Source of the DNA: Oscillospiraceae bacterium | GTDB lineage: Bacteria > Bacillota > Clostridia > Oscillospirales > Ruminococcaceae | Assembly (NCBI GenBank): GCA_017483465.1 | Contig: JAFUWN010000038.1 | Coordinates: 1-40,532, forward strand | Reading direction: 5' to 3' | Length of the DNA: 40,532 nt | In this document: positions 1-40,532 of the stretch, one piece after another | Numbering within the stretch: the first letter of the stretch is position 1 | Layout of the letters: the number at the start of each line of letters is the position of its first letter | Made by a program: the position numbers and the translations under genes | Notes under the pieces: model-generated | Seen by the model: the letters and a program-made list of their open reading frames with translations, nothing else | Databases searched by the model: none | What the model was told of the DNA's origin: nothing

Positions 1-3000
1 AGCACCGGTATTGGTCTTAGTCAGATCTGCATTTTCTTCATCAGCCTCGATGAGAGTCAGTTTCAGAGTAGCTCCTTCGAGCTCTTCTTCGCCGCCGACT
101 GCCTTCTTGCTGATTTCGATTTCAGAAGGAGCATCTTTCATAGTAACTGTAGTACCATCGACAGCATCAGTAGTTGTGCTTGTGATTGTACCATCTTCAT
201 TGACTGTGAAAGTAATGACTTCTGCGATAGTGTAACCATCGGGAGCAGTTTCTTCCTTGAGTTCATAATCGCCTGCCGGAAGACCGCTCAGGATTGTTGC
301 AGTTTCGCCGGATGTGAATGTGATTGTATTTTCGTCTTTTGTCAGTTCAAAAGCTTCGCCGTCACGGGTTGCAGTCACTTCGGATAAATTCTGATTGCTC
401 TTGGCAGTAACAGTCAGTTTTGCTCCGGGGAGTTCTTCTGTGCCGTTGATTGCTTTTTTGCTGATTACGACTAATTTTTCATTTGATTCTGCATCACTTA
501 CGACAATTTTATTAGCTTCTGTGATCTGATAAGAACCGCCTGTTGCATCATCTGGAACGGTTTTATCGAGATCATTTTCAATAATCTTGCCGTCTTTGAT
601 CTCAAATGTGATTTCAGAATTCATGACCTGATAAACTTTACCATTGGCTGCAAATTTATTTCCGGTTTCTTTCAGTTTATAGACTCCATCAGGGAGTGTA
701 CTGAGTATTGTTTCATTTTCGCCGGAAGTAAACGTTACGGATTTACCATCTTCGGATTTAGTCAGTTTATCAGTAACATCAGTTTCGCCCTGCTTTGCGG
801 TGATATTGGATAAATCCTGTCCGCTTTCAGCAGAGAGTGTCAGTACTGCATTGGGAAGTTCTTCTTCGCCGTTGACAGCCTTTTTGCTGATTGTGAGATC
901 AACAGTATCATCTGTCATGATAATCTGATTGTTTTTATAATTTTCTGTGACATCTATATTATTGATTGTCACTTCTGTGATTTCACTCTTTTGGACTCTG
1001 AAAACAATATCTGTTGCTACGAGATAACCAGAGGGAGCGGCTTCTTCATGCAGTGTATAAAAACCATCATCAGGAAGACCTGTAATAGAAGAAGCGGAAG
1101 TACCGGATTTCCATTTGAATACGTTGCCTTCAGCACTGATCAGTTCAGCACCTGTACCAGCTGTAAACTGTTCTGCAATGATGTCGAAACTTTTGCCGTC
1201 ACCGTCACGGCATGTGAGTGTCAGAATTGCACCAGAAACTTCATTTCCGTTTACATCCTGTTTGGATAATACAACAGCACTTTCTGCTTCATCCATAACC
1301 GTCAGTGTCATGCCATCTTTGGAAATTGTGACATCACCTGTTGTAACAGAAGAAACGTCTACAATTTTTCCGTTTTCGATATCGAAAGTAAATTCTGTTA
1401 CTGTCCTATAACCTGAAGGAGCAGCAGTTTCTTCCAGAACATAAGTTCCGTCCGGCAGCCCTGTCAGTTCGATATTATTGCTTGTTACAGAATAACTGCC
1501 GTCTTCATCGAGCATGTCTTCTGTGATGACAGTCTGTCCGTTCTTGACACCAACAAGAGAAAAGCCGTCATCAGATGTCAGTTTGAATGTAGCAGTACCA
1601 GTCTTGATGATTTTTGCATTCATATCAGTTTTATTGATAGAAATCGGAATATCATCGCTTAATTCCTGATATACAAAATGCCATTCTTTCGGAACTGCCA
1701 TAAAGCCGTCTGTAATAATCCAGCCTGTGCAGGAGTTGCCTTCATTATCTGTAATAGAATTTTCATCCGGAAGGAGGAAAATACCTGCCGTAGTTGTCAG
1801 ATGCAGTCTTTCTACAGAAGCCAGATTCCAGACCATACTGCGAGTCATATACTGATCAAGCTTATTATTCTGTTCACTGTTGAAAGAAGTATTGGGTTCA
1901 GAGTTCATATCCAGATAAGTTCCGTCACTCTGAAGCACATGCATATTAAACTGATCAATTGTCAGTTCCTTGGTATCATCGAAATTGAACACAATCAGCT
2001 GATGTTCTTTTTTATAAACATTCAGCCAGCCTGCATTTTGCAGTACGTCATTCTGAGCCAGCTTATCACCGTCTACATAGATGGTTGCATAATCCGGATA
2101 ATCTGTAGTGTCCAGAATCCAATTTCTACCATCTGGTGTATATGGCATTACATTTTCCTGGTGTGTCAGCAATTCAGCAGAAATGGCTTCCATATGAGAA
2201 ATGATGGGTTCAATTCTGTTGTTTGTGATAGAATCCGGATCTTCCGGGAATACTTCGACAAAGTTTCTTAGATCACGGATACGGTCAGCAGAATCGGTAT
2301 ACAGCTTGATATTTTCTGTGCCGTGGTCTTCGCCGATAAATACATGACCTCTGTTATCTCCCGGCATGTCCTGAATTTCTTCGAGAGAATAGATTTCTGT
2401 ATTTTCGTCAATATAAGTTTTAATTCCCATATAGGCTCTGGAATCTTCGGCATCTGCTGCACCAAAGTCTACATATTTGGAGAGTACTACTGCACCGGAA
2501 GAATTACCGGTCAGGTTCGAATTAATCGGGCCGCCGTTTGTCTGGAAGTAATTGGCTGCCAGATTGGACTGGATATCACCGCCGGGCATATAGAACCTGT
2601 CTGCAACGATACCGTAATACAGGCCGCTGCCCAGAATTTCTTTGAATGTGTAATCATTTTCAGCTTTGATTGTAGTAAGAGAAACAGAATCTTCAATTTC
2701 TGTGACATGTGTATCTGTATTTCTTATTACAACAGTAGAATGATATGTGACTGTGCCGCCGGCAATGATATCGCCGTCTTTCAGTATGACACATTCCGAG
2801 TTATCTCTGAGGTTTCCGAAATTGCGTTCTTTATTGGCTTTTATCAGAGAAACTTCTACTGTTTCGCTGCCGCTGAGACGTTCATGTTCTTTTTTATTGC
2901 CGTTGCCGTCCAGCCAGTTCTGACTTTCTGCATCCTGAATAATAATTTCCGTGTCTTTCGATTCCAGCTGCTGATAATAATAAGTAGGATCAGAAGTCTG

Positions 3001-4218
3001 GTGTGTAACTTTTACGAACAGATAAAGATAATCATCCGGTGTTACTTCCGCATCATCATAATCAATTGTAATTTTATATTCTACAATATCTTTTTTCAGA
3101 TTCAGCGTTGTAATATTTCCATTGGGAGTATTGCTGATAAAGCTATATAACGGAATATTATCCGCATAACCAGCTTTCGGATTGCCTTCTGTATCAAGAA
3201 TATCTGCATAGGTTGCAGGGGTTTCATCGGAACGGTATACCCTGACATCAACTTTATAATTTTTATAATCATATGGGATTTTTTCGTCTGTCTGAGAGCC
3301 ATCCTCGCCGAATGCATAGAATGTATCGAATCCGACAGTTCCCTGATAATATCCATTAACCCACTGGTAATTCACCCATGTATTTCCGGCATTTATCTGT
3401 GTGGGATCGAAAGTCTGGATTGACCAGCCTTTTACCTCTTTCGTAGCCGGATCTCTCATAGTAGCCAGCATGTAGTAATTGGTTGTCAGGTTATTCTGTA
3501 CATAAGAGCGGGTTTCGCCGTCATAATCATAAACATTGAAAATTGCTGTATGACCGCTGACAGCATTCATCTGAATGGTTGTTCCGTTCAGAGTACCCTG
3601 ACTGACAGGCAAGCCCTCGATTTCGCTGACTGCTGTACAGTTTTCTCTGTTGATGGCATTTTCAGCAGAAAGTTCTGTACTGGGGTCATTATTTTTGAGC
3701 AGATAGCCCTCTACACTTGCGGTATCCGGAATCCATTGAACTGTTGTTAATTGCCCATAGTTATTCCAATTCCAATTTTCTGTTTGCATAACAGTAAAAT
3801 TACCGGATTCCCATTCTGTTCCGTTGGCATTGATTTCAAGCAACTGATAGAATTCCTGAGCATATTGTTCACCATCTATCCGTTCATAATATGCCGGATC
3901 CTGTGTTGTCGCTTTTACCAGCAGATAGTATGTGTTATCTGGAACATCTACTGTAGTTTGACTTCCTGTTGCAGTTTCAAAGCTGATTTTTGCAGACAGC
4001 TCATTTGCTCCATAATAGGATGTCATCCAAGTCCAAACGGGATTTTGATAGCTAAGTGCTTCTCGTTCCAATGAGAAGATCGGAGCACCGGCACTGGGAT
4101 CGCCGTCCGCCGCTCGTATGGGAACAGAAGAGCCGACAGAACCTGCAATACTCATGACCGACATCATCACAGAAGTCAGACCGCTGAGAAACCGCTGACC
4201 AAACGTTTTCTTTGTCAT
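1..4218 (-). CDS. Large secreted adhesin with choice-of-anchor-A-like region and Cna-B/SpaA-like repeats (3' end outside window)
   Basis: Open through 1406 codons from the ATG at 4218 to the window edge, so the C-terminus, where a sortase motif would be, is missing. An in-frame ATG lies at 4224, but the GGGAG site sits almost on it and is about 7 bases from the 4218 ATG, which I prefer. Residues 1-38 form a signal peptide (basic start, hydrophobic core, Ala-rich end). Residues ~90-450 hold three related modules with a Y-L/M-L-V/A motif followed by DP, near 94, 246 and 394. Residues ~530-845 resemble a choice-of-anchor-A domain. Cna-B-like repeats begin near 857, 979, 1104 and 1247, and a fifth begins near 1363. 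Each has an N-terminal lysine strand (for example ISKKA) and an LxE box (LEETAAPSGY, LKEETAPDGY), as expected for intramolecular isopeptide bonds. Probable role: surface attachment or pilus-like stalk. The ligand is unknown. Confidence 0.88.
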   Translation of the reverse strand, partial: MTKKTFGQRFLSGLTSVMMSVMSIAGSVGSSVPIRAADGDPSAGAPIFSLEREALSYQNPVWTWMTSYYGANELSAKISFETATGSQTTVDVPDNTYYLLVKATTQDPAYYERIDGEQYAQEFYQLLEINANGTEWESGNFTVMQTENWNWNNYGQLTTVQWIPDTASVEGYLLKNNDPSTELSAENAINRENCTAVSEIEGLPVSQGTLNGTTIQMNAVSGHTAIFNVYDYDGETRSYVQNNLTTNYYMLATMRDPATKEVKGWSIQTFDPTQINAGNTWVNYQWVNGYYQGTVGFDTFYAFGEDGSQTDEKIPYDYKNYKVDVRVYRSDETPATYADILDTEGNPKAGYADNIPLYSFISNTPNGNITTLNLKKDIVEYKITIDYDDAEVTPDDYLYLFVKVTHQTSDPTYYYQQLESKDTEIIIQDAESQNWLDGNGNKKEHERLSGSETVEVSLIKANKERNFGNLRDNSECVILKDGDIIAGGTVTYHSTVVIRNTDTHVTEIEDSVSLTTIKAENDYTFKEILGSGLYYGIVADRFYMPGGDIQSNLAANYFQTNGGPINSNLTGNSSGAVVLSKYVDFGAADAEDSRAYMGIKTYIDENTEIYSLEEIQDMPGDNRGHVFIGEDHGTENIKLYTDSADRIRDLRNFVEVFPEDPDSITNNRIEPIISHMEAISAELLTHQENVMPYTPDGRNWILDTTDYPDYATIYVDGDKLAQNDVLQNAGWLNVYKKEHQLIVFNFDDTKELTIDQFNMHVLQSDGTYLDMNSEPNTSFNSEQNNKLDQYMTRSMVWNLASVERLHLTTTAGIFLLPDENSITDNEGNSCTGWIITDGFMAVPKEWHFVYQELSDDIPISINKTDMNAKIIKTGTATFKLTSDDGFSLVGVKNGQTVITEDMLDEDGSYSVTSNNIELTGLPDGTYVLEETAAPSGYRTVTEFTFDIENGKIVDVSSVTTGDVTISKDGMTLTVMDEAESAVVLSKQDVNGNEVSGAILTLTCRDGDGKSFDIIAEQFTAGTGAELISAEGNVFKWKSGTSASSITGLPDDGFYTLHEEAAPSGYLVATDIVFRVQKSEITEVTINNIDVTENYKNNQIIMTDDTVDLTISKKAVNGEEELPNAVLTLSAESGQDLSNITAKQGETDVTDKLTKSEDGKSVTFTSGENETILSTLPDGVYKLKETGNKFAANGKVYQVMNSEITFEIKDGKIIENDLDKTVPDDATGGSYQITEANKIVVSDAESNEKLVVISKKAINGTEELPGAKLTVTAKSNQNLSEVTATRDGEAFELTKDENTITFTSGETATILSGLPAGDYELKEETAPDGYTIAEVITFTVNEDGTITSTTTDAVDGTTVTMKDAPSEIEISKKAVGGEEELEGATLKLTLIEADEENADLTKTNTGA

Positions 4219-4290
4219 ATTCATTCTCCCTTTCTATATAAAATATTGTTTCATATGGTATTTTTATAAATCCACAGAAACTATATTGAT

Positions 4291-4319
4291 ATTATAACAT
4301 AAAATGGTTAAAAATTCAA
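4291..4319 (-). promoter_or_regulatory. Promoter of the adhesin gene
   Basis: On the minus strand, TTGAAT (4319-4314) is followed after 17 bases by TATAAT (4296-4291), with an upstream TGT that makes an extended -10. The predicted start near 4284 leaves a leader of about 65 bases. A 13-T run (A run on the coding strand) lies just upstream. Confidence 0.7.
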
Positions 4320-4334
4320 TAGCTTTATCTCGTG

Positions 4335-4347
4335 TTTTTTTTTTTTT
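4335..4347. repeat. Homopolymer run of 13 T
   Basis: Thirteen consecutive T on the plus strand (A on the adhesin coding strand), ending about 16 bases upstream of the adhesin -35 box. Runs this long can slip during replication, and A-tracts in this position can act as an UP element. The rest of the 237-base gap (4219-4455) is AT-rich and holds only the adhesin promoter and the start of the HAD-gene terminator. Confidence 0.9.
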
Positions 4348-4445
4348 ATGATAGATTTTTTTGTTTTTAAATTGTTGAATTTGTACAAAGTGGCATGAAA
4401 TGCTGTCAATATGCAAATTATTATTACTAATAGTAAATAAAAATT

Positions 4446-4468
4446 GGCTCTTTCTCTAAGAAAGAGCC
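4446..4468 (-). terminator. Terminator of the Ter biosynthetic operon, containing the HAD stop codon
   Basis: Perfect 10-bp stem GGCTCTTTCT / AGAAAGAGCC (4446-4455 with 4459-4468) with loop 4456-4458. On the minus strand it is followed by an AATTTTTATTT tract. The loop is the TAG stop codon of the HAD gene, so the stem encodes the last three residues. Confidence 0.85.
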
Positions 4469-5175
4469 GTATCTAACACAAGCTGTAAGACATCCGAAGC
4501 AAAATCCTGCTGATCTTCACGGAATAAAGCAATATCTGCAATTTTCAGCATAGGCAGATCCATTTCGCTGTCACCGGAAGCAATCAGCAGATCACATGGA
4601 TATAACTTCCGGAATCTCTGCAAAGCAGAACCCTTATTTTCATCGGACGGAAAGAAATAGAGTTTTCTGCCTGTGCGGAAAGCCTGTAACTGCGTAAGAT
4701 TCTGATAGTCTGAAAGACAGTCATCAGCGATTTCGGAAGTTTCACAGGCACAGGCAACAAACATACCATCTGCAATGCTGACATGCCGGAAACGGCTGTC
4801 TTGCTGGAAAATCTGTTCCAGATTCCGGAATTCCGGCTGATACGGCTGAACTCTGCATACAGAATCTGAAAGCCAGTCGGCTTCCGGCATATCCTGTTTC
4901 AGTAAAATATAGCCGTTGGCAGTCAGAGCGAATTCCGGATGATACTGCTCCGGAAAGAAAATCCGCTGATACTGAGCGACAGTACGGGTTGTAACGGGCA
5001 GAAAACAGATATTTTTCTGCTGAATCATCTGACGGAACAGGCTGACGGCTTTCTGAGACATAAAACTTTGTTCCCGTTCCTGATATAATTCGACACAGAG
5101 ATCAGTTTCTGTTTTTTTCTTATGTGAATGAATCAGAGTATTATCCAAATCTGAGGCAAATAAAATTTTTTTCAT
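4456..5175 (-). CDS. HAD-superfamily phosphatase of the Ter biosynthetic module
   Basis: 239 aa. Motif I is DLDNT (D9 and D11, near the N-terminus), motif II is the Thr in VTTRT, the conserved Lys lies in NKGSAL, and motif IV is GDSEMD (~residue 197). This matches the Cof/sucrose-phosphatase branch of HAD hydrolases, which dephosphorylate small phosphorylated metabolites. I chose the ATG at 5175, 16 bases after the StiP stop. A TTG at 5205 is in frame but would overlap StiP and adds a non-HAD leader. The ribosome site before 5175 is weak, so translation may be coupled to StiP. It is last in a run of four co-oriented genes. Phosphatases of this type recur beside the PRTases of Ter operons and are predicted to act in one nucleoside-like pathway. 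The substrate is unknown. Confidence 0.85.
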   Translation of the reverse strand: MKKILFASDLDNTLIHSHKKKTETDLCVELYQEREQSFMSQKAVSLFRQMIQQKNICFLPVTTRTVAQYQRIFFPEQYHPEFALTANGYILLKQDMPEADWLSDSVCRVQPYQPEFRNLEQIFQQDSRFRHVSIADGMFVACACETSEIADDCLSDYQNLTQLQAFRTGRKLYFFPSDENKGSALQRFRKLYPCDLLIASGDSEMDLPMLKIADIALFREDQQDFASDVLQLVLDTALS

Positions 5176-5191
5176 GATGACTAAAACTTTC

Positions 5192-6241
5192 TTAATTATC
5201 GGCAAGATTCTGAATCAGACCGCAGGCCTTATAGCATTGCAGAGGATAGACTTCTACAGGCACATGTTTTTCTTCGGCAAGCTGATAGATATGCCCCAGA
5301 TGGTCTGTATCATCAAGGCTGTGAACCAGAATTTTCCATGGAATCCGCCTGAGGAGCACTCTTGTCGCTTCACCGATACTGGGCTTGACAAAATTAATAT
5401 CAGAAATTCCGAAATGCCGGGCAATCTGTCTTGTTTCCTCAATGGCATCGATTTCGGGTCTGGATTCACTGACCGGAATCAGTGTAAGATCAAAATAATT
5501 TTCGATTTCTGATAAAAATTTTTCTGTCAGGTCGATATTTTCAAATTCCTGATAATACATCGCACCGTGGAAATCAAAAGCTTTAATAATATCTTTCCGG
5601 TAGAAAGTCCGGCTGATGAGTCCGGAAACGGTAGAATTCAGACAGGAACTTGCAATCAGGAAATCTTCATAAGTACCGGATTTTCCGGCGATATGAGCCG
5701 GATCGGAAAGAACGGCTAATAACGGATCAATTTCCGGCCATTCCTGCATAGCTTCGGTCAGAGTTCTCTGAATCGCTCCTTTTCCTGTCCAGCCGTCCAC
5801 GAACTGAATGCTTTCCGGACTATGAGATTTTAAAATATAGCGAATGGCATTTTGATCAATACCCTTGCCACGGATAATCGAGATCGTATAATGACTGATT
5901 TTGATTTTATGCCGTTTTTCAAGATAGCGTTTCAGGAGAATGCCAATCGGCGTTCCGGCTCTTGCGAGCGAGACAAGAACAATATTTTCGCCTTTTTCCT
6001 GAAAAATTTTCTCTGCCAGACTGCCGACTGCCTTTGCCGTCAGAGGTGCATAGCGTTCAAGAGCGTCATAGAAAGTTTTCAGATAGGCTTCTGAAGGAGC
6101 ATGTTCACAAGGGAGCATTTCAGAATAATGCACACCCTGCTGAATTAATTTTTCTCTCTCCTGATTTTCAAGAGGCTGTACCAGTCCGGTAATATCTTTG
6201 AGTAAAATTTCTACATCTTCCGATCGATAAGAAGTCCGCAT
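5192..6241 (-). CDS. StiP-family protein: PRTase-like domain with C-terminal PELOTA RNA-binding-like domain
   Basis: 349 aa. The N-terminal two thirds match the family annotated 'cysteine protease StiP', later regarded as phosphoribosyltransferase-like. Visible hallmarks are the LVSLARAGTPIG segment (~residues 88-99) and the IIRGKGID stretch (~residues 123-130). The last ~80 residues (KPSIGEATRVLLRR, then a KILVHSLDDTDHLG stretch) fit the PELOTA RNA-binding domain joined to these proteins in Ter operons. The ATG at 6241 is preceded by AAGGGGTG with 5-base spacing. The gene starts 4 bases after the PRTase-TRSP gene and is followed 16 bases later by the HAD gene, so the three are surely one transcript. 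The family is tied to stress/tellurite clusters by neighbourhood; the reaction is unproven. The family call is firm, the function inferred. Confidence 0.87.
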   Translation of the reverse strand: MRTSYRSEDVEILLKDITGLVQPLENQEREKLIQQGVHYSEMLPCEHAPSEAYLKTFYDALERYAPLTAKAVGSLAEKIFQEKGENIVLVSLARAGTPIGILLKRYLEKRHKIKISHYTISIIRGKGIDQNAIRYILKSHSPESIQFVDGWTGKGAIQRTLTEAMQEWPEIDPLLAVLSDPAHIAGKSGTYEDFLIASSCLNSTVSGLISRTFYRKDIIKAFDFHGAMYYQEFENIDLTEKFLSEIENYFDLTLIPVSESRPEIDAIEETRQIARHFGISDINFVKPSIGEATRVLLRRIPWKILVHSLDDTDHLGHIYQLAEEKHVPVEVYPLQCYKACGLIQNLADN

Positions 6242-6245
6242 TTTT

Positions 6246-7349
6246 TCACCCCTTGATTAAGATTCTATCGGCATTCGGGAACAGAACACAAAGCTGTTCC
6301 ATTGCTTTTTCAGTATCTGCCTTGCTGTCTGTGACGATCAGGACAGCTTCTGCTGACTGATCTGCCTTTATATTGTAGATATATGTTTTTCTGGAGCTGT
6401 CATAAAAACCGGAAAGCGTACAGCCCTGCTGAATGGGATAATTTTCATCCTGACAGATTCCGATCGGACTTCTTGTCGTCGCATGACAGCGGACGGAAAG
6501 TTCAAACTCTTCGAGCGTATTGCCTAAGAACAGAGCCGGATACATACATTCTTCCGTACCTAAGACGAGAATCTTTTTCTTTCCGGCGAGTATGGGACGG
6601 AGTTCTTTCAGGACGGAAGTCATAAAACTCAGATAGGCTTCACGATACTCTTTCAGCTGATGGGGGGTTCGGCATTCCGGAAGCGGATTTCTCGAAATCA
6701 CGCAATGATAGGGCATTTTCTCAGAAAACGGAATCCCCTCCGGTTCAGTAACATGAAAACGGCTGATCTGACTGGTATAATCCAGATTTTCCAGTTTACA
6801 GAGAGCTTCACAGAAAATATTTTCCTGTTCGAGTAATTTCAGATTTTCTTCTGAAACTCTGTTGATCACAGAAGCGGCAATAAATTTCGCATTCTGATAT
6901 GCAGGGCATTCCTGCCGGATTTGTGAAACCATATTCCGGATTGTCTTTCCGGTTGAGATTTCATCATCAATTAAAATAATTTCTTCTGTCTGCGGCAGAT
7001 CGCCGGAGAGATATAATCTCTGCTCGACAGCATGGCTGTGTTCTTCTTTGAAATTCAGGCAGTCACCGGAGAGAATTTCTCTTGTTGTATGCAGAAAATA
7101 CACATCATCAGGAAAATTCAGAGCCGCTCTGAGGGCAATCGCTGTTGCTGTTTCTGCGAAGCCGATGATCAGTTTTGCTTCCGGATGATTCTGATATAAA
7201 ATTTTTCCGAGTTCCGCCATCATAGCAAGAGCCTTTTTCGGAGAAACGGCCAAATGCTTTGCCTGCAAGGGATTGACCAATAAATAGCTTCTCTTTGTAT
7301 TCTGATACCGCTTGGCCAGTCTCAGCAAATCTTTCTGATCATAATGCAA
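6246..7349 (-). CDS. Phosphoribosyltransferase with C-terminal TRSP domain (Ter biosynthetic module)
   Basis: 367 aa. The PRPP-binding signature is IILIDDEISTGKT (two acidic residues followed by a Thr-rich loop), with a preceding GFAETATAI loop, both typical of type I phosphoribosyltransferases. The C-terminal part carries ATTRSPIG, the motif for which the TRSP domain is named. The start is a TTG at 7349: AAAGGAGGA lies 8 bases upstream, and the next in-frame ATG lies well inside the domain. The start overlaps the end of the HpcH-like gene by 11 bases, indicating coupled translation. Expected role: transfer between PRPP and a base in a pathway shared with StiP, HAD and HpcH-like proteins. The substrate is unknown. 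Confidence 0.88.
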   Translation of the reverse strand: MHYDQKDLLRLAKRYQNTKRSYLLVNPLQAKHLAVSPKKALAMMAELGKILYQNHPEAKLIIGFAETATAIALRAALNFPDDVYFLHTTREILSGDCLNFKEEHSHAVEQRLYLSGDLPQTEEIILIDDEISTGKTIRNMVSQIRQECPAYQNAKFIAASVINRVSEENLKLLEQENIFCEALCKLENLDYTSQISRFHVTEPEGIPFSEKMPYHCVISRNPLPECRTPHQLKEYREAYLSFMTSVLKELRPILAGKKKILVLGTEECMYPALFLGNTLEEFELSVRCHATTRSPIGICQDENYPIQQGCTLSGFYDSSRKTYIYNIKADQSAEAVLIVTDSKADTEKAMEQLCVLFPNADRILIKG

Positions 7350-8325
7350 CAGAAATTCCTCCTTTCGGAATTACGCCGTATAAATCGCCTAATATCTTGA
7401 TTCTTCTTGCCCATTTTCCATGGCATTTGAGTTCATTCATGCGGGAGCCGCCGAAGCCTTTCTGCACGGCTTTCTGAGTTTCATTCCAGTTAAGAATCCG
7501 GCAGGCATCACGATAATCTTCCTCCGAGACCTTGAGACTTTCCCAGATATAGGGCAGCTGTGTCGGATGGATTGCCGTCTTGCCGATAAAGCCGTTGAGC
7601 CTGTCGAGGGATAATTCTTTCTGCATACCGCTGACCCAGGAAAGGTCTGTCTTTCCGAAATATTCCCAGACAGGGGCAGAAACGACAAACTCGCCGGAAA
7701 ATTTATTTAATATATCTGCCAGAATATCTCTGATAATGCCGATCTGATAGATATTTTCTTCTTCGGAACGCCGCAGGCCATAGAGATTGCAGAAATCATT
7801 CCCGCCGGTGCGGACGTTCAGAATCCACGGCCATACCTGCATTAATTTTTCATAGATTTCTTTCAGTTCCTGCTGACGGGTGGACATATCGGCAATAGCA
7901 CGGCTCTCCAGAATCGGCATTGCATAGACAATATGGCCGGATGTCCTGTTGATTTCTGTCAGAACAGAAAGATAATTTTCCGCATTGGAAGAATCAAACT
8001 TCGGCAGAATAAAGCCGGTCAGAATTTCTCTGCTGTTTCCGAGCAGATTCCAGATATGCCGCATATGTTCTGCCGAGCGGATCCGGATGAACAGCAAGGG
8101 AAAGTCTTCCCTTCTGTGTGCAGACAATTCTGAAAAAATACTGCATACGGCCTGTTCTGCGGCCGGCAGAGCAGAATCCAGAATAGAATCTTCGAGACAG
8201 AATGCCGCACTTGTCAGATAGGGTACAGCTTTATGAATAATTTTTTCGGCAATGCCCTCCTGTACGGCAGGCATATACAGAAGACCGCCGACATGATAGG
8301 CAAGTTCAGTAATTTCCTGATTCAT
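7339..8325 (-). CDS. HpcH/HpaI aldolase / citrate-lyase-beta-like protein of the Ter module
   Basis: 328 aa. It resembles the CitE/HpcH TIM-barrel lyase family: an N-terminal LYMPAVQEG segment, FCLEDSI (the acidic strand of CitE-like proteins), IRIRSAEH, and GKTAIHPTQLPYI near residue 248, the usual CitE C-terminal signature. The ATG at 8325 has GGAG 9 bases upstream. The first of four tightly packed genes that include two PRTase-like proteins and a phosphatase, it probably does carbon-carbon bond making or breaking in that pathway, not citrate metabolism. A possible extended -10 promoter lies in the 111-base gap upstream. Confidence 0.86.
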   Translation of the reverse strand: MNQEITELAYHVGGLLYMPAVQEGIAEKIIHKAVPYLTSAAFCLEDSILDSALPAAEQAVCSIFSELSAHRREDFPLLFIRIRSAEHMRHIWNLLGNSREILTGFILPKFDSSNAENYLSVLTEINRTSGHIVYAMPILESRAIADMSTRQQELKEIYEKLMQVWPWILNVRTGGNDFCNLYGLRRSEEENIYQIGIIRDILADILNKFSGEFVVSAPVWEYFGKTDLSWVSGMQKELSLDRLNGFIGKTAIHPTQLPYIWESLKVSEEDYRDACRILNWNETQKAVQKGFGGSRMNELKCHGKWARRIKILGDLYGVIPKGGISVAL

Positions 8326-8371
8326 GATAATTTTCTCCGTTAGTGATAGATAATACAGATTTACATGTCTG

Positions 8372-8400
8372 ATTATATCAGAAAGATATCAAATATAAAA
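8372..8400 (-). promoter_or_regulatory. Possible internal promoter for the Ter biosynthetic module
   Basis: On the minus strand, TGATATAAT (TATAAT at 8377-8372, extended -10) lies about 47 bases upstream of the HpcH-like start. The matching -35 (TTTTAT at 8400-8395, spacer 17) is poor. It could drive the four biosynthetic genes independently of the TerD genes. Confidence 0.4.
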
Positions 8401-8436
8401 CACAGAAAAATTAAATCTATGTTAAATTAAATATTA

Positions 8437-9615
8437 TTATTCTACTTCGATGCCAAATCTCTGGCAAAGCTGTTCCAGTCCGTCACGGTAGCCTGCCGAA
8501 ACTGCTCTGAATTTCCAGGTATTCTGATAGCGATAAATTTCCGCCGCAACGAGTGTTCTTTCTTTGCTGAGATTTTCCAGAGGCATATAAGCAATCTGTT
8601 CTGTTCCGTGGAAAATCTGGAGCACGGGCTTTTCTATCTGAGAGAAATCAAAATCCGGATGATCACCGTAAGCCGAAAAGCAGACCGCAATTTTCTGAAT
8701 ATCCTGGTAGACTCTGTTCAGGCGGAATGCAGCCTCCGGATATTCGGCACCGTCCACGATGGCTGCACCGCCGTTTTTGGATATCAGATTCCCGAAAAAG
8801 ACCATATCTTCGTCACAGCCGGTCAGTTCATTGTCATGCAGAAGAAACACATAGGCATCCATTTCCATCGGCAGATATAATTTCTGCCAGACAAGGCGGA
8901 CTCTGATTTCTTCTTCCAGATAAGATGTCAGATCAAATCTTGCACCGGCTCTGAGCATTTCGCCTGTTTTCAGGTTTTTATCCAGCTTCTGCGGCACAGG
9001 CCGTTCCGGAACAGGGAATTCGGCTTCCTGGAGGGCTTCGAGCTGTTCTTCCTGTTCAGCGAGGGAAGAGACATCAAAAATTTCCAGTCTGCGGGAAGAA
9101 GCCTGAGCGACGGCATTTTCTTTCTGTGCATCTGCGAATTGGCAGATCTGCGGAAATCTGACACGCAGTTCCGGCAGAATTTCAAATGCCGCCTGTATTT
9201 CCTGCGGTGTACCCCGGAGGATAATCACAAGATCATGCCGGTTCAGCATAGATTCCAGAATCTGAAAATTCTCCTGATTCAGCTCATCCGGCCGGGAAAG
9301 CAGCAGGATATTTCCGGCGGCTTTTTCTGCCAGTTCCTCGTCAAGAGCAGCGGCATCGGCTTTGACAAGGCCGCCTTCGGAGAGATATTCCAGTGCATGA
9401 TAAATCTGCCCCATAAGTTCGGCTGCCTGTGTGCGGCCTGTTCCCTCTTCACCGGAAAAAATCATATGCAGAGGCACGGGCGTGTAAATAATTTCCTGTT
9501 TTTCCTCCTGTTTCCAGACCTGTAACAGCCGGATAAAGGCATGTATACTGATTTTCATTTCCTGTAGTCCCTGAAACTGGTCAAGTTTATATTCCAGTTC
9601 TTCTATTGTCTGCAT
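8437..9615 (-). CDS. Degenerate CbxX-type AAA+ domain fused to a TerD-like domain
   Basis: 392 aa. Residues ~45-165 follow the CbxX/CfxQ AAA+ pattern (HMIFSGEEGTGRT, then AELMGQIYHALEYLSEG), but the Walker A lysine is Arg (GTGRT). The Walker B acids are replaced: the expected LFIDEAYSL position reads LLLSRPDEL. The sensor-like strand VIILRGTP and the RVRFP segment remain. A linker rich in Glu and Ala (~165-215) joins a TerD-like domain (~220-392) ending in the family's ELY/EIYRYQNTWKFRAV pattern. That domain lacks the DNxTGxGxGDDE stretch of its neighbours; VDGAEYPEAAF stands there. The ATG at 9615 has GGAGGTG about 8 bases upstream. It sits between the TerD genes and the biosynthetic genes, after an internal terminator. 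By inference it is a non-hydrolysing scaffold or adaptor linking them. Domain calls are fairly sure; loss of activity is a prediction. Confidence 0.8.
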   Translation of the reverse strand: MQTIEELEYKLDQFQGLQEMKISIHAFIRLLQVWKQEEKQEIIYTPVPLHMIFSGEEGTGRTQAAELMGQIYHALEYLSEGGLVKADAAALDEELAEKAAGNILLLSRPDELNQENFQILESMLNRHDLVIILRGTPQEIQAAFEILPELRVRFPQICQFADAQKENAVAQASSRRLEIFDVSSLAEQEEQLEALQEAEFPVPERPVPQKLDKNLKTGEMLRAGARFDLTSYLEEEIRVRLVWQKLYLPMEMDAYVFLLHDNELTGCDEDMVFFGNLISKNGGAAIVDGAEYPEAAFRLNRVYQDIQKIAVCFSAYGDHPDFDFSQIEKPVLQIFHGTEQIAYMPLENLSKERTLVAAEIYRYQNTWKFRAVSAGYRDGLEQLCQRFGIEVE

Positions 9616-9648
9616 TCAAAAGCACCTCCAATATAAAAAAGCCAGATT

Positions 9649-9682
9649 AAAAAATAAGAGGAATCTTCGGGATTCCTCTTAT
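9649..9682 (-). terminator. Intra-cluster terminator/attenuator between TerD and the AAA+/TerD gene
   Basis: 12-bp perfect stem (ATAAGAGGAATC at 9654-9665 with 9671-9682), a 5-base loop, then five T and an AT-rich stretch on the minus strand. I see no good promoter between it and the next gene, so the downstream genes probably depend on read-through or on the weak promoter near 8372. Confidence 0.85.
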
Positions 9683-9706
9683 CTGTACTGTTTGTTACTT
9701 ACTGTA

Positions 9707-10318
9707 TCAGCTAAAGCGGGCTGCCAAAGATCTAATATCATTGTCTTCCGTTGCCTGACCGACAGCACTGAATTTCCACTGTCCGTTATGACGGTAGATT
9801 TCACCGAAAACCATTGCTGTCATATTATTATAATTTTCAGAAAGATTATACCGGCAAAGTTCCTGATTGTTATCTGCATCCACAATGCGGATAAACGCAT
9901 TCTGAATCATGCCGAAATGCTGATTTCTCTGTCTTGCCTGATAGATATTGACAACGAAAATAATTTTATCGTAATTCTGCGGCACCTGCTGAAGATCTAC
10001 TACAATCTGTTCGTCATCGCCGGCACCGGCACCGGTGAGGTTATCGCCCATATGCTGAATTGCACCGGAAGAATGACGAAGATTGCCGAAATAAACAATA
10101 TCGGCAGTGGCAGTCACTTTGCCGTTGATGCAGACAAACGCAGAGGCATCACAGTCGATATTCTGTGTTTTTGCACCGCCGAACAGGCCGCCCAGAAAAC
10201 CGCCGGACTGCTGAGGCTTTGCCTCATCCCAGCCCAGGCCGACAACCACTCTGCGGAGTGTGCCGCCGTCAGATTTCTGAAGATTTACTTTCTGGCCTTT
10301 TACCAAATTTACACCCAT
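9707..10318 (-). CDS. TerD-family stress protein with Gly-rich insertion
   Basis: 203 aa. Starts with the family opener KGQKVNLQK, then VGLGWDEA, DCDASAF, and HMGDNLTGAGAGDDEQIVVDL, the acidic loop that binds Ca2+ in TerD structures. It ends with GEIYRHNGQWKFSAVGQA. Between the GLGWD strand and the DCD strand it has a Gly/Phe-rich insertion (PQQSGGFLGGLFGGAK) absent from the two TerD copies upstream, and the usual DLDAAAF is DCDASAF. It starts 4 bases after the TerA-like stop and is the last gene before the internal terminator. TerD proteins are cytoplasmic or membrane-associated and confer resistance to tellurite and other stresses; the mechanism is unresolved. Confidence 0.93.
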   Translation of the reverse strand: MGVNLVKGQKVNLQKSDGGTLRRVVVGLGWDEAKPQQSGGFLGGLFGGAKTQNIDCDASAFVCINGKVTATADIVYFGNLRHSSGAIQHMGDNLTGAGAGDDEQIVVDLQQVPQNYDKIIFVVNIYQARQRNQHFGMIQNAFIRIVDADNNQELCRYNLSENYNNMTAMVFGEIYRHNGQWKFSAVGQATEDNDIRSLAARFS

Positions 10319-10322
10319 AATT

Positions 10323-10925
10323 TTAATCCTTTCTGCCGGGAGTCCAGGTCATACCCCATTTAAAAGCCTTGTCCATATTACTGTGGCCATTATAGAACTG
10401 TACCAACTTTTCAACCGAGAACGTTTCGTTATTGCTGTTTTCCAGCATGGCAATGGCACACATGATCTGTGAAGAACCATATTCATCCATGCGGACAATC
10501 AAATCCTGACTGCCGGGGCATTTCACAGTGACAACACCATCGGCATTTCTCCAGTTTGCCACACCTTCATAAATAAAAGTATAGATCAGGATTCGCTTGA
10601 ATTCTGCAATATGTGCTCCGTTGATGCGAAGATTCTCGCCGTCGGAAGCCGCACCGCTCCGGTCATCGCCGTCAAGGGCGATGAACGGAAACTGTCTCAG
10701 ACTGCCGAATGCATTTCCCAGAGCCTGGACACAGCCTTTGCGGCCGTCTTTGAATTCATACAGACAGCCGAGATCCAGATCAATAGAAGCCTGCGGCAGC
10801 GGAATGCCGAGTATTTTTCTGGCCGGCGGCTGGCTCCAGTTGAGATTAATCAAAATCTCTCCCAGCGGTTTGTCTGTACTTTTGGACAGATTGACTTTCT
10901 GGCCTTTTCTTAATTCGACTGCCAT
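10323..10925 (-). CDS. TerA-like TerD-superfamily protein
   Basis: 200 aa. Opens with ELRKGQKVNLSK like TerD but then diverges: ILINLNWSQPP, LDLGCLYEFKDG, ALDGDDRSG with SDGENLRING, FIYEGVANW, and a C-terminal block with MDEYG and CAIAML. This GDDRSGxxxDGEN variant and the FIYEG segment match TerA, not TerD. Length and layout are normal. It starts 3 bases after the preceding TerD stop and ends 4 bases before the next TerD start, so the three are translationally linked. Likely role: partner of the TerD proteins in a Ca2+-responsive membrane-linked complex (inferred from the family). Confidence 0.85.
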   Translation of the reverse strand: MAVELRKGQKVNLSKSTDKPLGEILINLNWSQPPARKILGIPLPQASIDLDLGCLYEFKDGRKGCVQALGNAFGSLRQFPFIALDGDDRSGAASDGENLRINGAHIAEFKRILIYTFIYEGVANWRNADGVVTVKCPGSQDLIVRMDEYGSSQIMCAIAMLENSNNETFSVEKLVQFYNGHSNMDKAFKWGMTWTPGRKD

Positions 10926-10928
10926 AGA

Positions 10929-11504
10929 TTATGCATCCAGACCGAAATTGCGGCAAAGTGCAGCAAGTCCGCCGGAGAAGCCGGAACCGATGGCATTGAA
11001 CTTCCATTCGCCGTTATGCCGATAGAGTTCGGCAACAACAACAGCGGTTTCAATCGAGAAGTCTTCTCCGAGATCGAAATGAATCAGTTCTTCGCCGTTT
11101 TCCTGGTTCAGAATGCGGATATAGGCATTGTTGACCTGACCGAAATTCTGATTTCTCTCATCCGCTTCAAAAATAGTAACTGTGAAGTCGATCTTATCAA
11201 TATTAGCCGGAACAGCATTCAGATCAATATTGATCACTTCGTCATCGCCCTCGCCCTCGCCGGTCTTGTTATCGCCCATATGGGTAACAGAGCCGGAAGC
11301 ATGTTCTTTATTATTATAGAACACGAAATCAGCTTCGGAAGCAGCTCTGCCGTCTGCACCGAGCAGGAAGGCAGCCGCATCCAGATCGAATTCCGAGCCG
11401 CCGTCATACTTGTTGACATCCCAGCCGAGGCCGACCATAATTTTTGTTAAACCGGGGTTAGTTTTTGTCAGATCAACTTTCTGACCTTTAGACAGATTTA
11501 CCAT
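10929..11504 (-). CDS. TerD-family Ca2+-binding stress protein (copy 2)
   Basis: 191 aa. Complete TerD pattern: [55 protein letters not shown], the acidic loop [17 protein letters not shown], then [17 protein letters not shown] and a [10 protein letters not shown] tail. All acidic residues expected for Ca2+ binding are present. The ATG at 11504 has AAAGGAGG 9 bases upstream. It is very similar along its length to the neighbour at 11552-12130 (191 versus 192 aa), a tandem duplication. Expected to act with the Ca2+ ATPase gene that heads the operon. Confidence 0.95.
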
Positions 11505-11551
11505 GAGAAAAATCCTCCTTTAAAATAAATTAATATAAATTATAATTTTAA

Positions 11552-12130
11552 TTATACATTCACGCCGAAATTCTTTCCGAGTGCATACAGACCGCCTGCA
11601 AAGCCGCTGCCGATGGCATTGAATTTCCATTCGCCGTTATGACGATAGAGTTCGCCGACTACAATTGCAGTTTCTACAGAGAAATCTTCACCCAGATCGA
11701 AACGGATCAGTTCAATGCCGTTAGTTTCATCCAGAACGTGAATATATGCGTTGCTGACCTGACCGAAATTCTGGCATCTGGTTTCGGCATCATAGATTGT
11801 TACAGTAAAGTCAATCTTTGCGATATTTGCCGGAACTTTGCTGAGGTCGACTTTCAGAACTTCGTCATCGCCCTCGCCCTCACCAGTGAGGTTATCGCCG
11901 GTATGCTCTACAGCACCGGAAGCATGTTTCAGATTGTTATAGAATACAAAATCTGCATCACTGGTTACTTTTCCGCTTGCATCGAGCAGGAATGCCGCAG
12001 CATCAAGGTCGAAATCTGCACCGCCGTCATACTGGTTCACGTCCCAGCCCAGACCTACGATCAGTTTCGAGAGTCCGGGATTGCCTTTTGTCAGATCAAC
12101 TTTCTGACCTTTCATCAAACTTACAGCCAT
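11552..12130 (-). CDS. TerD-family Ca2+-binding stress protein (copy 1)
   Basis: 192 aa. Same domain order as the tandem neighbour: [38 protein letters not shown], the acidic loop [33 protein letters not shown]. It differs mostly in surface positions (for example [20 protein letters not shown]). The first TerD gene after the Ca2+ ATPase, 61 bases downstream of it, with its own AGGAGG site. A 14-base palindrome lies in the gap. Expected function: Ca2+-dependent stress protein of the Ter system; the exact activity is unknown for the family. Confidence 0.95.
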
Positions 12131-12165
12131 AAATATACCTCCTAAAGTATATATTAAATATTTTC

Positions 12166-12179
12166 ACAGCATATGCTGT
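12166..12179. other. 14-base palindrome between Ca2+ ATPase and TerD genes
   Basis: ACAGCATATGCTGT is a perfect inverted repeat in the 61-base gap. It lacks a T tract on either side, so it is not a normal terminator. It could be an RNA processing or stabilising hairpin, or a protein-binding site. Confidence 0.4.
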
Positions 12180-12191
12180 TGAATTGCGGGA

Positions 12192-14852
12192 TTATTCGGC
12201 TTTTTTACTGCCGACAATTGCTTTTCTGATCAGGTCAACCGGAATGATGGTCAGAGCCAGAATCAGAACGATACACCATTCTTTGGCATTCATGCCATAA
12301 CATCTGAGAACGGCACCGCCGATATAAGTCATGATGATCTGTACCAGTGTGATACCGCCCATAACTTTCAGGAAGCCCTTGTTTCCGGTGATATTGTCAA
12401 ACAGATTCATTTTTTCTGTTCTTGCGTTAAATGCATTTGCAACAGCGATTAAAATAAAGAATGCGAAATAGCCGGTTAATAAATAAGACTTTGTCTGTGT
12501 TGCGGAGACTACTTCGTCAGCTCTGAACCAGTCTTTCATGAACTGGGACAGAATAAAGAACATACTGAGACCAAATGACCAGAGTGCTCCGGTGATGATT
12601 TCCGTCCACATATATTTGCTGACGATCGGTTCGTCACGGCGTTTCGGCTTTTCATCCATATATTCTTTCAGAGCCGGTTCACCGCCGAATGCGAGTGCTG
12701 CGAGCGTATCCATTACCAGATTGACCCACAGAATCTGTGTGATCGAAAGCGGATGGTCAATGCCTAACAGCGGACAAACAAAGCTTACCAGTACGGCAGA
12801 TACGTTAATTGTCAGCTGGAATACGATAAATTTCCGGATACTGTTAAAGATGGTACGGCCGAACAGGATTGCCTTTTCGATAGACAGGAAGTTATCATCC
12901 AGGATAACAATTTCGCTGGCTTCTTTGGCGACTTCCGTACCGCCGCCCATTGCAAAGCCGACATCGGCTTTTTTCAGAGCCGGAGAGTCATTCACACCGT
13001 CACCGGTCATGCCGACTACCAAATCCAGTTCCTGAGCGATTCTGACAAGACGGCTCTTATCTGTAGGAAGGGCACGGGCTACGACACGGAGTTTCGGCAT
13101 AATCTTCTTGACTTCTTCATCAGACAGAGCATTCAGCTCATCAGAAGTCAGTCTGACATCATCATCAGAACGAATAATACCTGCTTCTTTTGCGATAGCA
13201 ACAGCAGTTTCTTTTCTGTCGCCTGTGATCATGATCACCTGAACACCGGCTTTCTGTACCTGAGCAATGGCTTCAATAGATTCCGGACGAACATCATCAC
13301 GAATACCTGTGATGCCGACAAGAGTCCATTCGCCGGCCGGGAGGCCTTCTTCCGTGATACCGCCGTCACTGATGGCAAATGCCAGTACACGGATTGCTCT
13401 GACAGCGAGTTCATCAATCTTGGCAGTCATGAGCTTGGAATCAAACGGCTGTTTCTGACCGTTGGTATCATAATAATATTTACATCTGTCAATAATTTTT
13501 TCAGGAGCACCTTTAATAAGTGTTCCGGTTACAGCACCCTCTACCTGAGAGAGAGAGAATTTATTTGTACTGTTGAAAGGTACGGAATCAATAATTTTAA
13601 TCTCATCATTATTTTCAACATCTTTGACGAAATTTAATAAAGCACGTTCTGTCATATTACCGCCGACTGCCTGTCTCTGGGCACCCTGTCCGGAGATCAC
13701 CGCACTGGTATTATTGAAAATACTTGCTCTCATCAGCAAAGCCTGTGCTTCGCCGATTGCATTATAATTATCAAATGCATTGCCTGCACCGTCTGTATAA
13801 TTCACAACTTCGAGCTGACCTTTTGTGATCGTACCTGTCTTATCGCTCATGAGCAGATTCAGGCTTCCGGCGGTTTCGATACCGGAAATCTTTCTGACCA
13901 GTACGTTTTCTTTCAGCATTTTGCCCATGTTCTGAGCCGATACGATTGCGATCATCAGCGGCAGACCTTCCGGAACAGCCATAACAATGATAATAACAGC
14001 CAGGATAACAGCTTCTACCAGGTCAGTAAAAATTCCTGCAATATCTGTGAAATATGTAGCCGCACCGCCCTCGTTATTGACGATACACTGAATCATGAAT
14101 GCAACTGCAATTGCTGCACCGCCGATGTAACCAAATACGCTGATCTGATTGGCCAGTTTGCCGAGTTTTAATTTCAGAGGGGTTTCTCTGTCTTCATCTG
14201 TCTGGAGTTCTTTTGCGATTTCGCCGTAGATTGTCTTATCACCGACAGTTGTCACCTGCATGACAGCATTGCCGGAGCAGACAACTGCACCTCTGAATAC
14301 TTTGTTCGGATGCAGAAAATCCTTGCTCTGTCCTGCTTCTTCGGTGACTTCTTCGACGGATTCTTTCTTAGCTTCTTCCGATTCGCCGTTCAGAACAGAC
14401 TGATCAACTTTGATATTGCCGTCAATCAGAACGCCGTCAGCCGGAATTTTATCGCCGGACTGCAATAACACAGCATCACCGACAACAATTTCATCAATCG
14501 GGATTTCAACGATTTCGCCGTTTCTGTAGATCTTGCACTTGATCTGGGAAGCTTCTGCCTGTAAAGCCTGGAATGCATTTTCGTTTCTGTATTCCGAGAA
14601 TGTAGAAACAAGAGTTGCAATCAGTACCGCAGCCGCAATACCGATGGTTTCAATCCAGTCGGCTTTGCCGAAGATGGCAAAGATGACGTTGATAATCAAT
14701 GCGACAAGCAGGATTTTAATCATCGGGTCGCCGAAATTGCCGAGCAGTTTTTGCATGAATGTTTCGGAAGCCTGTTCCGACATCTTATTACTGCCGTATT
14801 TCGACCGTGATTCTTCGACTTGCTGGTCATTCAGACCTGTGATGTTCTTCAT
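12192..14852 (-). CDS. P-type Ca2+-transporting ATPase (PMCA/SERCA type)
   Basis: 886 aa, normal for the P2 family. An N-terminal cation-ATPase domain is followed by two membrane segments (~45-100). NGES is the actuator loop, PEGLP lies in the ion-binding helix, and the phosphorylation motif is MSDKTGTIT with Asp near residue 336. Also present are KGAPE in the nucleotide domain, ITGDRKETA, and MTGDGVNDSPALKKADVGFAMG near residue 614. C-terminal membrane helices follow, including NLVMDTLAALAFGGEPA, typical of Ca2+ pumps. It exports Ca2+ from the cytoplasm at the cost of ATP. The ATG at 14852 has GGAGAGG upstream. It heads the operon with the TerD genes, which bind Ca2+. Ion specificity is inferred from the family. 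Confidence 0.93.
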   Translation of the reverse strand: MKNITGLNDQQVEESRSKYGSNKMSEQASETFMQKLLGNFGDPMIKILLVALIINVIFAIFGKADWIETIGIAAAVLIATLVSTFSEYRNENAFQALQAEASQIKCKIYRNGEIVEIPIDEIVVGDAVLLQSGDKIPADGVLIDGNIKVDQSVLNGESEEAKKESVEEVTEEAGQSKDFLHPNKVFRGAVVCSGNAVMQVTTVGDKTIYGEIAKELQTDEDRETPLKLKLGKLANQISVFGYIGGAAIAVAFMIQCIVNNEGGAATYFTDIAGIFTDLVEAVILAVIIIVMAVPEGLPLMIAIVSAQNMGKMLKENVLVRKISGIETAGSLNLLMSDKTGTITKGQLEVVNYTDGAGNAFDNYNAIGEAQALLMRASIFNNTSAVISGQGAQRQAVGGNMTERALLNFVKDVENNDEIKIIDSVPFNSTNKFSLSQVEGAVTGTLIKGAPEKIIDRCKYYYDTNGQKQPFDSKLMTAKIDELAVRAIRVLAFAISDGGITEEGLPAGEWTLVGITGIRDDVRPESIEAIAQVQKAGVQVIMITGDRKETAVAIAKEAGIIRSDDDVRLTSDELNALSDEEVKKIMPKLRVVARALPTDKSRLVRIAQELDLVVGMTGDGVNDSPALKKADVGFAMGGGTEVAKEASEIVILDDNFLSIEKAILFGRTIFNSIRKFIVFQLTINVSAVLVSFVCPLLGIDHPLSITQILWVNLVMDTLAALAFGGEPALKEYMDEKPKRRDEPIVSKYMWTEIITGALWSFGLSMFFILSQFMKDWFRADEVVSATQTKSYLLTGYFAFFILIAVANAFNARTEKMNLFDNITGNKGFLKVMGGITLVQIIMTYIGGAVLRCYGMNAKEWCIVLILALTIIPVDLIRKAIVGSKKAE

Positions 14853-14889
14853 TTTGTTCCTCTCCTATTTAATAATAAAAATAATTTTT

Positions 14890-14917
14890 CAAAGGCTGTA
14901 TAAAAAGAACAGCCTTT
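14890..14917 (-). promoter_or_regulatory. Hairpin at the 5' end of the Ca2+ ATPase/Ter transcript
   Basis: Nine-bp stem AAAGGCTGT / ACAGCCTTT with a 10-base loop. The predicted start of transcription (about 14918) is immediately upstream, so the hairpin would be the first thing in the mRNA. An AT-rich stretch follows. It may stabilise the mRNA or act as an attenuator. Confidence 0.55.
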
Positions 14918-14924
14918 GGAGAAC

Positions 14925-14953
14925 ATTATACCACATCCGGTAGAAAAACACAA
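14925..14953 (-). promoter_or_regulatory. Promoter of the Ca2+ ATPase/TerD operon
   Basis: Minus strand: TTGTGT (14953-14948), 17 bases, TATAAT (14930-14925), with TGG before the -10 (extended -10). Divergent from the purL promoter; the two -35 boxes are about 106 bases apart, in the 285-base gap 14853-15137. Confidence 0.78.
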
Positions 14954-15059
14954 GTTATTTACAAATATTTTCTTAAATCTGTCGTGTTGTACAAGTCCTG
15001 AGACAGATTTTTGTAAAAAATGCCGATTTTTTAAATTTCAAAAAATTCATGAAAAACAA

Positions 15060-15088
15060 TTGCCTTTTTTAAAAATATGTGATACAAT
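15060..15088 (+). promoter_or_regulatory. purL promoter
   Basis: TTGCCT (15060-15065), 17-base spacer, TACAAT (15083-15088), with TGA before it (extended -10). The leader is only about 43 bases, too short for a purine riboswitch. A small TGCAGA/TCTGCA inverted repeat sits in the leader at 15100-15113. Confidence 0.75.
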
Positions 15089-15137
15089 AGAAGTAATCAT
15101 TGCAGATTTCTGCAAAATACTAAAAGGAGGACAAAAC

Positions 15138-18100
15138 ATGTCTGTTTTCCGTGTTTATGTTGAAAAAAAACCTGCCTATGCCGTAGAAGCTCAGTCAGTC
15201 CTGAATGACCTGCGTACTGCACTCCGGCTGAATCTGACAGGTGTCCGCATTCTGAACCGCTATGATGCCGATTCTCTCAGCGAAGAGGATTTTCAGAGAG
15301 CCATCCCGACTGTCTTTTCTGAACCTGCCGTGGATGAAGTCTATTCTGAACTTCCGGAACTCTCTGAAAATGAAAAGCTGTTCGCCGTGGAATATCTTCC
15401 CGGTCAGTTCGATCAAAGAGCTGACAGCTGTGAACAGTGCATCCAGATTCTGACCCAGAAAGAAAGATGCCGTGTCAAAAATGCCAGAATCTATATTCTT
15501 TCCGGTGTGGATTCTGACGAGGATTTTGAGAAAATCAAGAAATATCTGATCAACCCCGTGGAAAGCCGTGAAGCAACGCTCAAGACTTACAAGACACTGG
15601 ATACCAATTATGATATCCCGACCACTGTCGAAACGCTGGAACGCTTTATTGATCTCAATGAAGCCGGCCTGAATAAATTTATTCAGGAATTCGGCCTTGC
15701 TATGGACTATGATGATATTAAATTCTGTCAGGATTATTTCAGAAATACTGAACATCGTGACCCGACCATCACAGAAATCCGCATGATTGATACTTACTGG
15801 AGCGATCACTGCCGTCATACGACATTCTTAACCAATATTCAGAATGTGAATATTCCTACGGACTATATTAAAAATACCTATCAGGAATATCTTGATGACA
15901 GAAAAGCCCTCGGCAGAGAAGAAAAGCCCCTGACCCTCATGGATTTAGCGACCATGGGTGCAAGAAAGCTCAAAGCAGACGGCCTTCTGAAAGATCTGGA
16001 CGAGAGCGAGGAAATCAATGCATGTTCCGTGAAGATCAAAGCCAATATCGATGGCGAAGAAGCTGACTGGATTCTGATGTTCAAGAACGAAACCCATAAC
16101 CATCCGACAGAAATCGAACCGTTCGGCGGTGCGGCAACCTGTCTGGGCGGTGCAATCCGTGACCCGCTTTCCGGACGTTCTTATGTATATCAGGCTATGC
16201 GTGTGACCGGTGCAGCCAATCCGTTAGTTCCTGTGGAAGATACCATTGCAGGCAAGCTTCCACAGAGAAAAATCACAGTCGGAGCAGCCAACGGCTACAG
16301 CTCTTACGGCAACCAGATCGGCCTTGCAACCGGACATGTTTCAGAAGTCTATCATCCCGGCTATATGGCAAAGAGACTCGAAATCGGTGCAGTACTGGGT
16401 GCGGCTCCGGCTGAGAATATCCGCCGTGAAAGACCTGTTCCGGGTGATGTGGTCATCCTGTTAGGCGGAAAAACCGGACGTGACGGCTGCGGCGGTGCAA
16501 CAGGCTCTTCCAAATCCCATACGCTCGAATCCCTCGAATCCTGCGGTGCAGAAGTCCAGAAGGGCAACCCTGCCGAAGAACGCAAACTCCAGAGATTATT
16601 CAGAAATCCCGAAGTTACTTCTATGATCAAGAGATGTAATGACTTCGGTGCAGGCGGTGTTTCTGTTGCGATCGGCGAACTGACAGACGGTCTGATCATT
16701 GATCTCGGTGCTGTTCCGAAAAAATATGACGGCCTTGACGGTACGGAAATTGCTATTTCTGAATCTCAGGAAAGAATGGCTGTTGTCGTCTCTGCCGAAG
16801 ATGCCGAAAAATTCATCGCTGAAGCCGCTAAGGAAAATCTTCAGGCAACTAAAGTTGCTGATGTCGTGGAAGAACCCAGACTCAAAATGAACTGGAACGG
16901 CAATACCATCGTTGATCTGTCCAGAGAATTTCTGAATTCCAATGGTGCTGTCAAATATACAGATATTGAAATTGAACAGCCTGTTGCAGATACTTCCGAC
17001 ACTCCGGAGAATGCTCCGGCAAGCTGGTCTGAAATGATGGCTGATCTGAATGTCTGCTCACAAAAAGGCCTTGTGGAAAAATTCGACTCTACGATCGGTG
17101 CCGGAACTGTCCTGATGCCTTACGGCGGTGCTTATCAGATGTCTCCGTCTCAGGCGATGGCATGTAAACTCCCTGTTCTGAACGGCGAGACAGATACCTG
17201 CTCTCTGATGGGCTGGGGCTATAATCCGAATATCAGCACAAGAAGCCCTTATCACGGTGCTATGCTGGCAGTAATCGAATCAATCGCTAAAGTCATTGCC
17301 GCCGGCGGCAAACGTGAACAGTGCTGGCTGACATTCCAGGAATATTTTGAAAGAACTCAGAATGACCCGAAACGCTGGGGCAAGCCGTTAGCTGCTCTGC
17401 TCGGTGCGTATAAGGCTCAATTGGAGCTTGGCTGCGGTTCAATCGGCGGTAAAGACTCCATGTCCGGTACATTCGAGCATATTGATGTTCCTCCGACACT
17501 GGTATCTTTTGCCGTATCAACAGCAAGTTCCGGAAAAGTCGTTTCGACAGAGTTCAAGAATGCCGGCGATAAGGTAATTTTATTAACCCCTGATTATGAT
17601 GAAAATCATCTGCCTGTCTTCGACAGTATCCGGAAAATTTTCGATCAGATGGAGAAAATTATTGCTGACGGCCGTGCAAAAGCTGTCTGGACGGTCGGCT
17701 ATGCCGGTGTTGCTGAGGGTATCGCTAAAATGGCAATGGGTAATAAACTCGGCTTCCAGTTCTCCGGTGCGGTAGATTCTGAAACGCTGTTCAAACCCTG
17801 CTATGGTGCATTTATTATCGAACTCGACGGCGAACCTCTGCCGGAAGAAACTCTGCTCGGACAGGTGATCGAAGATTATAAAATCTATACTCTGGATTAT
17901 TCCGTATCTCTCGAATCTCTCCAGAGAATCTGGGAAGAAAAGCTTGAATCCGTCTTCCCGTGCAGAATCAAGACGACTGACGAAAAACCGGAAATCTACA
18001 GCTTCAAAGCTGAAACCCGTCCTGCTCCGGCGATTCATGTCGCTAAGCCGAAAGTATTTATCCCTGCTTTCCCCGGTACGAACTGCGAATATGACTCCGC

Positions 18101-18842
18101 AAGAGCATTCCAGAAAGCCGGTGCCGAAACAGATATTCTCGTCATCCGGAATCTCTCTGCAAATGATATTGAAGAATCTGTTAAGATTGCCGCTCAGAAA
18201 ATCGCAGAATCTCAGATTGTCATGCTCCCCGGCGGCTTCTCCGGCGGTGATGAACCCGAAGGCAGCGGCAAGTTTATTACTGCATTCTTCCGGAATCCTG
18301 CCGTGAAAGATGCTGTGCATGATCTGCTCCGGAACCGTGACGGCTTAATGCTCGGTATCTGCAACGGATTCCAGGCATTAATCAAGCTCGGACTGGTACC
18401 GTTCGGTGAAATTGTCGATATGACGGGCGAATCCCCGACACTGACATTTAATACCATTGCAAGACATCAGTCCATGATGGTCAATACCAGAATTGCTTCT
18501 AACAAATCTCCGTGGCTTGCTTCGAGCGAAGTCGGTGATATTCATACAATTCCGATTTCTCACGGCGAAGGCCGTTTCGTAGCTCCGGAAAGTCTGATTC
18601 AGAAACTTGCTGCCAACGGTCAGATTGCAACTCAGTATGTTGATCTGAAAGGCAGGCCGACTATGGATATTCGCTATAATCCGAACACTTCCATGAGTGC
18701 GATCGAGGGTATCACCTCTCCGGACGGCCGTGTACTCGGCAAGATGGGTCACAGTGAACGCAAGGGTACGGACATCAGCAAGAATATTCCGGGTGTAAAG
18801 GATCAGCAGATCTTTGAAAACGGTGTAAAATATTTCTTATAA
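15138..18842 (+). CDS. purL: Phosphoribosylformylglycinamidine synthase, single-chain type
   Basis: 1234 aa. Fourth step of de novo purine synthesis: FGAR + glutamine + ATP to FGAM. N-terminal PurS-like region, then a linker with TYWSDHCRHTTF (~residues 215-226), the first AIRS-type ATP domain (ETHNHPTEIEPFGGAATCLGG, GAGGVSVAIGE) and the second (GGKDSMSGTF). The C-terminal glutamine amidotransferase domain (~970-1234) has the nucleophile in LGICNGFQ (~1074) and HGEGRF. The length fits the fused PurS-L-Q form. The reading frame is open from 14916, but AGGAGG at 15125-15130 with 7-base spacing and the start of homology fix the ATG at 15138. Monocistronic: own promoter and terminator. Confidence 0.97.
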   Translation: MSVFRVYVEKKPAYAVEAQSVLNDLRTALRLNLTGVRILNRYDADSLSEEDFQRAIPTVFSEPAVDEVYSELPELSENEKLFAVEYLPGQFDQRADSCEQCIQILTQKERCRVKNARIYILSGVDSDEDFEKIKKYLINPVESREATLKTYKTLDTNYDIPTTVETLERFIDLNEAGLNKFIQEFGLAMDYDDIKFCQDYFRNTEHRDPTITEIRMIDTYWSDHCRHTTFLTNIQNVNIPTDYIKNTYQEYLDDRKALGREEKPLTLMDLATMGARKLKADGLLKDLDESEEINACSVKIKANIDGEEADWILMFKNETHNHPTEIEPFGGAATCLGGAIRDPLSGRSYVYQAMRVTGAANPLVPVEDTIAGKLPQRKITVGAANGYSSYGNQIGLATGHVSEVYHPGYMAKRLEIGAVLGAAPAENIRRERPVPGDVVILLGGKTGRDGCGGATGSSKSHTLESLESCGAEVQKGNPAEERKLQRLFRNPEVTSMIKRCNDFGAGGVSVAIGELTDGLIIDLGAVPKKYDGLDGTEIAISESQERMAVVVSAEDAEKFIAEAAKENLQATKVADVVEEPRLKMNWNGNTIVDLSREFLNSNGAVKYTDIEIEQPVADTSDTPENAPASWSEMMADLNVCSQKGLVEKFDSTIGAGTVLMPYGGAYQMSPSQAMACKLPVLNGETDTCSLMGWGYNPNISTRSPYHGAMLAVIESIAKVIAAGGKREQCWLTFQEYFERTQNDPKRWGKPLAALLGAYKAQLELGCGSIGGKDSMSGTFEHIDVPPTLVSFAVSTASSGKVVSTEFKNAGDKVILLTPDYDENHLPVFDSIRKIFDQMEKIIADGRAKAVWTVGYAGVAEGIAKMAMGNKLGFQFSGAVDSETLFKPCYGAFIIELDGEPLPEETLLGQVIEDYKIYTLDYSVSLESLQRIWEEKLESVFPCRIKTTDEKPEIYSFKAETRPAPAIHVAKPKVFIPAFPGTNCEYDSARAFQKAGAETDILVIRNLSANDIEESVKIAAQKIAESQIVMLPGGFSGGDEPEGSGKFITAFFRNPAVKDAVHDLLRNRDGLMLGICNGFQALIKLGLVPFGEIVDMTGESPTLTFNTIARHQSMMVNTRIASNKSPWLASSEVGDIHTIPISHGEGRFVAPESLIQKLAANGQIATQYVDLKGRPTMDIRYNPNTSMSAIEGITSPDGRVLGKMGHSERKGTDISKNIPGVKDQQIFENGVKYFL

Positions 18843-18860
18843 TTTTATTATATCAAAAAA

Positions 18861-18887
18861 TACAGCAGTCTGTAAAAGACTGCTGTA
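18861..18887. terminator. Bidirectional terminator between purL and the XRE gene
   Basis: 11-bp stem TACAGCAGTCT / AGACTGCTGTA, 5-base loop, flanked by an A run on the left and TTTTATTTT on the right. It serves purL on plus, and the convergent XRE gene, whose stop codon (18892-18890) abuts it, on minus. Confidence 0.9.
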
Positions 18888-18889
18888 TT

Positions 18890-19204
18890 TTATTTTAGAA
18901 ATTCTTCTACTGTAGCACGGATAATTTCAAATTGTTTTTCATCCAGTTTTTTAAGCTTTTCTGTCAGATCGTTGAGTTTTTCAGGGTTCTGGTTTTCCTC
19001 CTGAAAGAATTCGGCCGGAGTAATCTTGAAATAATCGCAGATATAGAAAAAAGTACACATAGTCGGAAAAGTTTTTTTATTTTCAATTTGATTAATATAA
19101 TTTCCATTCTGTGCGATATCCAGGCTCATTTCTCTTGCCGATACACCTTTTTTCGTTCTTAATTTAGCAAGCCTTACAGCGAATTCATCTTCCCATACAC
19201 TCAT
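18890..19204 (-). CDS. Small XRE/Cro-type helix-turn-helix regulator
   Basis: 104 aa. The N-terminal HTH (~residues 8-66) has the usual XRE layout: LAKLRTKKGVSAREMSLDIA, then NGNYINQIENKKTFPTMCTFFYICDYFKITPAEFF. The last 35 residues are a charged helix (LTEKLKKLDEKQFEIIRATVEEFL) that may dimerise. No other domain. The promoter at 19226-19254 is back to back with the perfect promoter of the 80-aa gene, so it likely controls its own gene and that neighbour. The ligand and wider targets cannot be read from the sequence. Confidence 0.9.
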   Translation of the reverse strand: MSVWEDEFAVRLAKLRTKKGVSAREMSLDIAQNGNYINQIENKKTFPTMCTFFYICDYFKITPAEFFQEENQNPEKLNDLTEKLKKLDEKQFEIIRATVEEFLK

Positions 19205-19225
19205 GTCATACCACCACCATACAAC

Positions 19226-19255
19226 ATTATATCTCTTACGGATTTAAAATTTAAA
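19226..19255 (-). promoter_or_regulatory. XRE gene promoter with overlapping inverted repeat (possible operator)
   Basis: Minus strand: TTAAAT (19254-19249), 17 bases, TATAAT (19231-19226). The symmetric TTTAAA-A-TTTAAA at 19243-19255 covers the -35 box and part of the spacer and could be an XRE operator. AT-rich symmetry can arise by chance. Confidence 0.55.
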
Positions 19256-19276
19256 CGAATATTTATTTTTACCCTC

Positions 19277-19305
19277 TTGACATAAAAGAAATAATATTGT
19301 ATAAT
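19277..19305 (+). promoter_or_regulatory. Perfect-consensus promoter of the 80-aa gene
   Basis: TTGACA (19277-19282), 17-base spacer, TATAAT (19300-19305): exact match to the housekeeping sigma consensus in both boxes. Such strength usually goes with repression, and the XRE gene lies directly divergent. Confidence 0.9.
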
Positions 19306-19341
19306 GATAAAAATAAAACATTTAATCATGGAGGTTTTACT

Positions 19342-19584
19342 ATGAACGAACAAAAACAGATCAGTGAGTATTCCAGCGAAGAAACCATTCTCGAAGTTAT
19401 TAAAACGATCTCTGAAAACAAGACCGAAACGGCAAGAACGCTCAGATATATACAAAAGAATTTCATAAGCCCTGATTTCTATACCCGTCCCCGTCGGTTC
19501 TCAGAGATAGAAAAACAGATGATGAATGATGAAAGAGTTCATCATATCATCATCGAATTACAAGAAGAAATGGAAAAATTTTAA
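19342..19584 (+). CDS. Small acidic/helical protein of unknown function (80 aa)
   Basis: 80 aa, not recognised. Charged and predicted mostly helical, with no membrane segment, Cys pair or signal peptide. A basic RPRRF patch near residue 50 separates two acidic helices; the second contains EIEKQMMNDERVHHIIIELQEE-type sequence. The ATG at 19342 has GGAGG 7 bases upstream; a longer frame from 19297 is rejected because it begins upstream of the predicted transcription start. Reality is supported by a perfect promoter and a strong ribosome site. The stop overlaps that of the convergent BofC-C-like gene by four bases. By position it may be a target or partner of the XRE regulator. Confidence 0.75.
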   Translation: MNEQKQISEYSSEETILEVIKTISENKTETARTLRYIQKNFISPDFYTRPRRFSEIEKQMMNDERVHHIIIELQEEMEKF

Positions 19585-19916
19585 CCTTCCCAGTCTTCGA
19601 GAAGCTTCCGGAGTTCTGCTTCATCCTGAGCAAAAATGCCCTGTTCAAGAGCTTCCCTGTCAGCCTCCGGCAGAAGCCAGACTTCCAGATCAAGAATCTG
19701 ATAGGGTCTTTCACTGTTCTCCCGGAACAGAGCGGCTTTGCCCTCGTATTCTTTCAGGACGAAGCCGACAGGTTCTTTCTCTGCCAGAGCAGCAGCTTTC
19801 TCGACCTTGATTTCTTTCTGCTGCCGCATGGCATTCCCTGCCGAGACCACCAGCAAAACGGCTGAAATCGTCATAGAAACCAGCAGCATTCCCATATGAA
19901 ATCTTGTATTTTCCAT
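19581..19916 (-). CDS. Membrane-anchored BofC-C-like small protein
   Basis: 111 aa. One N-terminal membrane segment (~residues 7-27, MGMLLVSMTISAVLLVVSAG), then a short charged stretch and an extracytoplasmic domain: FVLKEYEGKAALF, PYQILDLEVWLLPEADREAL, a DEAEL helix and LLEDWEG at the end. This V/L-x-EY-x-GK-A-F ... LP-x-D pattern is that of small clostridial proteins carrying the BofC C-terminal domain. BofC itself is a sporulation-checkpoint protein of Bacillus, but short stand-alone versions have no proven role. I chose the ATG at 19916 (AGGAGAG upstream) over an upstream in-frame start at 19952, which lacks a ribosome site. Confidence 0.72.
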   Translation of the reverse strand: MENTRFHMGMLLVSMTISAVLLVVSAGNAMRQQKEIKVEKAAALAEKEPVGFVLKEYEGKAALFRENSERPYQILDLEVWLLPEADREALEQGIFAQDEAELRKLLEDWEG

Positions 19917-19975
19917 TCTGATTCTCTCCTGTTTGAAAAATAAATTCTGCATTCAGTATGCGGCACTTCCGGAAA

Positions 19976-20006
19976 ATTATACCGGATGTGCTTTTATTTT
20001 TGTAAA
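19976..20006 (-). promoter_or_regulatory. Promoter of the BofC-C-like gene
   Basis: Minus strand: TATAAT at 19981-19976. The best -35 is TTTACA (20006-20001, spacer 19) or TTACAA (20005-20000, spacer 18). Spacing is less ideal than in other promoters here. Confidence 0.5.
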
Positions 20007-20082
20007 AAACAGCAAATTTCCGGCGTTTGGGAATCAAAATCATGAAAGTTTCGTGAAAAATCAAAATTTTTTCAAAAAAGAC

Positions 20083-20111
20083 TTAACAAATCAGAGATTC
20101 TGTGCTATAAT
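20083..20111 (+). promoter_or_regulatory. Promoter of the PBP1A/RlmL operon
   Basis: TTAACA (20083-20088), 17 bases, TATAAT (20106-20111) preceded by TGC (extended -10). The ATG is 43 bases downstream of the -10. Confidence 0.82.
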
Positions 20112-20153
20112 AAAATTACATGACTAAAAATATAAGAAAGGATTTCTGATGCT

Positions 20154-22511
20154 ATGTCAACTCACAATCATGAGAACCACAGAAAAAAACCAAGCCGGAA
20201 ACTGCGTGTGCTCAAAAAGCTGATCTCCATTCTGCTCACGACTTTGCTTTCAATTTTTCTGATCTGCCTGATTACAGGTACGATCGTAGCGAGTGCCGTG
20301 GCGGTGTATGTTCTGGACTTCATGGATGAAGCTTCGACCATTACGCTCGAAGAAATGGAACTGAGCTATAATACGAATTTCTATGGCTATGATGAAGACG
20401 GCAATCTTGAAACACTCTATCAGGTTACCAATCAGAACCAGAGAATCCCGGTAACGATTGATAAAATCCCCCAGCATGTCATAGATGCTTTTGTCTATAC
20501 TGAAGATGAGAGATTCTACAGCCATGACGGTGTGGACTACAGAAACACTATCGCTGCATGTGTCAATATGGTACTGCATTTCTGGGATTCCGAGCGAGGC
20601 GGTTCGACAATTACCCAGCAGTTAATCAAGAACGTCACCGGTGAAGATACCCGCTCTCCGTCCCGTAAGATCAGAGAAATTTTCCGTGCCATGACACTGG
20701 AGAAAAATTATCCGAAACAGAAAATTATAGAAAGCTATCTGAATTATATCGGCTTCGGCGGCGAGGCAAACGGTATTGAACTGGCTTCTATCAAGTATTT
20801 CGGCAAGAACGTACAGGATCTGACTGTTGCGGAAGCAAGTGTACTGGCGGCGATTCCGCAGTCACCGGAGGTCATCAATCCGTTTGCCGGCTATCGTGAT
20901 GACCAGACCGGCGAATGGGTCAATACAGGCCGTAAAAGAAACCGGGAACGTCAGACATATGTACTCTGGCAGATGTACGATCATGGTGCTATCACGTATG
21001 ATGAATATCAGGAAGCCCTGAACGAGCATATTATCTATACCGATACGGATGAATATAAAAAAATGCATCCGGAACTGGAAGCAAAAGATTATGATTATAC
21101 TCAGAAAGCAACTTCCTGGGTAGTCGATGCCGCAATTCTCGAAGTAGAAGACTATCTCATGGATACCTATGCGATCAACAGAGAAGAAGCCCTGAACAAG
21201 CTCAATACAGGCGGCTATCAGATCTATGTCACAATTGATAAAGAAATGCAGGAATATGTAGAAGAAAAATACCTGAGTCTGAGCAATATTATCAATACCA
21301 GAAACTCTGCAAGATACAAAGACAGCAACGGCGATGATATTATTGATGACCGTGATGAAGTCATCTATCCGCAGAGTGCCTTTATCGCTATGAACTATCA
21401 GGGTGAAATTCTGGCCTGTGTCGGAGCGGTCGGTGAAAAGACAGGCTCTATTGTCTGGAATTATGCCACACAGGAAACCCGTCAGCCCGGTTCTACGATC
21501 AAGCCGGTTGCCGGCTATGGCTATGGTATTTATACCGATCAGTTCCATTGGGGTTCCAAATTGCAGGACTCCGGTCTGGAAATGCCTGACGGCTCTCTGT
21601 GGCCGAAGAACTACAGTTCGGATTCCACTTCGACAAACTATTCTTATAATCAGATTCCGATTTATTATGGCCTGATGAAATCCCTGAACACCATCTCGGC
21701 AAGACTGGTCGATTCTCTGACACCGGATGCCGTATTCAAATTCGCAACCGAAAATATGGGTCTGGAACTGACAGAACTCAATCCGAAAGGCATGTCCGAC
21801 AAGGATTTGTCTCCTCTGAGCGTAGGTGCCTTGACTTACGGCGTTACGATGAAAAATATGGTCAATGCCTATATCCCCTACGGCAACGGCGGAACGTATT
21901 TCAAAGCCCATATTGTCAGCCGTCTGGAACAGGGAAATCATGAACTTGTTTATGAAAATGTCGGCCAGCCGCATGAAGCTGTCGATCAGGAAACTGCCTA
22001 TGTCATGAACCGTATGATGAAGAACGTTGTATCTTCCAGCGGTACTGCCGCACAGGCTCAGCTTGCCAATAAGGAAGTTGTCGGCAAAACCGGTACGACT
22101 CAGAACTGGGATGACTTATGGTTCATTGGTCTGACGGAAGATTTCGTCTCCGGTGTCTGGATTGGCTACAGAGACCGTGAAAAACTCGATACTTCAATCA
22201 GTTCGGCTCAGATGTGGTATAATGTCATTGGCGAATATGCCAACGATCTCGAAACAGAGGCCGCTTATCCGGAATGTGATACTGTCGTAGAAGGCCCTGT
22301 CTGCTCCAATACCGGTCTTATGGCCGGAACCTACTGTCCTAAAGGCGAGACAGGCTACTGGAAATCCACAAACGCTCCGGTCTGCACAAGCTGCAGTTAT
22401 TCTTCTTCCAGAAAGAACAGATATTATGATGCACCTCAGACTGAAAATGAATATCAGACCATTTCCAGCCATCCGTTCACACTTCCCGAAACAGCAGAAA
22501 GCGAGAATTAA
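20154..22511 (+). CDS. Class A penicillin-binding protein (bifunctional transglycosylase/transpeptidase)
   Basis: 785 aa. Short basic cytoplasmic tail, one membrane segment (~residues 25-55), then the GT51 transglycosylase domain (~105-285): TEDERFYSHDGVDY with the catalytic Glu, GGSTITQQLIKN, KIREIFRAMTLEKNYPKQKI. The transpeptidase domain (~400-690) has the active-site Ser in QPGSTIKP (~447), a SLN motif, and KTGTTQ (~645). The C-terminal ~95 residues hold two Cys-containing segments (GPVCSNTG, CTSCSYSS) that could form disulfides. Acts on the outer face of the membrane to polymerise lipid II and cross-link peptidoglycan. The ATG at 20154 is chosen although AAGGA is 11 bases away; the nearer ATG at 20149 is in another frame and soon stops. 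RlmL follows after 5 bases. Confidence 0.95.
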   Translation: MSTHNHENHRKKPSRKLRVLKKLISILLTTLLSIFLICLITGTIVASAVAVYVLDFMDEASTITLEEMELSYNTNFYGYDEDGNLETLYQVTNQNQRIPVTIDKIPQHVIDAFVYTEDERFYSHDGVDYRNTIAACVNMVLHFWDSERGGSTITQQLIKNVTGEDTRSPSRKIREIFRAMTLEKNYPKQKIIESYLNYIGFGGEANGIELASIKYFGKNVQDLTVAEASVLAAIPQSPEVINPFAGYRDDQTGEWVNTGRKRNRERQTYVLWQMYDHGAITYDEYQEALNEHIIYTDTDEYKKMHPELEAKDYDYTQKATSWVVDAAILEVEDYLMDTYAINREEALNKLNTGGYQIYVTIDKEMQEYVEEKYLSLSNIINTRNSARYKDSNGDDIIDDRDEVIYPQSAFIAMNYQGEILACVGAVGEKTGSIVWNYATQETRQPGSTIKPVAGYGYGIYTDQFHWGSKLQDSGLEMPDGSLWPKNYSSDSTSTNYSYNQIPIYYGLMKSLNTISARLVDSLTPDAVFKFATENMGLELTELNPKGMSDKDLSPLSVGALTYGVTMKNMVNAYIPYGNGGTYFKAHIVSRLEQGNHELVYENVGQPHEAVDQETAYVMNRMMKNVVSSSGTAAQAQLANKEVVGKTGTTQNWDDLWFIGLTEDFVSGVWIGYRDREKLDTSISSAQMWYNVIGEYANDLETEAAYPECDTVVEGPVCSNTGLMAGTYCPKGETGYWKSTNAPVCTSCSYSSSRKNRYYDAPQTENEYQTISSHPFTLPETAESEN

Positions 22512-22516
22512 CTATT

Positions 22517-23635
22517 ATGCCAGATCAAAATCAGAAAATCAGATTTTCTGCACCGTGTCATTTCGGACTGGAGAAAGTGCTCCGGTTTGAAGTGACCCGC
22601 ATCGGCGGTGAAAATATCACCGTACAGGACGGCCGTGTCAGCTGGGAAGGCGGCTTCGATACGCTTGCAAAAGCCAACATCAATCTCTCTGTTGCTGAAC
22701 GTGTGCAGATTCTTCTAGCCGAATATCATGCCGAAGATTTTGACGAATTATTCGACGGCATGGCCAGAGTGCCTCTGGAAAGATTTATTTCTAAACAAGA
22801 TGCCTTTCCGGTCAAAGGCCATTCGCTGAACTCTAAGCTGACCAGCATTCCGGCCTGTCAGAAAATTCTGAAAAAAGCCGCTGTGAAACGCTTGCAGAAT
22901 GCTTATCATACTTCCGAATTTCTCCCCGAAACCGGAAGTCTGCATCAGTTGCAGTTTACCATCCTGAAAAATCAGGTCAGTATCTATCTGGATACCTCCG
23001 GAACCGGCCTGCATAAGCGAGGCTACCGCCGGAATGCCAATCTTGCTCCGATTCGTGAGACACTGGCCGCCGGAATTCTGGATTTAGCCCGTCTGCGGAG
23101 CAATATGGCTGTCTGTGACCCGTTCTGCGGAAGCGGTACATTTCTGATCGAAGCCGCCCGGAGAGCCTGTCATATTGCTGCCGGACTCGACAGAAGATTT
23201 ATTTCCGAACAATGGGACTGCATTCCGGAATCCGTCTGGAAAGATGCCCGGACAGAAGCTCTTGACAATATCACACATGATGTGGATTTCATTGGCTATG
23301 GATTCGATCTCGATCCGGAGGCCGTTGCTCTGACGATGGCAAATGCCAGAAAAGCCGGAGTCGAAAAATATATTCAGGTTCAGCAGAGGGATATTGCCGA
23401 TTTCAAGCCGATTCCGGAGGCTGTCACGATCTGCAATCCGCCTTACGGAGAGAGAATGCTTGAACTGAATGATGCAAGACGAATCTACCGGACAATGGGA
23501 AAAGTACTGAGTACTCCGGCATATATCATCTGCGGAGATGCGGAATTTGAAGACTATTTCGGCCGGAAAGCCGATAAGAGAAGAAAATTATACAACGGCA
23601 TGATTCAGTGTCAGTTATATTCTTATTATAAATAA
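22517..23635 (+). CDS. THUMP-domain RNA guanine-N2 methyltransferase (RlmL/YpsC type)
   Basis: 372 aa. The N-terminal THUMP domain (~45-155) binds RNA. A Rossmann-type SAM methyltransferase follows: LHKRGYRRNANLAPIRETLAAG (the family's RGYR signature), CDPFCGSGTFLIEAA (SAM loop), GFDLDPEAV, and the catalytic NPPYGERM. This is the N-terminal RlmL architecture, without the fused RlmK domain of enterobacteria, as in Bacillus YpsC. Expected to make m2G in 23S rRNA (position 2445 in E. coli RlmL); the position is inferred. It starts 5 bases after the PBP stop with little ribosome site of its own, so translation is probably coupled. A strong terminator follows. Confidence 0.92.
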   Translation: MPDQNQKIRFSAPCHFGLEKVLRFEVTRIGGENITVQDGRVSWEGGFDTLAKANINLSVAERVQILLAEYHAEDFDELFDGMARVPLERFISKQDAFPVKGHSLNSKLTSIPACQKILKKAAVKRLQNAYHTSEFLPETGSLHQLQFTILKNQVSIYLDTSGTGLHKRGYRRNANLAPIRETLAAGILDLARLRSNMAVCDPFCGSGTFLIEAARRACHIAAGLDRRFISEQWDCIPESVWKDARTEALDNITHDVDFIGYGFDLDPEAVALTMANARKAGVEKYIQVQQRDIADFKPIPEAVTICNPPYGERMLELNDARRIYRTMGKVLSTPAYIICGDAEFEDYFGRKADKRRKLYNGMIQCQLYSYYK

Positions 23636-23643
23636 TCATAAAA

Positions 23644-23680
23644 AGCCTGAGCAGAACGGATTCTGTTCAGGCTGATTTTT
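23644..23680 (+). terminator. Terminator after the PBP1A/RlmL operon
   Basis: 13-bp stem (AGCCTGAGCAGAA with TTCTGTTCAGGCT, one G-T pair), CGGA loop, then GATTTTTATT. Confidence 0.9.
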
Positions 23681-23716
23681 ATTAAAAGCATATGCTTTTT
23701 TGAAAAAGCAAAAAAA

Positions 23717-23782
23717 GCTGATACTGAAACTAAAACTGAAACTGATACTGTTACTGATACTGTCACTCATACTGATACTGAT
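23717..23782. repeat. Imperfect tandem hexanucleotide repeat (ACTGAT/ACTGAA type)
   Basis: About eleven 6-base units of the form ACT-GAN/GTN on the plus strand, with ACT in every second triplet position throughout. It lies between two back-to-back terminators, and no frame across it has a credible start and ribosome site. It looks like a noncoding minisatellite-like array. Confidence 0.85.
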
Positions 23783-23815
23783 AAAAAAATCAGCCTGTCG
23801 TCCTGACAGGCTGAT
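23782..23815 (-). terminator. Terminator of the DUF975 gene
   Basis: 11-bp stem ATCAGCCTGTC / GACAGGCTGAT (23789-23799 with 23805-23815), 5-base loop, followed on minus by seven T (23788-23782). Confidence 0.92.
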
Positions 23816-23827
23816 GAAAATCCGGAA

Positions 23828-24829
23828 TCAATACGGATTATTATTGTTATTGTTATCATAAGGATTCTTATCCAGATTTACATGAGGCGTATGATTGTCC
23901 TGCGGGTAAGAATTCTGATAGGGACTCTGATTCTGATACGGGTCAGCAGGATTCTGGTAAGGATTCTGATTCTGGTACGGGTCAGCAGGATTCTGATAAT
24001 AATTCTGATTTTGGTACGGATTCTGATTGACATAGCTGTTATAATTATCCTGCTGCGGATAGCCGCCGCCAAAATTATTATAATTATTATAGCCTGTCAG
24101 TTCTTCTTCAGAGGTAATGCCTGTTGCAATCATTTTTGCTCTCATGCAGGTATAAAATTCTGCATAAGTTGCTTCCATATAGGGAGTCACGAACATGATA
24201 CCAAAACCACATGCCATTGCTCCAAGGAAAAGCCAGCCAATAAAAGATAACCCTAAACTAAAGAATTTCATCTTTTCGCCGTCCATGGTCTGTTTGGAAA
24301 TTTGTAAGGCACGTTCTTTCGTAAGATATGGATTTTCTGCCATCAGGTACGGCACAAGGGCATATTCATAGCTCTTGATCACTCCCGGAATGATAAATAA
24401 TAAACTCCAGAGCGTGATTTCCAGCTGCATCTGAAACATGACTTTCACAGTGGGCATATATCTGCCGCCCTGAAAATTATCAAATACATAGCCGAAATTG
24501 ACATCGCCTGTTCTTGCCTTGCAGAAGAATTTACATTCTCCGCACTTGACAACACCGCCAAGGAACGAATACACTGCCAGAGCAATTGCCATTGCAATGA
24601 CAAAAACAATCAGCATTGCAATCAGAATTCCGATTGCCTCGCCGCTGCTCAGATCGCTGCCGCCGCCGCTTTCAGAATAGGAATTGGAAGCACCGCTGCC
24701 GCCGAAACTGCCGCTGAAATTGCTGTTGCCGCCCAGCAGACTGGTGACAAATGTCACGCCGAATGCAGTCCAGTAATAGGGCTTGAGTGAATTCCATGCA
24801 TTTTGTTTCAGCATCTGATTTGTCCACAT
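23828..24829 (-). CDS. DUF975 integral membrane protein with Asn/Gln/Tyr-rich C-terminal tail
   Basis: 333 aa. The DUF975 core covers ~1-230: an N-terminal KQNAWNSLKPYYW helix, a Gly/Ser-rich loop (~34-60), a membrane segment (~63-90, ILIAMLIVFVIAMAIALAVY), a short Cys pair CGECKFFC, then LWSLLFIIPGVIKSYEYALVPYLMAENP (the family signature, with two membrane segments around it), and FLGAMACGFGIMFVTPYMEATYAEFY. The last ~95 residues are low complexity: repeated PYQNQ and NPADPYQNQ units and a terminal run of Asn. The role of DUF975 is unknown. The ATG at 24829 has AGGAGG upstream. A strong promoter and a terminator bracket the gene, so it is monocistronic. Confidence 0.9.
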   Translation of the reverse strand: MWTNQMLKQNAWNSLKPYYWTAFGVTFVTSLLGGNSNFSGSFGGSGASNSYSESGGGSDLSSGEAIGILIAMLIVFVIAMAIALAVYSFLGGVVKCGECKFFCKARTGDVNFGYVFDNFQGGRYMPTVKVMFQMQLEITLWSLLFIIPGVIKSYEYALVPYLMAENPYLTKERALQISKQTMDGEKMKFFSLGLSFIGWLFLGAMACGFGIMFVTPYMEATYAEFYTCMRAKMIATGITSEEELTGYNNYNNFGGGYPQQDNYNSYVNQNPYQNQNYYQNPADPYQNQNPYQNPADPYQNQSPYQNSYPQDNHTPHVNLDKNPYDNNNNNNPY

Positions 24830-24867
24830 GATAAAATACCTCCTGTATCATGAAAATTTATAATCCT

Positions 24868-24896
24868 ATTGTAAACTATATTTACTATCTTGTCAA
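24868..24896 (-). promoter_or_regulatory. Promoter of the DUF975 gene
   Basis: Minus strand: TTGACA (24896-24891), 17 bases, TACAAT (24873-24868). Divergent from fba. The 286-base gap 24830-25115 holds this and the fba promoter, otherwise only AT-rich sequence. Confidence 0.88.
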
Positions 24897-25017
24897 TAGT
24901 TTTTCTGTATTTTTGCATAAAATGCCAATATTTTTTATTTTATTTTTTCAAATTTATGCAGTTTGCAGCGTTTTCTGCTTATTTTTCTGAATAATCATTC
25001 CAAATAAAAAAATTCTA

Positions 25018-25046
25018 TTGACAAAATTCAGAAATTGTGTTATACT
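25018..25046 (+). promoter_or_regulatory. fba promoter
   Basis: TTGACA (25018-25023), 17 bases, TATACT (25041-25046) with TGT before it (extended -10). The leader is about 63 bases with no clear hairpin. Confidence 0.88.
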
Positions 25047-25115
25047 AAAATTGTGAAAATGCACAGGATTTTTAAAAATTTTCCGTGCAGACTGAATTTA
25101 GGAGGAATTTTTATT

Positions 25116-26003
25116 ATGGCATTAGTTTCTGCAAAAGACATGCTGAACAAGGCAAGAGCCGGCAAATATGCAGTCGGACAGTTCAACATCAACAATCTGG
25201 AATGGACAAAGGCAATCCTGCTCACAGCTCAGGAGCTTCAGTCCCCTGTAATCCTCGGCGTTTCCGAAGGTGCCGGCAAGTATATGTGCGGTTATAAGAC
25301 CGTTGTCGGCATGGTAAAAGGCATGATCGAAGAACTGAATATTACAGTTCCGGTTGCTCTGCATCTTGATCACGGTACATTTGAAGGTGCCAAGAAATGC
25401 ATCAATGCAGGCTTCTCTTCCATCATGTTTGACGGTTCTCATCTGCCGTTTGAAGAAAATGTTGCAAAGACAACAGCTCTGGTAAATACCTGTGATGTAC
25501 TGGGCATTTCCCTCGAAGCAGAAGTCGGTGCAATCGGCGGCGAAGAAGACGGCGTAATCGGCAAGGGCGAGTGTGCTGACCCGGAAGAATGCAAGACAGT
25601 TGCTGACCTGGGTGTTACTATGTTAGCTGCCGGTATCGGCAATATTCATGGTGCATATCCGGAAAACTGGGAAGGCCTGAGCTTTACAACTCTCGATGCC
25701 ATCAACAAGAGAGTCAACGAAGGCAGAGAAACTCCGATGCCTCTGGTACTGCACGGCGGTACAGGCATTCCGGATGATCAGATCAAGAAGGCAATCTCTC
25801 TGGGTGTTGCCAAGATCAACGTGAATACAGAATGCCAGTGGGCTTTCCAGGAAGCTACCAGAAAATACATCGAAGAAGGCAAAGACAAGCAGGGTAAGGG
25901 CTTCGATCCGAGAAAACTGCTTGCTCCGGGCTTTGAAGCCATCAAGGCTAAAGTTGCCGAAAAGATGACTCTGTTCGGCTCTGTAGGCAAGGCTAACGAC
26001 TGA
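25116..26003 (+). CDS. fba: Class II fructose-1,6-bisphosphate aldolase
   Basis: 295 aa. Zinc-dependent glycolytic/gluconeogenic aldolase (FBP to DHAP + G3P), cytoplasmic. Zinc and catalytic signatures are in order: LHLDHGTFEG (~82), MFDGSHLPFEENV, EAEVGAIGGEEDGV, NIHGAYPENW, LHGGTGIPDDQIKKAISLGVAKINVNTE. This is the class IIB (Gram-positive) type. The frame is open upstream to 25035, but AGGAGG with 9-base spacing and the family N-terminus (MALVSAKDMLNKA) set the ATG at 25116. Codon use is strongly biased compared with neighbours, as for a highly expressed gene. Monocistronic. Confidence 0.97.
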   Translation: MALVSAKDMLNKARAGKYAVGQFNINNLEWTKAILLTAQELQSPVILGVSEGAGKYMCGYKTVVGMVKGMIEELNITVPVALHLDHGTFEGAKKCINAGFSSIMFDGSHLPFEENVAKTTALVNTCDVLGISLEAEVGAIGGEEDGVIGKGECADPEECKTVADLGVTMLAAGIGNIHGAYPENWEGLSFTTLDAINKRVNEGRETPMPLVLHGGTGIPDDQIKKAISLGVAKINVNTECQWAFQEATRKYIEEGKDKQGKGFDPRKLLAPGFEAIKAKVAEKMTLFGSVGKAND

Positions 26004-26041
26004 TTTTTTCAGTCATTCAGATTTTTGTATAGTTTCACAAG

Positions 26042-26087
26042 ATTTCCCTGCTGTGTTGAAAACAGCAGGGAAATTTCTGTATTTTTT
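26042..26087 (+). terminator. Terminator of fba
   Basis: 13-bp perfect stem ATTTCCCTGCTGT / ACAGCAGGGAAAT (26042-26054 with 26062-26074), 7-base loop, then TTCTGTATTTTTT. Confidence 0.82.
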
Positions 26088-26106
26088 CAGAATCTTTGAT
26101 ATTTGC

Positions 26107-26135
26107 TTGACAAACGCTTTAAAATATGCTATAGT
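26107..26135 (+). promoter_or_regulatory. Promoter of the Ser/Glu/Thr-rich surface protein
   Basis: TTGACA (26107-26112), 17 bases, TATAGT (26130-26135) with TGC before it (extended -10). Confidence 0.85.
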
Positions 26136-26176
26136 AAGATAAGCCCACAGATATCTCAAAAAAGAAGGGATTTATC

Positions 26177-27355
26177 ATGAAGCAAAATTTATCAAATCAG
26201 GATAAAAATTCACATGTACGAATCACAAAGTCTGTGCTGATTCCGGCCGCAGCTGTTCTGCTCGCCGCCGCAGCCGCTTTTCTGTTCCATCTCCGGGACA
26301 GCCGACAGAATCCACAGCAGCTTTCTTCTGAACCTGACCCGATCACAGAATCCGGCATTGTGGAAACCGATCTGTCAGCGGCTGCTTCTGTACAGACCGA
26401 AATTTCCGACAGAATTTCAGAATCTTCCAGACATTCCGTTTCCGAAACCGTAACAGAAGCCGTTCCGGTGCAGGAAACTGTCATTTCCGAACCTCCGGCC
26501 GAAGAACCTGTTTCTTCTTCCGAATCCGAAGCCGGTACCGTATCAGAAACAATATCAGAATCCGCTTCTGAATCGGAAACAGAATCTGTCTCCGAAGAAG
26601 AAACCACTTCCGAAACTGAAAAAATAACAGAAATGACAGAATCCGGCACAGAAAATTCCGTGCCTGCCGCCTCGGAGACAATTCCGGAATCTGTGACAGA
26701 AACAATGTCTGCCAGTGCTCCGGAAAAAATCACATATTATTCCGTTCTGGAATCCATTCTCAGAACACAGAGCTTTCAGAATGATTTTTTTGAAATACTC
26801 AACGATTCTGATATTTCTGAAAACGAATTTGCCATCTATGATGTTGATCATGACGGTCTGGAAGAATTAATCATCCGCTGGCCGAATACGGCTTCGGCCT
26901 CTGTTTCCGGTGTTGTCTACGGCTATGACAGCGAGGGGAATATTTATAACAAGCTCAAGACAACTTCTTACATGCGTTTCTACAGCAACGGTGTGATTGA
27001 AGCCGATACTGCCTACAGATCGCCTATCGGCGGTGATTTCTGGGGTTATACGCTGTATCAGTATGATTCCGAATCCGGTCTTTATACCGGAATTGCCTCT
27101 GTGGAAGCATGGTCAAAAGCCGTACTGGAAGACGAAACCTCCGGCATTCAGGAAACTTATCCGGAATATGCCGATGTCAGCAATTCCGGCTATGTGTATT
27201 TTATCTCCCATTCTGATGAAGAAAATACAGAACTTTCCGACCCTCTGGATATTACCACATATCAGACATGGCATATTTCCTATATCGGCGGAGCTGCCGA
27301 AATTGATCTGCCGTTCCAGAAATTCACAGAAGCCAATATTTCAGAAATCAAATAA
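26177..27355 (+). CDS. Membrane-anchored surface protein with Ser/Glu/Thr-rich stalk and FG-GAP-like motif
   Basis: 392 aa, not recognised as a named family. Basic start, then a membrane segment (~20-42, VLIPAAAVLLAAAAAFLF) with no lipobox, so probably an uncleaved signal anchor. Residues ~45-185 are a low-complexity stalk built from S, E, T and V (repeated VSET, SESE, ETES). The C-terminal ~200 residues form a compact domain with YDVDHDGLEELIIRW, a Ca2+-binding-like D-x-D-x-DG-xxE motif seen in FG-GAP-type and other clostridial surface proteins, followed by a Tyr/Gly-rich beta-like segment. The ATG at 26177 has AAGGGA 7 bases upstream. A possible role is a surface sensor or binding protein; nothing fixes the ligand. 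Confidence 0.85.
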   Translation: MKQNLSNQDKNSHVRITKSVLIPAAAVLLAAAAAFLFHLRDSRQNPQQLSSEPDPITESGIVETDLSAAASVQTEISDRISESSRHSVSETVTEAVPVQETVISEPPAEEPVSSSESEAGTVSETISESASESETESVSEEETTSETEKITEMTESGTENSVPAASETIPESVTETMSASAPEKITYYSVLESILRTQSFQNDFFEILNDSDISENEFAIYDVDHDGLEELIIRWPNTASASVSGVVYGYDSEGNIYNKLKTTSYMRFYSNGVIEADTAYRSPIGGDFWGYTLYQYDSESGLYTGIASVEAWSKAVLEDETSGIQETYPEYADVSNSGYVYFISHSDEENTELSDPLDITTYQTWHISYIGGAAEIDLPFQKFTEANISEIK

Positions 27356-27363
27356 TATCATAA

Positions 27364-27519
27364 AATAATCTTCTGTATCTGGAATTTAAACTTGATTTCG
27401 AGTATTCCGGAGATAGTTTCTCACGTCTGGGGCTGGTCTGCTCGGAACGCACCGCCGAACGGGATTCTTATTCCACTCCCGTCTGGTATGAAAAAAACAA
27501 AAAGCCTGAGAAGTCTTGA
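27364..27519 (+). pseudogene. Possible C-terminal remnant of a decayed gene
   Basis: The frame is open for 51 codons with no start codon or ribosome site, then TGA. The peptide reads like real protein (LEFKLDFEYSGDSFSRLGL, then VCSERTAERDSYSTPVWYEK and a Lys-rich end), with mixed charged and aromatic residues and codon use like neighbouring genes, unlike the AT-rich intergenic DNA elsewhere in the window. I do not recognise the parent. It fills most of the 181-base gap 27356-27536. Alternatives: chance, or a frame-shifted piece of a neighbour. Confidence 0.42.
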
Positions 27520-27531
27520 TTTCTCAGGCTT
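27502..27531 (-). terminator. Terminator of the NAD(P)HX-repair/lipoprotein operon
   Basis: 11-bp stem AAGCCTGAGAA / TTCTCAGGCTT (27502-27512 with 27521-27531), 8-base loop; on minus it is followed by TTTGTTTTTTT. The plus side has only a weak T tract. Confidence 0.88.
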
Positions 27532-27536
27532 ATTTC

Positions 27537-28229
27537 TTATTCTGCAAGTGTTTCTTCTATCATGACTGCCGGTTCAGCCGGAACAGGCTCCGGAATTACG
27601 GCTTCTTCGGCAGTGCTCTCCGTTTCGGTCTGTATCGTCACCGGCTCTGTCATAACGGGGATTGTCGTTTCTGTACTCTGTATTCCGGTCTGCGGAGTAA
27701 AATTCTCAAACCGGATTTTCAGCTGATAACACGGCAGGGAAAATTCTTCCGGAATGCCGTCCTGTGTAAATGTTAGCGTGTAGCTTCCGTCCTGAACTGC
27801 CCCCTCACAGAGAATTTTATCTTCCTTTGTTTTTCCGTCCAAATCCGGAGACAAGGCCATATCATCAATAATATTCATCAGATCTTCCAGCTCTGTCCGG
27901 ATGGCCTGTGCAGACTGCGGAACCGAAAATTCCAGACCTTTATAAGAAGCCTTGACTTCATCATCCAGAAAATCGAGCTGTACTCCGGCGAGAGTCTGTG
28001 GTTCGCTGAATACGACACACCATGCATCTGTACCGTATCGTGTGAGAGTAGCTTTGCTTTCGAGATCGGCATCTGTAATTGTGACTTCGGATGTAAATCC
28101 GCCTGTCATGGGATTGGCGATCTTTCCGGGAACGGACTGTATTACCGTACATCCTGTACTGAATAAAACGCTCCCTAAACTGATTACTGCAAAAATACGT
28201 CTGCTATGCTTCTTATCATACATATACAA
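27537..28229 (-). CDS. Lipoprotein of unknown function
   Basis: 230 aa. Basic start, hydrophobic core and lipobox LFSTGC (Cys ~27) mark an exported lipoprotein. The mature part (~30-185) is mixed alpha/beta: VTITDADLESKATLTRYG, WCVVFSEP, LAGVQLDFLDDEVKASYKGLEF, a SYTLTFTQDG strand. It ends in a Thr/Glu/Pro-rich tail (~185-230) that could be a wall-spanning linker. The first ATG (28229) is chosen since GAGGTG is 5 bases away and 11 from the second, at 28223. It follows the NAD(P)HX-repair gene by 55 bases and shares its transcript. I cannot name a family. Confidence 0.85.
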   Translation of the reverse strand: MYMYDKKHSRRIFAVISLGSVLFSTGCTVIQSVPGKIANPMTGGFTSEVTITDADLESKATLTRYGTDAWCVVFSEPQTLAGVQLDFLDDEVKASYKGLEFSVPQSAQAIRTELEDLMNIIDDMALSPDLDGKTKEDKILCEGAVQDGSYTLTFTQDGIPEEFSLPCYQLKIRFENFTPQTGIQSTETTIPVMTEPVTIQTETESTAEEAVIPEPVPAEPAVMIEETLAE

Positions 28230-28284
28230 TCACCTCAGAAAAAATAATCTGATTCTGTTTCCTGTACTTTTGCAGATTGTATTT

Positions 28285-29769
28285 TTATAAAATCTCCTGT
28301 AACGAACGAATTAAATCCTGCGGCAGCATATATCTTTCCGGCAGCTGTTCAGCGGCCTGATCTCCGGCAGAGGCATGAACAGTCACAGCCATACAAGCCG
28401 CCTGATACAGCTCCATTCCCTGCCCTGCGAATGCCGCTGCAATTCCGGCCAATACGTCACCGCTTCCGGCTCTCGCCATAGCAGCATTCCCCAGATTGCA
28501 GACAGCTGTCCGTTTTCCGTCTGTAATGACCGTTCCTGCACCTTTCAGAATCACAACAGCTTTTGTGAGTTCCGCAAGTTTCCGGGCGGCTGAAATTCTG
28601 TCCTTCTGAATCTCTGAAACATCTGTTTTCAGAAGTCTGGCGGCTTCACCCATATGCGGTGTCAGGATAGTTCGTCCTTCCGGTATTAATTCTATGCAGT
28701 CAGAAATACAATTAAGACCATCTGCATCCAAAATAATCGGACAGGAACTGTCTGAAAACAAGAATTTTATCAGATTTCTTGTCGATTCCGTCACACCCAT
28801 GCCGCAGCCGATCAATAATGCCTGCTTATTTTTCAGAGCATTTGCTAAAATTTCATGATTTTCTGTATCTAAGAAAAAACCGTCCTGATCGGTCTGCAAA
28901 GGCAGACACATCACCTCCGGCAGAGTACAGGATATTGCAGTCAAGGCCTGTTCCGCTGAAGCACAGGTCAGCAGACCTGCTCCGCTCCGCATAGCAGCTG
29001 TGACGGCTAAAATACAAGCCCCTCTCATACGAACACTTCCGGCAACAGCTAACACATGTCCGAACTGATTCTTATAAGAATCCGGCTGACGATACGGAAG
29101 ATTCTCCCGGATTTCCAGGCGTGTCAGTCTGTGAACGGTTTCTATTTCCTGAAAAGCATTCTCAGGGATACCAATATCCATGACATAAATCTGACCGCAG
29201 TATTTTCTTAACGGATATTGACTCATTCCAAGTTTTTCAGCTCCGAATGTGATTGTTTCATGTGCATCAAAAATTCCTGTACTGACTGTTCCTGTCGCAC
29301 CGTTTCCGCCGCTTGGAATATCACAGGCGATTCTGATCTGATCTTCTCTTGCGATCAGTAATTTCTGAATCTCCTCCGGCAGATCGCCTCTGAAACCTGT
29401 TCCGAACAGACCATCTATGATAATCTCAGCTTCTTCTAAGAAATCATCATCAGAATCAAATTGCACCGGAACTCCTGTCCTGACCGCTCTTTGATATGCA
29501 TTCTTAGAAATCTCTGTTTTCGGCTCGCCCATCGGAGCGAGTATTTTTATTTCTTTATGATAAAAATTCAGATAATAAGCAGATACATAACAATCACCGC
29601 CGTTATTGCCGTTTCCGGCTAAGAATAAAAATTTATCATAATCAGCATAATTTTTAATTAAAAAATCCGCAAGAGCATGTCCGGCACGTTCCATCATTTC
29701 GGAGTAAGAGACACCGGATTCGTCTGTTAATTTTTCAAGAATCTGCATTTGCTTCGGAGTTACTAACAT
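28285..29769 (-). CDS. nnr: Bifunctional NAD(P)H-hydrate epimerase / ADP-dependent dehydratase
   Basis: 494 aa. Repairs hydrated NADH and NADPH: the YjeF_N domain (~1-210; FLAGNGNNGGDCYVSAYYL, IIDGLFGTGFRGDLP, CDIPSGGNG) epimerises NAD(P)HX, and the C-terminal ribokinase-like domain (~225-494) dehydrates it using ADP. The latter shows LTPHMGEAARLL, VILKGAGTVI and NAAMARAGSGDVLAG (~428-442), with the catalytic Asp in GSGDVLAG. I chose the ATG at 29769: AAAGG directly abuts the one at 29778 but is 9 bases from this one. Cytoplasmic. Upstream is the DUF6106-like gene with an imperfect hairpin between; the lipoprotein gene follows. Confidence 0.95.
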   Translation of the reverse strand: MLVTPKQMQILEKLTDESGVSYSEMMERAGHALADFLIKNYADYDKFLFLAGNGNNGGDCYVSAYYLNFYHKEIKILAPMGEPKTEISKNAYQRAVRTGVPVQFDSDDDFLEEAEIIIDGLFGTGFRGDLPEEIQKLLIAREDQIRIACDIPSGGNGATGTVSTGIFDAHETITFGAEKLGMSQYPLRKYCGQIYVMDIGIPENAFQEIETVHRLTRLEIRENLPYRQPDSYKNQFGHVLAVAGSVRMRGACILAVTAAMRSGAGLLTCASAEQALTAISCTLPEVMCLPLQTDQDGFFLDTENHEILANALKNKQALLIGCGMGVTESTRNLIKFLFSDSSCPIILDADGLNCISDCIELIPEGRTILTPHMGEAARLLKTDVSEIQKDRISAARKLAELTKAVVILKGAGTVITDGKRTAVCNLGNAAMARAGSGDVLAGIAAAFAGQGMELYQAACMAVTVHASAGDQAAEQLPERYMLPQDLIRSLQEIL

Positions 29770-29795
29770 AAAATTCATCCTTTCTGATTCAGAAT

Positions 29796-29824
29796 AAGCC
29801 CTCTCTGAACTCCAGAAAGGGCTT
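29796..29824 (-). terminator. Weak hairpin/terminator after the DUF6106-like gene
   Basis: 12-bp stem AAGCCCTCTCTG against CAGAAAGGGCTT with one mismatch and a 5-base loop, but only a short T tract on minus. Probably a partial terminator, since no promoter for the next gene is visible. Confidence 0.5.
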
Positions 29825-29828
29825 TATT

Positions 29829-30380
29829 TCAATGTTTATTTAAATTGATTTTCATCTTCGCTTTTAATTCTCTTGACAAGAACGGTTCAAGAGCTTCTCT
29901 GAAATTGGAATCCGGATTGAAATACAGACAGCATTTGCCATATTCCGGATGTTCAAATTCAGCATAATATTCTTCAGCATCGTCATCCTCGCCCATGAGA
30001 GAGAAGCCCAATGCTGAAAATGTTGTCATACTGTCATCTTCCTGTTCTTCTTCGGGACATGTACCGGCTTTGCCGTAGACTGTGAAATTTTTGACTTCGA
30101 TACTCAGAAGCTGTTTTCTTTTTGCCTGACCCATGATTTTATCAATATCAAGAATACCGTTCGTACAGGAGTATTCATATTCGATATTGAGCATTTTCAG
30201 AAAATACCATGCTCCCCAGATCGCACAGACCGGCAGAACAATCGCCAATGCAAAGCCCATCACGACCATCACAAGAGAAATCACCGTGACTGTCACGGCG
30301 AGTATAATCACACAGGCTCGCTTCATTGTATCTTTTGTAGAATCCTGTTTTTTCACAAGCTGTTCAGCAAATTTATCCAT
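29829..30380 (-). CDS. DUF6106-like two-TM membrane protein
   Basis: 183 aa. N-terminal amphipathic MDKFAEQLVKKQ, a charged linker, then two close membrane segments (~22-60, VIILAVTVTVISLVMVVMGF and AIVLPVCAIWGAWYFL). The cytoplasmic part follows: NIEYEYSCTNGILDIDKIMGQAKRKQLLSIEV, a pattern I associate with the DUF6106 family and reminiscent of bacterial PH-like (YdbT) domains. A very acidic loop (EEEQEDD ... GEDDDAEEYY) and LYFNPDSNFREALEPFL close the protein. The role of the family is unknown. Own extended -10 promoter; the ATG at 30380 has GGAGG 8 bases upstream. The family name is from memory of the pattern and less sure than the topology. Confidence 0.78.
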   Translation of the reverse strand: MDKFAEQLVKKQDSTKDTMKRACVIILAVTVTVISLVMVVMGFALAIVLPVCAIWGAWYFLKMLNIEYEYSCTNGILDIDKIMGQAKRKQLLSIEVKNFTVYGKAGTCPEEEQEDDSMTTFSALGFSLMGEDDDAEEYYAEFEHPEYGKCCLYFNPDSNFREALEPFLSRELKAKMKINLNKH

Positions 30381-30410
30381 GCGGAATGCCTCCGAATACT
30401 AAAATATTTT

Positions 30411-30424
30411 TCTCTTATAAGAGA
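30411..30424. other. Palindrome at the 5' end of the DUF6106-like transcript
   Basis: TCTCTTATAAGAGA is a perfect 14-base inverted repeat lying just after the predicted start of transcription (about 30428) on minus. It could be a 5' stabilising hairpin or an operator. Confidence 0.4.
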
Positions 30425-30434
30425 GACTATTATT

Positions 30435-30463
30435 ATTTTAGCACATTTTGTCGAAAATAGCAA
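30435..30463 (-). promoter_or_regulatory. Promoter of the DUF6106-like gene
   Basis: Minus strand: TTGCTA (30463-30458), 17 bases, TAAAAT (30440-30435) with TGC before it (extended -10). Confidence 0.68.
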
Positions 30464-30478
30464 GTGTTTCAGAAAAAT

Positions 30479-31021
30479 TTAGATAATCTGCATGATTTCG
30501 CTGCGTTCTTTTCTTTTGGGAGCGTTCGGATTTTCAGCCGGACAGCCGATTGCAATCAGAGCGGAAATGCTTTCATTTTCAGGGAGACTGATGAGATTCC
30601 GGATTTTCTCTTCATCGAAAATTCCCATAATCAGCGTTCCGAAGCCCATATTATACGCATTCAGACAGAATGTCTGACAAGCAATTCCGGCATCGAATGA
30701 CTGCCAGTGTGTGCCCTTGGATGTCGTGAAAGTACCGTCTTTTTCATAGCCGGCGATCTGATTCACAGTCGTCTGGATGACTAAAGCCGGAGCACTCTGA
30801 ATATTCAGCTTGTTTTTAGAGAAATCGCAGGTACCCTCTTCGGCAATCTGATTTTTCAGTTCCGGAGTCAGAATCGCATAAAATCTGGATGTCTGAGAAT
30901 TTTTCCAGCTGGGAGCGAATCTGGTCAGATCAATGATTTTTTCAAGATCTTCTCTTGTGACGGGCTGATCCGTATATTTTCTGATACTTCTCCGGTTCTT
31001 GATTACTTCAGTAAATTCCAT
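30479..31021 (-). CDS. Nitroreductase-family FMN-dependent oxidoreductase
   Basis: 180 aa. Family signatures: RRSIRKY at the N-terminus (FMN phosphate binding), LEKIIDLTRFAPSWKNSQTSRF, FDAGIACQTFCLNAYNMGFGTLIMG (the helix and Gly-rich strand at the dimer FMN site), and IAIGCPAENP near the end. Shorter than the ~220-aa NfsA/B group, but normal for the small clostridial Nox-like group. Expected cofactor FMN, electron donor NAD(P)H; the true substrate is unknown. Last gene of the operon starting at 33068, 27 bases after the small unknown gene, with its own AGGAGG. I see no clear terminator after it within the 57 bases before the next promoter. Confidence 0.93.
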   Translation of the reverse strand: MEFTEVIKNRRSIRKYTDQPVTREDLEKIIDLTRFAPSWKNSQTSRFYAILTPELKNQIAEEGTCDFSKNKLNIQSAPALVIQTTVNQIAGYEKDGTFTTSKGTHWQSFDAGIACQTFCLNAYNMGFGTLIMGIFDEEKIRNLISLPENESISALIAIGCPAENPNAPKRKERSEIMQII

Positions 31022-31048
31022 AATAAAAAAATCCTCCTGTAAATAAAA

Positions 31049-31363
31049 TTATTCTATCATAAACCAGTCATCAAAATCCTCTCCATCGAGAGTGAAATCA
31101 CTGGAATATCCGCCGATATATCTGTTATCTTTTATCCGGTCTATATGAATTGTAATTCTGATGATTTCTATTTCATTATCATATCTGACATGAAAAGACC
31201 TGTCAAACAGGTACGGCCTGACAGAATCTCTGTTATATAAGCCATATTCCTGAGCTTCTTCGGGTTCTTCTTCTAAATAAGAATCATAATTTTTCCAGAA
31301 ATATTCCCATGTGCGTTCGATCATATGATATTTTTCTATGATCTGATATAATATTTCTTTCAT
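31049..31363 (-). CDS. Small acidic protein of unknown function
   Basis: 104 aa, unrecognised. Rich in Tyr, Glu, Asp and Arg; no signal peptide or membrane segment. Pattern: a helical N-terminal part (MKEILYQIIEKYHMIERTW), an acidic stretch EEEPEEAQEYG, then strands with FHVRYDNEIEIIRITIHIDR, and a conserved-looking YSSDFTLDGEDFDDWFM end. It overlaps the kinase gene stop by 4 bases (ATGA type), so translation is coupled and the gene is real. No function can be given. Confidence 0.8.
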   Translation of the reverse strand: MKEILYQIIEKYHMIERTWEYFWKNYDSYLEEEPEEAQEYGLYNRDSVRPYLFDRSFHVRYDNEIEIIRITIHIDRIKDNRYIGGYSSDFTLDGEDFDDWFMIE

Positions 31364-32364
31364 AGGGACTTCTCCATTTCCGATTGATGATTTAAAATCT
31401 CCTGAGCTAATCTGATCTGATTTCTTGCCCTGATCAGATTCTGTTCCGGATTGTCAGTTTTAAAATAAAGATTTCCCTGCAAATAGTCTGTGAAATATCT
31501 GACGGCTAATTCGGCAGTAACTGAGAAAACTGCCGGAATTAAGAGCTTTCTTTCTTCAGATGAATATTCCGTCTGTGAGAGCCATCCGGAGGCGAATGCT
31601 CTGAATTTATCCAGATTCAGGCCGACTTTTGATAAATCCGGTTCTGAAGAATTTGTATTCGAGGCAAATGACCGCACGGCATCACCGAAATCATAGACAG
31701 GGATTCCGCTCATGACGGTATCCAGATCAATCACAGCGACCGGATTTCCGGATGAATCAAATAATAAATTACTGCATTTCATATCGTTATGTGTAATTTT
31801 CAATAAATTTTTATGCTTCTGATAATAATCAAAGACTTCACAAGCCTGTTCCTGCCATTTTGTGAGAATCTGAGCTTCCGGCAGATCAGAATGCAGATTT
31901 AAAAGCTGATCAAAATAATTTCTTGTATCATGAAATCCGGAAATCACAGGTTTCAGCCGATTTGCATCTATACCGGAAACAGCATTCTGAAATTTTCCGA
32001 ACATCGCACCGGCTTTCCGAATCTGATTCAGATCATGACAGATTTTACAGCTCCGCCCCGGAATACAATCCATCACACGCCAGTTCTGATACAGATATGC
32101 TCCGGAATCTGTCCGATAAAAATGCAGAGTCTGCATTTCAGGATTATCATTTTCTAAATATGCAGTCACATGCATAATATTCTGCATAACAGCCTCCGGA
32201 TTCCGGAATACACCTGTATGCATTTTCTGAAAAATATAAATTTTTCCGGTATCGAGCCGGATTCTGTAAGTATCATGAATACCGCCTTCTGTAAGCCGGA
32301 CAGCTTCTGTGAGTTCTCCGGACAGAGCAAACACCTGTCTGATCGTTTCAAATAATAATTCCAT
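31360..32364 (-). CDS. APH-fold small-molecule kinase, NahK-like
   Basis: 334 aa. Aminoglycoside-phosphotransferase fold: GGIHDTYRI (nucleotide loop), YIFQKMHTG with the ATP Lys, ITHNDMKCSNLLFD (Brenner motif HxDxxxxNxL, ~190-203), and IDLDTVMSGIPVYDFGDAVR (metal-binding DxD region, ~212-231). The IDLDTVM-G-YDFGDA wording is that of N-acetylhexosamine 1-kinase (NahK), which phosphorylates GlcNAc/GalNAc, not of antibiotic kinases. It starts 2 bases after the metallophosphoesterase stop and overlaps the next gene by 4 bases. Substrate inferred from motif similarity only. Confidence 0.87.
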   Translation of the reverse strand: MELLFETIRQVFALSGELTEAVRLTEGGIHDTYRIRLDTGKIYIFQKMHTGVFRNPEAVMQNIMHVTAYLENDNPEMQTLHFYRTDSGAYLYQNWRVMDCIPGRSCKICHDLNQIRKAGAMFGKFQNAVSGIDANRLKPVISGFHDTRNYFDQLLNLHSDLPEAQILTKWQEQACEVFDYYQKHKNLLKITHNDMKCSNLLFDSSGNPVAVIDLDTVMSGIPVYDFGDAVRSFASNTNSSEPDLSKVGLNLDKFRAFASGWLSQTEYSSEERKLLIPAVFSVTAELAVRYFTDYLQGNLYFKTDNPEQNLIRARNQIRLAQEILNHQSEMEKSL

Positions 32365-32366
32365 GA

Positions 32367-33068
32367 TTATAATAATTTTACTTTATGATAAACAATATGC
32401 ATTTTCGGATTTGTCATGACAGTTCCGTCACGATGATAATGACCGCTGAACCATTGCTGATACGTCATTTTCTGATTGATTTCATCAAAAAAATCTGTCA
32501 GGGCATTATCCGGGTAGATACTGTTGTCACCGAACAGCTGATGCTGTACACTGCTGGGCAGACAATGTGTAATGACATAATCCACTGCCATGCGATGACC
32601 GAGCAAATTGGCTCTGGCTTCCCGCATTTCCTTTTCGCTGGGAATTTCCTGCGGCCACCAGCTGATGCCCTGAATCCGGAATTGTTTATCATAACTTTCC
32701 GCACCGCCCATGGTGAAAAAGCTTTTACCATCAATTTCATAGACCTGCCCCCGCATCAGCTGAATCACACTCGGTGAAAGCCGCCGGATTTTTCCGCCGT
32801 GCCAATGCTCTACCGGATAGAGCAGCTCCAGCAGATCAAAATTCTCGTGATTGCCGTCTACGAACAGTGTTGTGAACGGCCGTTCTTCCAGCCACTGCTG
32901 CAATTGTATTTCTTCTACGGAGCTGTCCCACACGAGGCCAAAATCTCCGGTAATAATTAAATAATCTTCTTTTGTCATCATATCAAATAATTCCTGATGT
33001 GCCGAAGAAAGCCGGGCCACATCGTCCATACTCCGCAAACCGTGGATATCGCCTGTGACTAAAAACAT
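32367..33068 (-). CDS. Calcineurin-type metallophosphoesterase
   Basis: 233 aa. Full metallophosphatase motif set: GDIHG at residue 6, GDFGLVWD, VDGNHENFDLL, ITHCLP, and SGHYHRDG near the end; these bind two metal ions. No signal peptide, so cytoplasmic. This small stand-alone type includes diverse nucleotide and protein phosphoesterases; the substrate cannot be told. The first gene of a four-gene operon with a consensus-like promoter; the ATG at 33068 has GGGAGGAGG upstream. Confidence 0.92.
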   Translation of the reverse strand: MFLVTGDIHGLRSMDDVARLSSAHQELFDMMTKEDYLIITGDFGLVWDSSVEEIQLQQWLEERPFTTLFVDGNHENFDLLELLYPVEHWHGGKIRRLSPSVIQLMRGQVYEIDGKSFFTMGGAESYDKQFRIQGISWWPQEIPSEKEMREARANLLGHRMAVDYVITHCLPSSVQHQLFGDNSIYPDNALTDFFDEINQKMTYQQWFSGHYHRDGTVMTNPKMHIVYHKVKLL

Positions 33069-33092
33069 GTGTGATAACCTCCTCCCAGATTT

Positions 33093-33121
33093 ATTTTACC
33101 ATTTTATATAGTTCTTGTCAA
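33093..33121 (-). promoter_or_regulatory. Promoter of the metallophosphoesterase operon
   Basis: Minus strand: TTGACA (33121-33116), 17 bases, TAAAAT (33098-33093). The leader is short and contains GGGAGGAGG. Confidence 0.85.
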
Positions 33122-33165
33122 GGGATTTTGAAAAATCCTGTGCAGAATATTCAAGGATTTTATAT

Positions 33166-33201
33166 AAAAAACCTCTCAGTTCCGTGCCTGAGAGGTTTTT
33201 T
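33166..33201. terminator. Strong bidirectional-looking terminator after the GGDEF operon
   Basis: 14-bp stem AAAAAACCTCTCAG / CTGAGAGGTTTTTT with an 8-base loop and T runs on both strands. On minus it ends the GGDEF/sugar-binding operon; no plus-strand gene needs it. Confidence 0.93.
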
Positions 33202-33223
33202 CATGTAACAGAAAATAATTTTC

Positions 33224-34471
33224 TTACTGAATCTGATACAGACGGTTGCCGCCGTCACGCTTTGCGGCATGAAGAGCAGAGTCCATTTTCATCAGAAGCG
33301 TATTTACATCTAAGTTATCACTGGGCAGATAGTGATACAGGCTGGAAGATACGGTTGTCTGTACCGGGATATTGGCAACCAGTGTGGGCTGGCCGATACC
33401 CTGACGAATCTGTTCAGCGAGCTGCTGAGCCTGCAGGTCAGATACATGCTCATAGAATACCATACAGAATTCATTGCCGGAGATATTGAACATTTCAGCA
33501 TATTCGGAATATTCTGTCTTGAGTCTTTCTGCAACAGTAGCAAGATATTCGTCGCCGAATTCATAGCCGTACATGTCATTGATCATACGGAAGTTGTCAA
33601 TATCGAATACGGCAATATTGAACTGTGCGTTGCCGATGAGCTGGGAAAGGCTTTCATCGAGGGCATATCTGTTTTTCATACCGGTGAGGATGTTGGTCAT
33701 AGCGGAGTCCATGAGCTTTTTCTTGGACTTTGTCAGACGGTTGCCGGCTTCTGTCAGTTCCTGTTCTTTCTGACGCATTTCAACGATAGAATTGATCTGG
33801 GACTGACCAATAATCCACAGGAAGACAACAGTAGCAACAAGCATTACTGTCAGGCCGCCCTGTGCCCAGCCACGCATGTTCTTGGCATTGTATTCCTGAA
33901 TCTGTCCGGTTTTGGTACTAAGTTCTACTGTAGCCTGAAGCATTTCGGCCGCTGTGATCTGAAGCGGAGCAAGTTCCTGGTTATAGATATCCATACCGGC
34001 TTCATGGGACATTGCCACAACTTCGTCTTTTACGTCACTGATTTTTCTTCTGTAAGCATCGATTGCGTAAACAGCACCTGTAAATCTTTTCTGAATGGTT
34101 TCATCCTGATACAGGTCTAATTTTTTATATTCCTCCAGTTTCTTGTCAATGTCACCGAACTTACTGATATTTTTCTCTGTTGTTTCCTGAGCAACTCTTG
34201 CAATTTCAGGGGTATCCAGACTGGAGATCAGGAGCAGGACATTTTCATTGATGTCACCGAAATCCTGCTGAATTTCAGCGATAGTATTTGCAGAAGTCAG
34301 GTTTTCCTGCAAAACGTCACGGGTTCTGACATACACGGCATTCTGAATCAGCATGTTTACCACTGTAACCACAATAATTACCGTGCCCATGATACCGTAC
34401 ATTCTGGCGACTCTGCGGATTGTCTTGTCTCGTCTTAAACTAAGGTCAAAGCCTCTGCCTTTTTTAGCCAT
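33224..34471 (-). CDS. Transmembrane sensor with degenerate GGDEF domain
   Basis: 415 aa. Basic start, membrane segment 1 (~24-45, GIMGTVIIVVTVVNML), an extracytoplasmic helical domain of ~165 residues resembling four-helix-bundle chemoreceptor sensors, membrane segment 2 (~210-228), a short coiled stretch, then a GGDEF-fold domain (~255-415). The fold's hallmarks LTGMKNRYAL, VFDIDNFRMINDMYGYEFGDEYL are present, but the signature GGDEF reads SGNEF, and the RxxD inhibitory site is absent (SEYA there). Active diguanylate cyclases usually need Asp/Glu at the third position. The protein may have lost cyclase activity or act as a nucleotide-binding signalling module. It is last in an operon with two sugar-binding lipoproteins. 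Confidence 0.88.
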   Translation of the reverse strand: MAKKGRGFDLSLRRDKTIRRVARMYGIMGTVIIVVTVVNMLIQNAVYVRTRDVLQENLTSANTIAEIQQDFGDINENVLLLISSLDTPEIARVAQETTEKNISKFGDIDKKLEEYKKLDLYQDETIQKRFTGAVYAIDAYRRKISDVKDEVVAMSHEAGMDIYNQELAPLQITAAEMLQATVELSTKTGQIQEYNAKNMRGWAQGGLTVMLVATVVFLWIIGQSQINSIVEMRQKEQELTEAGNRLTKSKKKLMDSAMTNILTGMKNRYALDESLSQLIGNAQFNIAVFDIDNFRMINDMYGYEFGDEYLATVAERLKTEYSEYAEMFNISGNEFCMVFYEHVSDLQAQQLAEQIRQGIGQPTLVANIPVQTTVSSSLYHYLPSDNLDVNTLLMKMDSALHAAKRDGGNRLYQIQ

Positions 34472-34494
34472 TTTGAATTTCTCCTTCTTGATGA

Positions 34495-35601
34495 TTAATT
34501 ATTGATGAGGAACTGTACATCATCATCATTGATATTATCAGCTGTTACCTGTACGACTCCGGTGTCTACCAGAGACGGAATCGGCGTGCCGTTTGCGACA
34601 TCCACCGCATATCTGACACCGAGATAGCCCATGTTATAGGGATTCTGAATCAAAGTCGTATTCAGGATATTCTTGCTCAGATACATTTCTGCACTTTTTC
34701 CGTCATTTTCAAAATAGTCAAAGCCGACAACATAGACTTCGCCTTGTTTGCCGAGTTCGGAAATGGCTTCACATGCACCCCATGCACCTTTTCTGTTGGT
34801 TGCAAAAATCAGATCGACATGATCTTCGTTAATTAATTTTACGGCCTGTTCTTTGGATTTGCTCCAGTCGCTCTCACCGTCGAGCACCTCTGCGATTTTA
34901 ATACCGGAATAAGAAACGGCTTCGGTAGTTGCTTCTTCTGTCTGCACGGGATTGCCGTCCGCATCGGTTCCTTCGGGGAGGGAATTATTCTGCTTCGAGC
35001 CGGAACCTGCGGCCATTTCGGGGGGAGCTTCCACTTTGCCCTCCATCTGGTCGAGGAAACCTTCACGGCGTTCGGTTGCGGTAGAAGCGGCACCGTGATA
35101 GATGACACCGACAGTGCCTTCATTGTTGAGCAGTTCGGCCGCACGTCTTGCGGCGGCTTCTCCGGCATTTTTGTTCATTGTGCCGATATAGGAAACTCTG
35201 CCCTCGTAAGTGACATCAGAGTCAATTGTGATAATCGGGATTCCGGCAGCTGTGGCAGAAGCGAGCACTTCGTTTTCTGACTCCGGATCACAGGCGGCCA
35301 GCACGATGGCATCTACTTTCTGATTGACAGCATCCTGAATGATCGGGATCTGAGCTTCGGCAGTTTCTTCCTGAGGACCCATTTTCATGATATTGACAGT
35401 TGTGCCGTATTCTGCCTGAAGGTCGTCACAGGCAGACCATACAGGATTCCAGTAAGTAGAATTAATATCTTTGACAATGACTGCAATATTGACAGTTTTT
35501 TTGCTGCTTTCAGGACTTTTCTGACAGCCTGTGAAAGGCATTACAGACAGAGCCATAATTCCAGCCAGAGCAAATTTTAAAATTCCGGATTTTCTTTTCA
35601 T
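34495..35601 (-). CDS. Sugar-binding lipoprotein (RbsB/galactose type), copy 2
   Basis: 368 aa. Signal with lipobox PFTGC (Cys ~26), then a type I periplasmic-binding fold: IAVIVKDINSTYWNP, VDAIVLAACDP, IPIITIDSDV, YIGTMNKNAGE, IFATNRKGAWGACEAI, VVGFDYF, QNPYNMGYLGVRYAVD. An extra acidic, low-complexity insertion (~185-225, containing SGSKQNNSLPEGTDADG) sits in one lobe and is not in copy 1. The C-terminus DNINDDDVQFLINN matches copy 1. Would bind a sugar or autoinducer-like ligand at the cell surface. No permease or ATPase genes are nearby, so uptake is not its evident use. 35 bases after copy 1, 23 before the GGDEF gene. Confidence 0.92.
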   Translation of the reverse strand: MKRKSGILKFALAGIMALSVMPFTGCQKSPESSKKTVNIAVIVKDINSTYWNPVWSACDDLQAEYGTTVNIMKMGPQEETAEAQIPIIQDAVNQKVDAIVLAACDPESENEVLASATAAGIPIITIDSDVTYEGRVSYIGTMNKNAGEAAARRAAELLNNEGTVGVIYHGAASTATERREGFLDQMEGKVEAPPEMAAGSGSKQNNSLPEGTDADGNPVQTEEATTEAVSYSGIKIAEVLDGESDWSKSKEQAVKLINEDHVDLIFATNRKGAWGACEAISELGKQGEVYVVGFDYFENDGKSAEMYLSKNILNTTLIQNPYNMGYLGVRYAVDVANGTPIPSLVDTGVVQVTADNINDDDVQFLINN

Positions 35602-35636
35602 AGCGACATGTTCCTCCTAAATAGATATATTAAAAC

Positions 35637-36695
35637 TTATTTTTGTATCGGATTGATCAGGAACTGAATATCTTCGTTATTCAGATTATCACTTGTTACC
35701 AGTGTCACACTGGTGATCAGTTCCGAAAGCAGTTCATCGGTCTTTCCCTGAATTGCTGAATCGGCATATTTTACACCGAGATAGCCCATATTATAGGGAT
35801 TCTGTACAATCGTACCGGAAAGCGTGCCGTCCTGAATATAGCTTATTTCTTTATTTGAAGCATTGAATCCGATTACTTTGACTTCTCCGTTTTTTCCCAT
35901 TTCAGCGATGGCCTCACAGATACCGGTGGTACTGTTTTCGTTTGTACCGTAGATCAGTTTGACATCCGGATAATTCTGGAGGATCGCCTGTGTCTGTTTG
36001 TTTGCTGTTTCCAGTTCGTTTTCACAGTATTTTGTTGCGACGATATGATATTTGGAATCTGAAATTTTTGCGGTTTTCTTTTCACCGCCGTCATCAACGG
36101 GCACATCCACAGCAATTTCTTCTCCGGAGAGCTGATCTTTAAAGCCCTGAATCCGTTCAATTGCCGTCTGAGATTTCTCGACATGGCCGACAATGGCAAT
36201 ATTACCGCCTTCGGGGAGCAGTTCCATCACTTCACGGGCAGCCACCGAACCGGCCGAAACATTATCGGAACCGATATAGGCCAGCCTGCCTTCATAAGTG
36301 ACATCGGAGTCGACCGTAATGACGGGGATTCCCTTGGAAGCGGCTTTATCCAGTGTCACATTCAGCCCCTCCACATCATTGGGGGCAATGACAATGGCAC
36401 TGACATCTCTGGAAACGGCATCTTCCACCATTTTGATCTGTTCATTCAGTTCTGTATCATTGGCAGTTGCCTGATAGGTAATTGTATAACCAAATTCGGA
36501 CCCGGCATCTTCCGCACCGAGGCGGACAGCGTCCCAGAACTGTACGCCCTGAGCCTTACAGATCACGGCGATTTCTCCGCCGCTTCCTAAACTTGGTTTC
36601 GGATGTCTGTTACAGCCGGCAGCGTTCAGGCTCATGGAAAGTGCAAGGACTGCAAGTATGGTTCTGCGAACTTTTCGTCCTGTATTTCTGTTCAT
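35637..36695 (-). CDS. Sugar-binding lipoprotein (RbsB/galactose type), copy 1
   Basis: 352 aa. Lipobox LNAAGC (Cys ~28), then the same fold as its neighbour: IAVICKAQGVQFWDAVRLG, VSAIVIAPNDVEGL, IPVITVDSDVTYEGRLAYIGSDN, NIAIVGHVEKSQTAIERIQGF, KLIYGTNENSTTGICEAIAEMG, VKVIGFNASN, QNPYNMGYLGVKYADS, ending DNLNNEDIQFLIN. Shared stretches (DSDVTYEGR, QNPYNMGYLGV) show a gene duplication. The ATG at 36695 has AAAGGAG about 10 bases upstream. First gene of the operon, with a good extended -10 promoter. Probably surface ligand capture, perhaps to inform the GGDEF-type sensor. Confidence 0.92.
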   Translation of the reverse strand: MNRNTGRKVRRTILAVLALSMSLNAAGCNRHPKPSLGSGGEIAVICKAQGVQFWDAVRLGAEDAGSEFGYTITYQATANDTELNEQIKMVEDAVSRDVSAIVIAPNDVEGLNVTLDKAASKGIPVITVDSDVTYEGRLAYIGSDNVSAGSVAAREVMELLPEGGNIAIVGHVEKSQTAIERIQGFKDQLSGEEIAVDVPVDDGGEKKTAKISDSKYHIVATKYCENELETANKQTQAILQNYPDVKLIYGTNENSTTGICEAIAEMGKNGEVKVIGFNASNKEISYIQDGTLSGTIVQNPYNMGYLGVKYADSAIQGKTDELLSELITSVTLVTSDNLNNEDIQFLINPIQK

Positions 36696-36792
36696 AACCT
36701 GAATTCTCCTTTCTGTTTATGATAGCATAAAAAATAAAAACACAAATAAAATTCCGCACATATTCTGGTTTGTGCAGTCATATTCATTGTTT

Positions 36793-36821
36793 ATTATAGC
36801 ATATTTCTTTCTGAAATACAA
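36793..36821 (-). promoter_or_regulatory. Promoter of the sugar-binding/GGDEF operon
   Basis: Minus strand: TTGTAT (36821-36816), 17 bases, TATAAT (36798-36793) with TGC before it (extended -10). It lies in the 415-base divergent gap 36696-37110; the leader of about 95 bases is AT-rich without a clear hairpin. Confidence 0.75.
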
Positions 36822-36969
36822 GTGCTAAATATGACGAAAATAAAACATAAAATCTGTCTATTTTTTCCCCCGTCCGATTTCGGCTGTCCGTCTTTGGTGC
36901 GATATGCAATATTTTTCTTCCGTTTTTTTGTGAGAAACGGAAAATTTCAGAAAAACAATCCAGAATCTA

Positions 36970-36998
36970 TTGACAATTCGGTGAACACATGCTATAAT
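36970..36998 (+). promoter_or_regulatory. Perfect-consensus promoter of the LRR/kinase/VWA operon
   Basis: TTGACA (36970-36975), 17 bases, TATAAT (36993-36998) with TGC before it: exact in both boxes plus an extended -10. Predicted start near 37005, leader about 105 bases. Between this and the divergent promoter (36822-36969) I see nothing else. Confidence 0.92.
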
Positions 36999-37045
36999 TT
37001 TAATAAATGTGTAATCACTATACAGCGGACAGGCAGGCTGCCTTT

Positions 37046-37075
37046 CCGGGATTCCTGTATTTTTTTGGAATCCGG
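37046..37075 (+). promoter_or_regulatory. Hairpin in the leader of the LRR/kinase/VWA operon
   Basis: CCGGGATTCC pairs with GGAATCCGG (one bulged G) across an 11-base T-rich loop. A second small AGGCAG/CTGCCT inverted repeat lies just upstream (37031-37043). The leader is structured but fits no riboswitch I know. Confidence 0.4.
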
Positions 37076-37110
37076 TTCTGCAAATAAGTTGAATGGGAGG
37101 ATATATCTTT

Positions 37111-38220
37111 ATGGTCAATGTAGCAGGCTTTGAAAACACAATCGCTGTCAGTCAGAAACTCAAAGGCATGGTTCAGCAGTTCGGTGATGAAATTCTGAAC
37201 AACCCGGACAAATTCGTTTCTTTGATGAATGATTTTATCCCGGAATATGAAAAAGAACGCAGGCTTCTGAAAAATGTTGTCAAGAGCGATGTGCTGACAA
37301 AAATGAGAAGAAGCGATAACCAGAATATCGCAGAAATGAAAGCAAAAGAATATATGATGAACGAAATGTTCCTGTCAGAAGGAGCAGTAGAATTCGTAAT
37401 GGTATGCTTTACCTATCTGCTTGACTGGAATTATGAAACCACAATGCCGGAACAGGGTGCGGTTGCCGCTCCTGCACAGGCATTCCCGGCACAGCCGCAG
37501 TATACGGCTGCCCCGAATCCGTTCGGCGGTGTCCCGATGGCAGGTTATGCACCGCCTCCGATGGCACAGCCCGCCGCTGCTCCGCAGCCGGTGATTCCGC
37601 AGGCCGCTCCTGCACCGCAGATTCAGCCGGCTTCTCCGCAGATTCAGGCCGCACAGCCGGAAGAAAACCCGGTTGTCTTTGCTGCTTCCGATGCGGCACG
37701 TTCCAGACTGCGCGGCAATGTCAAAGTGCCGGGCGGCTATACCACACTTGACAATTTCTGTTTTGACGGCTTCAGCTTTATGAAAAATATCGAACTGCCG
37801 GCAACACTGATCACAATCGGCGACTATGCTTTCTCCGAGTGCAAGCGTCTGAAATCCGTCACGATTCCGCCGAGTGTCCGCATTATCCGTCAGGGTGCTT
37901 TCAGTTCCTGCGGCAAGCTGACAAGAGTCAACGTTCCCAACGGCGTGACAGAGATTGCAGACAATACGTTTGAATTCTGCCATAATCTGGAAATTGTCGA
38001 ACTGCCCAACACACTCCTGAGTATTGGCAACGGTGCATTTCAGGGCTGTGAAAGCCTGAGAAAGCTTTTTGTTCCGGAAAACGTGAAGCAGATTGCAGAC
38101 GATGCGTTCAAGCAGTGTCTTTATCTGACAGTCAAGTGCTATGACAATTCCTATGTTCACAAGTTCTGTCTGGACAACGGCATCAAAACCGAAGTTGTCA
38201 GCAAGGGCGGTTTATTCTGA
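37111..38220 (+). CDS. LRR (BspA-type) protein with N-terminal helical domain
   Basis: 369 aa. Residues ~1-115 are a helical domain (VSQKLKGMVQQFGDEILNN, LMNDFIPEYEKERRLLKNVV, MNEMFLSEGAVEFVM), of a kind I associate with bacterial signalling proteins but cannot name. Residues ~115-190 are a Pro/Ala/Gln-rich linker. Residues ~200-345 hold five LRR_5 repeats of ~23 residues (for example IELPATLITIGDYAFSECKRL, SVTIPPSVRIIRQGAFSSCGKL). No signal peptide, so it should be cytoplasmic, unlike secreted BspA proteins. The ATG at 37111 has GGGAGG 10 bases upstream; an in-frame ATG at 37093 overlaps that site and is rejected. The leading gene of the kinase/VWA operon, so perhaps a scaffold or substrate of the kinase (inference). 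Confidence 0.88.
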   Translation: MVNVAGFENTIAVSQKLKGMVQQFGDEILNNPDKFVSLMNDFIPEYEKERRLLKNVVKSDVLTKMRRSDNQNIAEMKAKEYMMNEMFLSEGAVEFVMVCFTYLLDWNYETTMPEQGAVAAPAQAFPAQPQYTAAPNPFGGVPMAGYAPPPMAQPAAAPQPVIPQAAPAPQIQPASPQIQAAQPEENPVVFAASDAARSRLRGNVKVPGGYTTLDNFCFDGFSFMKNIELPATLITIGDYAFSECKRLKSVTIPPSVRIIRQGAFSSCGKLTRVNVPNGVTEIADNTFEFCHNLEIVELPNTLLSIGNGAFQGCESLRKLFVPENVKQIADDAFKQCLYLTVKCYDNSYVHKFCLDNGIKTEVVSKGGLF

Positions 38221-38241
38221 TTAAATTTTTATAATACTCCG

Positions 38242-38264
38242 AAACAGAGCAAGCGTTGCTGTTT
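38242..38264 (+). other. Bulged hairpin between the LRR and kinase genes
   Basis: AAACAG-(AG)-CAA pairs with TTGCTGTTT around a GCG loop, followed by ATAATTTTAG. Possibly a weak terminator that lowers expression of the distal genes. Confidence 0.4.
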
Positions 38265-38298
38265 ATAATTTTAGTTTCAGAAAGGGATGAGTTCAAAC

Positions 38299-39660
38299 AT
38301 GGTTGAACTGCAAATCGGGCAGTATGTCGAGATGGAATACGGCGGTGCTGCCAGAGTAAAGAAAGTCCTCGGACAAGGCGGTCAGGGCATTGTTTACTTA
38401 GTGGAATTCAATAATATGGACTATGCACTCAAATGGTATGATATTGACAAGATGCGTAATCCGAAAGCATTCCGCCAGAACATTGCAAGCAATATCAATG
38501 ACGGTGCTCCGAGCAAAAAATTTCTGTGGCCGAAGTATCTGACCAAGCAGATTCCCGGAGCAGACACGTTCGGCTATCTGATGGATCTGCGTCCGCAGGG
38601 GTATGACTCGTTTGTAGATATTCTCAATACTTACAAGCTGGATGTCGATCCTCTTACCGGCAAGGCCATCAAAGTACCTGTCCAGTTCAAGAGCCTGTAT
38701 GCCATGGTAACGGCAGTGATCAATATTGTCAATGCATTCCGCCAGTTGCACAGAGCCGGCAAGAGCTACCAGGACCTGAACGACGGCGGTTTCTTTATTA
38801 ATATTAAAACAGGCGATATTCTGGTCTGCGACTGCGACAACATCGCACCGGACGGCAGCAACTTTGGTATCGGCGGCAAGCCGGGCTATATGGCTCCCGA
38901 AGTTGTAAGAGGCCTGAAAAAGCCTGATGTTCAGACCGACAAATATTCCCTCGCTGTTGTCCTGTTTAAATTATTATTCAGAGGCGACCCGATGGAAGGC
39001 GAAAAAGTAGTAAAGGACATCTGTCTGACAGAGACTTCCGAATTAAAGCACTACGGCTCCAATGCAGTCTTTGTTTATGACCCGAATGATACTTCCAACA
39101 GACCGGTCAGAGGCATTCATGACAATGTCATCAAATTCTGGAAGATCTATCCGCCTTATGTCCGTGAAGCCTTTATCCACTCGTTCACAGTCGGCATTTC
39201 CGACCCGAACAAGAGAATCATCGAAAACGAATGGCAGAGATTATTCATCCGCCTGCGTTCCGAAATTGTTTCCTGCACCTGCGGCAGAACCAACTTCACC
39301 ACCATGTTCCGCAAGGCCGAAGACAACCCCAATTTCTTCATGTGCCCCCGGTGCGGAAATTATATTGCAAGCCTGCAATTCAACAACCGTGACTATCGTG
39401 TGCCGCTGTATCTGGGCTATAAATTCTATGCCTGCGAAACTGTCAAGAATTCTGACGATTTCGAGACCGTCACCGGCGAGGTAGTAGAAAACAAGCTCCG
39501 CCCCGGCATGATGGGCGTGAAGAACTGCTCCGGCAAGTCGTGGCGTGTCAAGATGCCTGACGGCAATTTCTACGCTGCTCCCTCCGGAAAGGGCTTCCCG
39601 TTATGGGAAAAGCTGGAAATTGACTTTGGCGACGGCATCACAGCAAAAATCGAAGATTGA
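38299..39660 (+). CDS. Protein-kinase-like protein with C-terminal zinc ribbon (Ter-type kinase)
   Basis: 453 aa. Kinase fold: glycine loop GQGGQG (25-30), ATP lysine in YALKWYD (K45), catalytic loop SYQDLNDGGFF (~156-166) where HRD-K--N reads YQD-N--G, metal-binding CDCDNI in place of DFG, GYMAPEVVRG (APE), and DKYSLAVVLFKLLFRG. After ~320 comes a zinc ribbon with CTCGRTNF and FFMCPRCGNYI, then a C-terminal beta domain. This matches kinases paired with TerY VWA proteins in TerY-P units. The changed HRD/DFG residues occur in that group, but activity is unproven. I chose the ATG at 38299 because AAAGGG abuts the one at 38287. Second gene of the operon; the VWA gene follows after 38 bases. Confidence 0.88.
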   Translation: MVELQIGQYVEMEYGGAARVKKVLGQGGQGIVYLVEFNNMDYALKWYDIDKMRNPKAFRQNIASNINDGAPSKKFLWPKYLTKQIPGADTFGYLMDLRPQGYDSFVDILNTYKLDVDPLTGKAIKVPVQFKSLYAMVTAVINIVNAFRQLHRAGKSYQDLNDGGFFINIKTGDILVCDCDNIAPDGSNFGIGGKPGYMAPEVVRGLKKPDVQTDKYSLAVVLFKLLFRGDPMEGEKVVKDICLTETSELKHYGSNAVFVYDPNDTSNRPVRGIHDNVIKFWKIYPPYVREAFIHSFTVGISDPNKRIIENEWQRLFIRLRSEIVSCTCGRTNFTTMFRKAEDNPNFFMCPRCGNYIASLQFNNRDYRVPLYLGYKFYACETVKNSDDFETVTGEVVENKLRPGMMGVKNCSGKSWRVKMPDGNFYAAPSGKGFPLWEKLEIDFGDGITAKIED

Positions 39661-39698
39661 ACTCCGGCAAAAAATAAGCATAAGAAAAGGTGAAAACT

Positions 39699-40532
39699 AT
39701 GAATGAAGAAATGGAAAACAATCTGGACTTCGATGACGGCCTGGGCGACGACCTCGGCGGTTTCGGCGGCGATGACGGTTTCGGTGATTTCGATGATTTC
39801 ATGAACTTCGACGATGACGACCCGCTGAATGCCACAGGTGTTTCCAGAAAAAGTCTGGTCATCTTCTTCCTGATTGATACTTCCGGCAGTATGAAAGGCA
39901 CCAAAATGGGCGAGCTGAATGCTGTTATGGAAGAACTGATTCCGGAAATCCGGCGTGTCGGTGAAGCGGATACCGATGTCAAGATTGCGGTTCTGACGTT
40001 CTCGACATCCGTAATGTGGATGTATTCAGAACCGATCTCAATTGAAGAATTTGAATGGACAAGACTCCGTGCAGACGGTGTCACAAGCATGGGTGCGGCA
40101 TTTAAGGAACTGAATATCAGAATGTCCCGTAACAGCTTCCTGAATTCTCCTTCCCTGTCCTTTGCCCCTGTTATTTTCCTTATGACAGACGGCTATCCGT
40201 CTGACGACTACAAAGAAGGTCTGGCAGCACTCCAGCAGAACAGCTGGTATAAATACGGTCTGAAAACTGCACTGGGCATCGGAAAAGAAGCCGATGACGA
40301 CATGCTTGCAGAATTCACAGGCACAAAAGACACGGTAGTACATGCCTATTCCGGCGGGCAGCTGGCACATCTGATCAAAGTCATTGCCGTAACATCCTCG
40401 CAGATAGGCAGTAAGAGCATGACGCTCTCTGACGATTCCGGTCACGAACTGGGCATGGAAGACGTATTTGAAACCAAGCAGAAAATGCTGGGTCAGCAGA
40501 TTCAGGAAATCATCAAATCCGAAGGCTATGGC
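39699..40532 (+). CDS. TerY-like VWA-domain protein (3' end outside window)
   Basis: 278 codons are visible. The first ~48 residues are a Gly/Asp-rich acidic tail (repeats of GDD, FDD, GGFGG). The VWA domain (~50-240) has an intact MIDAS: FLIDTSGSMKG (DxSxS), the Thr in TSMGAAF, and MTDGYPSDD (Asp). It includes FSTSVMWMY and SYKYGLKTALGIG-like strands. This is the form of TerY proteins, which bind metal ions and partner with a kinase and a PP2C phosphatase. AAAAGG lies 7-8 bases before the ATG at 39699. The frame continues beyond 40532. The acidic leader is not typical of TerY and may bind Ca2+ or a basic partner. Confidence 0.9.
   Translation, partial: MNEEMENNLDFDDGLGDDLGGFGGDDGFGDFDDFMNFDDDDPLNATGVSRKSLVIFFLIDTSGSMKGTKMGELNAVMEELIPEIRRVGEADTDVKIAVLTFSTSVMWMYSEPISIEEFEWTRLRADGVTSMGAAFKELNIRMSRNSFLNSPSLSFAPVIFLMTDGYPSDDYKEGLAALQQNSWYKYGLKTALGIGKEADDDMLAEFTGTKDTVVHAYSGGQLAHLIKVIAVTSSQIGSKSMTLSDDSGHELGMEDVFETKQKMLGQQIQEIIKSEGYG

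What the first reader, a model, noticed from the sequence alone, without database searches (positions are those of the whole stretch)
8437..9615. AAA+/TerD fusion with both parts degenerate: a likely non-catalytic hub of the Ter system
Seen: the CbxX-type AAA+ domain has Arg for the Walker A Lys (GTGRT) and SRPDE where LFIDEA should be, and the fused TerD-like domain lacks the GDDE-type Ca2+ loop kept by its three neighbours. Known: TerD proteins bind Ca2+, and CbxX AAA+ proteins hydrolyse ATP. Inferred: the protein has kept both folds but lost both activities, so it may bridge the Ca2+-binding TerD set to the biosynthetic enzymes encoded just after it. I do not recall this exact architecture being described.
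Basis: partly seen in the sequence, partly recalled or inferred. Interest (0 to 1): 0.75.

Follow-up and report, generated by a model that had tools for sequence, protein, structure and literature searches.

The report
Dead AAA+ domain fused to TerD
A gut-bacterium stress operon ends with a protein in which a worn-out motor (AAA+) domain is joined to a TerD domain that has lost its calcium loop; it looks like a structural adaptor of the TerD set, and it comes and goes independently of the enzymes encoded after it.

Summary
Window 8437-9615 (minus strand, 392 aa) encodes a SpoVK/CbbX-type AAA+ core fused to a C-terminal TerD domain, and both parts are degenerate. The loss is larger than reported: the AAA+ part also lacks the pore-loop segment, the sensor-1 Tyr and the lid, and the catalytic Glu is absent in 14 of 14 full-length homologues.

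Two inferences need changing. The Walker-A Arg is a late change (one suffices on the tree): 7 of 15 homologues have Arg, 8 keep Lys, and the P-loop stays well conserved, so nucleotide binding without hydrolysis is possible in part of the family. The missing Ca2+ loop is shared by the whole TerD branch to which this domain belongs.

The proposed bridge to the enzymes is contradicted. In the genus, 8 of 15 fusion-bearing genomes lack C-C lyase and StiP, and 8 of 15 lyase-bearing genomes lack the fusion.

A terminator-like hairpin precedes the fusion gene in 14 of 14 loci. I propose a scarce adaptor: the Ca2+-less TerD docks on Ca2+-binding TerDs, and a swappable N-terminal part (dead AAA+ here, all-beta in relatives) recruits a partner. 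Function is inferred; architecture, degeneracy and dissociation are shown.

The parts
8437..9615 (-). AAA-TerD fusion gene, 392 aa (the finding)
9121..9615 (-). degenerate SpoVK/CbbX-type AAA+ core, residues 1-165; pore-loop segment and lid absent
   Evidence: (CbbX profile 14-204 of 284), alignment, Foldseek to 3syk
9430..9453 (-). Walker A position, GEEGTGRT (Arg for Lys), residues 55-62
9280..9309 (-). Walker B position, ILLLSRPDEL (Ser-Arg for Asp-Glu), residues 103-112
8971..9120 (-). linker, residues 166-215, with predicted helix 182-197 (low confidence); residues 178-215 well conserved in the close orthologues only
8455..8955 (-). TerD domain without the Ca2+ loop, residues 221-387
9652..9684 (-). 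intrinsic-terminator-like hairpin with U-run between the TerD genes and the fusion gene; a like hairpin stands in 14 of 14 loci
8372..8399 (-). promoter-like site (TTTATA-16-TATAAT) ahead of the C-C lyase gene
9707..10318 (-). TerD protein with Ca2+ loop, gene just upstream of the fusion
10323..10925 (-). TerD-family protein of another type (TerA-like is a recalled label)
10929..11504 (-). TerD protein with Ca2+ loop
11552..12130 (-). TerD protein with Ca2+ loop
12192..14852 (-). calcium-type P-type ATPase, upstream of the TerD genes
7339..8325 (-). C-C_Bond_Lyase (start of the enzyme cassette, a separable neighbour)
6246..7349 (-). PRTase_2-TRSP protein (enzyme cassette)
5192..6241 (-). StiP-PELOTA protein (enzyme cassette)
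4456..5175 (-). HAD-family hydrolase (enzyme cassette; the ORF begins at 5205, true start not settled)

Best explanation
The gene encodes a non-hydrolysing AAA+ pseudo-ATPase joined to a Ca2+-free TerD domain. It is the last gene after the Ca2+-ATPase and TerD genes and is probably made in small amounts by read-through of a conserved hairpin. The TerD half is the constant part and most likely docks on the Ca2+-binding TerD proteins encoded before it. The N-terminal half is a swappable recognition part: a dead AAA+ core in this genus, an all-beta domain in other genera. It holds or recruits a partner, possibly in a nucleotide-dependent way in the lineages that keep the Walker-A Lys. Shown: architecture, fold match, degeneracy, selection, hairpin, independence from the enzymes; slot equivalence in four loci. 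Inferred: docking on TerD, scarcity of the product, partner recruitment.
For: Over 14 full-length homologues: catalytic Glu in 0, Walker-B Asp in 2, sensor-1 Tyr in 0, Arg finger in 5; pore-loop segment and lid absent. The AAA half is still under purifying selection (pN/pS 0.38) and the TerD half more so (0.16). In the same seven genomes the intact SpoVK-like paralogue core is 91% identical and the fusion AAA 68%. P-loop window 5th best conserved of 159 in the AAA half. The fusion TerDs lie in a branch of 30 rows, all without the Ca2+ loop, while 15 of 15 canonical TerDs have it. The slot just before the C-C lyase is held by all-beta-TerD proteins in L046, L047, L048, L050 (all-beta from the model of their relative L012). 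In 15 of 15 fusion-bearing genomes the fusion follows TerD genes. Hairpin: 9 pairs unbroken in 14 of 14, 3 with changes on both sides.
Against: No interaction data; docking on TerDs rests on gene position and shared fold. The hairpin may be bypassed by an undetected promoter. G139 has the same kind of operon and enzymes without the fusion, so it is not essential. The linker is not conserved in the second clade. The model has low pTM (0.54), so domain packing is unknown. All-beta-TerD genes also occur without a TerD neighbour in the stretch held (L051), so the slot is not universal.
Confidence: 0.45

Rival explanations
1. One reading: a dead hub that physically bridges the TerD set to the downstream biosynthetic enzymes.
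For: The fusion lies directly before the enzyme cassette in 7 of 15 fusion-bearing genomes.
Against: 8 of 15 fusion-bearing genomes lack C-C lyase and StiP (one, G307, is cut by a contig end); in L161-L164 the fusion is followed directly by the surface-protein gene that otherwise follows the cassette, and in L165-L167 by unrelated genes; G139 has the enzymes but no fusion; a promoter-like site precedes the cassette.
Confidence: 0.1
2. A bind-not-hydrolyse nucleotide sensor: the AAA half binds ATP or a nucleotide-like signal and changes shape without turnover, handing the signal to the TerD proteins.
For: P-loop G55, T59 and G60 invariant in 14 of 14, Lys in 8 of 15; P-loop window 5th of 159 in conservation. 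TerD domains have been proposed to sense nucleotide derivatives (passages of PMC7159879 and PMC7824862).
Against: Lys replaced by Arg in the window and six others; in the window's clade the P-loop window ranks only 23 of 159; Walker-B Asp lost in 12 of 14 and sensor-1 Tyr in 14 of 14; adenine contacts untested.
Confidence: 0.25
3. A modulator of the intact SpoVK-like AAA+ paralogue, joining or capping its ring as an inactive subunit.
For: The paralogue (72% or more identical to the query) is found in 29 of 38 genus genomes and in 10 of 15 with the fusion.
Against: In 5 of 15 fusion-bearing genomes (G302, G323-G326) the only match is the fusion itself (these genomes are 57-88% complete). Lid and Arg finger are missing or variable; the paralogue is encoded elsewhere and is common without the fusion.
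Confidence: 0.05
4. The AAA half is a relic without a job, kept only as a spacer in front of TerD.
For: It evolves much faster than the paralogue (68% against 91% identity in the same genomes).
Against: pN/pS 0.38, open frame in 15 genes (one cut by a contig end), P-loop glycines kept. A lone TerD without the loop stands after the TerD genes in L174, so a spacer is not needed there.
Confidence: 0.1

Closest known systems
SpoVK / CbbX / EccA clade of AAA+ ATPases
   Same: Sequence and fold of the AAA+ core; dedicated chaperones with variable extra domains (passages of PMC10659427).
   Different: Catalytic Glu, sensor-1 GY Tyr, pore-loop segment and lid absent; TerD fused at the C-terminus.
TerD family (KpTerD, Streptomyces TerD 3ibz)
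   Same: Fold, and an operon with a Ca2+ ATPase and TerD paralogues.
   Different: The loop that carries residues 78-89 of KpTerD (parts of both Ca2+ sites; passages of PMC8779313) is deleted; fused to another domain.
TerD-AAA protein of G136 (L025, 507 aa)
   Same: Same two domain families, in a Ter operon with the same enzymes; its TerD also lacks the Ca2+ loop and its Arg finger is lost.
   Different: Reverse domain order, lid still recognisable, Walker A GKT kept and Walker B DD; common origin with the finding is not settled.
Non-catalytic AAA+ subunits such as clamp-loader delta and delta-prime
   Same: AAA+ fold used as a structural part (recalled, not tested here).
   Different: No evidence that this protein sits in an AAA+ ring; no TerD domain there.

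Membership tests
SpoVK/CbbX/EccA AAA+ ATPases | Sequence and fold relationship of the AAA+ core | tested here: met
SpoVK/CbbX/EccA AAA+ ATPases | Walker A Lys | tested here: not met
   Arg in the window; Lys in 8 of 15 homologues
SpoVK/CbbX/EccA AAA+ ATPases | Walker B Asp-Glu | tested here: not met
   Glu 0 of 14, Asp 2 of 14
SpoVK/CbbX/EccA AAA+ ATPases | GY signature in sensor-1 (feature from PMC10659427) | tested here: not met
   GT 13, GS 1 of 14
SpoVK/CbbX/EccA AAA+ ATPases | Asn upstream of the first Arg finger (PMC10659427) | tested here: not met
   Asn 1 of 14, not in the window
SpoVK/CbbX/EccA AAA+ ATPases | First Arg finger (taken as the Arg of SRF, by conservation) | tested here: inconclusive
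   Arg in the window (R153) but in only 5 of 14 homologues
SpoVK/CbbX/EccA AAA+ ATPases | Lid with sensor-2 Arg | tested here: not met
   CbbX profile match ends at 204 of 284; no AAA_lid_6 match, unlike the paralogues
SpoVK/CbbX/EccA AAA+ ATPases | ATPase activity, hexamer | not testable with these tools
   needs protein
TerD family | Pfam TerD above the curated cut-off | tested here: met
   93 bits against 25.3
TerD family | KpTerD-type Ca2+ site residues | tested here: not met
   E251/D253 stand at 40/42; the 78-89 stretch is deleted
TerD family | Ca2+ binding in solution | not testable with these tools
   needs protein
Ter operon with C-C lyase/PRTase/StiP enzymes | Presence of the enzymes in all fusion-bearing genomes | tested here: not met
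   7 of 15 fusion-bearing genomes have C-C lyase and StiP, 8 do not

The most novel reading that the evidence does not exclude
There is a class of modular Ter-system hubs: one lineage of TerD domain lost Ca2+ binding, became a docking part, and picked up interchangeable N-terminal parts (pseudo-AAA+, all-beta, others). In this genus the amount is held low by a conserved terminator-like hairpin, so that few hubs organise many Ca2+-binding TerDs; the pseudo-AAA+ version is a nucleotide-gated, non-hydrolysing switch.
Probability: 0.25. Interest if true: 0.7.

Novelty: new variant of a known kind. Interest (0 to 1): 0.5.

Why it matters
What TerD proteins do with Ca2+ is an old open question. A natural TerD that cannot bind Ca2+ in the known way, tied to a dead motor domain and placed behind a hairpin in 14 of 14 loci, gives a defined handle: a predicted scarce docking partner for the Ca2+-binding TerDs. 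It also offers a graded series of AAA+ domains losing catalysis in one genus (Glu absent throughout, Walker-A Lys lost late in one subclade), useful for studying how an enzyme becomes a scaffold. The dissociation from the enzymes corrects a tempting guilt-by-association reading of Ter operons.

Tried and rejected
Rejected: neutral relic (pN/pS, open frames); sequencing or frame error (14 full-length homologues, the window among them); role tied to the enzyme cassette (see rivals). The idea that the Walker-A Arg is the key feature was dropped after seven further Lys-bearing homologues turned up. Common origin with the reversed L025 fusion: the tree puts its AAA next to the fusions (95/85), but of three alternative placements tested two were not rejected (AU p 0.15, 0.39) and one only just (0.04), so it stays open. 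My working note that all fusion-bearing genomes hold the SpoVK-like paralogue was wrong: 10 of 15 do; I lowered that rival from 0.1 to 0.05 for it.

Led nowhere: alignment A2 put AAA fragments onto TerD and was not used for counts or folding (its TerD-only rows show the loop gap). The label beta-helix in my scripts for the N-terminal part of the L009-L024-type proteins was by eye; the model of L012 is all-beta, its Foldseek list shows TerD hits first and PapD-like HYDIN domains among weak ones, and none of the 50 listed is described as a beta-helix, so I write all-beta. Fusion outside the genus: none in AAA-TerD order among 297 and 396 family genomes and 391 class genomes; these are samples of larger groups, they overlap, at most 6 or 4 candidates a genome were scored, and the E-value limits were strict. 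Anantharaman et al. 2012, which surveys Ter operons, is not held, so its domain lists could not be checked.

Dropped before counting: duplicate domains and matches above 1e-8; overlapping ORFs; L160 (cut by a contig end) in the 14-row counts; one paralogue core is short (161 of 184 residues).

Full report
What is there. The gene lies on the minus strand at 8437-9615. Its C-terminal half is a TerD domain (Pfam 93 bits, cut-off 25.3). Its N-terminal half is the core of a SpoVK/CbbX-type AAA+ domain: NCBIfam SpoVK E 2e-18, CbbX crystal structures in a profile search, and CbbX and TerD structures in a Foldseek search of the AlphaFold model. Upstream in the same direction lie a calcium-type P-type ATPase, three TerD proteins with the Ca2+ loop and one TerD-family protein of another type. 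Downstream lie C-C_Bond_Lyase, PRTase_2-TRSP, StiP-PELOTA and a HAD hydrolase. The window is contig C5 of a 2.9 Mb genome; the six close relatives are Ruminococcus and Oscillospiraceae MAGs.

How degenerate. In alignment with genuine SpoVK-like domains, Walker A is GEEGTGRT for GNPGTGKT and Walker B ILLLSRPDEL for VLFIDEAYSL, ungapped. The GYVGQTA segment, which I take to be pore loop 1 from its position (recalled), is deleted, and the match ends before the lid. Over 14 full-length homologues, the window included: Walker-A Lys 8, Arg 6; Walker-B Asp 2; catalytic Glu 0 (His 11, Arg 2, Asp 1); sensor-1 Tyr 0; Asn before the finger 1; finger Arg 5, the window among them. A fifteenth, cut by a contig end (L160), has Arg at Walker A. 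The clade features used as a yardstick come from passages of PMC10659427. In the TerD half, E251 and D253 stand where KpTerD has residues 40 and 42, but the stretch with residues 78, 79, 82, 84, 88 and 89 is deleted. Site residues are from passages of PMC8779313; the correspondence is read by eye from the TerD rows and.

When it was lost. A tree of AAA cores puts the 15 fusions in one clade (100/100). The seven Arg proteins form a subclade (90/89, not starred), with the Lys-bearing L042 branching just before it, so one Lys-to-Arg change suffices. Arg has been kept through codon changes (CGC, CGG, AGA, AGG). A TerD tree puts 30 rows on one side of a branch (95/71): 14 AAA-TerD, 14 of the all-beta type (one of them shortened), one with a long unidentified N-terminal part and one cut by a contig end. 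None of these, nor L025 next to them, has the GDNxTGxGxGDDE loop; 15 of 15 canonical TerDs do, and three long TerDs on the canonical side do not. Several branches in that tree are long and the program warned of it. So the Ca2+ loop was probably lost before the AAA half was joined.

Selection. Across seven close orthologues pN/pS is 0.38 for the AAA core, 0.23 for residues 178-215 and 0.16 for TerD. In the same seven genomes the intact SpoVK-like paralogue core is 91% identical on average and the fusion AAA 68%; the fusion TerD is 85% identical in six of them. The P-loop window ranks 5 of 159 windows of the AAA half over the 14 proteins, 23 of 159 in the window's own clade; in genuine SpoVK-like domains it is nearly invariant (0.99 against 0.74 mean pair identity). 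The domain is constrained, but not as an enzyme.

Not tied to the enzymes. Of 38 genomes of the genus, 15 carry the fusion, 15 carry C-C lyase and 15 carry StiP. Seven have the fusion, C-C lyase and StiP. Eight have the fusion and neither enzyme; one of these (G307) is cut at a contig end, so its cassette could be missed, and the other seven are 57-92% complete. Eight have C-C lyase without the fusion, but five of these (G305, G311, G312, G313, G320) carry another type of lyase with no TerD gene in the stretches held, and G305 has no TerD at all; G139 is the clean case. Synteny agrees. In window, L038 and L040 the order is fusion, cassette, large surface-protein gene. In L161-L164 it is fusion, then a gene of the same family directly. 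In L165-L167 unrelated genes follow. In L117 (G139) it is TerD, cassette, surface-protein gene, without the fusion. In 6 of 7 clade-1 loci a TTTATA-16-TATAAT site stands between fusion and C-C lyase, and L042 has TATCAT (read by eye; in the window also found by scan). Such scans are weak evidence: 31 promoter-like hits against 17 expected in shuffles.

The slot. In L046, L047, L048 and L050 the position between the TerDs and the C-C lyase is held by a protein with an N-terminal part akin to that of L012 and a Ca2+-less TerD; the L012 model is all-beta. In L043/L116 it is a shorter form, with the ATPase gene between it and the lyase. In L174 a lone TerD without the loop stands after the TerD genes. 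In L062 (G136) a reversed TerD-AAA protein stands in a similar operon, next to the ATPase. Against the slot: in L051 an all-beta-TerD gene has no TerD neighbour in the 19 kb held; in L049 and L052-L056 there is none either, but those genes lie close to a contig end.

The hairpin. Between the last TerD gene and the fusion gene a hairpin followed by a T-rich run stands in 14 of 14 loci. The consensus has nine pairs, none broken, three with changes on both sides. Of six folded alone, five have z-scores of -4.9 to -6.7; one (L165) is weak at -2.2. G139, without the fusion, has a similar hairpin after its last TerD (read by eye). L048 and L050 also have one ahead of their all-beta-TerD gene, but there a promoter-like site follows (read by eye). 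In the window only some 36 bases separate hairpin and start codon and the scan lists no promoter-like site there; it does list one inside the TerD gene before the hairpin (9845-9873). Terminator-like hits were 17 against 8.5 expected in shuffles. I infer read-through and a scarce product; this is not shown.

Mechanism proposed. The Ca2+-less TerD half docks on the Ca2+-binding TerDs; the N-terminal half is a recognition part. In lineages with Walker-A Lys it may respond to a nucleotide without hydrolysing it; the Ter system has been proposed to make and sense nucleotide-like signals (passages of PMC7159879 and PMC7824862). None of the binding steps is shown.

Novelty. In the held library no paper had TerD together with SpoVK, CbxX or CbbX. 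In the other searches no listed title or abstract start spoke of this architecture; apart from the four papers cited for passages I saw listings only, and the lists were cut. Anantharaman et al. 2012 could not be read. I file it as a new variant: known domain families in a combination that I found in one genus only and in no paper seen.

Noticed in passing
window 1-4224 (minus): Large surface protein with four SpaA prealbumin-like stretches, running off the window; genes of the same family follow the Ter locus in several relatives.
   Followed up: partly
L025:1390-2910 / L062:9330-10850: Reversed TerD-AAA fusion with intact Walker A, Walker B DD and lost Arg finger in a Ter operon of another genus.
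   Followed up: partly
L171:6487-7914, L172:8529-9974, L173:5074-6408, L181:5321-6565: Proteins of the same genus with an N-terminal TerD-like part and a C-terminal stretch that looks like a vWA domain (by eye); three of the four sit in Ter operons.
   Followed up: no
L004:1486-2364, L043:1444-2241, L044:2315-3232, L045:5539-6570: Long TerD proteins with a Gln/Pro-rich N-terminal part. The three put in the tree (not L045) lack the Ca2+ loop but lie on the canonical side: a separate loss.
   Followed up: no
homologues of window residue 108: His stands at the catalytic Glu position in 11 of 14 fusion proteins, in both clades; it may mark a new binding role.
   Followed up: no
G305, G311, G312, G313, G320 (L111-L115): A second type of C-C lyase (open frames of 386-413 aa) with no TerD gene in the stretches held, in the same genus.
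   Followed up: no
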